This document shows positions 1 to 64,000 of a DNA stretch of 64,000 nucleotides, piece by piece (within the stretch, counting starts at the first letter, position 1; every line of letters begins with the position of its first letter). Source of the stretch: Balamuthia mandrillaris. Taxonomy: Eukaryota > Discosea > Longamoebia > Balamuthiidae. Location of the stretch: assembly GCA_031835245.1 (NCBI GenBank), contig JAVKOQ010000277.1:1-64000 (forward strand). Reading direction: 5' to 3'. The notes beneath the pieces were generated by a model. It ran no database searches. It saw nothing but the letters and a program-made list of their open reading frames with translations, and was not told where the DNA came from. The position numbers and the translations under genes were made by a program.

Positions 1-3000
1 TCCCTCTAGAGACAAATAACAACTCATTAACTCCTTCTCCCTCTTCTCCTCTCTCCATGACAAACAAAATAACCTCCCTCAATATTAGAGGAGGAATCTC
101 CAATAAACTCCCTGAACTCTTAAAAATGCAAAAAAAACATAGTATTGATATCCTTTGTCTACAGGAATGTGCAACTTAAACACAAAAATGGACTAGGTCT
201 GTCCCAAAAAACCTTACTACAATAACCTCTAGTACTCCAACAGACAAAAACAACCACAGAGGAGTTGCTTTCATCTTTCCATCCTATCTAGCAGGATAGA
301 TCCAACCCTTACAACCCCCACCAGACAACATTAAAGACAGGGTGATAGCAAAAAAGCTAAGTAACTCAGAACTTGAAAAGCTAATCTTGGTCAACATATA
401 TGCTCCAGCAAACAGAACAGAAAATAAACTATTTTGGAATGGAGACATCAACAATTACCTTACCAGTCTTGAAAACAAAAATCCAATAACAGTATGTGGA
501 GACCTCAATGCATATGATTTCCCTCATGATAACTCCAATGGAAATGGCAAACCTAATAAAAACTTTTCCCAGTTTAAAGAACGCCATAACCTACAGGACG
601 CATTTTTACATTTCAATGACAACCTTAGAACACCTACCCGTGAACAATACATCTCTACCAGAAAATACACACAAAGGACTCGCATAGACTACTTTCTTAC
701 AGAAAGAATTGAAAAACTCATTTTCACTAAACATGGTAAAACAAACATTTCAACAGACCATAAACCTATCACTGCCACAATAAACCTTCAATGTACTAAG
801 CCAATCATCCCAAAGAAACGCCTCCTTATCAAAGAAAACCCTCCACAGAAGACACAGAATACTTTAACACACTACTTGGAATAGAACTTGATATAACTCC
901 AACAAACCCTCATAATATTATGCTTAAATATGTTAATGCTGCCAAAAAGGCCCTTCCACCTCCCAAACAAATAAAACACCCACTCTCAATTCCAGAGTTA
1001 GGAAAAACAATTCAACAAAAGAATCGCCTCCACAAACTCATCAAGAGCTTCTGTGGAGAAAAGGAATGGAGGAAAAAAGACTACAAGAGAAATAGAGCAA
1101 TAATGCCCCTCCATCTAGATGACCCTAACTGGATAACAGAAGCCCTTTCAAAACTCAAAAGACTAAATAGTGAATACAGAAAACTCATGAAGCAAAAGAA
1201 AAGGAAAAATCACACAGCTAAATGTCCAACACATAATAAAAGCAAGCAACAAAGCCTCAAAACTCTTTTTCAAAAAATTCAAGAACCTCTCCTCACTTAA
1301 GGAAGAAGGTCAACAAAATCGTGTCACTTACTTAGCAAAAGATAATACTACAAAAACATCTGTGACCCCAGAAAAAATCACTAAAAATGTAGGCCGCTTC
1401 TAGGAAAACATGTACAAAGAACGTCCCCTCCCACCTGATATTGATAACAACTGCTACTGGCAATCTCTCCAAAAGAAAATGCACCCAGAAGCAACAAACC
1501 AAATAATAGCTCTATTCTCTATGCAGGAACTAAAAATGTGTATAAAAACACTCAAGAATGACTCTGCCCTAGGTAGTGATAACGTCATAGCAGAGCTACT
1601 CAAACTCACAGATGACTATAACCTCTCCTCTTTCCTTGACTCCCTCAATGAAGTACACAAGAAGAAAGAACTTCCACAGGAGTGGAACACTACAAAAATA
1701 TTCCTAATCTTTAAAGGAACCCCGATCTTTCAATGAACTACAGACCAATTGCCTTATGTACTATTATCTACAAGGTATACACCAAACTCATCCAACAACG
1801 CTTAGAAGAAGCCCTCCACAAGGCAAATATCCTCTCTACCTATCAATCCGGCTTTAGGAAAAACCACTCTACCCACTCCAACATCACAGCCCTGAGATGC
1901 ATCATAGAGGATGCAGCCTCTCACAATCACCCATTGCATACTCAATATGTAGATATACAAAAAGCCTTTGACTCAAAAAGCTATCTTCAAAACCCTTCAA
2001 CTGTATGGTCTGGAGGATCCAGCAGGTGATGTCTATAGAGGAATTTACAAAGACTCAACAACTACTGTCATCACCCCACATGGAGACTCTCCCCCTTTCA
2101 CAGTTAGTAGAGGTGTAAAACAAGGTGACCTCCTTTCACCTCTCCTTTTTATATAATTCTTAAACCCTATTATGGAATTCCTTTCAAACCTCAACTTAGG
2201 TCATACCACTAGAAAAGGTAGAAATATTGCCATAATGCTTCTGCAGATGATATTGTCCTCTTAGCAGACTCAGCAGAAAAGATTAGCACGTTGTTTAAAC
2301 ACCTTTACCTTTTCCTCAAACTATTCTCTATCAACATTAACCCAAAGAAAACTGCAATCTCCTCCATTCATGACAAATCACCTAGTCTTTATGTAGAACT
2401 TGATGGAAACCCCTACCTTATTTTATTGTATTCTACCTATCTAAGGGCTATGTTGTTAATAAGTAGGGCTTTTAAGTGTGCTGGAAGCCGTCTTGATGGA
2501 AATGCTACATTGATTTTTCAGAATTGTTTTACTTCATTGTAAGGTAGGGGTTTTTTTTTGTTTACATTACTTATACCCACACTCTTGCCCTACTTGTCCT
2601 AGAAACAATAGACCAGGAGGTCAGATGTACTATCAGAAAAGCTCTCAACATAAACCACAAATACAATAAAGCAATTCTAGTAGTAATAGAGTCCTATTTT
2701 TCCGCATTTTCTACACCTTATGCTTTTTTCCAGCAAGTTATTTAGAAAACAACTCGGGCCAAAATGTATTATTCAAAGAGGGAACAAGGGAACAAAGGGT
2801 GTCCAGAAGGAAAGTGTGGTGTGAACAAAACAAAAACTAACTAACTAAAAGAAAGAGAGAAGGAAGCAACAGAATAAAAGGAAGAAGCCTAGCAATGTGG
2901 CAGCAGGTGATTGGTCCATGTCGCAGATGTTGACAGAAAGGAAAAGAAAGGAAAGGAGCAATGGAACTAATATGTTGAGAGTAATTCTCAACACAGCCCC

Positions 3001-3480
3001 AAACAAAAAACCAAACAGATTCGTCCAATTGCCATACCTCCCAATTGACACAGAACATGTAAGATTCCGTGCACACCACAACCTTCTCCCATTATGTGCA
3101 AACACGTACTCCCCACAGCCTCCAAACCCCTCTATCAATGCCCAACATGCAGGCAATGCCCACCAAACTCCACAGAGGAAGAGGACCTGATCCACATGGT
3201 CTGTCACTGCCCAGCACTTAGCAAGACCAGAGAACACCTCCACCAAGACCTCAAAAACATCAACCCCAACCTCGCCCGCCTCTTCATTGACAACCTAGAC
3301 AAAGTCCTCACAGAAAAGGGCTGGCTGTCTCCCTGCCCCTCCTCCCTCCACCCCTCCCTTCCTCTTCTACAACAGCTTCACCTCCAAATTCCCTTACTAC
3401 GCCCACTGGGCCTACTCCTACAAAACCTGCAGCCAGCCAGTATCCCACCTGCTCCACAGCTCCACAGCACCTAACCACCT
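1..3480 (+). mobile_element. Decayed non-LTR (LINE) retrotransposon, ORF2 region
   Basis: This is a remnant of a LINE polyprotein. An endonuclease/exonuclease/phosphatase domain is readable in pieces: 'TSLNIRGG' near 76, 'LCLQEC' near 158, 'NIYAPANR' near 394, 'GDLNAYD' near 499, 'RIDYF' near 682 and 'STDHKPI' near 750. A reverse transcriptase follows: 'NYRPIALC' near 1736, 'YVDIQKAFDS' near 1945, 'GVKQGDLLSP' near 2113, and a catalytic box read as 'SADDIVLLADSAEK' near 2236, where YADD/FADD is expected. A C-terminal cysteine/histidine cluster ('CPTCRQCP', 'HMVCHCPAL') lies at 3135-3210. Stop codons near 175 and 297 and several frame changes (near 1733, 1970 and 2156) show it is inactive. The 5' end lies outside the window. 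The family is inferred from motif order; the clade is not determined. Confidence 0.88.
2408..2552. mobile_element. Small inverted-repeat element (MITE candidate) inside the LINE
   Basis: A 13-base sequence AACCCCTACCTTA at 2408-2420 is matched perfectly by its reverse complement at 2540-2552. The 145-bp interval separates reverse-transcriptase-like coding before it (ending near 'VELDGN') from LINE-like coding after it (around 2580-2680). The interval contains no open frame of its own. This looks like a short nonautonomous DNA transposon that landed in the LINE after it died. No clear target duplication was seen. Confidence 0.5.
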
Positions 3481-4100
3481 TATAGGAAGACAACAAGACA
3501 ACCCACCACAATGCATAACAAACCACAGCGACCCATGCCCAACAAAGACACTCAAAGACACATCCCACATTCCACCCACACAAACCAAGCCAAAGGGGAT
3601 GCTTTCAATAACCCCTCCCAAGAGCCTACCAGGATAGCGTTTACATCGTAATTCCTCCTTAGAGGCAAATACCCACTTGTATTTCCCCATTGCACACACC
3701 ATTAAAGGTCAACCTCAATGGTTGTATCTAAATTTGCTGACCAAATCAGTCCAACAGAAAAGCAATAAAACTATTTTGAACTGAACTCTTCCTGAAAATA
3801 AATGCACCCAAAATTAATAATCCAAATAAAAACGCATACATGCAACACAACACCCCTCTTTCCCACAATACTCTCCAAAACTTGCTGTAGGTCATTTTCC
3901 TCTCTCTCCACGCTGGCCTCTTCTTGCACCATCCCCCCGTGGTACTCCTCGAGTAACATCCCTGTTGGTAGGCCTTGGCACGTGCTCACCTAGCAAGCAC
4001 ACCTCCCTGCCCTGGCATGGATTATGTACCAAACCCTTTTCTGATGGTGTTGCTTCTCACAATTTCCCTGTTTTGAATACACCTTAAGGTACATTTTACA
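3481..4100. other. Gene-poor stretch; one short unassigned frame
   Basis: The stretch follows the LINE cysteine cluster and has no convincing gene. A 72-codon minus-strand frame (3989-3771) has an amphipathic, glutamate-rich middle and no recognisable motif. It could be a leftover exon or chance. Nothing else is supported here. Confidence 0.4.
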
Positions 4101-5531
4101 TTATTTCAGTAGCGAGGTTTCCTCATTGCTACTAACCTTTTCTACAGCAATATATAGTGGCAAAAACAGCAGTTGGTCTCATTGTGAGAGCTGGGGGTCT
4201 CGTTGCAGGGGACTTGGCATATTTCCATTGGGTAGATTGAAAACAACAACAAGATCTTATGCAAGCCCTGGAAACAGGGCACATCCCACCTTTGGAAATA
4301 GACCAAGTATTGTTTGAACAAAAAGAACAAATGGATGGTTGAGACAATACTTTCTCCGTCAAAATTCATCTATTGCTATTACCTTGTGACTGGGGAACAC
4401 GGAACAGGAAAGACTTCCATTGTTCAACAAGCTGCCTTGGCCATTCAAGAAAAAGCCAAAAGGAACAAGGAACCAACTGGCATTATTTATGTGGATGTTA
4501 ATACTCCACTGCTGTTGGAAATGACACTTGCTTCTGCCCTGAATTTCAGGTTCCAGGAAAAAATCAATTTCTTTTCTCATCTGCAACAAAAGATTCTTGG
4601 GGAATCCCCACACTCAGGTTTGTTTCCTGGTTTGTTTTATCTATTGTTTCTAACACATTTCAATTTCTTAGGACTTCCATCAGTGCCACCAATCAATAGA
4701 AGACTAGTTGCCCTGGAAACACAAGCAAACATATATCGGAGCAAATACTAAAAGCCTGTAGTGCTTGTCATTGATAATATCAATCGTTTGGTGGCCACAG
4801 CCCCAGAACTCTTACGTGAACTGCAGATGTTTGCAAAAAACGATGCAAATAAAAAAGATATTTAAGTAGTCTTTATTTCCAGTGAAGGAAGCAGACCAGC
4901 ATTTTTACAAAGTTAGTTGTTGTGTTTTATTGTTTGTGTTATTTGTTTTTAAATAACTTTTTTTTGGATCTTAGAAAGTAGTCAGTGGTTACGTGGTCAA
5001 ATCTTGGAAATTGGTGATTTTGAAAAGACTGAAGCCAGAGATTACTTTGTGAAAACCTTAGGCTTTCCAGAAACTATTGCTACAAGTGTGGTTGAGATAG
5101 TTGGTGGAAGATTGCTTTTACTTCAACAATATGCAGCTAAGCTTAAAGAGGGTGAAACCTTTGAAGGTTTATTATTTTTAAACATGGTTTTTTTTTGCTT
5201 TTTTCTTATTTTTTAAAAAATAGGTATTACTGAAGAGTTGTTTACTCGTGTCAATGACGATTTTTTACATGCAATAACAGTGGAAAGCCCAGAACAAAAG
5301 CAGGTTGTATTGAAACTTATAACAACATTATAGGAAAGAAGCTGGCTTTCTAAAACAGAATTTGAAAGTAAAGTACAAGACAAAGCCTTACGTCAGCACC
5401 TGCTTTCTCCAAAATCCCAAGAAGGAAGTTATTTGCAATCCATTTTTGCCTATCACCCTAAAAAACGTTATTATATATTCCAGTCTCACTTAGCTAAGGT
5501 GTATGCTCAAAGGAAATGGAAAATCAAATAA
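4100..5531 (+). pseudogene. P-loop (AAA+/STAND-like) ATPase pseudogene, introns retained
   Basis: Translated segments form one protein: a Walker A loop 'GEHGTGKTS' near 4393, a Walker B strand 'VLVIDNINRL' near 4760, a sensor-like 'VVFISSEGSRP' near 4870, then helical sequence ('IGDFEKTEARDYF', 'VVEIVGGRLLLLQQYA') to about 5530. Three GT-AG introns can be placed (about 4619-4672, 4911-4974 and 5167-5223), so this is not a processed copy. In-frame stops near 4749, 4864 and 5332 and a disordered 5' end show it is dead. The order resembles archaeal-type or KAP/STAND ATPase domains known in fungi and amoebae; the exact family was not determined. The region sits in decayed repeat DNA. Confidence 0.7.
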
Positions 5532-6790
5532 AATTATATGATTATATTCAATTATTAGTTATGTAAATGGAGTAAACCATTTAATAAAAATAATATATAT
5601 TACAATGAACACGTTTTACACAAAAAAGGGTGTTCTTTTTTGGAAATTATTTTTGATAAATATTTATTAATTATTTTGAAAAATAAATAATTAATATTTT
5701 TCTATTGAAAATAAAACATTTTAAATTTATTTTGTTCATTATTTTTATGTTCAGTTTTGAATATCAAATAAAAATAAAAAAATTAAGTTAATGATTTTCA
5801 TTTTTAAAAAAAGGGAAAAAAGAGACTGTTGGAAAACCAACAATTCATGTTATTATGACTTCTTGTCAACACTTTCCTTGGATATCCTAAATTCTCTTAC
5901 CCCTTTTTATTTTCCCTTTTTCCTTGCAACACTCAAAGCACACACTTTGGTCCACACCTCTTTTCTTGTGAATAAATAAACCCAGAGTCACTTACATGAC
6001 GTTCCTTTCATGATCCACAGGTTTTATTCCATTAACAAAACTTCTATACTAATAAAGTTAAAAAATTTTATGAAGCTTGATTTAATAAACGGAATGTTAT
6101 ACTACTCTCTCATAATACCTATCCCTGTCTCCCCTTGTATATATATCTCTTTCTTCATTATATTAAAGGTCGTTTCCCTATGTCCATCAAGTTTGTGTCC
6201 ATTAGGTTGTTCCCCTACTGGCCTGATCACAGAAACAATAAAGTGACCAAAATAAAGTGGATTTTATAAGAAAAAAAGAAAACAATGAAGAATCTTTAAC
6301 TTAAAAGATAACAAAAAAACATATTTATAAAGTTAATGACAAGTTTGGTCAACTAGGTATTATCCCTTTTGTGTATTTAACAATGATCAAGGCTTTGATG
6401 TAAAACACTTGTTGAGCTCATCTGCAATGGCTGCAAAAAGGTTGTCAAGAAATTTATTGAATTGATGAAGCTTTCCATATGTGGCCAAAATACCTGTTTT
6501 TATAACATTGCCAAGGATGCTAATTGTAAAACCTTTAAAAATAATAATACAAATGTAGGTCCCTTCAAAAAAGCCGTTTTTCAAGAATAAGAAGTCCTGG
6601 TCTGTGTTGTATTAGTTAATAGGGTCACTGTGCTCGGAACAAATGTAAATAACTGCTTATCTCCTGGTGGAACCACTTTAGTTATCAACAAGGCCTTGAC
6701 CAGCCTTCTCTTACCCTCCTCTTCCTGGTAGCAAGGCCCTTGGAGACTCTACAGCAGGTCCTTTGCTCCCTCAGGGCAGGTCTTTGTACT
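5532..6790. other. AT-rich intergenic DNA with one interspersed repeat
   Basis: This stretch is very rich in A and T (especially 5530-5800), with only short frames. The segment at about 6105-6232 recurs, diverged, at about 14550-14690: both carry CTTGTATATATATCTCTTTC, then TATTAAAGGTC, then a 'GTGTCCATT(A/G)GGTTGTTCCCCTAC' block. No gene is supported. The 65-codon frame on the minus strand at 6584-6387 has no recognisable feature. Confidence 0.6.
6105..6232. repeat. Interspersed repeat, copy A
   Basis: It is homologous to about 14550-14690 in this window: same order of blocks, with scattered substitutions and a small indel. A weaker partial match to the last block occurs near 13910-13960. 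It may be the 3' end of a LINE or SINE, but no poly(A) tail or target duplication could be fixed. Confidence 0.65.
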
Positions 6791-7039
6791 TAAGTGTGCT
6801 GAGCTCCTCCTTGGTCATGGGCAGGGAAAACATAGTAAATGCTTGAGATGTGAAAGAGAATGTGGCAAGACAATGAGAGAGAAAGAGAGAGAAAAGAGAA
6901 AGAAAAGAGAAAAGAGAATGAGAGAGAAAGAGAAAGAGAGAAGAAAAAGAAAATAACACAAACGATGAAAAGAATGAGGAGTGCTGGTACTATCATCAGT
7001 GCCATAGCCATAAAGCACACTGATTATTTCTTCTAGAAG

Positions 7040-7345
7040 CTTATGTTGCAGAGATGGGCAACCCGGAAATGTTGTGATGTGCCAGGGAGAATGGCTGTCC
7101 TTGGGATGAGCACACCTGCACCAACACAGTGAAAGCAGGACACCTGGAGGTGCTGCAATGTGCCAGGGCCAATGGTAAAGCGAAGCAGTCAACAGAAATT
7201 GCCACCAGCTAAAATAGCAGAGTGAGGCAAAGTACAGGTATGCAGCAGAGCTGCCCTCGCTGGGCATATAGGTACTGCAATGGGCCAGGGCCAAAGGATG
7301 CCTATGGGACAAAGAGACATCTGGAGGTGATGCGACCTTAGGTAT
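7040..7345 (+). pseudogene. Ankyrin-repeat gene fragment ('CPWDE' type), decayed
   Basis: The plus strand reads 'CARENGCPWDEHTCTN' followed by 'KAGHLEVLQCARANG', the 33-residue ankyrin variant seen in large tandem families of amoebae, algae, oomycetes and giant viruses. Further degraded units follow up to about 7340. An in-frame stop lies inside the first unit (before 'CARENG') and more follow. No start or intact reading frame remains. A second fragment of the same family lies at 11800-12185. Confidence 0.72.
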
Positions 7346-7867
7346 TCAAAAAGTCCCGTCCTTGAAGCCACTGGGATAGAAATGTTGATGGTGTTGTTAT
7401 CTATTCACAGGAAAAAAAAAGTCAGAAAAAAACAACCAATTTACAACACGCAGAAGGTAAATTCATTGTTCTGTGGTAAATTAGTTGTCTGAACAACCCA
7501 GCTACATCCTGCTTTTTTGCTAACCACGTTTTTACACCAAGTGTTTGTTAAAACAACATCAATAACAACCGTTTTACTACATACCATAGTTAACCAAGAA
7601 GAAGATCTTGTTTTTTTTTTGTTGTTGTTGAAAACACAGTGCCAATAAATCAAACAGAAAACAGCCAAAAGTGAATGAGCAACAAAGAAAACTTTGTTTA
7701 CTTCATATAAACAAAGTAGATAGTCTGTTGTGGAAACACACTTGCCAAAGCTGGAAGTTGACTTCAAGGTCAGTGTAAGGCTGCACTTGTCTTCTCCAGT
7801 CTCAGTTTCATCAACATCAGCACTTTTTCATTCTTTACTTGTCTTTTCTTTCCTAGGTTCCCTACAA

Positions 7868-8290
7868 GCAACGAAGAAGAAAAAGAAGAAAAAGAGAAAG
7901 AGGAAAAGAAAGAAAACAAAGAAGAAGAGAAAAAGAAAAAAAGGAAGAGAAAGAGAAAGAGAAAGAAAAAAAAGAAGAAAAAGAAGAAGAAGAAGAAGAA
8001 GAAGAAGAAAAAGAAGAACAAGAAAAAGAAGAAGAAGAAGAAAAAGAAAAAGAACAAGAACAAGAAGAATAGGAAGAGGAAAAAAGGAAGAAGATGAAAA
8101 GGAAGAGGAAAAACAGGAAGAGGAAGAAAAGGAAGAGAAAGAAGAGGAAGAGGAAAAGAAAGAAGAAAAGAAAAAGGAAGCAGAAAACAGTGTTTTACAA
8201 AAAGACAAAGAAGCCTGTGCACCAAAAGAAGACCATTGACCTGAAGAAGAAGAAGAAGAAGAAGAAAAAAACAAGAAGAATAAGAAGAAT
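7868..8290 (+). repeat. 400-nt polypurine (AAG/GAA-rich) tract
   Basis: Apart from scattered C and T interruptions, the plus strand is A and G only, built from GAAGAA and AAGAAG units with AGAGAAAG variants. All frames translate to Lys/Glu/Arg or, on the other strand, Phe/Leu/Ser, which is expected of such a repeat and is not evidence of a protein. Such tracts can adopt triplex (H-DNA) structure. A smaller purine tract lies at about 6865-6955. Confidence 0.85.
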
Positions 8291-8559
8291 GGTAAAAGTA
8301 AGCATTCTCACCATTTTTGTTTGTACAAGCAGTGGTCCAAGAAAGATCTTTTGCACTTTTTGCCCTTCTTCTCTTTCTTTTGCCTCCTGTGGTTCCTGTT
8401 TTTTGTTCAAAAACCATTATCTCCATCTTTCTTTAACTTTTTTTTGTTGCCCTTTCTGTTTTGATGTTTTTTTGCTACTAGTAGAAAATGTTCTTAGAAA
8501 TAGTATTGTATTTTTTTTTTCCCTGTTGTTACTTTATCACATTGAGGATAGTTGATGAA

Positions 8560-9370
8560 GGAGATACATCAGGCTATGAACAAAGCAATAAGATGCATTG
8601 GGCCATTAGAAGGGCAACAAACAACAGAACATTGAGAAAAACATTCTTTTCTATGTGCACTCTTTTATTTTTCCCCCTTTATTGTTTGTATTTTTCTTTT
8701 TATTTTCTTTCTTGTTGTTTCCCATCTTTTCTTGTAGTTACGTTCTCTCATATTGTTTCTTTCTTTGTAGTTCATGTCTCTAACTTTTTTCCTTAGAAAC
8801 AAAATATAACTCACCTATTGCTTGTGAACATTGGTGATAGTGAGTTTTTGCAGTTGCTCAACAAAAGGAACATTGTTTTCTAATTGTGATGGAACTGTAC
8901 ATGGAATTGCCCATGTTCTTCCTTTGTTTCTTGTTTGGTTTTCTTTCTTCTCTTGTTTTGACTTCAACTTTACTTCTATAGGAACACAGCAATGGTTTCC
9001 TTCCTGAAAGACAGCACACTTCTGTCCTATTTCACAAGTATTCACATTTGATGCAGGCTCCTCCTCATAGTACCATAACAGAAATAGGACAGAAGCCCAA
9101 AAGCCTGAGCTAGGGTGAACAATAAATGACAATATTTTTCCAATAATTTTATTGATATTTTTCACAGTTAGTTATTTGAGTATAAAACTGTTGTTCTTTA
9201 GTTGTAAAATCCTTGTTCTGTGACAACCATTTTGCACCAAAACTCGTACCTTCTGGGTGTTCTTCTGTTGTAATTTGGTTGTTTTGTTGTGGTAATTCTG
9301 TTGTAAAAAGGGTATTTTTCACACCTGCACCAGCCAACCCAACACAGGAAAAAAAAATCAGGGGGAAAAA
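8560..9370 (-). other. Unassigned short frames on the minus strand
   Basis: Two minus-strand frames (116 codons at 9165-8815, 62 codons at 9337-9149) follow the hypothetical frame at 9948-9385. The first contains a hydrophobic stretch ('GFWASVLFLLWYY') and cysteines, but no known motif. They could be exons of one minus-strand gene or fragments. A run resembling 9345-9385 also occurs near 7410-7445. Confidence 0.25.
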
Positions 9371-9384
9371 ACAACAATTTTACT

Positions 9385-9948
9385 TCACCAAAAACAAAGA
9401 CGTTTGAGGTACTGTACAGTCCATTTCAAGTAGTCCCTGTAGTAGTAATTATCTTTGGTGACAGTGGTTTTGAACCATTTCACCTTGTCTGGTGTTTGTA
9501 GGCTGTTCATCACCTTATACAATCCAGCTTCCCAAATGGGGTCCACTATCTCCTGGGCCAGCTCTTCTTTGCTGTGTGCTTGTAGCAGAAGAGGGAAATC
9601 TTCATCATCCTCAACACCAACACCATCATCCACTTCTCCCATTTCCTTCACCCTGGGCTTTACCACATCCTCATTACTACTAAACATAGGTGGTTTTTTT
9701 GTAGTATACATAGCCCCCTCTGTTGCTTTCCAGCTTTTTCCTGAAATAGATATTGGCTTAGCATTTGGAAAAAAAAGCATAATGTGCACACCAACCTGAA
9801 GATCTAAGCAGTGGGCACAAGTTTTGTGGTCTTGTTGTGTACTGTGAGTGAGCCACTTTGAGACACAAGTCCTGTGGAAGGTTGCAACAAGCACAGAATA
9901 CAAGGTTTTTCCCTCTGTACCTCCACTCTTCCTCTTCATGGCAGACAC
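9385..9948 (-). CDS. Hypothetical protein, possible RING-finger remnant
   Basis: A frame of 187 codons lies on the minus strand. Near its start it reads 'FHRTCVSKWLT', then about ten residues later 'CAHC', which matches the second half of a RING finger (H-x2-C-x3-W-L ... C-x2-C). The first half, with its two CxxC pairs, is not visible in the same frame; a neighbouring frame has 'FCACC', so an intron or frameshift may separate them. The remainder has an acidic stretch ('VDDGVGVEDDEDF') and an aromatic C-terminus ('DNYYYRDYLKW'). The surrounding DNA is full of decayed genes, so this may be a pseudogene. The RING call is tentative. Confidence 0.35.
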   Translation of the reverse strand: MSAMKRKSGGTEGKTLYSVLVATFHRTCVSKWLTHSTQQDHKTCAHCLDLQVGVHIMLFFPNAKPISISGKSWKATEGAMYTTKKPPMFSSNEDVVKPRVKEMGEVDDGVGVEDDEDFPLLLQAHSKEELAQEIVDPIWEAGLYKVMNSLQTPDKVKWFKTTVTKDNYYYRDYLKWTVQYLKRLCFW

Positions 9949-10359
9949 GCTGGGCGCCTTTGTCAGGAGTAGTCATTATCACAAAGGTCTCCCTCCTCTG
10001 CCTCTGCTTCTCACCCCACCACCATCACCACCACCACCACCACCATTTCTGCTTCATTCAACAAGTGGTCCATCTGTCTAGAACCCATGAATGACAGCAG
10101 CAAATCACAAATGCTGTGTTGCTGCAGCCACACTTTCCACTGCAGCTGCTAGATGACAGCCAACATGGAGCCACAGTTGAAGTCATACGTGTTTGTAGAG
10201 CATTTTACTGCTGCTGTTCCATCAACCATGTACAACCGCGAATTGTTGGTTTTCCAACAAAGGCTTCATTCTAAGACCATAGAGGACAAATGGACAGATG
10301 GATGTATGGAAAGACTTTCAGTGGCTTATGCTGTCCTTGAATAGGCTAGCTTTTGGCAT

Positions 10360-10869
10360 TCTTTTGCTAGCAAGATATCGTTACGTTCATCCCCTATACA
10401 CCAGGGTGCCCCTGTTGGTCTTGATGTTGGTAGTTCAGGTAGTGGACTCCCAGAGGGTCAATGTGCTGTCTGTCCCAAAGTCCAGCAGAGTGTTGACATT
10501 GTTCTCTGCTCTGGTGGCCTCTGTGATGGCTAGGGCGTAGTTCTGAGAGGTGCTATCATGTTTCAGCATGTGTTTGTCTTGTCTACCAAGGTAGTCAGCT
10601 CCACATCGGCCAGCTCCTTCAGGGTCACCTGATCCTGCACCTACTCTGAGCCATTGTAGCACAGCATGTTGCCTGTGGCAGCTCTGCTAGTGTCCACTGT
10701 CGAGGTCCCTTCCTCTCCCATTCCAGCTTGCCTGTGGCAGTTGTATTGATGCACAGCACCTGCCTGTCAGCGCCTGGTTGGACGGCCAGCAGTACTCCAT
10801 CCCTGTTGTTGGTGACCAACACACCCTCCCCTGACAAGATATTTCTCCCCACCAGCACAAGAAAAACAA
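10360..10869 (-). pseudogene. Unrecognised coding-like region, broken
   Basis: Two overlapping minus-strand frames (77 codons at 10858-10625 and 75 codons at 10662-10435) have even amino-acid composition ('ILSGEGVLVTNNRDGVLLA', then 'LLDFGTDSTLTLWES') and appear to continue each other after a frame change. Base composition is richer in G and C than the surroundings, which supports former coding. No family was recognised. Confidence 0.3.
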
Positions 10870-11790
10870 GAAGGTATAGTAGTTATCTGCACTTTTACAC
10901 CTTCTTTCATTGCATCAGCCTTATGATCTCCTCTTCCATTCAGATAGACAAGAAGAAAGAGGTCAAAATTAGAGAACACTCTGCAGCAAATAGGGTGACT
11001 TTGTTCTGTTGGACATTGCCAAGAACATATGATTTAAGTGGTCCAACAAACCATGGAAGGTCTGGAATTGCATTGAATGTGAGCATAAGTGTGCTGCTAA
11101 ATGCAAAGGTAGTGTCCACAAGTGTGCACTCCCCATGGGTTTTTTGACAAGACGTTTTGGTTGGAGTGGGATGGAGTCAATTGAAAAGGTATCAAGGTTC
11201 CTAAGAAAGAAAGAAGTTGCAAGTTCATGTGAACTTAATATGAAAGGTAAGATGTGCATATCCCTAATCCAAAGTGTAACAAGGTGTTGGTTATGTGTTT
11301 CTAAACTGTGTGCCAGGATGAAAACCTTCAAAGAAACAGATAATGAGATTATGATCTGTGAGGCCATGGTCATGCTGGAGCATTGGATCACCCTGGATGT
11401 TGCTGGTGGAAGCAAGAACCAGCTGTGTAAGAAACACATGCCCAAAAACCTCATGCTTCTTTAATTGTCTCACTCACTGCTGCAGAAAATAACAGAAGAC
11501 CAGCTGAACCTTATCATAAAATTGAAAGACATGGAAAATTTGATCATGCACAACCAGGAGGTTAACAACCCCGCTGAGAGAACTAGAAGATGATGAGGAC
11601 AACAAACAGACTGTTCAAATCAAAGCATAGGTGGTTGGCATGTTGGAAAATTATTGTAAACAAGAGAAAGTTCCTTTTGAAACAGACCCCTGGCCAGAGC
11701 ACAAAAGAAACAACAATAATAACACAAGAATATTGTTGATAAAACAAACAAACAAACAAGATGGAGGGAAGAATGGTGGGTCATCCTGAA
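10870..11790 (+). other. Unassigned stretch between decayed genes
   Basis: Short plus-strand frames occur at 11135-11464 (109 codons, cysteine-rich, 'CWLCVSKLC') and just upstream; none has a known motif or a continuous gene structure. They may be the N-terminal part of the ankyrin-type pseudogene that follows. Confidence 0.25.
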
Positions 11791-11799
11791 AAACCTCCA

Positions 11800-12185
11800 C
11801 AGGGCCACTGACAGGGCAATGAATGCCAGGACCTGGAGGGCTCTGCTCCTAAAAGGGGAGCATGACCTGCTTCACCTTAGACAAGTGGACCTGCTCCATA
11901 GGGGCTGAGGATGGACACTTGGAGATGTTGAAGTGGGCACTTAAGCAAGGCTCCTTCATTGGATGGCTAATATGCTCTGGGGTGGCCAGGAGTAGGCACC
12001 TGGATATCTTGAAGTGGCTGTGAAAGACTTGCTGCCCCTGGGACGGGCATATATGCAATAGTGTGGCCATGGGCAGGCCTTGGATGTGGGGAAACAGCTG
12101 CTCCTGGGACAAGCATACATGTGGTGGTACAGCTGCAGATAGGCAGCTGGAGATCCTGAAGTGGGTGTGACAAAACAGTGACCTG
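11800..12185 (+). pseudogene. Ankyrin-repeat gene fragment, decayed
   Basis: The plus strand contains successive diverged units of the same ankyrin family as 7040-7345: 'AEDGHLEMLKWALKQG', 'HLDILKWL', then 'CCPWDGHICNS', and 'CSWDKHTCGGTAADRQLEI'. Stops occur within units and a unit near 12060 is scrambled. The opening 'MNARTWRALLLKGEHDLL' may be the remains of the protein's N-terminus. Inactive. Confidence 0.75.
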
Positions 12186-12426
12186 GGACAACTGGTTTAT
12201 CCCTTGTGCTTTGTTGAATTTCTTTCTACTTGACAGTATCTCACTAAGTATATACAATGTTTACTTTTTATGTATGGATTAGTATTGCTCTCAAAGTAAA
12301 TAAACTCTTTTTATAACTACCACATTTCAGTTCTTGAAATGTTATCAATTGATTTGTTGTTTCTAAACTACTCACACTTTAGTAAATAACAACCTTTCTT
12401 CCTAAATAAAGCTCATGCAAAGAAAA

Positions 12427-12542
12427 AATTCCCACAAGAATGAAACTCCAAACACATTCTAAACTAAAAAGGGGGCTCCCTTAAATTATTTCTAAAAAAA
12501 AGCACCCTTTTCAGTGTTTGGTGTTTCATTCTTGTGGAAATT
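12427..12542. repeat. Short inverted-repeat element (MITE-like)
   Basis: The left arm at 12427-12456 (AATTCCCACAAGAATGAAAC and following bases) is mirrored by the right arm at 12515-12542; about 25 of 28 positions pair. The 58-bp loop is noncoding. Arms and size fit a small nonautonomous DNA transposon or a hairpin-forming element. Confidence 0.55.
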
Positions 12543-12544
12543 AT

Positions 12545-13050
12545 TTTTAAATTCATTTTGAATATAATGATAAAATAATTTTGAAAAATAATAAAAAAAT
12601 ATTTAGGATTTTAAAAATCAAAATTTATTAAGTGAAATTTAAGAATAATAAACAAACTAAAGAAAAAATATTTCTTTTTTATTCATCTTTTTCATTTTTT
12701 TTCTTTTGTTATGATGCTTTTTGATAGGGATTCATAATATAGACTCTATCTATTTGAAAGTAAAAAAAGTAGTGCTGGTAATTGATTAAAATAAAAGGTT
12801 TAAGGAAAGTTGTAAACTTGAATATGACAACACAAAATGTGTTTTAAAATGGATGTTTTTTCTCTTTATTACTACATAGAAATTTTATACAAATGGTTAT
12901 CTTTATATATTGGTTTGTTTTCTGACTTTGCTTTGTAGGATATTCACCTTTTTTTCTTTTATTTTTGTTCCTATGTGCTTCCTTGTCCTTGTTCTTTTCC
13001 TTGTCCACTTTCTTGGTCTTATTAAATAAGGCAAATAACATAAATAGACA
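12545..13050. other. AT-rich intergenic DNA
   Basis: Mostly A and T with short frames only. A lysine-rich 81-codon minus-strand frame (13089-12844) has no recognisable features and extends into the repeat that follows. No gene is supported. Confidence 0.5.
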
Positions 13051-13054
13051 GGGT

Positions 13055-13292
13055 CTCAACATATTATTCAAGAGAAAACAAGGAAACAAAAGGTGTTAAA
13101 AGGGACAAGTGTGATAAGAAACAAAACTAACTGGAAGAAAGAGAGAAAGAAGCAATGGAATAAAAGGAAAAAGCCTAACAATGTCTCAACAGACAATTTG
13201 TCTACTTACATCACAGATGTCAACAGGATGAAAAGGAAGGGAAAGAGGCAATAGAGCTAATATGTTGAGAGTAATTCTCAATAGTCTTGTTC
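13055..13292. repeat. Diverged copy of a repeat also at 2758-2995
   Basis: Both intervals share, in order: ATTATTCAA, AACAAGGAAACAAA or a variant, GAAAGAGAGA(A/G)AGAAGCAA, AAAAGCCTA(A/G)CAATGT, TC(A/G)CAGATGT and finally AATATGTTGAGAGTAATTCT, with substitutions and small indels between. The first copy lies in the distal part of the LINE, so this is probably another LINE fragment. Confidence 0.72.
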
Positions 13293-13539
13293 TCTTTTTT
13301 ACATCTTACTCTTTCTTTTCTTTTACTTAAAGGACTTATTTTAGCCAATGCCTTTGATGCTAGTGTCATAAATAGTATGCAACTATATCTTGACTAAATG
13401 TCTAATGGAAATGTGATTGAAATCCAAAATACGGAATATCTTCGCCTAGGCAGCAATACTTGTTATAGTATTTTAATTGAGCATGAAAAGGAGAACATAC
13501 AGTGACAAAAATTATTATGTTGAACAAGACTGGCTTATA

Positions 13540-13812
13540 TACAGGGGCAAATCAAAGGAAAAGAAGGAAAGGGGGTGAGCATGCATGCACAAATAGAAGA
13601 AAGGAAGTATGTACACATGCACAAATCAAAGGAAAGGAAAGAAGCACCCACATATGCAGATAGAAGGAAAAAAAGGAAGGAAAGGGCACATCTGTGCAAA
13701 CAGAAAGAAGAAGGAAGTGAACACATGTGTTTCAAATCAAGGGAAGCAAGGAAAGAAGTGCACATGCACAAATCAAGGGAAAGCAAGGAAATTGCACATG
13801 CATGTGCATGTT
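13540..13812 (+). repeat. Degenerate purine-rich minisatellite (~35-nt unit)
   Basis: About seven imperfect units combine a 'GCACATGCACAAATCAA' core with a GGAAAGGAAAG-type tail; units near 13610, 13733, 13765 and 13795 are clearest. All three frames stay open over part of it because the units are purine-rich. I do not regard it as coding. Confidence 0.7.
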
Positions 13813-14189
13813 AGCAAAATGTCATTCAACATTAAATAAAGTTATTTATTACATATTTTACTTGTCATTTGTTTATATTTTAATGTAGTATCAAGGTCTT
13901 TTTCTTGCACACAACGAGTTGGTATTTGTTGGGTTGTTTCCTCACTGGCTTTATCACAAGATAATTATACTATTAAATTATAAAAGAACTTTATCTAGTG
14001 TTGAATGACCAATTATCTTATATTATTTTTAGAACATTTTCATTGGACTATAATTATTTTTTAGTTTAGAACATGTTATTACCAAAATATTCTCAATCTT
14101 TAAGAATTACAATCCAGACCAACCCATGGATATAGATAGAACAATCACTTGTTACACCTTTATTTACAAGAGCTGATTCAATAACACCT

Positions 14190-14405
14190 AAAGTACTGCA
14201 AATGCAAATCCTTTTCCTCCATACAATCATAGGATTCCTTGATTATCTCAACTCAGAATATACCACTAGGAAAAGATATTTCAGTATTGCTTATACAAAT
14301 GATTTTGTTCTTCTAGCAGATTCTACAGAAAAGTTATTAGTAAAATCATCAACACATATCTCAAGACTCCTTTTCCTGGACCATCAGCTTTCCTTTCTTT
14401 AAATC
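14190..14405 (+). mobile_element. LINE reverse-transcriptase fragment
   Basis: The plus strand reads 'YTTRKRYFSIAYTNDFVLLA' and 'DSTEKL', aligning with the LINE at 2200-2290 around its reverse-transcriptase catalytic box. Here the box has become 'YTND'. No other RT motifs are joined to it, so it is a short decayed fragment. Confidence 0.75.
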
Positions 14406-14549
14406 CTTTCATCCTTTATTTCCTATTTTTTCTCAATATACTTTGAAGCAATATACACTTTTTATCTCATCATTAACTCTTTTATTCCTAAGGTTGGATT
14501 TATCTAATAAGTCTCTGTGTAAAAAGAAAACCTGAGGCCAAACACACTG

Positions 14550-14690
14550 TTATACCACTCTCCCAAAATACCTATCCTTATCTCTCCTTGTATATATATC
14601 TCTTTCTTGAATTTTATTAAAGGTCTTTTCCATGCCCATCAAGTTGGTGTCCATTGGGTTGTTCCCCTACCAGCCTTATCACAACACTAT
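14550..14690. repeat. Interspersed repeat, copy B
   Basis: This is the homologue of the repeat at about 6105-6232, with the shared TATATATATCTCTTTC, TTATTAAAGGTC and GTTGTTCCCCTACC blocks in the same order. It lies about 150 bp after the LINE fragment, suggesting it belongs to the LINE 3' region. Confidence 0.65.
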
Positions 14691-14699
14691 TATACAATG

Positions 14700-15302
14700 T
14701 TATTATTTTCTTTATTCTTTATGTTGCCTTTTCCTTTAAGCATATTGTAAAATAAGAATGGGAATGATAGTGGAGACATGTGGGTCATTTTTAAATTGTT
14801 GAAATTACTCTTAATTGAGAAGGAAAGGTATAGTAAGAATGAAACAAAACTAATTAACTAAAAGAACATCTTTATTCCCTTGTTCAAATATGTTTTGGCC
14901 CCATTTGTTCATGTTATTCATCCTTAACAACTTGAATTAGGAATTATATTACTAGTTTTCTTGTTTAGTTCTTTTAACTAAGTGCCTTGATTCAAAGGTT
15001 TTCAATGAAAAAGAAAAAAACAACTATTTTACTATAAACAGACAAAATATGTCACACTTTCCCCTTTGTCTCTGTGGGGAAATACATGACTCCTCAATAC
15101 TTATGTCCTCAGTGAGAAAATATGCCTCTCATTACTTATATCCACCCTGCAGCACTACACTATTTTACATATTGGTGTATTTTTCGTTCTAGATTGAAGG
15201 ACAACAATATTCAAAGTAAATCAGTGTTGAGAATGATGCTGAACATATGAGCTTAGTTCTTTTTTTGTTGTTGACCTTAAAATATGATCTTTGATCCGAT
15301 TA
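14700..15302. other. AT-rich intergenic DNA before the first intact gene
   Basis: No coding signal is seen. A segment near 14775-14870 shares short blocks with the repeat at 2758/13055 (adenine-rich, 'AAACAAAACTAA(T/C)'). The composition changes sharply near 15,300, where the gene-dense part begins. Confidence 0.5.
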
Positions 15303-18300
15303 ATGATCGGGCGTAACAAGCTTATGCGGCTCAATGAAATTTTTTTTTGTTGGTTGGAAACTTTCAAGCGCTTTAGGCCTTTAGTTACTAACAAACGCAA
15401 CGGATTTGAGAAGCTCGGCAAGATGCAACGCTGCAAGGTTATAAAAGAAATCTTTGTAACGGAGCAAATGTTCGTCAAGGACATTGAAACTGCAATAAGG
15501 GTGAGTTTTACGCTGTTGTGTGTGGTTGGGATCGTGTTGGTAGTACTACTAAATTATGGGGGAACCGCTTTTGTTGGTGTGCAGGGCTACATGGGGCCTC
15601 TGGTTTCATCTCAACTCCTCTCACAGTTGGAAGTACCCCAAATCTTTGGTAATCTTGAGAGTGTCTTGTTTTGCCACACGGAGCTACTGCGCCGTTTGGA
15701 ACAGAGAATAGAAACATGCTCTTATAACGAGCTGCCAGCCCTATGTTTAGCCGACGTATTCCTGCAAACGGTAGGTAGATCCTAGCAACGTTGTCTCCTC
15801 GCTTTGTCAACAATGTAACATTGCAAGCAAGGCAAAGCAATGCAGAATTAAACCATTAACCAACGAACTAGATCCCTTCCGTCTCATTCCGACTGTGCTA
15901 CAAGAAATATTGCAAGAACTACTCCTTCTCACAATCGGCTTTACGGTACTTTAGGGAGCAACATTCTGAACTGAACTCGTTTCTTGAGGTAGGGCAGCAC
16001 TCTCTCTATCTCTAACCTTCTTTGCCAACAAGAGGAGTTGACGCCTCTCATAACCTTGCTTTCACTCACCTCCATCCTACCACTGGTGCTCATGTGAGCA
16101 GCGCTGCCAACAACAATGCAACAACGTAGATCTGGGTTCCTTTCTTATAAAGCCCGTGCAACGGATATGCAAGTACCCACTATTACTCAAGGTTGTTGAC
16201 TCTTTTTTCAACCCCTGCACTCTCTACTTGATAATTGACTTGTTGCCTGCAACTTGCCTTGCATTATGTGTAAAAGGAACTGCTGAAATTCACTGATCCA
16301 GAACACTCTGATTACGAGGGGCTCATTCATGCAGTATCTGCGGTTGAAGAAGTTGGTGTTGATATCGAAAACACACAAGAAGACTCGGAAAACCTGGAGA
16401 AACTGCTCCAGATTCAGCGGTATGTTACACAAAAGCTATCTTCATTCTACGTCATCCTAATACAGCACGCCTATCTCCTCAGCAAACTTGATGGCTTTCA
16501 GATAGTGGACAGGGATCGTGGCCTCCAGCGAGTTTTTATTCGAGAGGGCCTGCTATTCAAACAAAACCCCAGAGGGTTGTATCAAGGTAGAGTCCCACAT
16601 TTTTTACAGTCATCAACACGCTTCCTCATAACGTCTTGTTACCTGTTACAGAAAGGATTTTCTTCTTGTTCAGTGATGTTTTGATTTATTGTAAAAAGTC
16701 GGGAATGCTGAATGGCAGGTGTAAATTCAGAGGCTCAATACCACTTTCGTGTTCTGTCATTAAAAAAATAGAACAACTCAGTCCTACAACATCACCCAAT
16801 GTAGCAGCACCAGACCCGCCTATTTACCATATGGAGTCTGCTCTTGACAATCTGGAAGAACGAAAGTGTCCTCCAGTTGTGGCTCATGTCTTCCAAGTTA
16901 TACGGCTGGACACAAAAAAGGGTTTTACGCTTGGTGCTCGAACAAATGCAGAAAAGGAAGAGTGGCTTGCGGATATAGAAACGGTACTGTTGTAGTTTGC
17001 AATCTCCTCCTCTTCCTCCTACCCTTCCCTTTCTATCGGTGAAAGAAGGTTAATATTACGTATTCCAAAAGGTTATTAATGAGCAGCTAGACATTCGTTT
17101 CCGAACAAATAAAACACAACAGCTGATATCCTTAGACGCAGGGCCTTCTTTAGTGTCACCTTACCGTGGTATCAAGCTTCATGCTTGCACTATTTTTGTG
17201 TTGTTTAAAACCTCTCGCTCACAAGCATTGTTTTTTTTTCTTTTTCGCAGAGGTGGCTGAGCTGCAGAGCAGAAACAGAGAGCTTGTTGAAGACCATAAT
17301 AACTTGCAGGAGCTAATAATTAACTTGGAACAACTTTTAGCAGCCGAACGCACTGCACGACAAGACGCAGAGAAGCAGGTTGCAGATTTAGAGAAACAAC
17401 TCCAGGAACTAAGACAATCTTGCTTCATCCCAAAAAAAGACAAAAAAAGCCACGGACATGGTAGACCCCGCCAAATTACTTCCTCTTTGCCGGTTGGTCG
17501 TGTGGAACAGCTCATTCTACAGGTTAAAGTCCTTGACAGAGGTTAAAAATACGTGATGCAATGGTTTAATGTGTTTTCTCTTATGACAGGCAGAAGAGAG
17601 AAGAAAGGAATGGGAAGCCAAAGAGAAAGAACGACAACAAATCCTGCTCAAGTATAAAAAACGAAAGCAACATACGCAGAACCGAACTGAATGTGGGGAA
17701 ATAATGCGGAATGAAGTAGTTAGCAAACCAGACGCAGGCAAAGATATAGACAATGCGGAGCATGAAATTGTCACTGTTACGCCCACACTCCAAAATGTAG
17801 AGGAAGCCTCCGGCCTTCCCTGCAACGAAAAGCAACAGCGCATAGCTCCTGCAGTGATATCAACGAGTCCGAGTTGGAGAGGTTCTTCCCAGAAGACTCG
17901 TAAGTCTAGGTGAGTTACTGTCCTCTTTGTTGGATTTATTCATGTTGCTCACCTTAGCACACAGTGAATCCAAACGCTCAATCAGACCTACTGCTTGGCA
18001 AAGAACACCCCCACAAGTACGCCAACATTACTGGCAAGAAGCAGGAGCATCATTTGGTGACGCTCCTATCCCTAAGACAGACATGACAGGGAAAGGTGTA
18101 TCCTCTGCGGAGGTACCCCCTCCCCCAGCACAATCCACAGTGTCTTCAGCAGAAAATCGCTCGGGTGGCCAAGATATTGCTTATGCTCCTGCAATTAAGG
18201 ATATTGACCAGCAGCTTGGTAATCTAGTAGATTTGAACCCAGTGGCCCCACTAGGCGAAGATGAATCAGTGGGTGTTATTCACATTGGCAACCACAACTT

Positions 18301-19884
18301 CGTTATATCAAGGAAATACCAAGCTGTGGAAGATGAACTAGTGAAATTACGGAGGCACACAAAGCTGCTGCTGACCGCGCCGGTCAGCGAGGACAAGGAG
18401 TTAAGGCCCCTATCAACATCTCCTGATGATAGAAACTTTGAGTCGAACAAAGAGCTGCTTACTGAGGCAAGCTGTGTATCCTTGAAGGACATGATTGGAG
18501 GAACAATAACCAAGGAGGGTTTACTTCAAAAGAAAGCCCAAAATACATGGAATTGGAATGTGCGTCATTTTGCAGTCGGCCTTACTCATATAGCCTACGC
18601 AAAGCCCAAACCAAAGGTAAGCTCTAATTACGTGGTTGTGGGACTGTGGGGTTGGTTGAGCCTTTACTTACTACTTGGTCGATCATTCTCTAGGATGACA
18701 TTTCTTTTAAGACAATTTCGCTTTTTCATAGTAGAGTTGACTATTGTCCACGACAGAACAAGTTCTATAGCTTCAGCATCAAGACAAATCATGGAAATGT
18801 ATTTTACTTCAGCGCAAAGACCGAACGGGAAATGTTTGCTTGGGTGGATAGTATCTCAAATTGCATTAGACACTTGCCTTTAAGCAAACGTTGGCGAAAG
18901 GGGAAAAACCTAGACCCTTTGGTGAAGGAGAAGTCGCCCCAAGGTGCGTGTAGCGCAGAGAACAGCACGCCCAGCAGCTCTTCTACATCTTCTTTTTCGT
19001 CACGTCTACAACCTTCAACTAGAAGGGACAAGTTGCCAGGAGATGGATTCCTAGGTGAAAGAGGCAAAAGCTCAAGAAAGCGGCACCTTGGGACCTTAAT
19101 GAAACGAACTGGATCGCTGTATAGCATTACGCCATCTACAGAGAACCGTAAAGAGGAGAAAGAGGACAAGGAGAAAAGCAAGAGCGGAGACAAAGAAAAA
19201 GGTTTCATCAAAAGTAGCAAAAGTTCTAAGGAGGGATATGTCAAGTGTTCGATATCATACTTGCATTATCTCAAAGGGGTTGACAGAAAATCAGCATCTT
19301 TTAGGCTCCTTGCACAAGCACAGAGGACCTGCACTGAATCCGATCTGGAAAACCAATCATTAGACCCTAAGCGAAGTGAGCAACCTAGCAAAGAACAAAG
19401 CTCTGCAACTACGTCTCCCTCTACTTCTTCCTCTGATCTTCTCCTCATACCTCATTCACCTGGAATTGCACGTGTTGAGAAGAAACAAGACGGCTCTATT
19501 ATCCTTCGCACAAAAAGAGCAGGTACTGTTGACCACAACATTTGCTACGTGACTTGCTACTGTGTGTTTGAAAGAGGCTATCTTTGGTTCTATGAGAGCA
19601 TCAGGGTAAGTTGTAATTCTATTTTATGCAACCCTAGTTCACATGTTAGCACTAAAACCCTAAAAATGAAGGACGTGGAGCCAGTTGGAGGAATTTGCAT
19701 ATCAGACCAAGACACCACCATCAAAGTGGTACGCAACATCGATGAAGTCAATTACGAATTTTACATTCGCATTACGCAAGCAAATGTGCCTTATAATTGT
19801 ATACTAAGCTTTCACAACGAGGACCATATGGTTCCTTGGGTTATAGCCCTGCATGGAACCTCCTCCACCCCTGCCCACAAATAA
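15303..19884 (+). CDS. RhoGEF (Dbl-homology) protein with several PH domains
   Basis: This gene encodes a guanine-nucleotide exchange factor for Rho-family GTPases, with pleckstrin-homology domains for membrane and regulatory contacts. I start it at the first ATG of the open exon (15303). Exons seen include 15303-15500, 15585-15770, about 15871-15988, 16127-16190, 16277-16420, 16483-16586, 16651-16983, 17250-17522, 17591-17910, 17965-18616, 18693-19604 and a last exon. The DH domain runs from 'KVIKEIFVTEQMFVKDIE' through 'YKKYCKNYSFSQSALRYF' and the helix 'FLIKPVQRICKYPLLLK'. PH1 follows ('ERIFFLFSDVLIYCKK', ending 'EEWLADIE'), then a coiled coil (17260-17420), PH2 ('TKEGLLQKKAQNTWNWNVRHF' region, ending 'REMFAWVDSI'), a Ser/Lys-rich linker and a third PH-like module at the C-terminus. 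The stop is at 19882-19884. The intron before the coiled coil is uncertain. Confidence 0.88.
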
Positions 19885-19922
19885 ATAAATACAAACCATA
19901 CAAGCAGCCTCCTTCTTAGGTT

Positions 19923-22170
19923 AGATCTTATGATCAAAGGACGACAAAAAAAGAAATCACGGCATTAGTCTTTTGGGCCAATGAGCATGTTTCCCGCCAA
20001 AACAACCCTTCCTTCTCCCACGTCTTTGAAGGCAAAGTGGTGGGTTGGGGTGAGGTGAATGGAATGGATGCTCATGCTGCTGCTGCCGCCAATAAACTTT
20101 TGGTACTCGTCATTCGCCTTGACACTTTTCTGCTACTCGTTTTCTTTTCTTCTCTTCTCTTCTTTTCTTTTCATTTCTTTCTTTTCAAAAGTAAACACAC
20201 AGACACACACATCCACGAAGCTCCACGCACCACCGTATTTCTCATTGCTACGCTTCTACTACACAAGGAGGAAACCAGCGGAAGGAGGCAGAGGTGGAAA
20301 CCGAAGCGGTTCAGCCGCAGGCAGGGGCACTGCTCCGATTGAAAAGGTAGCGTTCTTTTTTCTCTGCTCGCTCACTACATTTTTTGATGATGGAAACAAA
20401 ATTTGTTACCAACCACTCACTAATGATTTCTTTTGTTTAAAAAAGAACAGCATCACGAACCTCTGTGCGCCTCTTCCACAACGCTGCTGGAAGCTGGCCT
20501 GAATGGCAAGTTGCCCACAGTGCGGAAAAAAGTTTGCTACCTCTCACGGGTTGGCCATCCACTTCGGTCGGGTCCACAAGGAAGGGGGTCGCGCCACTAC
20601 TTCTGCTACTTCCACTGCTACTCGGAAAAGAAGAGAGGAAAACGCCCCAGCGGCACCTCAGGCAAGGGCACAGAAGCGTGGAAGGCCGCAGGCTGCACCC
20701 GCCCAGCCCTTTTGGAACCAGTTTTCCAGCTTAATCGGGAGAAGATTAATACGCCCGGAAGCCTTGTGCTTGGAAGAACCCTTTGCCTGTGGTTCAGGAT
20801 GGTTCACCGCCTGCAAGCACATTCCTAACGGAGAAAAGGTGTTGGAGGAGGAGGAGGAGAAGGAGAAGGAGAAGAAGGAGGAAGAGGAAGAGGAGAAGGA
20901 GAAGGAGAAGGAGAAGAAGGAGGAAGAGGAAGAGGAGAAGGAGAAGGAAGAAGAGGAGAAAAACCAGAAAGGCTTGTTAGGCCTCATCGAGGGACTCGTT
21001 CCGTCTCGCCCAGCCGTACAGCTCACCAAAAAAGGCAAGAACGGAGAGGAGAAACCGGTAGTGGGGCGAGTGGAGAAGATCCGCCTTTATCCGCGCTCAG
21101 AACAAAAGAAGACGCTGGCCAAGTGGTTCGGCACAGTACGATGGACCTACAACAAGGCCGTGGAGTTCCATCGTGAACATCAAGGAATGCCTCGTGATGA
21201 GATGAAGGAACAAGTCAGGAAGAAATTCCTAAATAACAGCAATTTCAAGGGAGAGAACAAGAGCCTTGCGTGGGTGTTGGAAACTCCTCGATTCATTCGG
21301 AGTGACGCTGTCGATGATTTCTTCAACGGCGTGAAAAGCAGCTTGGCGGCGGGCAGAGGCACGACTGGATTCCAGATGAAGTTCCGTGGTAGGAAGGACA
21401 AGAGCCAGTCTCTCAGCATCCAAGCCAGGGAGTGGAACCACAACAGCTCTATCCGCCAACTCTTCTTCGGGGAGGCGCGAATCAAAGCGAGGGACAAGAA
21501 CTACAAAGTTCCGTCAGAGGTGCTCTATGCCGTTCGTCTGGTGAAGGACACTCGACTGGGCCATTACTACCTCTGCGTGCCTCAGCCTTTGAAGCTCATG
21601 GGCGAGAGCCAAGCCCGTGAGCACCGAAGGAGAGAGGCAGGCATCATCGCCTTGGATCCAGGAGTGCGCACATTCATGACCACCTACAACGGCTGCGGGG
21701 AGGTCACCGAGTGGGGCAAAGCGGACATCAACGACATGGCAAGCTGTGCCACCGCCTGGATCGCATGCAGAGTAAGGGCACCAAGGGCAACCACGGGCAA
21801 CGGCGCCGTCTCCGAAGGGCCGCTGCTCGGCTTCGCCAGAGGATCCGCAACCTGGTGGATGACCTCCACAAGAAGCTCGTGTCTTGGTTGGTCAGGAACT
21901 TCTCCCTCATCCTTCTGCCAGAGTTCAGGAGCCAGCAGATGGTGCGGCGAGGCCACCGCCGCATTGGCTCGCGAACGGCCAGAGCCATGCTCACCTGGCC
22001 CCACTATCGCTTCAGGCAGAGGCTCCTCAACAAGGCCAAGCAATTTCCGTCCTGTACAGTCTGCCTCTGCGATGAGGAATACACTTCCAAGACCTGCGGC
22101 AAGTGCGGCCAAGTCCACCTTGGGGGCACCGAAATGGTTTTGTTTCCCCCCAACTGGTGGTGGACTTGGC
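19923..22170 (+). mobile_element. Fanzor element, copy 1 (truncated, inactive)
   Basis: The interval is nearly identical to the reverse complement of 39396-41604. Similarity begins at AGATCTTATGATC (19923-19935) and includes about 570 bp upstream of the frame, the coding region, and then stops in the zinc-ribbon region. The terminal 18-bp repeat and the ~170-bp 3' noncoding tail of copy 2 are absent here. The element lies between the RhoGEF stop (19884) and the DCP1 start (22333). Confidence 0.88.
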
Positions 22171-22202
22171 AGGTGGGAGAGATAAGAGATTTTCCTGAAT
22201 GA
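20503..22202 (+). pseudogene. Fanzor (TnpB-like) nuclease, broken copy
   Basis: This is the same protein as the copy on the minus strand at 41030-39279: an N-terminal C2H2 finger ('CPQCGKKFATSHGLAIHF'), a Glu/Lys-rich linker whose repeat number differs from copy 2, the TnpB-like core, and the first RuvC aspartate in 'GIIALDPGVRTF'. A one-base deletion near 21735 ('ADIND' where copy 2 has 'ADINEIGKLC') shifts the frame; the rest is readable in the next frame (21711-22115), including the 'ILLPEF' glutamate. At 22119 the sequence switches to the reverse complement of its own zinc-ribbon region for about 50 bp, bounded by 12-bp inverted arms at 22108-22119 and 22159-22170. The second CxxxxC pair and third RuvC aspartate are therefore missing. 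It cannot make a nuclease. Confidence 0.92.
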
Positions 22203-22332
22203 CCTCACGCATTGCCTTGCCATAAAGGAATGCCGTACAAGTGTCGAGCAGGAATGCAAAATATTTTAAGGTATCAAAAAAAGAGGGCAAGACAGAACAA
22301 GGGCGAAGGAGCAGAAGCGTGTAGGGTAGGGC

Positions 22333-22690
22333 ATGGCGGGAGTGCGTCCCATGGGAGCGGGGGACCAACTGAAACAAACCAAGAATCTGTCTGTGTTGCA
22401 GCGTTTGGACCCCGAGATAGTTCAAGTAGTTGGCAGTGCTGGGCATGTTGCGCTTTATGCTTTTCAGACTGGTCCCCAAGTGTGGGTACGCTTTCTCCCT
22501 GGGGCTCCGTTGCTCTTTGTCCACCACCACAAGTAGCGGCAACCAGTGTGTGACTTGCTGCTTTTTGTTTGTTTGGTATTAACAGGAGAGAAAAGATGTA
22601 GAAGGTTCTCTTTTTGTGGCTCGGAGGTGAGTTCTCATCAACTTTACTTCGTACCAGGCGTTTATAACCAGTCCCCTTCTCTCTCCCTCC

Positions 22691-22733
<43 letters not shown>

Positions 22734-23537
22734 CCCTCTCTCCCTCTCCCCTGTATAAACAAACCTAAAGGGACCTTGCTCCCTTCTATCGTGTGGTTGT
22801 ACTCAACCGCTTGAGCACCACGAACTGGATAGAAACGATCTCTTCGGAATTGCAATTGGAGATAGTGGAACCCTATTTGTTGCTTAAAAATAAGGACGGA
22901 GAGATTACAGGCATTTGGTTCTACAACAATGAAGAACAGCAGCGCATCATCACCTTGATTCAAAGGTAAGGCCTTTACTATAGCTTGCCCTGCTGGTTGT
23001 GAGCTCACCAACCACAGTCTTATTGAGCAACAACAGCAACCACAACCCTCTGATGAATCGGCGGCGGTGGCGGTAGGCCCAACAGAAACAGCAGCAACGG
23101 AGCAACAAGCCCCAACCAGAGAGAGTAACAGTGAGCCACCAGCACAACCGCTGCAAGTTGGGGGGCATATTCATCACTTAGCAGTCCCCTACACACCACC
23201 ATCCATGGCAATAGCCACGCAAGGAGCTCAAACTCCCTCTCCCCTTTTCAGCATGTCTCCTTACCACGTTGGCGAGTCCTTTCCTCTGCCGCAGCCACAG
23301 TTTGCTCTTCCCACAAAGGAGGAATTCAAAAGAGCTCTGCTGGATCTCGTGCAGGTAACCTTTTGCAAATGGGACAAATCTTTTTACATCATGCTGCATA
23401 CATGCAAACGGCCTCTTGGTTAACCATCCATTTTGCTTCCTCTGCATCTGCAGCAAGAGCAATTTGTATGTACTGCCTATGAGGCCTATCGTAGACAATG
23501 CCTTCTCTTCAGTTCCCACCACGGCAATTCTGTATAA
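22333..23537 (+). CDS. DCP1: mRNA decapping enzyme subunit 1 (DCP1)
   Basis: DCP1 activates DCP2 in 5' mRNA decapping and acts in cytoplasmic P-bodies. The exons are 22333-22485, 22586-22626, 22771-22965, 23018-23354 and 23455-23537; phases join cleanly. The N-terminal EVH1/WH1-type domain reads 'LSVLQRLDPEIVQVVGSAG', 'HVALYAF', then 'KDVEGSLFVARRD', 'FYRVVVLNRLSTTNW', 'LLLKNKDGEITGIWFY', the expected DCP1 order with the aromatic patch residues. A Gln/Pro/Ser-rich linker follows. The last two exons give 'KEEFKRALLDLVQ' plus 'EQFVCTAYEAYRRQ', matching the C-terminal trimerisation helix of animal DCP1. The protein is short compared with human DCP1A because the linker is brief. Intron 2 carries a (TC)n run. 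Confidence 0.9.
22688..22748 (+). repeat. (TC)n microsatellite in DCP1 intron 2
   Basis: Alternating T and C on the coding strand with a few CC interruptions, placed upstream of the 3' splice site at 22770. It may act as an extended polypyrimidine tract. Confidence 0.9.
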
Positions 23538-23633
23538 CTTACCGACATTGCACGAGGTTTCTTTACTTCCCTCCCTCCTTCTAAACCTTGCCTCTTCTCA
23601 GCATAACCACTTTTCATGTTTGTTGTTTTAATA

Positions 23634-25082
23634 TTATTTGGGATGAAAGGCGGAAGAAGAGGAAGAAGCGGAAGAAGCGGGCAGACAAAACTGGTGCATC
23701 TTCTCTATTGCGGCAACAAGAGTGGTGTGGGATATCAGGAGGAGCTCTCTTGTCTCTGTGAGCATACCATCAAAGGTCCACCGCGACTGCTGTTCGTTTC
23801 TGGTAACCGGAAAACTGTACAACACGGCTCCTTCCTGCAGTGATAACCACCATCAGATCGTATTTTGCGTCACCATCAATACACTTTTCTCTCCCTCCCT
23901 CTCTCTCACGCGCACAAGGATTCTCATGAGACAAGCTGCACGCAAACACAAAACAAAAACGAGAGGAAAATGAAAAAACAAAGCAACCTGGTGCAAGATC
24001 TGATCCTCGGGGCGCAAATAGGTGGCCTCGCTGCCTGTCCTTGTTTTTTTCTTCTTTGGGTAAGCGGTAGTTTGGCCTACGCTTGTGTGGAAGACTGTGC
24101 TGAACAGCAAATAGTGTGCGAAACGAAAGGCAGGGGCTGCTGTGGATGTGCCGTTGCTGTTGCTCTTTTTGCCCGTTACCTGCGAGAGGGAAGGCGGCGT
24201 TGCATAGCCACAAACAACGTGGTTATTTCTCTGCGCCAACTCAAAAGAATGTGAACCACAGTGCCCTACCTCTTCTTCACAGGCCCACTGCATTTCTTCC
24301 AGGAGAGCCTTGTAGAGGTGTGGTGCTAGCTGTGGGGGCACATTGATAAGCCGTTCGTGGAGAATGAGGCCCAACGGGGCTGATTCGTCTTCTGCCAGCC
24401 CTCTCAGCCGTTCCTTTGCTTCTTCGCTTGGTGCTTTGTTTAGCATGTATCGCACTATTTGCTTCGTGCAGCTCAAATCCTGGGCAGGGTGAGGATAAGT
24501 AAAAGGAGAGTGTGTGGCTGAGAGAGAAAGAGACACACCTTGAACTTGTGGAGGTTTAATACAGAGATAAAGCCGTAAACATCGTCACCTCCGTCTATCT
24601 TAACGGTGCTGCCAACGGAAGTTTGCTGTACCACAAAGTCAGCCAACTCAGAAACGTTCCAGGGTTCTCCTCCGAGATATGGAGTCAACAGTTGCTTAAT
24701 GTAGCCATAATCTTGTTCTTTGGGGTCGTAAAACTCGAAATCAACCATTATTTCAGTAAGCTTCTGTTAGGGGCACGCCGTGTTAGTCGCTCACTTAGAG
24801 AACACATGACACATCTGCACTGACCTCACTCTCGTCCTCTGAGGCTTGTTCTCCATCCTCCGAGTCTTCTTCTTCTTCCTCTTCAGCCTCCTCCTCTGAG
24901 TCCTCCTCCTCTCCGGAGGAAGTGTTTTCGGCCTCTGGCTCCTCCCCCTCGTTACCGAACGCCAGCCCTTGTTTTCGCTTTTGTGATCGGGTGATGGACT
25001 CCGTTGTTTCTTCCTCTAGCACCCCCTGCTCCTCCTCCTCTTCCTCTTCTTCCTCTTTGCGAGTTGGGCGGCGTTGCATCAT
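23634..25082 (-). CDS. BCCIP: BCCIP/BCP1-family protein
   Basis: BCCIP (yeast Bcp1) is a nuclear chaperone for ribosomal protein uL14 and, in animals, a BRCA2/p21 partner. The gene reads leftward. Exon 1 starts at the tandem ATGs near 25082/25079 and encodes a Glu/Lys/Asp-rich N-terminus. Exon 2 begins near 24757 with 'VDFEFYDPKEQDYGYIK' and continues to 'VYGFISVLNLHKFK'. Exon 3 contains 'LGLILHERLINVPPQLAPHLY', the family's most conserved stretch. A later exon ('FRFAHYLLFSTVFHTSV', then Lys-rich) ends near 24001, and the last exon gives 'GAVLYSFPVTRNEQQSRW' with the family's 'W(T/S)FD' motif and stop at 23634-23636. Introns are short. It shares its upstream region with DDX42. Confidence 0.9.
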
Positions 25083-25141
<59 letters not shown>

Positions 25142-25334
25142 TGGGCAGGGGGATTGTGGTGGCGCTCCCAGCGACTCCCTCACGCCACACAAAAAGGCCA
25201 AATTATTTATTCCCAAGCCTTATTTGCAACCGAAAACGATCGAGATCATAAATATTGCAACGACCAGTAGCCATTCATAGATTTGTGGCGCAGCACAACC
25301 ACCACACCAGAGGAGAAGAAGAGAGGTAGAAAAG
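25083..25334. promoter_or_regulatory. Shared divergent promoter, BCCIP / DDX42
   Basis: About 250 bp separate the two start codons. The BCCIP side starts with a perfect (CT)n array of about 52 bases at 25085-25136 (GA on the BCCIP transcript), only a few bases from its ATG. No clear TATA box was seen; the role is inferred from the head-to-head arrangement. Confidence 0.55.
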
Positions 25335-28405
<3,071 letters not shown>

Positions 28406-28512
28406 TGATAGCAGAATGCACAACTGTGTAGGTTGCATAGAAATGCTGTTTGCCCTTGTGAATACTTTTAACACCCACACTGTTAATTTCGTTCCTCCTT
28501 TCATGCATGAAA

Positions 28513-28612
28513 CAGGGAGCAGAGGGAGGGAGGGAGGGAGGGAGGAGGAGGGAGGGAGGGAGAGGGAGAGGGAGGGAGGGGAGGGGGAGGGAGGGAGGGG
28601 AAGAAGGAAATG
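28513..28612 (+). repeat. (GGGA)n purine tract between DDX42 and NDUFB9
   Basis: An uninterrupted run of GGGA/GGAG units lies in the ~250 bp between the convergent stops of DDX42 (28405) and NDUFB9 (28658). No coding role. Confidence 0.85.
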
Positions 28613-28657
28613 GAGAAAAAATAATCAATAAACAAACAAAAAAAGACAAACAAGGGA

Positions 28658-29080
28658 TTAATGGACAGCGGGTGAATTGTCTTCCACAACCTCGAAAGGG
28701 GTCCAACCTTCCAGCACCTCCTTCGGCACCGGGAGGTTACGTTGGAACTTGGAGCCACCGAAGGCATGAGGTACTGGAGCAACAGTTAAAAAATAACAGA
28801 AATGGGACAAAAAGGGAAGGGAAGACGCACGTGTGTAAGGGTTTGGATGAGAGTACTGCTCAAGGCATTCTTCGGTTCGTTTGACGAGGGCCGCTACCCG
28901 ATGCACATCAGTCTCGTGCATGTGCTTTCGAAAAGCGTCTCTGATAAGGGCAGCGCTCTCGTACCAAGCTTCACGGCCCACTTTCCAGTTCAAGCTCAAG
29001 ACCAAACTCCTGCGATAGAGGTGACGAACGTGGTTGCGGTGGGCAAGGGCGAAGCGGGGGGCACTGCTGCTGTAGCTCAT
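28658..29080 (-). CDS. NDUFB9: Mitochondrial complex I subunit NDUFB9 (LYR protein)
   Basis: NDUFB9 is an accessory LYR-motif subunit of the membrane arm of NADH:ubiquinone oxidoreductase, in the mitochondrial inner membrane. I start it at ATG 29080. Exon 1 reads 'HRNHVRHLYRRSLVLSLNW', with the LYR tripeptide, then 'RDAFRKHMHETDVHRVAAL' and 'EQYSHPNPY', matching the family closely. An intron of about 85 bp runs from near 28852 to 28772, and exon 2 gives 'HAFGGSKFQRNLPVPKEVL', then 'GWTPFEVVED' and a stop at 28658-28660. The protein (~110 residues) is shorter at the C-terminus than the animal one. The exact splice phase is my best reading. It is divergent from WASHC4. Confidence 0.85.
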   Translation of the reverse strand: MSYSSSAPRFALAHRNHVRHLYRRSLVLSLNWKVGREAWYESAALIRDAFRKHMHETDVHRVAALVKRTEECLEQYSHPNPYTRASSLPFLSHFCYFLTVAPVPHAFGGSKFQRNLPVPKEVLEGWTPFEVVEDNSPAVH

Positions 29081-29344
29081 CTCGCTGGTGCGTTTTGCCT
29101 GCCTGCTTGGTTTGGGTTTGGCCAAGGGGGGCGCGGAGCGCTTCTAGCCGGACGTGGGGGAACACCCCCCAGGCAACCTACCCAACCCCATCATGACGTC
29201 ATTGGAAAAACTAATCGGCTTTTTCTCGCGTGCAGGCAGACCACTCCTCCTACCTACAAGGTCGTACCGAGACCGATTTCCTGCTGCTGCTTGCTGCTTG
29301 CTGCTTGCTGCGGTCTTCCAGTGCCGACTGTTGCTTGCTGCGTC
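29081..29344. promoter_or_regulatory. Shared divergent promoter, NDUFB9 / WASHC4
   Basis: This is 264 bp between head-to-head start codons, relatively GC-rich, with a repeated 'CTTGCTGC' run near 29290-29312. A TGACGTCA (CRE-like) octamer lies at 29194-29201. Function is inferred from position. Confidence 0.5.
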
Positions 29345-32300
29345 ATGGCCAGTGTTGCTGTTCCTGCTGCTGTGGGCAGTAGTACTACGGACGAAGAGTA
29401 CTATTTGGACCCGTTTGATGATGGCTCCTCTAGTGCGTGCCTCCCACTTTGCTTTTATTTTTTTGCCGCCGGCATGGTCCACTCCGCCCTCCACCCACCC
29501 ACCCACCCACCCCGACAATGGTGTGGTTGGTGAGGGAGGGCTGGGTTGATCAGGGAAGTGCTCTCCACATAGACTAACCCCATTTTAGGGTTGGTGGGAC
29601 AAAAGCTGCTTGGCAAACTTCAAGGCTTTGTTAAGGATTTTGCAGGCCAACTAAAGGCCATAGAGACAGCTTTGGAAGAGTCCTTGAGTGAGGTATGGGA
29701 TTCAACCGTGGACCCAATCGCCCTTTCGTTGCAGCCGTACGAACAAACAAGGATTTTCGAGCTTATCAAAACGGACAACAAGCTCTTCAACAAGATGATG
29801 ATTGTCTTCGCTTCCTTGTGCGTAGAAATGAGGACTCTCAGCGAAGAGGTACGGAGCAGCTCAGAAATGTGGCGCTTTTATTTTTCTGTCTTTTTTGTCC
29901 CTGTTAACTTGTTTGTTCTTACCGCATCGTTTGGGTAACAGGCTCTTGATAAATTTGCAGCCCCGTTTTTGACCTTTGGTGAGCAAAAGGAACCAGCTGA
30001 GGGAGAAGCCCAAGTGCAAATCGGTCGCATGTTAAACCCTTTTCTCATAGAGTTTTCCAACTTTGTGAGCCGAGTGTACACCGTCGCCCAAAACGTAATT
30101 CGGCAATTGGCTTCCCTCTATCATCCCAAACAGAAGCTCTTTCAAAGTAGCTTCAAAGGCATCCACTTGGCTTCTGTTTTCGAGCATTTGGGAGACTTGT
30201 TAGTGTCTCTCCTCTCGCTGGACCAAATCATTACTTCAAACCAAGTCTTCACCCATAGCTGGGCCATGTACAAACGGTTCGTTCAATTTTTGTTTTTTTT
30301 AAGTTGCTGTTGTGGTTGCCACCAAGTTAGCACCCTTGTAACTCTAGCTCGTAAGCTATTTTTGCGGACATGCTCACCATTTCTCCTCTCTCTCTCTCTC
30401 TCTCTCTCTTCCTGCTACCTCTTGAGTGCAGCATGACAAAAATGGCAAGGGAGATACCGGGGAAGTACGCTGCCGACGAAGTCGAGCTTGCACAATTTGA
30501 GAAACTGATTTTGAGCTTAGAGGGCCAGCTTTTTGATGGACTTTTATTCCAGAACTGTATCCAACAAGAGTTTGACTTCCCTGGCCTTGTTGAAGTGCGA
30601 CGGAACTCGGTATTTCAAGCCGAGTTTCAAGCAAGTCTGCGAAGTATGCTTGCTGGCGTCGCTAAACGATTAGGTACCTCCTGACCCTCTTTGACCACAA
30701 CGTTAAACATGTCATCCACTGACCAAACTTACTTTGCTTTCATTGAACGGCCCTATGGATACAGGACAAGGAAAAGAAGGCAAGCTTCGCTATCGGTACA
30801 TGGGGCTATGTGCCCTGTATGTTCTTTACTTCAGTCTTTATCGAGACGTAGAAGGAGACAAAGCTTTTTTCAAGCAACTCTGGGAGCTACACACAAAAGT
30901 ACCCGTTATCCACTTGGCTGGAAATGCTCTCTGGTTTGCTCCAGAGTTCTTCATCAAAAACGTTCCTGTCATGGTGAAAACCTTAGGGAAAATTGCTGTA
31001 AGTAAGTTTAGACAAAGCTACCTGGCTTCCCTTGATAAAAGCTTTCCAGCGTACGTTTCTGCATCACACGTGTTCTTTGCCACAATCCTTAAACGCCTTC
31101 CTTTCCATTTCTTATTTCTCTTTACTCAAAAATGTGTTGTCAACAGGTATGTGCAGCAGCTCTACTTGCAAACAAGCGTATGGATGGTGCGGATGGAATC
31201 CAACTTAACCAATCGCGCAGATACCAGCCATATTTTGGCCACGCGGCTCTCCCTTCTTGCCCAGGTATGACTTTTAAACAACTCTTTGAGTGGGCGTGCC
31301 ATGCGGTGCAGACAGAAAATTGATTAGGGAAACTCACATTTTTCGTGTAGGCTCCTGCGCTTGGGTATCGTATAGGCAACCTGTTTAAAAGCTGTGTCTA
31401 CATGCACATTACGTTAAACGTGCCGCTGAAGAAACGACAATTGCGCTATTTGTTTCAGTGTGTCGAGTTGCTGAAAGCCATTCATAGCACTTGTCACCGC
31501 CGGAGTGCAATGATTGGTGAAAGTATATCGTACATGATGCAGCAAGTTAGTTTTAGATTGCAACAACTTCTTCTTCCTATTAAGGTTGTTTTGGCTATCC
31601 AATTCTTTTCTCCTTTCTCGTACAGCACTTTATCTGATTTATTGTGAACGTTCAATCATAGCAACGCCTGGAAACAAACAAAAAATACTCGGACGCCAAG
31701 CTGGATGTGCTGGCTGCAGTTACACTAGCACTACAAATGCTTAACGGTTGTGCGACAAGAGATCGATTGTTAGTTCTGCACCTCTGCTTCCACGTTCTTT
31801 CCCAACCTGTATGTGTTTATCCTCATTCTGCTTGCCAATTCTGTCTGCTTAACTTAGTTTCTCAGGAGTTTCTCAAAGAATCCGAAATGGAAAGTATCAA
31901 GGGGCCATATAAGCAACTGGAGCTACTCTGCCATCTTTCAGAAAAGATACGGGAGGCATGTGAATGCAACTTTATTTATTGGAGCAGAAACATGATACCT
32001 TTGCATTTCAAAGATATCTATGAGAATCCTGAGCACGCGCACAAGCTTCACGTACGGCTCTCATACGTGCTTTCTTTAGAGTGCTTGTTCCTTCAGTGCA
32101 CAATCTGTACTCATCCCTATTTAGTACCTCTTCGCAGCTTTGCAGGATGTTGTGCCACTGTTTCGTCGAGCTGTCTTTAAACCTTATCAGGAGCTACTAG
32201 ACGAATATAAACAGGCAACCATCAATGACCTTAAAGAGGTACTGGGGGTTCCTCTATTTTTACTTATATTTTTTTAATTTTTTTATTATTTTTTTAAGCC

Positions 32301-34192
32301 TCCTGATAACCTTTTCGTTGGCTTTCCAGGAAATACTTGATAGACTTTGCAGGGACATAGAGACAGATCTCCGCCTCCACATCCACTCCCATTTAAACGT
32401 TTCAGAAAGAGATCCCTGGAAAACAGGACTGAGAGATCTTGTCAGTCTCATCCGTGTAAAGCCGCTCCGAGTATTTGACAACACCATCGACGTCAAATGT
32501 ACGTTTTATTCATCCCCAATTGTTGGTTTGTGCTCGATTGACTTAGTTAACCCTTCATTCGGTAATACAAAGCTTATGTAAGCCACTACTTGGATACCAC
32601 ATTTTATAACCTTAATACGGTGGCGCTCTATGATTGGAAAACTTATGAAGAGATGCGCAACCTTGCCAAAGAAAAATATGGTCTTGGCTTGGCGGAAGTA
32701 CATCTTCCAGGACAAACGTTGGAGCAGGTTACTTTTTGCCATGCCCACCTTTCTCCCAATTTCTGTTTTAATTTCTTTTGCTTCTTTATGTGAATTATGT
32801 TGGATATTTTCAGGGATTGGATGTGCTTGAAATTATGCGTAATATTCACATATTTGTGGCTAAATATACCTACAACCTCAATAACCAAATCTTTGTGGAG
32901 GCATCTACCATCAACAAGACTCTGAACACCATAAACATTAGCCACATCTCCAATTCCATACGAACCCACGGCACTGGGATAATGAACACCACGGTTGGGC
33001 TGGACTTCCTCCCTCTTTGCCCCCACTCCTCCTACTTTTATTCCTCTTCACTAATACTGATCATCCTTCCTAAACACATACCGTGCTGATTATCATCTGT
33101 CAACAGGTTAACTTCACATATCAATTTCTGAGACAGAAATTTGTTATTTTCTCCCAGTTTTTGTATGATGAACAAATCAAGGCCAGATTGTACAAGGACA
33201 TTCGCTATTTCAAAGAAAATAAGGACAAATTAGGCAACCACTATCCCTTTGAGCGCGCACAAACGTTTAACAAAGAAATTCGCAATTTGGGGCTCACCGA
33301 GTCTGGCCTCACTTACCTGGATCAGTTTAGAATCCTGATCACTGAAATTGGTATGTCCGTTGTTTCTCCTGCGTATCTCCTCACCAACCTATCTTCATCA
33401 ATACAATCAGGCAATGCCATGGGCTATATTCGCATGATTCGGTCTGGAGGCTTATATTATACCAGTAATGCCATCAAGTTCGTCCCTGACTTGCAAGAGA
33501 TTCCATCCTTTACTGAACTCGCGAACCAAGCCACCCTTCCGCCACATACTATTGAGGCAGCTAGGTATAATCATCCCAGTTCCCAAACACAGGCTTGCTA
33601 AATTCCTTTTTTTCTTTTTTAAAAGCAATTTGGACCAAACAATAGACGACCTCGCCACCAATTTCGCGGAGGGCACTGAATACTTCAAAATGTTAGTCAA
33701 TGTATTTGCCAGCGAGTTCAGGGACTCCCGAAATGTGCACCTTAAAAATTTTCACATCATAGTTCCGCCCTTGACCCTAAATTTCGTTACACATATTCTT
33801 CTTTCGAAGGACAAACTATTCAAGAAAAACACCAAAGAGGGCACTTTCTGTGATGATGGTTTTGCTATGGGTACGCATTCTAATTTTTGGGTTCCATGTT
33901 CAAGTGTTAGTTTGTTTCTAACTTTATCTGGCGCGTCCTATCAGGCCTGGCCTACATTTTGAAGCTTCTCGACCAGTACACCGACTTTGATTCTTTGCAC
34001 TGGTGGGAATCTGTCAAGCACAAATACAAGAAAGAACAAGATAAGCTGAATGCTATGGCCAAGCAAAAGGGCAAGGACAAAGAGGACCAACAGACCCTTG
34101 CCCTGACATTGAAGAAGCTGTCAGCCCACCAAAGAGAATTTGAGCTCCTTCGCTTTACATTCAATGGGGCCAGAATTTTTTTCAAGGATTAA
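29345..34192 (+). CDS. WASHC4: WASH complex subunit 4 (SWIP/KIAA1033)
   Basis: WASHC4 is the large SWIP subunit of the WASH regulatory complex, which drives Arp2/3 actin assembly on endosomes. Exon 1 (29345-29432) encodes a short acidic N-terminus; exon 2 starts at 29589. Colinear family blocks cover the whole length: '[20 protein letters not shown]', '[14 protein letters not shown]', '[20 protein letters not shown]', '[20 protein letters not shown]', 'RLDVLSALVLAEN'-like sequence, '[10 protein letters not shown]', '[20 protein letters not shown]', '[20 protein letters not shown]', '[17 protein letters not shown]', '[17 protein letters not shown]', '[18 protein letters not shown]', '[11 protein letters not shown]' and '[17 protein letters not shown]'. 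The stop is at 34190-34192. More than fifteen short introns separate them. The family is about 1,170 residues in animals; this one is of similar size. No break was seen. Confidence 0.95.
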
Positions 34193-34198
34193 GGCAAA

Positions 34199-34225
34199 GC
34201 AATGATACAACGAAAATAAAGCAAA
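34199..34225 (+). repeat. Short block shared with 39135-39161
   Basis: GCAATGATACAACGAAAATA and the following AAGCAAA, just after the WASHC4 stop, are nearly repeated in the same orientation at the inner edge of the Fanzor copy 2 3' region (39135-39161). It includes an AATAAA that could serve as the WASHC4 polyadenylation signal. Confidence 0.6.
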
Positions 34226-34296
34226 TATTAAATAAATATTAAATAAATGGCAAGGGAAAAAATGAATGAAACAAATAGACCTGAGGGAACGAAGGT

Positions 34297-35396
34297 TTAT
34301 TTGCGAGTCAAAGGAAAAAAACATAAATCGATGTTTACAATACAAACAATAAGAGTGAAGCATGAAGAATGAAACTCTAAAGAGTGACGCCAAGTGGTAT
34401 GTAAGCAGTTGAAAACTTTAAGACGACGAATCGCCCTCTCCACTTCCACACGTTCTGCTCCCAACAGCCGGTTAAACACTTCAGCCAACTCGCTCAAGCT
34501 TTGTCCTTGCTCTCTCTTGATGGGAGTAAAAAAACTCGGCTCACCCAGGTAAGCAAGGTCGCCTAAAAGGATCTCACGAATGGAAAGGTAATTGAGAACA
34601 CCTTGACGAGCAATTGTGAGGTCGTGTACTGAACCTGGAAAAGGGCCGTTGACCCATGAAAAGAGCTCCGTCGCCAAGTCCCACACAAGTTCATATTTGA
34701 CTGTGTGCTGCTTTTTTTTGCCAGAATAAAATGTACGTTGAGTGTTGGCATTCATAGAACGCTGAACAGGACACTCTGTAGTGTCTATGATGCCTGTGAC
34801 TAAAGGTCGGTGGAGAACTTGGCTGTGACACTGGTCAAAGTGCTTTACAAGCAAAAAAAAAAAAAGAAAAAAAAGAAAAAAAAAGAAAAAGAAAAAACAA
34901 GAAAAAAGATCAGAGCGAGAAAAAGAAGAATGACAGTAAAAAAAGACAAAGAAACAAAGAAAGAAAAAAACAAAGAAACAAGAAGAAGTACAACAACAAA
35001 AAGGAGAGAGAGAGAAATAGAGAGGGGGGGGGGGAAGGGGAAGTAATGTAAAACCTTAAACATAGTGACGAGTGGTTCCAATGATGCTTCAACGACATGA
35101 TGGACCCAAAATCGAAAAGTTTTGGGAGTACAACGGCAAAAAGTGCAACCCACGTCCTCAGTGGGATACACTTTCAAAAAGTAAAGCGTCCAAAGCAAGT
35201 ATTTGCAACTAAACGGTCGCTCAAAGTGACATCCTTGCAAAATACACATTAACACAACAGTTGTTTCAAAACTAACCCCAAAATGGGCTCGCCACTTTCG
35301 CTCGTTGACTTTGCTACCAATAAGCTTTTCACCACACTCAAGAAGGTGGAGCATAGCAGCGACACCACGCGAAGAAGCCATCTTTTCTTCGCGCAT
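34297..35396 (-). CDS. Harbinger (DDE_Tnp_4/HARBI1-type) transposase, copy 1
   Basis: The protein is a DDE transposase of the PIF/Harbinger superfamily, which cuts and integrates DNA together with a Myb-like partner. It reads leftward from 'MREEKMASSRG' (35396; a second Met is at 35381). Exon 1 ends near 35057 after 'FRFWVHHVVEASLEPLVTMF'; an intron of about 200 bp, almost pure pyrimidine on the coding strand, follows to near 34845. Exon 2 carries the catalytic triad: the first Asp in 'GIIDTTECP', the second in 'PGSVHDLTIA', and Glu in 'GAERVEVERAIRRLK', with 'GDLAYLGEPSFFTPIK' between. The stop is at 34297-34299. The domains look complete, so activity is possible. Confidence 0.85.
34855..35050 (-). 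repeat. Pyrimidine-rich intron of the copy 1 transposase
   Basis: On the transposase strand this is almost entirely T and C, including a long T run beside the 3' splice site and a run of C near 35025-35035. Copy 2 keeps only the 3' part (about 38336-38460). Confidence 0.75.
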
Positions 35397-35538
35397 CACT
35401 TTCTTGTAAAAAATAATAATATGAGCTCCAAGTGAGCACAAGAGCCTCGCAGAAGAAATTTCGTAGATTGAAGATCGACAGATCGCCAGGTCGCTATACA
35501 CGCAAGTTCGTCAAAGTTCGAACTTATTCAAACTTTCA

Positions 35539-35778
35539 AACTTCAAACTTCAATCTGACGGATACCTGACGGAAACACAGTGCGAACCCTTAAGATCTCG
35601 ATCCTCTCCAAACGAAATTTAATTCAATTTGTCCAACTATCAATCAAACGGAGTTCCTTTTGTTTTTCCGTTGGTTGGGAGTTATAAATTAACTCGAAAT
35701 TTCGGAAAAAAAGATCAAAAAACCGATGGGTTCGCACTGTGTTTCCGTCAGGTATCCGTCAGATTGAAGTTTGAAGTT
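35539..35778. mobile_element. MITE with perfect 51-bp terminal inverted repeats
   Basis: The left arm 35539-35589 and the right arm 35728-35778 are exact reverse complements over 51 bp, containing CTGACGGATACCTGACGGAA. The 138-bp interior is noncoding and AT-rich. It lies between the Harbinger transposase start and the Myb gene of the left unit. The right Harbinger unit keeps one arm only (38290-38333), directly next to the deletion that removed the first half of its transposase. Confidence 0.78.
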
Positions 35779-36018
35779 CGCAACTTGAGAACTAAACTAA
35801 CTATTTAAACTTATGAACTTCAGCGACCTCAATAATGAACTTAAAAACGATCTGCACCGATCTTCGTTCAACGAAATTTCGAAGCCTGAAAACAAGAAAA
35901 GAGGAAAGCAAAAAAGATGAGTTAGCTTCTGGCGTGGTGATCACCACGGCGGTGGCAAAAGTTCTTTTTGAAGGTTGTTTTTTTTTGTTTGTTTGTAAAC
36001 GGTGAAACTGCACAAAAC

Positions 36019-36052
<34 letters not shown>

Positions 36053-36054
<2 letters not shown>

Positions 36055-37111
36055 GAGTGGAGGGAGAGGCAAGGCATGGACTGCAGAGGAACTAAAAGTT
36101 GTAAGTGACGCCATTAAAAGCTTCAACGGAGATTGGGAAAAAGCGTGTCCCATGTTGATGAAGGACTTTGGCAAATCTCGATCTGTGGCCGCCATTCAAA
36201 GGAAATGGAAAGAACTATTGAGTTCAAAAAAGATGGAGCTAAAAAAAAAAGGTAACAGTAGTTGCTCTCTGCCTTTAGGTACTCCTGCTAACTTTTATTC
36301 ACAAGCACCCTCAACATCTGTGATACATGACCTTTTTGCATTAAGAAACAGCATGAGACGAACTGCTGAGCCTGTCTTAGATCAGGAAGCAGAAGAAGCA
36401 ACGGGCTTTTCTGAAGAGGAAGAAGAGGGAGAAGAAAAGAAAGAAGAAGAAGAAGAAGAACTGCCTGAGCCACAATACCAAAAGGTGGCTGTACAGCAAC
36501 ACAACACTCATTACACGTCACCAACACAAAGGCTAAAGCGCAAACGCCTTTCTTCTTCATCACCTCTGCCACATCAACTCACTCCATTACCACAACAAGA
36601 CATCTGGTTTTGGCGTGCTCAGACGACTGATGCTGTGGTCCTGGTTCTGCGAAATCTTCCAGGCTACCGAGTGGAAGTAAAAAGAGATGAGATAGAACAA
36701 AACAAAATATGGGTAATTATCAAAAGGCTTCCATTGTTGGAAGTTGAACTGCAAGCCATATTTTCTGCAATGCAACTGCATGGCGTTGGGCAAGATGCAT
36801 GGCGGTCAGCTAACCAAGCCAAGACGTTTCAATTTCCTCTTATATTTTCAAATAGGTTAGAATGGTCATCTACATGGCAGATGATAGAGAAAGGAGGATT
36901 TTATTTTTGGACCATTCCTTTTCAACTTGACAACAACGAAGAAGAAGCTGTACAAGTAGACCTGAGGGAACTAGAGTTTATTCTACTCACTTTAAATGTG
37001 TTTTTATTTTATTTAAAACACTTGCACACTTTCTTCTTCATTGTTATCAAGTTGAAAGGGAATGGTCCAAAAATAAAATCCTCCTTTCTCTATCATATGC
37101 CATGTAGATGA
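36053..37111 (+). CDS. Harbinger-associated Myb/SANT protein, copy 1
   Basis: This is the DNA-binding partner usually encoded by Harbinger elements. The start is ATG 36053, right after an (AC)n run. The N-terminal SANT/Myb domain reads 'KAWTAEELKVVSDAIKSFNG', 'DWEKACPMLMKDFGKSRS', 'VAAIQRKWKELL', with the expected tryptophans. A Ser-rich linker, an acidic Glu run and a conserved C-terminal block ('DIWFWRAQTTDAVVLVLRNL' to 'GQDAWRSANQAKTFQFPLIF') follow. Past 36950 the frame runs into a repeat that also marks the element ends (coding 'VDLRELEF') and into the palindromic centre, so the last ~50 residues may be an accidental extension. It faces the transposase divergently, with a MITE between them. 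Confidence 0.78.
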
Positions 37112-37240
37112 CCATTCTAACCTATTTGAACAAGCTAAGACCTTTCAATTTCCTCTTATATTTTCAAATAGGTTAGAATGGTCATCTACATGGCATATGA
37201 TAGAGAATATAAGAGGAAATTGAAAGGTCTTAGCTTGGTT
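36818..37240. repeat. Nested palindromic centre of the Harbinger composite
   Basis: A block of about 75-90 bp containing GGTTAGAATGGTCATCTACA occurs directly at 36858-36877 and 37171-37190, and inverted at 37104-37123; a further inverted part runs to 37240. This is the junction where the two units meet head to head, with 36957-37020 also matching the outer right flank (39035-39103, inverted). Confidence 0.8.
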
Positions 37241-37594
37241 CGCTGACCGCCATGCATCTTGCCCAACACCATGCAGTTGCATCGCAGAAAATATGGCCTG
37301 CAGTTCAACTTCCAACAATGGAAGCCTTTTGATGATCACCCATATTTTGTTTTGGTCGGTTTCATCTCGTTTTACTTCCGCCCGGTAGCCTGGAAGATTT
37401 CGCAGAACCAAGACCACAGCATCAGTCGTCTGAGCACGCCAAAACCAGATGTCTTGTTGTGGTGATGGAGTGAGTTGATGTGGTAGTGGTGATGAAGAAG
37501 AAAGGCGTTTGCGCTTGAGCCTTTGTGTTGGTGAAGTGTGATGAGTGTTGTTTGGTTGCTGTACAGCCACCTTTTGGTATTGTGGCTCAGGCGG

Positions 37595-37625
<31 letters not shown>

Positions 37626-37999
37626 TCCTCCTCTTCAGAAAAGCCCATTGCTTCTTCTGCTTCCTGATCTAAGAAAGGCTCAGCAGTTCGTCTTGTGTTG
37701 TTTCTCAACGCAAAAAGGTCATTAATCACGGAGGTTGAGGGTGGGGGTGCTTGTAAACAAAAGTTGTTAGCAAGAGCACTTAAAGGCAAAGAGCAACTAC
37801 CATTACCTTTTTTTTTTGGCTTCATCTGTTTTTCTAGTTCTTTCCATTTCCTTTGAATGGCGGCCACAGACCGAGATTTGCCAAAGTCCTTTGTCAACAT
37901 GGGACATGCTTTTTCCCAATCTCCGTTGAAGCTTTTGATGGCGTCACTCACAACTTTTAGTTCCTCTGCAGTCCATGTCTTGCCTCTTCCACTACTCAT
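37145..37999 (-). CDS. Harbinger-associated Myb/SANT protein, copy 2
   Basis: It is nearly the same as copy 1 (36053-37111) but on the other strand, starting at 37999 with 'MSSGRGKTWTAEELKVVS'. The SANT domain and linker are intact, the Glu run is longer and placed differently, and the C-terminal block is kept to 'QAKTFQFPLIFS', after which the frame diverges at the palindromic junction and ends. The terminal ~60 residues of copy 1 are therefore missing. It could still bind DNA. Confidence 0.78.
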
Positions 38000-38289
38000 T
38001 GTGTGCGTTTGTGTGTGCGTGCATGCATGCGTGCATGTGTGTGTATGGTCTCACTGTTTACAGACAAACAAAAAAAAACCTTCAAAAAGAACTTTCGCCA
38101 CCACGGCGATGCCCAACTCATCTTTTTTGCTTTCCTCCTTCCTCTTTTTCAGGTATAGAAATTTCGTAGAATGAAGATCGTTGCAGATTGTTTGCCAGAT
38201 TGGAGAGGATCATTACTAAGTTCATAAGTTCATTATTGAGGTCGCCAAAGTTTGTTAGTTTGAATGGTTGGTTTAGTTCTCAACTTGCA

Positions 38290-38333
38290 AACTTCAAACT
38301 TCAATCTGACGAATACCTGACGGAAACACAGTG
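38290..38333 (+). repeat. Single MITE arm left in the right Harbinger unit
   Basis: It matches the 51-bp arm at 35539-35589 with one change (GACGAATACC for GACGGATACC). Sequence then jumps straight to the transposase intron, so the deletion end lies at about 38334. Confidence 0.75.
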
Positions 38334-38456
38334 TTTTCTTCTTGTTTCTCCATTTTTTTCTTTCTTCTTTTCTTTTTCTCTTTACTGTCATTCTTCTTTC
38401 CTTGCTCTAATCTTTTTTCTTGTTTTTTCTTTTTCATTTTTTTTCTTTTTTTTTTT

Positions 38457-39014
38457 TTGCTTGTAAAGCACTTTGATCGGTGTCACGGCCAAGTTCTCCA
38501 CCGACCTTTAGTCACAGGCATCATAGACACTACAGAGTGTCCTGTTCAGCGTTCTATGAATGCCAACACTCAACGTACATTTTATTCTGGCAAAAAAAAG
38601 CAGCACACAGTCAAATACGAACTCGTGTGGGACTTGGCGACGGAGCTCTTTTCCTGGGTCAACGGCCCTTTTCCAGGTTCAGTACATGACCTCACAATTG
38701 CTCGTCAAGGTGTTCTCAATTACCTTTCCATTCGTGAGATCCTTTTAGGCGACCTTGCTGACCGAGGCGAGCCGAGTTTTTTTACTCCCATCAAGAGAGA
38801 GCGAGGACAAAGCTTGGGCGAGTTGGCTCAAGTGTTTAACCGGCTGTTGGGAGCAGAACGAGTGGAAGTGGAGAGGGCGATTCGTCGTCTAAAAGTTTTC
38901 AACTGCTTACATACCACTTGGCGTCACTCATTAGAGTTTCATTCTTCATGCTTTACCCTTATTGTTTGTATTGTAAACATTGATTTATGTTTTTTTCCTT
39001 TGACTCGCAAATAA
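38457..39014 (+). pseudogene. Harbinger transposase, copy 2 (5' half deleted)
   Basis: It carries the second exon only: 'HFDRCHGQVLHRPLVTGIID' through 'GSVHDLTIA', 'GDLADRGEPSFFTPIK' and 'GAERVEVERAIRRLK', to a stop at 39012-39014. The exon for the N-terminal ~110 residues (35057-35396 in copy 1) is absent. The catalytic triad residues remain but there is no start, so it is not expected to be functional. It differs from copy 1 at scattered positions. Confidence 0.85.
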
Positions 39015-39035
39015 ACCTTCGTTCCCTCAGGTCTA

Positions 39036-39109
39036 GTGTTTTAAACAAAATAAAAAACGTGTTTAAACTAAGCAGAACAAACTCTCGTTCCCTCAGGTCT
39101 AATGCCCCT
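39036..39109 (-). repeat. Second inverted copy of the Harbinger-end motif
   Basis: On the minus strand TAGACCTGAGGGAACGAGAG (ending at 39103) is followed by about 60 bp that align with 36957-37020. So the end motif GACCTGAGGGAAC occurs four times: 34278, 36959, 39022-39034 and 39090-39102. On the minus strand the frame reads 'LDLRE' twice, as 'VDLRE' in copy 1. Confidence 0.65.
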
Positions 39110-39127
39110 AAGGCGGCGCCAAGATCA
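39110..39127 (+). repeat. Fanzor copy 2 terminal inverted repeat, left
   Basis: AAGGCGGCGCCAAGATCA; 17 of 18 positions pair with 41600-41617. It contains the palindrome GGCGCC. Confidence 0.8.
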
Positions 39128-39278
39128 AGCCGATCAATGGGACAACGAAAATAAAGCAAAATTAGTAAAAGGAAAACAAAAACAGACAAAAAAATAACCC
39201 ACCTCCGGCGTGCCTAATCACGGCTTATCTTACGACTCGCTATAAGCAACGGTGCCGGCACCAAAGCAACCTTACCGC
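39128..39278 (-). ncRNA. Candidate Fanzor guide RNA (omega-RNA) region
   Basis: In TnpB and Fanzor systems the guide RNA overlaps or follows the 3' end of the nuclease gene and its guide part reads out of the element. This ~150-bp stretch lies between the stop codon (39279-39281) and the terminal repeat, has a GC-rich part (39205-39278) unlike the AT-rich remainder, and contains the 12-bp palindrome GGTGCCGGCACC at 39251-39262 and other short foldbacks. The position and composition are seen; the RNA itself is an inference. The missing counterpart in copy 1 prevents comparison. Confidence 0.4.
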
Positions 39279-41030
39279 CTACCGCCCCCTCACAGAGGAG
39301 GAGGAGGAGGTGGTAAGTGCTTGTAAAGTGAAAAAGCGGATCAAGATGTTTCGGGCGGCGTTGGCATCTCGATCGGCCTGGTAGCCACACTCGGGTTGGG
39401 GGCACCGAAAGGTCTTGTTTCCCCCCAACTGGTGGTGGACTTGGCCGCACTTGCCGCAGGTCTTGGAGGTGTATTCCTCATCGCAGAGGCAGACCGTACA
39501 GGACGGAAATTGCTGGGCCTTGTTGAGGAGCCTCTGCCTGAAGCGATAGTGGGACCAGGTGAGCATGGCTCTGGCCGTTCGCGAGCCAATGCGGCGGTGG
39601 CCTCGCCGCACCATCTGCTGGCTCCTGAACTCTGGCAGAAGGATGAGGGAGAAGTTCCTGACCAACCAAGACACGAGCTTCTTGTGGAGGTCATCCACCA
39701 GGTTGCGGATCCTCTGGCGAAGCCGAGCAGCGGCCCTTCGGAGACGGCGCCGTTGTCTGTGGTTGACCTTGGTGCCCTTACTCTGCATGCGATCCAGGCG
39801 GTGGCACAGCTTGCCTATCTCGTTGATGTCCGCTTTGCCCCACTCGGTGACCTCCCCGCAGCCGTTGTAGGTGGTCATGAATGTGCGCACTCCTGGATCC
39901 AAGGCGATGATGCCTGCCTCTCTCCTTCGGTGCTCACGGGCTTGGCTCTCGCCCATGAGCTTCAAAGGCTGAGGCACGCAGAGGTAGTAATGGCCCAGTC
40001 GAGTGTCCTTCACCAGACGAACGGCATAGAGCACCTCCGACGGAACTTTGTAGTTCTTGTCCCTCGCTTTGATTCGCGCCTCCCCGAAGAAGAGTTGGCG
40101 GATAGAGCTGTTGTGGTTCCACTCCCTGGCTTGGATGCTGAGAGACTGGCTCTTGTCCTTCCTACCACGGAACTTCATCTGGAATCCAGTCGTGCCTCTG
40201 CCCGCCGCCAAGCTGCTTTTCACGCCATTGAAGAAATCATCGACAGCGTCACTGCGAATGAATCGAGGAGTTTCCAACACCCACGCAAGGCTCTTGTTCT
40301 CTCCCTTGAAATTGCTGTTATTTAGGAATTTCTTCCTGACTTGTTCCTTCATCTCATCACGAGGCATTCCTTGATGTTCACGATGGAACTCCACGGCCTT
40401 GTTGTAGGTCCATCGTACTGTGCCGAACCACTTGGCCAACGTCTTCTTTTGTTCCGGGCGCGGATAAAGGCGGATCTTCTCCACTCGCCCCACTACCGGT
40501 TTCTCCTCTCCGTTCTTGCCTTTTTTGGTAAGCTGTACGGCTGGGCGAGACGGAACGAGTCCCTCGATGAGGCCTAACAAGCCTTTCTGGTTTTTCTCCT
40601 CTTCTTCCTTCTCCTTCTCCTTCTCCTTCTCCTTCTCCTCTTCCTCTTCCTCCTTCTTCTCCTTCTCCTTCTTCTTCTCCTCCTCCTCCAACACCTTTTC
40701 TCCGTTAGGAATGTGCTTGCAGGCGGTGAACCATCCTGAACCACAGGCAAAGGGTTCTTCCAAGCACAAGGCTTCCGGGCGTATTAATCTTCTCCCGATT
40801 AAGCTGGAAAACTGGTTCCAAAAGGGCTGGGCGGGTGCAGCCTGCGGCCTTCCACGCTTCTGTGCCCTTGCCTGAGGTGCCGCTGGGGCGTTTTCCGCTC
40901 TTCTTTTCCGAGTAGCAGTGGAAGTAGCAGAAGTAGTGGCGCGACCCCCTTCCTTGTGGACCTGACCGAAGTGGATGGCCAACCCGTGAGAGGTAGCAAA
41001 CTTTTTTCCGCACTGTGGGCAACTTGCCAT
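39279..41030 (-). CDS. Fanzor RNA-guided nuclease homologue with N-terminal C2H2 finger
   Basis: Fanzor proteins are eukaryotic TnpB relatives; characterised ones are RNA-guided DNA nucleases. This 583-residue protein starts at ATG 41030. Residues 4-25 form a classical C2H2 finger (C4, C7, H20, H25). Basic and Pro/Ala-rich sequence follows, then a Glu/Lys-rich linker (about 113-147). The TnpB-like core starts near 180 ('KIRLYP', 'TVRWTYNKAVEFH', 'FQMKFRGRKD'). The RuvC residues are D378 in 'GIIALDPGVRTF', E467 in 'LILLPEFRSQQM' and D555 in 'ADRDANAARN'. The zinc ribbon is C525-x2-C528 and C543-x4-C548. The gene has no introns, unlike its neighbours. Copy 1 is the broken sister. Activity is inferred from intact motifs only. 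Confidence 0.93.
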   Translation of the reverse strand: MASCPQCGKKFATSHGLAIHFGQVHKEGGRATTSATSTATRKRRAENAPAAPQARAQKRGRPQAAPAQPFWNQFSSLIGRRLIRPEALCLEEPFACGSGWFTACKHIPNGEKVLEEEEKKKEKEKKEEEEEEKEKEKEKEKEEEEKNQKGLLGLIEGLVPSRPAVQLTKKGKNGEEKPVVGRVEKIRLYPRPEQKKTLAKWFGTVRWTYNKAVEFHREHQGMPRDEMKEQVRKKFLNNSNFKGENKSLAWVLETPRFIRSDAVDDFFNGVKSSLAAGRGTTGFQMKFRGRKDKSQSLSIQAREWNHNSSIRQLFFGEARIKARDKNYKVPSEVLYAVRLVKDTRLGHYYLCVPQPLKLMGESQAREHRRREAGIIALDPGVRTFMTTYNGCGEVTEWGKADINEIGKLCHRLDRMQSKGTKVNHRQRRRLRRAAARLRQRIRNLVDDLHKKLVSWLVRNFSLILLPEFRSQQMVRRGHRRIGSRTARAMLTWSHYRFRQRLLNKAQQFPSCTVCLCDEEYTSKTCGKCGQVHHQLGGNKTFRCPQPECGYQADRDANAARNILIRFFTLQALTTSSSSSVRGR

Positions 41031-41599
41031 TCAGGCCAGCTTCCAGCAGCGTTGTGGAAGAGGCACACAGAGGTTCGTGATGCTGTTCTTTTTTAAACAA
41101 AAGAAATCATTAGTGAGTGGTTGGTAACAATTTTTTTTTCCATCATCAAAAAATGTAGTGAGTGAGCAGAGAAAAAAGAACGCTACCTTTTCAATCGGAG
41201 CAGTGCCCCTGCCTGCGGCTGAACCGCTTCGGTTTCCACCTCTGCCTCCTTCCGCTGGTTTCCTCCTTGTGTAGTAGGAGCATAGCAATCAGAAATACGG
41301 TGGTGCGTGGAGCTTCGTGGATGTGTGTGTCTGTGTGTTTACTTTTGAAAAGAAAGAAATGAAAAGAAAAGAAGAGAAGAGAAGAAAAGAAAACGAGTAG
41401 CAGAAAAGTGTCAAGGCGAATGACGAGTACCAAAAGTTTATTGGCGGCAGCAGCAGCATGAGCATCCATTCCGTACACCCCACCCTACCACTTTGCCTTC
41501 AGAGACGTGGGAGAAGGAAGGGTTGTTTTGGCGGGAAACATGCTCATTGGCCCAAAAGACTAATGTCGTGATTTCTTTTTTCGTTGTCCTTAGATCTTA
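41031..41599 (-). promoter_or_regulatory. Fanzor 5' region, probably promoter and spliced leader exon
   Basis: About 570 bp upstream of the start, conserved in both copies. It has a long pyrimidine-rich stretch (about 41340-41410 on the coding strand) and a probable small intron between about 41186 and 41095 (donor after 'ATTGAAAAG', acceptor after a T/A run). The joined leader has a short frame ending at the nuclease ATG. Promoter function is inferred from conservation. Confidence 0.4.
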
Positions 41600-41617
41600 T
41601 GATCTTTGCGCCGCCTT
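41600..41617 (-). repeat. Fanzor copy 2 terminal inverted repeat, right
   Basis: TGATCTTTGCGCCGCCTT; pairs with 39110-39127. Next to it, AGATCTTATGATC (41592-41604) also starts the similarity in copy 1 (19923-19935), reading the same way on the plus strand although the two elements are in opposite orientation. Confidence 0.78.
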
Positions 41618-41713
41618 ACAAATGCCCCTGTTGCTTTTAGCGGCGACCACTACCATTGCGCGTTGACCAAGAACGTAGATCGCTGCTTCTTTTATTATGG
41701 ATGATAGCAAGTA

Positions 41714-44700
41714 TCATGTTTGTTCCAGTTTGTTGCGACAGCGACAGGAATACAATTGGCTTGGAATATCCGTGGGACATAGGTTCGTGCATTCACTGAA
41801 TGCTGCAAGAGCACCACTGATGTCTCCCCTTTCAAAAAGTGCCAGCCCTGAATTGTAGAGAGGCAGTATCTTCTCTTTGGCCTGCCGCACATCCTCTCTA
41901 TCTCCATTCAGCACCTCGTAAATTTTGCAAGAGGAGCTTTTGCCCTTCACTGTCACGTTGTCTACAAATCTTATTGTGAACTCTTCCTCGCCCACTTCCT
42001 TCATTGCTTCTTTCGTATGTTCTGATGGATTAAAAGTCACACAAGTTAGTAAACTCACAAATGAAAGTTCTTGCGAGAATGGTGATGGAGGCGGGGCGCC
42101 CACCGCCCTTCACCATATCCCCATTAACTCTTCTCACTGTTTTGGAAATAGAGGGGAAATTTCACACCTGTAATCAATATGCGAGCACCATACTGTTTGC
42201 ACAGAGACTCTGTCCTAGAGGCCAGGTTCACGGCATCTCCCAACACAGTGGGCTCCATTCTAGTTTCAGTCCCCACCACTATCAGAGAAAAAAGAAAGCA
42301 ACAACAAGAAAGAAGCAGAGGAGCCAACCACAACCACAACCACAACAACCACAACCACAAGCACAGGTCAGTCAAAATGTTATGCTACAACAGGTGGTAC
42401 AAGGAAGGAGGTCACCGACCACCCATGATAGCTTTGCCAGTGTTAATGCCTATGCCAGTCTCCACGATTTGGAAGCCGGTGTCGTTTCGAAAATCAAGAG
42501 CCAGGAGCATTGTGACAGCTGCGCGAACTGCAGCCACCGCTTGTTGTTGTCCATCCTGCTGCGCAAATATTGCCATAATAGCATCGCCAATAAATTTATC
42601 CACAAAGCCGCCTTGTTTCGGATGTGAGTGTTAGGGTTTCGATCTTTTTTTTTTGCGGCAAGACAGCACATACCTTCGCCCACAATGGCAGGTAAAGCAA
42701 ATGCCAGATACGTATTTAAGAATTCCATCACTTGATTGACATACATTCTCTCTGTGATGCTGGTGAAATTGCGAATATCTGAAAACATAATCGTAATTGA
42801 TTTACAGACAGCATCCCCTAATTCAACACTTTCTACACCACCAGGGGCAATAAGGTCCTGTTGTGATTGGTTAAAAATTAATAAATGGTGCAGTGCTAGG
42901 TTAGGCTCTTACTTACCTGGTACTCTCTAGGAATAAATGCACCTAGTATCTTCTCCATCTGTGCCAAGCGGTAGTTGTTCATGATACTTGCTTTAGCTGT
43001 TGCTGGGCCTGAAGGGACCAACGTCGAAAGAGCAGTCAATTTGGCATCCCCTTTCTCGTGGATAATTTCACGCGAAGGGCCGAGAGAAGTGCTTAGTTCT
43101 CTTTGGGAGATGAGCTCTTCCAGCAATGCACCAAGTACAAGCTTGTTGATAGGTTTGGCTAAATACTTGTCCCTGTCAATAAAAGAATTTTAAAAAGTGT
43201 TACCCACCAGCAATCCATTCATTAACAACAATGGAGGAAGGAGAATGTACACTCCAGCTTCCAGGCATTGGTGTCTTTCTTTATCTGATGGATCAGACGA
43301 AAAAACGACTATAGTTGTTCTGTAAGCAGAGGGAATCTCATGCCCTCGAATGAGTTTCGCTGTCTCAATAGCTCCAAGAGGTACTAATGCAGAGTCCTGC
43401 ATATTTTTGGTTTGTTTAGATTAGCACAAATAAATTTTGAGATTTTCAAGTTGGGAAAGAAGAACAAACCAAAAAGACAGCATCATAGCGGCTCATTTTA
43501 CATTGCTCCACTACTTTGAGTGAGAGATTCTTATCATGTGAGCTTTTTTTGACAGTACACGGTGAATGACCCAACCCTTCAACTAATCCTTGGAGGGTTT
43601 CCAAGGCCAAACGGTCTTCATCAGCAAGCAATATCTTCAGAGGAAATGCAGTAGAGCCAGAAGATGTTGCCGTCCAGCGCTCAGTTGGAAAAGGAGGAGT
43701 ATCAGAAGAGCCTTCTCCACGATCATGCTGTGGAGATTGCACCTCCTCGTGAACAGCCTCCAGAAGTTGGCGTTTTTTTATCTAAGAGATAGGCGAAGGG
43801 AGAAGAGGCACGCAATTAGCTCACTAAACACAAGCAATACAAAGCGAGGAATAGATACAGGTTTGATGAGGCATCGGCGAATGGATCGTGGCAGAGAACT
43901 AAAAAGAATTCTGTCGGACGGATGGATAAGGAGAAATATTGGCAAATGCTCGAAGGCTGCATCTGATTGAATGGTGGCGGCGACTTCCAACCCGTCTTCC
44001 GATCTCAGCTAAAATTAAGCCAAGGGTTAAATGTCTGTTATTACAAAGAATTGAGATTAGGGAAAGGGATACATACATGGTAATCTAATATAAGTAAGTC
44101 AAAGCGGCTCCGAGTAGCTATCGATAGCTTCAATTCTCTAAGGCCTTGAACGCCATCAGGTGCGGTCTGAACTGTGCAACCATACTCCCGTAATAGCTGG
44201 GACAGGTAATTACTAGCTGCTTCATTATCATCCACAATCAATATCGCTCTATCTTTAAGGAAGCTGCTACCCCAACATTGGTCCTTATCTTGGTTCTCTT
44301 CAATTTGTATTTTTTGGTCGGACTGTAAAAGCAGAAAACAAATAAGTATTAAGGCGCAACTGTAAAGAAAGGTAAGTGAAAAAGTACCTTGGAGAACTTG
44401 CCTGTAAAGGTAACAGTAGTTCCTTGGCCCTCCTCACTGCGGATCTTTAACTCGCCACCAAGAGCAGACACAACGAGCTTCTTGCATAAAAGCAGGCCCA
44501 ATCCTGACCGACTGCCAAATAGAAAACATCAGTAGATTAAAAAGCACGGAACCATCCTACCTCGATTCGCTCGTTTACTAGTAATCACGTAAATGGGGTG
44601 TACCTTTTAGAAGAAGCTGGTGCAGAATGCTGAAGATCAAACAACGAAGCTAAGGCCTGCTTGCTCATGCCAGGACCGCTGTCAGTAACTGTAAAACGAA

Positions 44701-44884
44701 GCCAAATAGATGACGGTTCTTCTTTTGCCCACGGGGCCGTATTCGCTTCTTCCACCACAATCCTGACGTCTCCATGAGAAGAATATGTTATAGCGTTGCT
44801 CAGCAATTGGAGCAGGACTTGGCGCAGGGCGGCACTATTCTATTAGTTAACCCATGCAGCATTATTCCGAGAAGAGTGAGAAAG

Positions 44885-44919
<35 letters not shown>

Positions 44920-47150
44920 CATGAGAAAGATAAGTACCCCAAAACACACTTCAGGTACGCCTGCTCGTAGCTGATAAACAAGGTCCAAGTGGGTATAGTT
45001 CATGTGCGCTGCTGTATCCAGTAATTCCTCCAAGAACACCCGTAAATTAAATGCGGTGGCTTTAAAAGCATAGAAACCGAACGCAATCAGCAACAAAAGA
45101 AAACGGAAGTAAGGAGTAATGAGTAGGGCACCTTCTTTGCTTGGTGATTCCAGCTGTAATGCAACCGGCCAGACAGACGGATAGATGGATGGAATAGATT
45201 GGGAGCGTACGGGCAAGGGGGAAGGTTGGTAGTACATAAACGAATAGGTGGGTAGAATATCACAGTTAAGAATGAACCATACACAATAGTAGCCGTAAGG
45301 CAAACACTAACCTGAAGAATGCGTGCAGCGTCATTACAGGTATCGAGAGAGCTAATGGATGCTTCTCTTATAGCAGCCACGCGACTGACTTGTTCGCTTG
45401 TGAGCTCTGTTTCCAGAAGAGTATGGACGCTCTGCAGGACTTCGGGGTGAGTGTAGCCAGGTTATTTAGTTAGCAGTGATAAACAGTAGGTTGGTCAAAT
45501 CACCAACTCATTGCTTACCTGTATTGCTGCAGAGTTGCATGCGGGATGTAACAGCTGCCAACAGGTGAGCCTTTTCACAGAGGACAGCTTTCATTTGGGT
45601 GTTTTTCTTCCGCTCTGCTGAGAGAGCATTCCGCAATGAATCCATACGCTGATAGTTTTGTGGTAGGAGGAATAGGCCTTGTCCCCAGCATAATGTCCAA
45701 CTTATCAACAGCAGAGCAGACAAAATGTCACCAATGACCCACCACTGGCCAATCCATGCTGTCATCATCCACGACGGCAACAAACAAAAACCTGTCGCTG
45801 TTGCTGCAGTTGTTTCCCAAAACTTACTATCGCTGCCATAAAATGACTCCTTCACGTTCTTTTGTTTCCGCTCGGTAGTATTCTCTTTTTCTGCCCTTCC
45901 CTCGCTCTTCCCTTCTTCCTCTTCTTCCTCCTCCTCGATCTCTTCTCCTTGGAGATCTTCACTTTCCACTTCTTGTTCGAATTCCTCCATAAACTGTACG
46001 CGCATTGTTTCAGTCTTCATGTCCCCTATCATCTCTGGGCTCGCCCGTGTAAATTTGTGCCGCCGCTGTTCCGTATCTGAAAGAGAGGAATGTCGAAGGT
46101 GCAGCGCAACCAGCAGGGCAAAGAATACTGTGGAGCTGATCAGCAGTTCCCACCAAGAGGGCCAATGCTGAGTCGCTGTCTCGTCTACCTCTGGTACCGA
46201 AAAAAACAACAATCTGTACGAGTAGAACAGAAAGGCGAAGGCTCCACCAACGGCAACCATCAAGCTCAAATTCCTCCACTTTGCCTCCACATCGTCTTGG
46301 GAGCTACTTCCCTGTTCAAGGGTGTGTGCATGTGAGTGTTTTCATGAAAAAGCAGGCGTATGGTTTGGTCTACAAGTTGCTTCTTCCACACATTGCAAAC
46401 AAAAAAAAGAAGGGTGGGTGGTAGCTTGTGGCTCTAACCTCAGTATGTTTCTGTTGTGGAGAAGAGGCCCTGTTCCACAGCTCAAAGGCCTGGTAGCAAG
46501 CTACTCCCGCCAGTACTACCTAAACAAAGAAAGGCCACCACCACCGCACCACCACATAGGGTTAAAGTTGTTGGCAAGTCTTGGCTGAAACCCAAATCCA
46601 CAAAAGAAAGGAGAAGGGGCACCTGCCGCAAGCCGACCACCAGCAGAGGGTTGCTTTCTAGCCAAGTCAAGAGAGCTGAAAGGCCAGCCAACACGCACAC
46701 CACCCAAGACATGGTGGAATAGAGGGCCACAGAGCGGCACCAAGCCAAGTTGTGTTGTGCAGCATCAGCCAGCAGAAGCCTTGCAGGGAGGTGAGGCCTC
46801 TTGTGCTGCTGGTGGGCTGAGAGAGAGCTTGCGCTCTGTGGTTGATGCTGCAAAAGCTGCTTGGACCAAAGGCCCAGAGCCAGCCCCACGCTGCACACCA
46901 CGCCAGCCGCCACAGACACCATCAGCAGAGGGGGCACCAACGTGGTTGCTGTTTGTTGTGGTGCTCCCTCCGTGCAGCATAGGTTGTTGTTGTTGCTGCT
47001 GATGCCCTCCCACCGCTCCATCACGACCACCACCAACCCGGGTTCCTCCCCTCCAGACTTGCTGTCCCTATGTATTCGCGTTGCTGCCGCTTGGGGGAGG
47101 TCGATGATGGGGGGGGTTGTTGCCACCGCAATGACGTCATCGGAAATCAT
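41714..47150 (-). CDS. Membrane histidine-kinase-like / receiver / receiver / class III cyclase fusion (AcrA-like)
   Basis: The gene, read leftward from ATG 47150, encodes a multi-domain signalling protein. Several hydrophobic helices come first (for example near 46,600-46,900 and 46,150-46,280), then a Glu-rich cytoplasmic loop and more helices near 45,700-45,810. A dimerisation-like helix pair follows, in which the phosphoacceptor His is replaced ('AAVTSRMQL' where SHELR is expected). The ATPase domain keeps the N box '[10 protein letters not shown]', 'DSGPGM' and 'GLGL'. Receiver 1 has 'IVDDNEA', 'LLILDYH' and 'LIKPVS'; receiver 2 has 'LLADEDR', 'AVFLDSA' across an intron and 'LAKPIN'. The class III cyclase has '[16 protein letters not shown]', '[13 protein letters not shown]' and '[12 protein letters not shown]'; the Lys suggests ATP as substrate. 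A short TPR-like tail ends at 41714-41716. Order matches Dictyostelium AcrA and cyanobacterial CyaC. About 15 introns. Confidence 0.88.
44881..44914 (-). repeat. (GA)n / (TC)n microsatellite in an AcrA-like intron
   Basis: GA alternation on the plus strand, TC on the coding strand, near the 3' splice site that precedes the ATPase-domain exon. Confidence 0.9.
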
Positions 47151-47331
47151 GTCGTCATGATAGATCCCCTCACAAAAAAAAAAAAGTACCCCAACGCAAG
47201 CAAGCAAGCAAGCAAGCAAGCAAGAAGCAAGAAGCGGTGGTGGGTGGCGCCTGGCTCTGTTTGCTCGGACTTTTTTCTGCTCCTTGCTGTCCTGTGGTTT
47301 ATGCAACAAGAAGAACACGTGCTTCACCATT
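47151..47331. promoter_or_regulatory. Shared divergent promoter, AcrA-like / INTS6
   Basis: 181 bp separate the start codons. It contains a tandem (AAGC)n run at 47196-47228 and a short A run. A TGACGTCA (CRE-like) octamer lies just inside the AcrA-like frame (47132-47139). Confidence 0.5.
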
Positions 47332-50300
47332 ATGATAATCCTGTTTCTGATTGACACGAGCGCCTCCATGAACCAGCGCACTCAACAGGGGATGAGCTTC
47401 CTGGACTGCGCCAAGAGTGCTGTGGAACACTTCTTGAAAATAAGAGGACGGGACACAGTGATCAGAAGCGATAGGTACTTTCTCGTGACGTGCGAGGAGG
47501 GTCCTTCTGCCGTTAAGGTAGTCATGCTTGTCTCCTCTTTGCCTCTTTCTCCAATGCTCCAGTCTGAAGCAGCCTCTCCTTCTGCCTGCTTTACTCAGGT
47601 CGGCTGGAATGACTCTTTTGCCAAGTTTGTAGAGGAAGTCAAGTCGCTTAAGGCCCAAGAATTGTCGTCATTGGGACCAGCATTGAAAAAGAGTTTTGAT
47701 CTCTTGAACCAGTACAGGATACAGACCCCCATCGAGAATTATGGACAGGTAAGCCTACCATGCCTTCCTTCCCGCCTTTCCCAACGCCGTGCACGCCTTT
47801 CTCCCTTGTTGTCTATTATCTGCCTGTGCCCACGTCAATCCTACCAAACAGGGCCGCATTCCATGGTACATCGAACCGGCCGTTATCATACTGCTCACAG
47901 ACGGAGAGGCCCTTACCACCTCCAACGGTGTTCTTAATGCGGTACCTATGTCTTATTGGTGATGTGGAGATGGCATCACTGACCAATTGGAACTAAACAG
48001 CTGACACTGCCGCTAACACCACTGGCTGGATCAGAGCTCACGGCTGAACCATTTCGATGGGACCAACGTCTGTTTACTATTATATTGAAGGCACCCGCAG
48101 CTGTGTCCTCGATGATGGCAAACAAGGATTTGACGCCTCCCCTCTCTCCAAACGCGGCAGCTATGATAGGCCACCACACGTCCATGGCTGAAGTCACTGG
48201 CGGAAAGTGTCAAACAGCAGCAAGCATGAAGGCACTGCTTCAAAGTATTGAGTCAATTGTGCCTAGAATACAGCGAGGTGTAGTTATTAACTTGGAAGTT
48301 CTGCCCATCTCTTCTACAAATGGCTCAAGTAGTGGAATGACTCCTCTTCCCGAGCCCTCTGCTCCGTCCACCACCACCACTAATGCTGGTGCCACTGGCA
48401 CTGACAACTCTTCCCATAGCGACAGTGTTCCTGATTACATGGATGAGAACTTTCACCAACAATCAGACCACATCCTTCCCCTAAGCAAATGCCTTCATAA
48501 GTTGATGTATGTGCGGTCCAATGCAGGGCATTGGCCCATCCCAGAAGGGTTCCTTTGCGATGCCACCACCTCTATTTTGGTACCTCCCTCCATCAATCTT
48601 TGGCTTATCTGTCTGAGGTCGTAGGGGTGCGAGGGCTAACTATCCCTACAGCCACCTAGAAAAGCCCAACCTACCATTCAAGTTAGGCCAGTGGACGCTG
48701 ATCCGTTTATACTCAAAGGATTTCCCTACGACGAATATGAGCTAGAACCCTCCGCTCTAACTGCTTACCTTTGCCATCATAAGCCAAAAGCATGTTGGCA
48801 GGTTTGTGTCCCCTCCCTGCTTATCTGAACGTGCTTGGACAAACCCGAATGTTTTAAATTATTATTATTTGTCATTGACGCTGCCCAATTAAGACCTTTA
48901 TAGCAGGCAGCAGGGGCTCCCACAATCCAGACCCTTTTGGTTTTCTTAGAGTTAAGGCGAGGAAAAACGCTGCACCTAGTGTTTTTCTTGTAGTCCTGCC
49001 TTATAACTATCCAGCACTTTGGCCTCTGCTTGGTATGTACTCTCCTTTGTGTTTGTTTTCGCTTATTTATTGATCTCCTTCGCTCAGATGAGTTGATGAC
49101 ACAGCATAAAAACTCCCCTCCCTCAGCAAAGTGGCGTCAAGATTTTGACAGATATCTACACAATATTCCCCCGTATTATATACCACTCCTGCGCAACGGT
49201 AGGATATTTGCCCTTTAAAACGGTTGCATTTGTCTGAACTTGTTGTTGTCCCTATTCAGCACTAAAAAGGTTAGGTGCTCCAAACGTAATTCCAGACCAT
49301 CTTGATGGCGGTCTTAATTATACCCTCTCATCGTACCTTGAGAAACTGAAGCAACAGGTTCTACCTTCCTCTTGCTTGCTTTCTTTTTGTGGTAAGCTAA
49401 TAAGCAATTTTCTTTTCCTTAGTCCAAGCTAGAAACTGAACAAATCAGAGCAGCAGCAAAACAAACCAAGTCTGGACACCAGTTATTGGTCAAGGTATTT
49501 GCTTTAGAAGTAAGAGAAGCATAGCCAATCTAAAATCTAATCTCGCCAAATCCAGGCAAGCACAATTTCGCCGTTTGATCAAGCCTCAACCGCGAGAAAT
49601 AAGGGAGGCGCCTCGTTGTCTGTTTCAAATTTCCATCAACTATTAAGCACAGGCGGGTATGTAGCTGCAAACTCGAGAGATAATCATACAACACTAAATC
49701 CCTCCGTTTACCGCTTGGCAGTCACTAACATATTGTTGGATTTAGGTCCTACAAGAACCCTACCGAAAAAGATACTCCCGACCAGCCCTTTACTTTCGGG
49801 TACTACACGTTGTTGTTCTTGTCCTTTTTGTTGCTACTGTTGCTCTTCGAACTTACGTTACAATCGCTATCCAGAGATGATACCGTGGATGGAATAAGCA
49901 CCGCAATTTCTGGCACAACCACTGCGGCACTGCCCCCTGGCAGTACCCAATGGCGCAATGCCTTTGATATTGATAGAAGTATATTACTGCAGAGCGTGTC
50001 TAGATTACGCGGGCTCTTATTGCCATCACCTCTGTTGGAAACTGAGGCTGGAGGTAAGTTGCGTATGCGTTTATTTTTATCAGATTGCGGTACCAACGCT
50101 CACCCCCACGTGCTTATTCCGCGTGTTCCCATGTGTTCATGGATCTGCTTTGCAGGCCTCGCTGTCCCCCGTCCTCGCGACGATGGCCTTCAAAAACACT
50201 CTGTGCCCATTGCTCAGATGGGAAATTATCACGAAGTATTAATGAGACAGCAAACCCTGCGGGAAATCGATGAGGATGAGCGCAAAAAGTACAACGTCTT

Positions 50301-50378
50301 CTTTGGAAATCCGTTTGTGCGCAGTGATAAGGTACCTTCTGCAATACTTTTTTTGCCAAAGTCGGTGTGTGTGTGTGT

Positions 50379-50413
<35 letters not shown>

Positions 50414-51783
50414 GCCGACTGGAAGAGATTGGTTTGATTTTCAGAGTAACTTAACCACGTATTGTAGGCAGGAAAAATGGCCAACATGATTGATGCCATA
50501 GATGTGGAAAACTTGTCTTCTGTTCCGGTATGTACTTCTAATAATCATGTGCTGTGATTGCTTACTTACCTACTATCCATACTACTTTAGAAACAAGGTG
50601 TTGCAAGAAGCCGTCCAAAGAAAAGGCCCCTTGACTCACGACAACTCACTGTGTAATAATCTTTTCTGTTATTTTCTGTGCTTATGACTGTTATGCTTAA
50701 TTGTTCTCTCTCGCTCTCTCTCCAGTACGGGCAAGCCAGAAGGTAAGGACGGAGAGGAAGCAAACAAACATATTCTGATTCGCGCAGAGCAGAGTTCCCC
50801 TGAAGAAGGTGGAGAAGTAGAATTTGGCCAAACGGCAATTTCATCATCGAATGTGGAGGGAGAGAAGGCTCCCTCCGCCACTGCTACTACAGAGGAAATG
50901 GGAGAGTGGGACGAGGATACACCAACCTATTCAGAGTTAGCGCTAGCTGATGCCACCTCCACACAAGATGTAGCAGCAGCTGGTGAAGTCCTTCGCAAAA
51001 CTGGACCCGCACCCCAGCAGCAGAAGCCCCAACACGACCAGAAGGATCATGAGCGACAACAACTCGGAGAGGCGACAGAGCCAAAGGAAGTTGAAGAAGG
51101 CAAGGGGAAAAGAGGGGACGAAGCGGCAGAGCACATAAAGGAAGATACACAAGATTCTCTAACAGTTGCAAGCGCTACGTATGATGAACACCGAAGGAAG
51201 CGGCCAAGAGTTTCCAAATACGAAACTGTAACCACATCCTCACCATTATTAACTGCAGAAGGAGAAGAGGCAGCTACACAACCACCAATATCCCGTGAAC
51301 TTTCCCTCATCCTCTCTTTGGTGGGCGGAGAGGAGGGCCTTTCTCCTCTTCGCACTTCAGAGTTTCACCGCAATAATCTTTCCCAACGCCTTTATATCAA
51401 ACAGCTGCTACGGCGTCGTCACACAGGTGCGTTGTCTGTTATTTTTCATCTCTCTCTCTCTCGCTCTCTCTCTCCTCCTCCTCCTCCTCCTCCTCCTCCT
51501 CCTCCTCCTCCTCCTCCTCCTCCTCCTCCTCCTCCTCCCTCCTCCTCCTCCTCCTCCTCCTCCAAAAAATTATGCTAACAAACACAAAGACGCAGCAGAA
51601 GTAATACGGGTAGTGGAGGGAATGAAAGGTGATCCACGAAGCAAAATAGCTTTCATAAGAGGAGAGATAGGGCAGCAAGCTGTTCGGTGGAAGAAAGTAG
51701 GTTGGTTAAAACTTTTTTTGCAACAAGCAGCTATCTCCGGCCTGCTCACGCATGCTGAGGAATCATCAGCCAACCCATCATAA
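47332..51783 (+). CDS. INTS6: Integrator complex subunit 6
   Basis: INTS6 is part of the nuclear Integrator complex, which cleaves nascent RNAs and links PP2A to RNA polymerase II. The first ATG of the frame, 47332, gives the family's N-terminus 'MIILFLIDTSASMNQRTQQG'. A von Willebrand A domain follows, with the MIDAS 'DTSAS' and 'LLTDGE'. Exon 1 is 47332-47517. Downstream blocks match the family: 'SELTAEPFRWDQRLF', 'SMAEVTGGKCQTAASM', 'VVINLEVLP', 'HKLMYVRSNAGHWPIPEGF', 'KWRQDFDRYLHNIPPYYIPL', 'HSVPIAQMGNYHEVLMRQ' and 'FFGNPF'. A Glu-rich linker precedes a C-terminal helical block ('HLSQRLYIKQLL'-like, then 'AAEVIRVVEGMKGDPRSK'). The stop is at 51781-51783. Intron phases in the middle were not all checked. 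Confidence 0.93.
50370..50411 (+). repeat. (GT)n/(GA)n microsatellite in an INTS6 intron
   Basis: GT repeats pass into GA repeats close to the 5' splice site side of the intron. Here the coding strand is purine-rich, unlike most other repeats in the window. Confidence 0.9.
51449..51565 (+). repeat. (TC)n then (CTC)n microsatellite in the last INTS6 intron
   Basis: About 25 bases of (TC)n lead into about 88 bases of (CTC)n, followed by an A run and the acceptor near 51591. In frame it would read as poly-Pro and poly-Ser, but it lies between a GT donor after 51426 and this acceptor, and the flanking exons match the INTS6 C-terminus without it. Confidence 0.88.
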
Positions 51784-52028
51784 GGCTCATGACAGGGTTT
51801 TTATTTGCTTTAGTTGTGAATTTTGTTGTTTATGTTGTACATCAACGCCACTGTCTCTGCTTCATCCTCTCTTACCATTATTGCCCATTAAAGGGGGTCG
51901 CGAAGACGAAAAACCTGTTCGTGCTGTTGCTCTTTGCATCTTCGTCACCCCTTTATCAACATAAATTAATTAATTAGGGTGCTATAGCGGTTGCAATAAA
52001 GCAAAACAGAAGAGAAAGCATTGCTGGG

Positions 52029-54261
52029 ATGGAGGAAGCGGTAGAGGGTGGTAAGTTTACTCTGCGTAAGGTGCGGAGAGGAACGGCGGCGGCCGAAAGG
52101 AGGAAAAGTACCGGCTGTGAGGATTGGGAACAACATTTTTGGCGGCGAAACCGCTGCCGCAACTGTGGAAAGCACAAGTCCTCCCACAACAAGGCCGCTG
52201 AAGACTCCACATTACCACACAGCGCGTCTGCGGAGGCTCTTCTATCTCCACGCTACTCAACGACAGATTTAAACAACCGTACTGGTGCCGTTTCCAACGA
52301 CGGCCTGAATGCCTTCTCTTCTTCCGCCACTGCCGAAGCGGCAACTGTACATAGAAAGTTACCATGCAACCGCTTTGAAGAAACCAGCCATTGGCTTCAG
52401 AGACAAAACACCCTCTACCTAACTACTTCTACGCAAGGTTCTCGTGCAAGCACCAGTGCTATCGCTAGCAGTTCTAGGTCTGCTTCCAACGTTACTGCAA
52501 CGAGAAGCAGCAGCAGCAGCGTTAAAACTCGGCCCTCTTCTTCCTCATCCTCTATCCCCAGTTCGGAAGCTAGAACTACTACCACCAATACTGGTTCTCG
52601 CCGCTTGGGCAAGAAAGCATCGGTCGTTGCAGAAGAGAATCCAACGAAACAGCAAGAATCCTCCTCCTCCTCCTCCGGCGAGACCCTACGCACAGATCAA
52701 GCTGTTGCAGGCTCAGCCCGCAAAAAGTCCAAGAAAGAGGAAAAACGAAGAAATAAAAAGAAGAAGAAAAACGGTTCGGGCAAGTACTCGGGGACCTTTG
52801 CTAGCATTCGCGCTTCTGAGTTGGAATCTCCCAAAGCTACCAAGAAGGCTTCTTGTATGCGGCTACCTATCTTTCTCTGTGTTAAGTTTATATTGAGTTT
52901 GGTATTGGCTAACAGCGTATTTGTTTGGTGGTGGCTATTGTCGTTGTTGTTATTCACGTTGACACTCAAGCATTGCGCCAACTCCGACAAAAACGATCCA
53001 ACACAATGTCCAGCGAGATGAAAACAGAGCTAAAGCAAGTGCTTCCCTTGGCCAGAATGAAGTCAGAGTCCACCTTCCAGCACAGAATCTTGCCACAAAG
53101 CTCAAGGCGACCAAACGATACCGATGCCGAGTCAGAAGAAGGCATGGAAGATGAATGTTTTTCTGGTTCCTCGAGCATCCGTGTGCCAAAGAGGTAATTC
53201 TCCACATACGCCTTTTATAACAATTCATCTTTTTCCTGACTTCTACCCCTAACGTCCTCTGTTGGCGGCTGTATCTGGCTCTGTCTATCAACGTGTTGAA
53301 GATACGCCTCCGTGGCTAAAGAAAACAGCGAGTTGAAGGCTCAAAATGCGCAACTTAAGAGAGCTATGGAGCTGCTACAAGCAAAATGTGATCAGCTTCT
53401 GCTCGAGAAGGTATGCCTTTCTTTGGAATAAGCAGTTTTTCTTTCTTTGCAACATTTATCCTCCCACACTAGCCTTGTTACTAATGCTGTTATTCCAAAA
53501 TTCCACTTCGTTTTCGCTTGCGTTTTGTTTTGTTTGTATGTGCTGACTTGCAGGACTCAATTGTCAAAGAATTGGAGCAATGGAAAAGCCAGGCCAAAGC
53601 TCTCATTGAATCAAAGAAGGAACCCCCCCTCCCTTCCACCAAGCATGCTGATGTTGCACAACTGCAAAACGAGGAAGCCAGAGAAAAGCAACAAGCTGAC
53701 AAGGAAAAAGAACAACCACAAAAAGAGAACGACACAATTCCTCCTCCTCCTGCCCCTGCTCCAACCTCTGCCTTATCTGTTTCCATAAAGGATCAAACCC
53801 CTTTCAACAAACATTTAGCCCGAGCATCGAAAAGGTTTAGCTCCGCCCAATATCGCCACTCCCAAAGAATGTCCCGCCCGTTGGATCTTAGGGCTGAACA
53901 TGAAAAGGGTTTGTTAGTTTGCTTGTGTCGTTAAATTTACAACCCTTATACCTAACCCTTTATTTTTGACTGTATAGAAAACAGAAATAATGTAGCTAAA
54001 GAACTTCTAACCACAGAACGAAACTATGTCAATTGCCTGAATCTCATCATGCAACAATTCCAGCAGCCACTACAAAAAGCAGCTGATGCAGAGAAAGAAG
54101 CTGATCGTTTCATTACTAAAACTGAAGTTAAGTCCCTCTTTTCACAAGTTGAGATCATCAGAGCCTACAACGCTCAACTTTTGGCACGGCTGGAACGCCG
54201 TATGGACGATTGGTCTGATGAGAGCATTATTGGCGACATTTTTATTGAGATGGTAATGCCG

Positions 54262-54299
<38 letters not shown>

Positions 54300-55526
54300 G
54301 CTAATGTCTTCCCTCTATCCTCTTGCAGTCAGCATTTCTCAAGGTGTATGGGGCCTATGTTGCAAATTATGAATCAGCCATGCAAACACTTAGTTCCCTT
54401 AAACAGAAGAGCAAAAAGTTTAGAGAGTTTTTGGAGGTAACGATTTATTTTCTATTCTTGGTTGTGAACAGACGGGGTGGTTAACCTAAAAGTTTTGCTC
54501 ATTCATAGGCTGAAAACCAAAAGAACAACAAGTGCAAGCAATATTTGGGTTGGGAAATTGAGTCTTTCCTGATAACACCAGTGCAACGTATTCCACGCTA
54601 CATTACATTACTGAAGGTTTGTGGATAAGTGTAGCAGAGGGTGAGTGTGTTTGTGATATGCTTATACTCATCCACCAATGTTAGCAATTGTTCAAGTATA
54701 CACCAGAAGGCCATCCCGACTACAACCTGTTGAAAGAAGCTATCAACAAGATAGAAACGGTTGCCAACATCAATGAGAGTAACCACGCGCATACCATAAA
54801 TGCTGCTAAACTTTCCTACTTTCAGAACAAATTGACCGACCAGGTAGCGTGCCTCCTTTGCTTTGTTGTTTGTTTTTTTGTTTTTCTTGTTGTTTGACTA
54901 CCGCCTTTTGTCTCTATTTTGTACCGTCCACTAAACGTGAAATTTGCAAGACCGCCATTCAACTGGTAGAGCCGCACCGTAGATACGTTTGCGATGCTAG
55001 AGCTTGTATCCACCAACTTATCAAATCAAACTCCAAGGCAGGCAAGGCAAAAGCACGGCTGGTGAGAGCCTTACTCTTCAGCGATATAATCATGTTTGCA
55101 AGCATGCCTTCAGTCGTGATCGAGAGCTTGCACAGTAAGGCTGAAAAAGAGGAAGGACAATCCCTTCACTTGCGTGAATGGGATGAAGCACTTCTCCTTT
55201 TGGGACTGGATGCGCAGACAGAAGAAAAAGAGCTCAAGTACAAGTTCCACTTGAGCATAATGGAATGTGACCTCGTTGAAGAGACCCAAGAAGCCATGAA
55301 GGGGAAGGACAAGGAGCACGCCGCAAAGTCCACTCCCTCCTCATCGGAACACAATGGCTCTCTTTTGCTCACTCACAACAACACGACGGGCACGGAAGAC
55401 GTCTGGCGACTGCACTTTGGCAGCGTCACAGAAAACACTCGGTGGCTTTCCGCCTTCAATGCCAGCAAGGCTGCCAAAAAGCAGCAAGTCAAAAGCTTTA
55501 GTTCTGCCCATCTGCTCGTCACCTAA
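52029..55526 (+). CDS. RhoGEF/PH protein with an MPRIP-like zinc motif
   Basis: This second predicted Rho guanine-nucleotide exchange factor starts at 52029. Residues near 30-55 read 'CEDWEQHFWRRNRCRNC' followed by 'GKHKSSH', a C-x2-W/F ... C-x2-C ... H motif like the one at the N-terminus of animal MPRIP, probably zinc-binding. A long Ser/Thr-rich low-complexity region follows, then a coiled coil ('YASVAKENSELKAQNAQLKR', about 53305-53410), a Pro-rich linker, and the DH domain: 'KELLTTERNYVNCLNLIMQQ', 'FLKVYGAYVANYESAMQTL' and 'FLITPVQRIPRYITLLKQL'. A PH domain ends the protein ('KARLVRALLFSDIIMFAS' to 'DVWRLHFGSVTENTRWL'). Stop at 55524-55526. Introns include (TC)n at 54263-54299. Confidence 0.88.
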
Positions 55527-56261
55527 CGAGAAGATTTGCATTGATAAACACACTTTTTTTGTTTGCCATCACCATCAACCCAGCCCCGTCAGGCCTGTGC
55601 TGCACGCGCTCTCCGCGGGCAAGAAAAGTTTTTCGGTACGTTACACACACAAGTCCAATAGTTACGTACAAAACCTGTCCAAATCAGCGCTTTTGACTTG
55701 CCTAAAACATATGTGCCCAAAGAGACCAATCGTTTCCTCCACAATTATTGCATAATTAAATATAGAAAAAATTGACACAACAAAAAAAATGAGGATAACT
55801 TGGCGCCGCCTTAGCCCCCACCCCCGCCCCACAACTACAAAAAAAAAAAACATAAACCAACAAACAAGGCGGGCAGCGGCAGCAGCAGCGGTAAGAAGCA
55901 GGAGTACCGCCACTCGCAATAACAACAACAAGAGGGCTTGTTTATTTTACTGGTACGCTCGGGCTGCTTGCTAACGAGTTATTTGTGGGAGCGAGAGTAT
56001 TGTTGTTGTATTGGGCAGGCGCCGGCCCAAGCGGAGGCGGCGGCGGAGCGTTACCAAGGCCCTTTTCCCCTCTTTACTCCCCGCCCATGTTTAGATGGCG
56101 CCGTTTTCTTGTTGTTATTGCCAGTCTTGGCCATTGTAATGCTGGTTCTAACCTTCACTACAACCACGACCATAACAGTAACCTTGCCGGCATAACAACA
56201 ACCTCACAACCATAACAAGGAGTGATTTCGAAGGAAGGATCAAGAGCAGCAGTGGCGCAGT
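55527..56261. other. Intergenic region with AT-rich then GC-rich parts
   Basis: The first 260 bp are AT-rich 3' flank (55,740-55,800 nearly all A/T). The second half becomes G/C-rich (near 56010-56090) and is the probable promoter and 5' UTR of the F-BAR gene. No other gene was seen. Confidence 0.5.
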
Positions 56262-56862
56262 ATGGCTAAAAAATTCTCAACGGACCTATTGGTTGACGAG
56301 GTACAAACTCATGAGAAACTTCCGTTTCCGCTCTCCCTCTCGCTCCTTGTAGGGACCCATACTAACCGCAACCGCAACTGCCCCCGTCACCCTTTTATTG
56401 TTTATTGGTTGGGTGGTTGTAGGACGGGTTCCCGTTGTACTATTCCCGGCTAGAGGATGACCTCAAATCCCTCTCCGATGTTGGCAGCTTCTTCAAGAAG
56501 TTAGGCGCTATTGAGGCTCGCTACGCCAAGGATGTTCAATCCCTGTGCAAGACAGTCGACCCTAAATTGTGGAAACGAACGGACAAGGAAATAGGGTTTG
56601 TTTGTTTTTTATTCCTTGGTCTTCCCCAACTTCACTTGATTATTTTCTGATCAACAACGTTTTTCTGTCATGTCTACCCCCGAAAACGAGGACAGAACGG
56701 TAAGTAGTTGTTGGCAAACCATTCATGCCGAGCTGGATAAGATAGCCAAGTTACACGAGGACCTTAGCAACAAGGGCAGCAAAGACATCTACGGTGAGGT
56801 GGAGAACTGGTTAAAAGAAAAGGATAAGACCAAGAAGAAGGTATCCCCTATCGCGCATTCTC

Positions 56863-56896
<34 letters not shown>

Positions 56897-58560
56897 GCTC
56901 TCTCTCTCTCTCTCCCCCTCCTCTGCCTTTACAATTGACACTCATTGACATGATATTTATCTTTGTGCTTTTGAAGTTGGTGAAGGATGGTGGCAAACTT
57001 ACTAAGGACATGCATGAAATGATGAGCACACTCAAAAGGGTGCGTGCTGCGCTTTCTCCTCAATATACCTCCCGAATATTACTAAGGAATCTGACTCAAT
57101 TTTTTCCTCCCGTTCTTTGTCGAAAATAGAGCAAAGAAACATACTACAAGCTCCACAAGGACGCAGATAACATGCTTGCAACTTATAACCAGAAAAAGGC
57201 TGACTCAGCAGCCAAACCGAAGGATGTCGAAAAGGTTAGTTGAGCTACACTGAATCATCTTTTGTGACACAGTAGCATCGTCTTACATTTTCCTTCGTTT
57301 TTCTACCCAACTAGTTAAACAAGAAGTCAATTGAGGCTCGGGATAAAGCTAACCACGCTGATGGCAACTACAAGAAAACGTTGGAAAAAGCAAATGCCCA
57401 CCGGGTTAAGTTTTACACCCAAGACATGCCGGCTTTGCTGGACGTACGTATTTTGTCCATATGTCCTTTTGCCTTCCGGCTCTTACTCTTCCTACACTTG
57501 GTTTGTGTAACAATCGTTATACCTGTAGGAGTTCCAAGCTTTCGAGGAACAGAGAACAGGGTTCATAAAGAAGATTGTGGAAGATTATATGACAACCATG
57601 AATCAACTCCCTCCGCTGCTCGCTTCTACCACGGAAACCATCAACAGCTCAGTAGAGGCCATTGATAAACAAGCGGATATTGATACCTTTATTGCAGAAA
57701 ATGCTGCATTGGCTGTTACACCTCCGCCCGCAATTGACTACGAACCATACGACGCCAACGCTCCCACCGATTCGGCTGCAACTTCTTCTGGGGTATTACC
57801 AGCCACTCCAGCAGGTCGTATCCCTGGGATTAAGAGCCGTAAGGGCAAAGATAAGGGCAAAGATAAGCTCGGCAAAACCCAAAAGTCAACAGAGCTCTTA
57901 AGGGTACTTATCAGAGCGCGCCTCATCCTATCTTGTGTTGTTTATATATTTTTAAAATTATTTATGTGCAATGTCTTGTTCTGACTCGTTTCACAGGAGA
58001 GCAAAGGTAACGAGGCGAACGGTGGATTATCTCGGGAAGCAGAGATAGAAGCACGACTGAAGGAATTGAAAGAACAAATAGCCACCGAGGTCAAGTCCAA
58101 GAAAGGACTTGATAAGTTAGTAAAATTTTATGCAACCGACCCCGTTGCACAAAAGAAGGCCCAACAGGAGGCCACCGATCAACAAGCCAAAGTAGACAAG
58201 CTGAAGGAGGAGCAAAAGCAGCTAGAGCAGGAGTTGGAAGGTATACGAGGAAACGCTCATTCCACAGAGGCCACTGATTCTGAAAGCGCCGCTGAACCTT
58301 CTGCTGCCGCCAATAACTCTGTTTCCAAAGAAGACCAACCCGATGCGGAGGAAGAAGATGATGGTGAGTATGTGGAGGTGAAGGCCAAGGCCTTGTTCGA
58401 CTACGATGCTGCCAATGAGACAGAGCTTGGCTTCAAGGCCGGAGATATTCTCACAATCACAGAGCAAGATGAGTCCGGATGGTGGTACGCCGAGCTCAAC
58501 GGAAAGCAGGGCTTCATCCCCAACAATTACGTAGAAGAGCTGGAAGAGAAGGGCGCTTGA
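56262..58560 (+). CDS. F-BAR and SH3 domain protein
   Basis: F-BAR/SH3 proteins bend membranes and recruit actin or dynamin machinery (PACSIN, CIP4/FBP17 and yeast Bzz1 type). The frame starts at 56262 ('MAKKFSTDLLVDE') and an intron leads into 'DGFPLYYSRLEDDLKSLSD', then 'FFKKLGAIEARYAKDVQSL', the typical F-BAR opening. Helical exons follow ('TYYKLHKDADNML', 'ARDKANHADGNYKKTLEK', 'FEEQRTGFIKKIVEDYMTTM'), then a Pro/Ser linker, a further coiled coil (about 58040-58250), an acidic stretch and a C-terminal SH3 domain with 'ALFDYDAANETELGF', 'GWWYAEL' and 'GFIPNNYVEEL'. The stop is at 58558-58560. Six or more short introns, one holding (TC)n. Confidence 0.92.
56856..56921 (+). repeat. (TC)n microsatellite in an F-BAR gene intron
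   Basis: TC repeats with occasional CG steps on the coding strand, between the exon ending 'KDKTKKK' and the one starting 'LVKDGGKL'. Confidence 0.9.
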
Positions 58561-58829
58561 TTCGTCTTTGCCAACACTGGTGGCCACCTTGCAAAGTGGT
58601 GGGGCTCTGATTTCGCCTTTCTCTCCTCCCTCCCTCCCTCCTTTACCTTCCTTGTACAACTTTGACAACAATTTATTTTGTTTATGTGACACCAACCACC
58701 ACCCTGTCTTCATCCATTGTCGTGTCGTTCTCTCGTTTTGCCCTTGCTTGTCCCTTTGTCTTTGTCTTCCATCTCACATGGCGTGCTTGTGGCTAAACCT
58801 CCACTGAAAGTCGCGCAACACAGGCAGCT

Positions 58830-59061
58830 CTATGGGATGCTCATCAGAAGGCATGGCAGAGGAGACGACCAAGAGAAGTACAAACCTTTGCAGAGTGCCT
58901 CGATAGCGTGTTCCGTTAGATAATAATTCTCTCTAAGGTCTAGTTGGGTAAGTCCTTTTAAGTCTGTTTCAGAGAGTGAGTGAGTGAGTGAGTGAGTGAG
59001 TGAGTGAGTGAGTGAGTGAGTGAGAGAGAGAGAGGGAGAGAGAGAGAGGCAGAGAGTGAGT

Positions 59062-59111
<50 letters not shown>

Positions 59112-60750
59112 AGAAGCAGTACCGTGCAACAGTTTAACGTGTTGCTCGGGTAGCTCTGTGTCAATCATCAATAGGGTCTGTAGGCAAGAAAGCTTGGCGA
59201 AGGAGCGAAGGGCAGCTTCTCCTGCGGGCGACCCAAAAAACATGAAGGAGACGTTCAGGGTATTCAAAGAAGTAAGTTCCTCGCTTAACCGTGGCAGCTC
59301 CTCCACAATGCCACTATCCACCATTGCAAGGCTCAAGTGGCGTAGCTGCCCCAGCCGTAATAATGCAGGAAAAGCTGCGGCCGTCATTCTTGTTCTGCTG
59401 ACATCCAGCTCTGTCAAAGAGGTTAACCGAGACAGAAGAAGGAAGGACTTGTCCGTTAACCCAGTGCAATGATGCAAGGACAACGAGACCAACCTCTCCC
59501 CAAAATGACCTGTTTGTTTTGCAAGGCAGAAGGGTCACGCCAACTGTTAGCATACCGACACGAATGAACGACGATTGCACGGAGACACTAAGTACTTGGT
59601 GGTTCGAGCATCTTCAAGACTTTTTCGTGTGGTTGTTGGTTCAGAAGCTCCTCCAATGGCCTGCCAAGAGCAATCCTTCGCCTAAGCAGCGACTGCTCGC
59701 ATTTTTTGCCACAAACGAGGGCTTGTTGGGGTATCTCGTCAGAGAGGACGCCTTGTGTTGTTGAGGTAGTCAAGCCTTCCACCACGTAAAGTGGATTGGG
59801 CATGCCACAATGCAGGCAAATAGGTTCAGTGCCTAGCAGCGATAGCATGCCATTGTCGGTGATGTTGCGTTGCCCGCTCAGGTCTAACTCCGCAAGAGCC
59901 CACCCATGCCTTAACATAGGCAACCATTCGTCCGTGACTGCGCGTTGATGGTTCCTTCATCAGTAAGTCACGAGCAGAGAATGGAGAAGAGAGACACGGA
60001 AAGAGAAGAGAGGGTAAGGTGCTGGTACGGTCGAGGGTCCTGGTCTCGTCACGAAAAGCAGCAGACGAGAGTCCAGCATGCAGCAAAAGGGCGAGGCTCT
60101 CTAAGTGGAGGCGTGAGCCATAGAGCAGCTGCCAAAACATGGTGTCAAGGAGGAAAGGCACTTCCAACTCACGCAGCGACAGACAGGACTCTATGTGGGC
60201 CAACAGAAAGTTCACGCAGAGGGAGAAAAGGGACGAGACCTGCTGTCTCGGTCTTCCTTCTGCGAGCGTAGGTCAGAAACAAACTGTCTTTGTCTGGTTC
60301 CAAAGCAAAAGGACGAGTGGCGCAACCTTGTCCCTTGCCCTGCGCTGTCTTCTCCATGGAGCAGCACTGGTCGCTACGGCTCCGCTGGCTATCATTCTCT
60401 TCGTCGTCCTTATGTTTAGCAAGGATAGCCTGCTTCAACTCTTTGCAGCGCGCTGCAAAAGTGCCCATGGAGGCAAAAAAGAAAAAAGAAGAAAGAAAAA
60501 AGAAACAAAGTTCCAAAGAAAGTTAGTCACCAACGCCCCCTCCCCTCCCCCCAATTAGAACAGAAAACTGCACTGGGGATAGTTATGGATGCTGGGCTGG
60601 GCGGGCACCTTTTCTCTTTTTCTTTTTTTCCCGTTTTTTCATGGCTCGCAGGGCATCAGCCTTCCGTTGAGGGCTGGGCTGGAGCAACCCCAACTCCTTC
60701 ATCAAGCGCTCTACTTCTTCCACATCGTCAGCATGAGACGATTTCGACAT
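58830..60750 (-). CDS. Leucine-rich repeat protein
   Basis: The gene reads leftward from ATG 60750 ('MSKSSHADDVEEVERLMKEL', then Lys-rich). Exon 2 (about 60486-60236) encodes a Lys/Gln-rich region. Later exons carry leucine-rich repeats of the RNI/cysteine-containing style: 'ALAELDLSGQRNITDNGML' (near 59870), 'LVSLSLHHCTGLTDKSFLLL', 'SLTELDVSRTRMTAAAFPAL', 'LRHLSLAMVDSGIVEELPRL', and 'GLTQLDLRENYYLTEHAIEA' in the last exon. A CxxC near 59810 precedes a linker. The stop is at 58830-58832. Introns are short; one holds long (GAGT)n and (GA)n arrays. Binding partners are unknown. Exons between 60240 and 59950 are the least certain. Confidence 0.78.
58973..59110 (-). repeat. (GAGT)n and (GA)n arrays in an LRR-gene intron
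   Basis: On the plus strand about 12 GAGT units run into GA repeats, with a second short GAGT run; on the coding strand it is CTCA/CT, so pyrimidine-rich with regular A. Confidence 0.9.
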
Positions 60751-61019
60751 CTGTGGGCTACCGAACCAACTATATGGTTCCACCCTCCACTTCGGTGTAT
60801 GTGGGTGGTCGCCGACGCGCCTGTCTTAGGGCGGACTAAACAGCCGTTCCGTTAACACCACCATTGAAACTGCACAACCTGTGGCCATCAAGTTATCAAG
60901 TTGTGCACCCATTGGTCACGTTAAAAAGGCACAAAAAAAAAAAAATCACTGCCACCGCCGCCCACCCCCAAGCAGGAAGCAACCCGACACTCCCTCCTTC
61001 CCCCTCCTGGTTTGTGCAG

Positions 61020-61769
61020 ATGAGTTTCAGAGGGCGTGGGGCCAAATCGAGGGGCGCTGCGCCCCCGCCTAACCTCATAGCGTTGGGTGGGTACCCTCCA
61101 TACTATTGTCCTGCCTCCTCTGTGTGCACGCCATCACTTAGCCATGTTTTTTTTTTTCGCTTCCCTTTTGTGCTCTTCTCTCTCTCTCTCTCTCTCTCGT
61201 TTGGTTGGCACAGGCGGCAGAGGTAGGCGTGAAGTACGAGGCAGACCTGGACAACTTGCAGCTCCCTCTTCAACAGGACTGCCCGCCGCCACTCAACATG
61301 GCATTAGTTCGGCTTCTCTCCAACAAAGTTCATTAGCACCTTCCTCACAGGTCACTGCCCCCTTCCTCCCTTGTTGGCCTCTTTCTCCCCACCCCCACTT
61401 TCCTCATATGTTTTTTTTACCCTACAGCTGAGCCCAACCACCGTTGCCGAGGGTTAGTTCACTTTGCAAGCTGGGTTGGCGCTGTTCCATGCACCAACCT
61501 CTCTCTTCTCTTCACTCATCTCACTCTCTGTTCTTGTTTTCTCGTTCTCTCTAGAGTTCGTGCAGCAAGTTTTGGAAGCTGACGCTAGCGAGGATATTGC
61601 AACGGTGAATGACATGCTGCTTGAGGCGTTGTTGGTGTTGAAGAGTAATCCCACGGACCCGGATCGCCATTGCTACTTGAGTCTACTACTCGTAGCTAAG
61701 CGGAGACCTTCATTATTTGGCTCTGAAAAGTTATTCGAGGTTTGACATGCATAACCCTTTCCTCTGCCT

Positions 61770-61813
<44 letters not shown>

Positions 61814-64000
61814 CACTCCTCGCTGAGTTGTGCTGACACTGAAATATGTGGTAGGCGCTGCTTTCTTTATTGCATCGTGATTCTGCTCCTGCTTTTAAAA
61901 GAAACAACTTAGTGCCTGTGCTAGCCTGCAACATTTTGTATTCTGCCTTCCAACATCGTCAGGAATGGCCTTTGGAGTTTGTTCAGGTAGGCATGAAGGC
62001 AACTTTCTTGTAGTGCAGTCATGTTGCCCTGTTAACGCTTCTCTCTTTCTCTCTTTTGTTTTGAAAGGTTTACATGGACGATGTTTTGGGTGCTCGGGTT
62101 TGGGTGGAGGATGAATATAGTAAAGCGTTTGTGCAGAACGTGCAGACTTGCTTTCCTGACCCTCTATCTCCAATGGACCCTCTTCTTCCCAACAAAAAAC
62201 TGAAAGTGGAGAGCGGAGAGACCTCAGAAGAAACGCCTGAAGAGCAATTGCCATTTAAAGAAGAGCCTATCAACCGCTATCCTCATCCTGAAGTCAGGGA
62301 GCTCATCAGGCGAAATGTAATAGAAACACTGAATTATTATTTGCATAGTCAAGCTATTGAAAACGCCAGGAACCTCATCAAGCTACTTACTATCACCGCC
62401 GGATACAAGGAGGCTCGTATGTTTGGCTCACAATACTTGGAAGGTAAGTAGGCTTGCGCCATTGCTGCAGTTGCTTCTGTTAACTTCTGTATGAATTACA
62501 ACCACACGTAATGATAGATTGGCTTAGCAACGCTTCCACTGTGCGGTATGCAAAGGAATATATTCCCCAATTGGCCCAAGCCTGCAATACAACGGAGCCC
62601 GAGGACCTTCAGGCCTTGAACAACATCCTTACTTTGAAGGTGAAAGGTCTTCATGCTCAACTCTTCTTGGACTGCATTTCAGTTCTTTTGCGAAACAACA
62701 AAGAGTACCCCGCCTTTGGTACGTACCTCTTGTGCGGTGCTCTCCTTTTTTCTCGTGTCAATTGTACCACTTACCCTGTTCCTCGCAGCTTTGAAAAGCT
62801 TTATTCATCACGAAGTGTTGCCTTCCCTGCAAAAGGGGACCCCAAACATTAAGATGTTAGCCACCATCTTTCACACCATCCCTGGTATGACTTTCAGTGA
62901 TGTACTCTCACTTTGATCTTTTGTGTCCCTTGGCAAACAGGCTAACCATTGCTATGCTCAGAGCACCCCGAACTGGAACTGTCCTTTATTTTCGCCGAGT
63001 TGGCTGCCAACGACGAGTACACCCCCATACTCAAACCTCTCCTCAGTAAAGTTGTGAAAGCTATCAGTATGTCTCTTCTTCCGCCCTGTCTGCAAAGCTT
63101 ATATCTCTTTGTTTTTATGCCTGATGTTTGCTTTTTATGTTAGACACTGGAAATACCGACTTTTGTAACTTTGTGGAAAGCTTCGTCCAAGGTTTGATGC
63201 AAGAGAGACAAGAGATGTTTGAGCAAGAATTATCTGTAAGGGAGCGGTGGGTCATCAATCTTGTGGAACTTATCTGTTATTCTGTTGTGTTGAGTGTTCC
63301 TGCACAGCTCTTATCCGAGCCATCTCCTTCAAGTTCGTGCTCATTCTCTCCTTTCATTTGAAAATCAAAGTCTTATCCATTTTTTCTCCATTACAAAACA
63401 GGCAAAGATAATCTTGCCCTATTACGACAGTTTCGTTTTCGGATGGCACGGATACAAGTTTGTTACTTACTCTTTATTTTTTCCTACATGTCTTGTTTCT
63501 CGCTCATTTTAAATTATTTTTAACACAAACAGAAAGATTGCATGGTCTGGTGTCATTCTCTTGTTTATCGTTATTTACCTTCTATCAGTCCTCGTCGCTA
63601 CAGTCAAATTATACATCGGCTGCTCTTTCTGGAACATCTTGCCTCTTATATTGATGTGGAGGTATTCACGCTCGCTATGCTTTCTTCTTCTTTTTGTTCC
63701 TTCCCAGTACTCTTTCTAGGCAACCCCAAGCTTACATTGAAGTTGCAGCTAACACCAGAAGTGGAGAGAGGCTACACCCAGCTGCTATTTGCTCGTGTGC
63801 CAGTCTTGGAGGATACCATAACACTAATTACCGTAATTCATCTTACTGGTCAGCCTCTATACAATGTTGACGCGTTGGAATGCATGGACCGGCTGCTGAA
63901 AAGAGCCGCTGCAGTTCAGGTTTGAAGTGAGCCAAGAACGAATAGTTGGCACTGAAGTCACTGACCTTTAACTATCACTCTTATCAGGACGATAAAGCTA
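61020..64000 (+). CDS. INTS1: Integrator complex subunit 1 (5' part; continues past the window)
   Basis: INTS1 is the largest scaffold subunit of Integrator (about 2,190 residues in human). The start is ATG 61020 ('MSFRGRGAKSRGAAPP'), as short and basic as the human N-terminus, with 'LIALGG' resembling its 'FIALGS'. The conserved N-terminal region is colinear: 'VNDMLLEALLVLKSNPTDPD', 'HCYLSLLLVAKRRPSLFGSE', 'LVPVLACNILYSAF', 'YMDDVLGARVWVEDEYSKAF', 'LIKLLTITAGYKEARMFGSQ', 'FCNFVESFVQGLMQERQEMF', and at the right edge 'ARVPVLEDTITLITVIHL' and 'LKRAAAVQ' followed across an intron by 'DDKA'. About 12 short introns. The window contains roughly the first two fifths of the protein. Confidence 0.92.
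61769..61810 (+). repeat. (TC)n microsatellite in an INTS1 intron
   Basis: About twenty TC units upstream of the acceptor near 61855; a shorter run at 61173-61199 sits in the first intron. Confidence 0.9.

What the first reader, a model, noticed from the sequence alone, without database searches (positions are those of the whole stretch)
39110..41617. Intact Fanzor element with a C2H2 finger fused to the nuclease and clear terminal repeats
The sequence shows one intronless 583-codon frame with all RuvC residues (D378, E467, D555), a zinc ribbon and a classical C2H2 finger at residues 4-25, enclosed by an 18-bp terminal inverted repeat and a probable 9-bp flanking duplication. Fanzor proteins are known RNA-guided nucleases. 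The zinc finger could give an extra DNA-binding or end-recognition step. I cannot say whether this exact domain fusion has been described.
Basis: partly seen in the sequence, partly recalled or inferred. Interest (0 to 1): 0.92.

Follow-up and report, generated by a model that had tools for sequence, protein, structure and literature searches.

The report
Zinc-finger-tipped Fanzor in an amoeba transposon
In the genome of an amoeba, a recently spread DNA transposon carries a gene of the Fanzor (RNA-guided nuclease) kind whose protein starts with a zinc finger not seen in the examined relatives outside this genome, a small but new twist on a known family.

Summary
The observation largely holds. 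Window 39279-41030 (-) is one open 583-codon frame of the Fanzor2/TnpB family inside a TIR element at 39109-41618, in a genome matching Balamuthia mandrillaris. The element is a family: 255 TIR-like sites genome-wide (0 in the reversed control). Of 30 fetched best-matching loci, 18, at distinct sites, keep a full ORF; all 18 keep the four zinc ligands of the N-terminal C2H2 finger. No in-frame Met lies between M1 and M222, so an unspliced, AUG-started protein carries the finger.

Additions: insertions leave short duplications (17 of 31 end pairs; re-paired control mean 0.05). A CAG motif marks mainly the 5' side (38 of 64 versus 6 of 59 ends), so the two ends behave differently. No transposase was recognised in the element. 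Two related families in this genome encode an IS607-type serine recombinase in another frame over the Fanzor N-terminus; here that frame is broken and the finger sits where its 5' part would be.

Best filing: a Fanzor2* variant with a new N-terminal arm. RNA guidance, cleavage and the finger's role are inferred, not shown.

The parts
39109..41618 (-). Whole element, TIR to TIR (TAAGG...CCTTA), Fanzor gene on the - strand
   Evidence: End pattern found 255 times in the genome, 0 in the reversed control; most fetched copies align to the window element up to or near these ends
39109..39127 (+). C-type TIR (3' end of the element relative to the Fanzor gene): TAAGGCGGCGCCAAGATCA
41600..41618 (-). 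A-type TIR (5' end relative to the gene): TAAGGCGGCGCAAAGATCA; similarity to the other end continues imperfectly inward (about 81% over some 43 bp in BLAST)
39101..39109 (.). Flanking duplication, left copy AATGCCCCT (its last T is also the outer T of the TIR)
   Evidence: matched by script
41621..41629 (.). Flanking duplication, right copy AATGCCCCT, separated from the CCTT end by ACA
39279..41030 (-). Fanzor2-type ORF, 583 aa; M1 directly preceded by an in-frame stop, next Met at residue 222
40956..41021 (-). C2H2 zinc finger, residues 4-25 (CPQCGKKFATSHGLAIHFGQVH)
   Evidence: Ligands C4, C7, H20, H25 kept in 18 of 18 full-ORF copies examined
40842..40910 (-). Basic linker, residues 41-63: RKRR (NLS-like) and KRGRPQ (AT-hook-like core); both labels are from recall
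   Evidence: KRGRPQ kept in 18 of 18; Pfam lists no AT-hook hit up to E 1
40710..40829 (-). Residues 68-107 (QPFWN...GSGWFTACKHI): counterpart of the FWN...SWFS stretch that in relatives is read out of frame over the tnpA serine-recombinase gene
40386..40478 (-). HTH_OrfB_IS605 domain, residues 185-215
39897..39899 (-). RuvC-I aspartate D378 in a DPG motif
   Evidence: D in 62 of 62 aligned rows
39477..39479 (-). E518, shifted RuvC-II glutamate (E-x6-C525)
   Evidence: E in 61 of 62 rows, gap in one
39345..39551 (-). TNB / zinc-ribbon domain with E518, C525, C528, C543, C548 and D555
39109..39278 (-). 3' non-coding region between stop codon and element end, the expected place of the guide RNA scaffold
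   Evidence: Inferred from position only; fold no better than shuffled (z 0.29, 39109-39290), no Rfam match here

Best explanation
A recently amplified, non-autonomous terminal-inverted-repeat DNA transposon of Balamuthia carries a Fanzor2-type RNA-guided nuclease as its only recognised gene. The Fanzor probably descends from an IS607-type element: related families in the same genome still carry the serine recombinase in an overlapping frame, while here that frame is broken. It now travels on TIRs that leave short target duplications (about 8-10 bp) and are probably mobilised in trans by an unidentified cut-and-paste transposase. The Fanzor most likely binds an RNA made from the 3' end of the element and its flank and cuts matching unoccupied sites, which favours keeping the element. 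The N-terminal finger, with the basic linker, most likely acts as an extra DNA-holding and nuclear-retention arm; binding to the element's own ends is the specific version to test. Shown here: family, copies, ends, duplications, finger conservation, overlap with tnpA in two related families. Inferred: transposase in trans, guide RNA, cutting, the role of the finger.
For: Family: PF07282 and PF12323 over cut-off; best solved relative is the mimivirus TnpB-like protein L79, 9b0l, 2e-27; DPG and E-x6-CxxC as published for Fanzors (PMC10711439 passages; here). Copies: 81 matches at E<=0.001, whole and partial; 18 full ORFs whose flanks share nothing by a 16-mer test, median pairwise ORF identity 98.3%, top 99.7%. 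Pooled pN/pS about 0.27, my sum over the regions printed (19 ORFs, one with an internal deletion; multi-base changes left out). Finger: ligands in 18 of 18, no other AUG before residue 222. Ends and duplications. IS607 ancestry: resolvase PF00239 at 2.5e-18 and 1.1e-20 in the overlapping frame of two related families; serine-recombinase-like short motifs in a frame near the Fanzor start at 34 of 37 viral relatives.
Against: No transposase with these ends was found: seven other frames of the element have no Pfam hit up to E 0.1; MULE domains exist in the genome (68 matches), but by eye the nearest to a listed TIR place is 8.8 kb off and outside its end (C610; the lists are partial). The predicted RNA fold is not better than shuffled. 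The finger region shows too few changes to prove selection on it (1 synonymous, 3 nonsynonymous). Among the 30 loci, 4 copies (L026, L027, L030, L033) shift frame in the finger and L034 lacks the start and first cysteines; three of these five still keep the core frame open to its normal end. One of the 18 full ORFs (L022) has a 6-residue duplication in the ribbon. The oriented CAG motif is unusual for a symmetric TIR transposase.
Confidence: 0.72

Rival explanations
1. The Fanzor itself takes part in choosing insertion sites: CA(G) upstream of the duplicated stretch is its target-adjacent motif, and breaks that it makes at unoccupied sites are repaired from the element (homing or copy-in).
For: CAG starts at -13, -12 or -11 in 38 of 64 distinct 5' ends but in 6 of 59 3' ends; other positions have 0-3 each. 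Both ends carry nearly the same TIR, so a symmetric complex would not be expected to give an oriented motif (inference).
Against: Duplications in 17 of 31 pairs look like staggered transposase cuts; Yoon 2023 places the duplication inside the RNA scaffold of Fanzor2* (passages), which would move the target-adjacent motif to the other end of the duplication. Elements of 38 and 56 bp without the Fanzor gene also have duplications.
Confidence: 0.15
2. The finger is a neutral passenger picked up at the 5' end during capture by the TIR element; it supplies the start codon but no needed function.
For: Finger-disrupted copies exist; relatives lack it (0 of 37 viral loci); change counts are too few to show constraint.
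Against: All 18 full-ORF copies keep the ligands and the F/L core. In the four frame-shifted copies the finger's ATG is out of frame with the core, whose first in-frame Met then lies at residues 243-252 of the open frame, so they may simply be dead copies.
Confidence: 0.25
3. The finger frame is not translated: the true protein starts elsewhere, by splicing from upstream exons or at a non-AUG codon.
For: One public gene model (P0001, 644 aa) joins an upstream frame past the finger start.
Against: As I read the DNA, that join needs a 13-base intron, and the copy on the contig of matching length (L031) has the same stretch as the window; another model, P0002, starts at MASCPQC; an in-frame stop directly precedes M1.
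Confidence: 0.08

Closest known systems
Fanzor2* (Fanzor2 captured by eukaryotic cut-and-paste transposons; Chloropicon primus, Mercenaria and other molluscs; PMC10711439, passages seen)
   Same: Fanzor2-type protein with DPG and the shifted glutamate, inside an element with TIRs and target duplications
   Different: N-terminal C2H2 finger with basic linker and an oriented CAG motif beside the duplication, which the passages seen do not mention; amoebozoan host
IS607-type Fanzor2 elements (serine recombinase plus Fanzor2; PMC3627910, passages seen; mimivirus L79, PDB 9b0l)
   Same: HTH_OrfB, RuvC and TNB; related families in the same genome carry an overlapping tnpA frame
   Different: tnpA frame broken here; TIRs and duplications present; finger present
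MuDR-like Fanzor1 elements of fungi (ROr-4, PBl-3, MCi-4; PMC3627910, passages seen)
   Same: TIR element with duplications of similar length (9 bp there), Fanzor and no transposase
   Different: There Fanzor1; no MULE transposase with these ends found here
Fanzor1 (SpuFz1; PMC10432273, passages seen)
   Same: Element with inverted repeats in many copies, many without the Fanzor gene
   Different: No chain named Fanzor1 among the 23 solved-structure matches up to E 1; HTH_OrfB, reported for some Fanzor2, is present here

Membership tests
Fanzor / Fanzor2 | TNB zinc-ribbon and OrfB HTH domains | tested here: met
   PF07282 60.1 of 26.3 bits, PF12323 40.1 of 21 bits; PF01385 28.7 of 30.5 bits, just below
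Fanzor / Fanzor2 | DPG at RuvC-I and glutamate six residues before the CxxC | tested here: met
   D378-P-G, E518-x6-C525; the strict published expression fails at C543-x4-C548 instead of CxxC
Fanzor / Fanzor2 | RNA-guided DNA cleavage | not testable with these tools
   No wet assay; RNA fold z 0.29, no Rfam family in the 3' region
Fanzor / Fanzor2 | RuvC residues meet in the fold | not testable with these tools
Fanzor2* | Located in a TIR element with target duplications, not in an active IS607 | tested here: met
   tnpA frame broken in the window
C2H2 zinc finger | CX2CX12HX3-5H with F and L core | tested here: met
C2H2 zinc finger | Pfam curated cut-off | tested here: not met
   15.5 of 25.2 bits and 15.0 of 27 bits; a lone finger is a short match
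Mutator-like (MULE) transposon | TIRs with duplications of about 8-11 bp (range recalled) | tested here: met
   repeats of 9-12 bp as scored, outer A/T letters ambiguous, in 17 of 31 pairs
Mutator-like (MULE) transposon | MULE transposase inside the element, or an autonomous partner with the same ends | tested here: inconclusive
   Not inside; 68 MULE matches in the genome, none seen beside the listed TIR sites (lists partly cut, compared by eye)

The most novel reading that the evidence does not exclude
A Fanzor whose zinc-finger arm binds its own transposon ends and whose RNA-guided targeting helps to pick insertion sites, so that a TIR transposon has gained an oriented, TAM-like CA(G) target preference from its nuclease cargo.
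Probability: 0.1. Interest if true: 0.85.

Novelty: new variant of a known kind. Interest (0 to 1): 0.55.

Why it matters
What Fanzors do for eukaryotic transposons is still open. This family offers, in one genome, many near-identical full ORFs, more than two hundred end sites, Fanzor-less derivatives and insertion sites with an oriented motif, so target-motif and retention models can be tested. It also offers a natural fusion of a zinc finger to a predicted RNA-guided nuclease, and a partly readable history: an IS607-type nuclease gene overlapping tnpA, loss of tnpA, a new N-terminus, a new transposon vehicle.

Tried and rejected
Autonomous partner: looked for MULE domains, TIR ends without Fanzor, extended ends and domains in seven other frames of the element; none found. 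A 363-aa zinc-finger-like ORF beside the TIR at C12:319047 looked like a transposase of the element, but it lies in another transposon nested in that copy, so it was dropped.

Sharing of the 3' end with a second Fanzor family (82 bp at 94%): seen in 1 of 5 loci (L001-L005); three of them that I compared lose similarity to each other just past the stop codon, so this is probably a separate small insertion. Dropped.

Guide RNA: single-strand fold and Rfam (one sub-threshold hit inside the ORF) gave nothing; alignment A2 mixed orientations and was not used.

Duplications: a first scan with looser settings gave 12 of 22 pairs; the settings were fixed after it, and five pairs were added by hand there (three of these five have a duplication).

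Tree (quick method, SH-aLRT only): the window protein is on a long branch without a well-supported neighbour and does not group with the other Balamuthia family, so a single versus separate capture is not decided.

Source of the finger: a host-like C2H2 gene (C27, C202 and C219; 47% identity to residues 4-63, E about 5e-6; C219 not fetched) and a protein that from recall looks like ZNF207 (C254, E 0.15) are similar, but similarity of single fingers cannot show descent.

Full report
Host. The window is contig C276 of a 64.8-Mb genome. Three named proteins, labelled Balamuthia mandrillaris, lie on contigs of exactly the lengths of C131, C276 and C26 (150365, 67976, 331479), so the genome is taken to be that amoeba (Amoebozoa, Discosea).

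The gene. 39279-41030 (-) is open for 583 codons. Pfam places the TNB domain at 494-562 (2.4e-16), HTH_OrfB at 185-215 (2.5e-10) and, just under its cut-off, OrfB_IS605. The best solved relative is the mimivirus TnpB-like protein L79, 9b0l, at 2e-27. In a 62-row alignment (the window and 61 of the 120 homologues listed; A1), D378 is D in 62 rows, D555 in 61, E518 is E in 61, but E467 is E in only 20. Yoon et al. (PMC10711439, passages) describe for Fanzors a DPG motif and a RuvC-II glutamate moved to six residues before the zinc ribbon; E518 is exactly there, and 118 of the 120 listed homologues have the same arrangement. The ribbon is CX2C...CX4C, so the strict published expression fails at that one spacing.

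The finger. Residues 4-25 read CX2CX12HX4H with F11 and L17. Single-finger Pfam models score below cut-off, so the case rests on conservation: 18 full ORFs (568-591 aa), whose flanks share nothing by a 16-mer test, keep C4, C7, F11, L17, H20 and H25, and all keep a KRGRPQ stretch in the basic linker. In 17 of these 18 the ribbon is normal; L022 has a 6-residue duplication in it. The 18 come from the 30 loci fetched for the best of 81 matches; the other 12 are truncated, frame-shifted or finger-broken. Four of these (L026, L027, L030, L033) shift frame inside the finger, and L034 lacks its first part; in all five the first Met of the open frame lies at residue 228 or later, and three of them keep the normal C-terminus. 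In the window the first Met after M1 is residue 222, beyond the HTH, so in intact copies an AUG-started, unspliced Fanzor contains the finger. Change counts in residues 1-28 (1 synonymous, 3 nonsynonymous, 1 multi-base) are too few to test selection; the pooled pN/pS of the ORF is about 0.27 (my sum over the regions, 19 ORFs).

How rare is the fusion. P0001, another Balamuthia protein, keeps part of it; P0003, the third, lacks it. A search with residues 1-66 alone over 5.8 billion proteins found only P0001 and P0002 (47 candidates scored). None of 37 viral relatives has it. A degenerate older relic (66% identity; L154) still resembles it but has lost one cysteine to a stop, so the finger probably predates the recent burst. 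Papers: 0 with Fanzor and C2H2, 0 with Fanzor and Balamuthia, 29 with Fanzor and zinc finger (listing; I saw passages of two of these, where the zinc-finger passages shown concern the C-terminal ribbon; 27 were not opened). Seventeen hold Fanzor, DNA-binding domain and transposon (listing of 12). Only open-access papers are held; Jiang et al. 2023 is recalled, not seen.

The element. TAAGGCGGCGC[C/A]AAGATCA occurs 127 + 128 times with up to 2 mismatches, 0 + 0 for the reversed pattern. Extended A-type ends: 115, extended C-type ends: 86 (up to 3 mismatches), controls 0. Of 31 non-redundant end pairs, 17 show a duplication of at least 8 bp with at most 1 mismatch (9-12 bp as scored; about 8-10 bp if the ambiguous outer A/T letters are given to the TIR); 500 re-pairings gave a mean of 0.05 and a maximum of 2. 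Fourteen pairs show none, by age, recombination or wrong pairing. Some elements are only 38, 56 or 98 bp long, the first two with a duplication. The window's copy has AATGCCCCT on both sides, 3 bp away from the CCTT end on one side. Seven other frames of the element have no Pfam match.

Oriented target motif. In 64 distinct A-type flanks, CAG starts at -13, -12 or -11 in 22 + 11 + 5 = 38; in 59 C-type flanks at the same positions in 4 + 2 + 0 = 6; other positions have 0-3. These flanks come from fetched loci, not from all 255 sites. The G is the first base of the duplication, whose length would then be 10, 9 or 8 bp. TIRs of near-identical sequence would not by themselves be expected to give an oriented motif, so the two ends probably differ in function. 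I propose a transposase with unequal ends, or a part of the Fanzor in site choice, and do not decide between them.

History. In two related Balamuthia families (C27/C71 at 44-45% and C774/C622/C57 at 55-56% identity) another frame over the Fanzor N-terminus encodes a MerR-like HTH and a resolvase domain (tested on C774 and C27: PF00239 2.5e-18 and 1.1e-20; MerR_1 over its cut-off in one of the two), i.e. an IS607-type TnpA. The FWN...SWFS stretch shared by many Fanzor2 N-termini is there read out of frame from tnpA; 34 of 37 viral relatives show recombinase-like short motifs in the region (a lead). The window protein keeps PFWN...GWFT at 69-102, while its tnpA frame keeps only an LLEPVF-like piece and then stops. 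The finger and linker occupy the place of the recombinase 5' part. Whether the window family and the other Balamuthia families come from one capture is unresolved (tree).

Mechanism. Shown: family, ends, copies, duplications, finger. Inferred from published work on Fanzor and TnpB: an RNA from the 3' end and flank guides cutting of matching DNA. The 170-base 3' region is the place for it, but its fold is ordinary (z 0.29) and no Rfam family matches it. No transposase was found in the element, so movement in trans is inferred. The finger with basic linker is best read as a DNA-holding and nuclear arm; end binding is the testable specific form.

Noticed in passing
window 19923-22139 (+): A second copy of the same Fanzor family with a broken frame; a public 554-aa protein (P0002) lies on a contig of this length and probably models it.
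   Followed up: partly
window 38331-39014 (+) and 37145-37999 (-): A DDE_Tnp_4 transposase ORF (4.2e-25) ends about 95 bases from the TIR, with an ORF of sub-threshold Myb similarity behind it: perhaps a PIF/Harbinger-type element next door (type from recall).
   Followed up: no
relatives: L069, L073, L074, L075 and viral loci L158-L194: The N-terminal extension of annotated Fanzor2-like proteins can be out-of-frame tnpA, so some deposited N-termini may not be real protein.
   Followed up: partly
L073 1-1201 (C71): In this copy the recombinase HTH is in one frame with the Fanzor, with part of tnpA missing: a TnpA-HTH/Fanzor fusion frame, perhaps by deletion.
   Followed up: no
G000 contig ends (e.g. 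C45, C321, C473, C612): A number of MULE-domain matches lie about 1290 bases from a contig end, as if a repeat ends assemblies there.
   Followed up: no
L052 1729-2820, C12:319047 onward: Another transposon with a 363-aa ORF with C2H2-like fingers and no Pfam match over cut-off is nested in a Fanzor copy's end.
   Followed up: partly
element ends: TAAGG and CCTTA(G) next to the duplicated CAG resemble splice-site letters; whether insertions act as introns was not tested.
   Followed up: no
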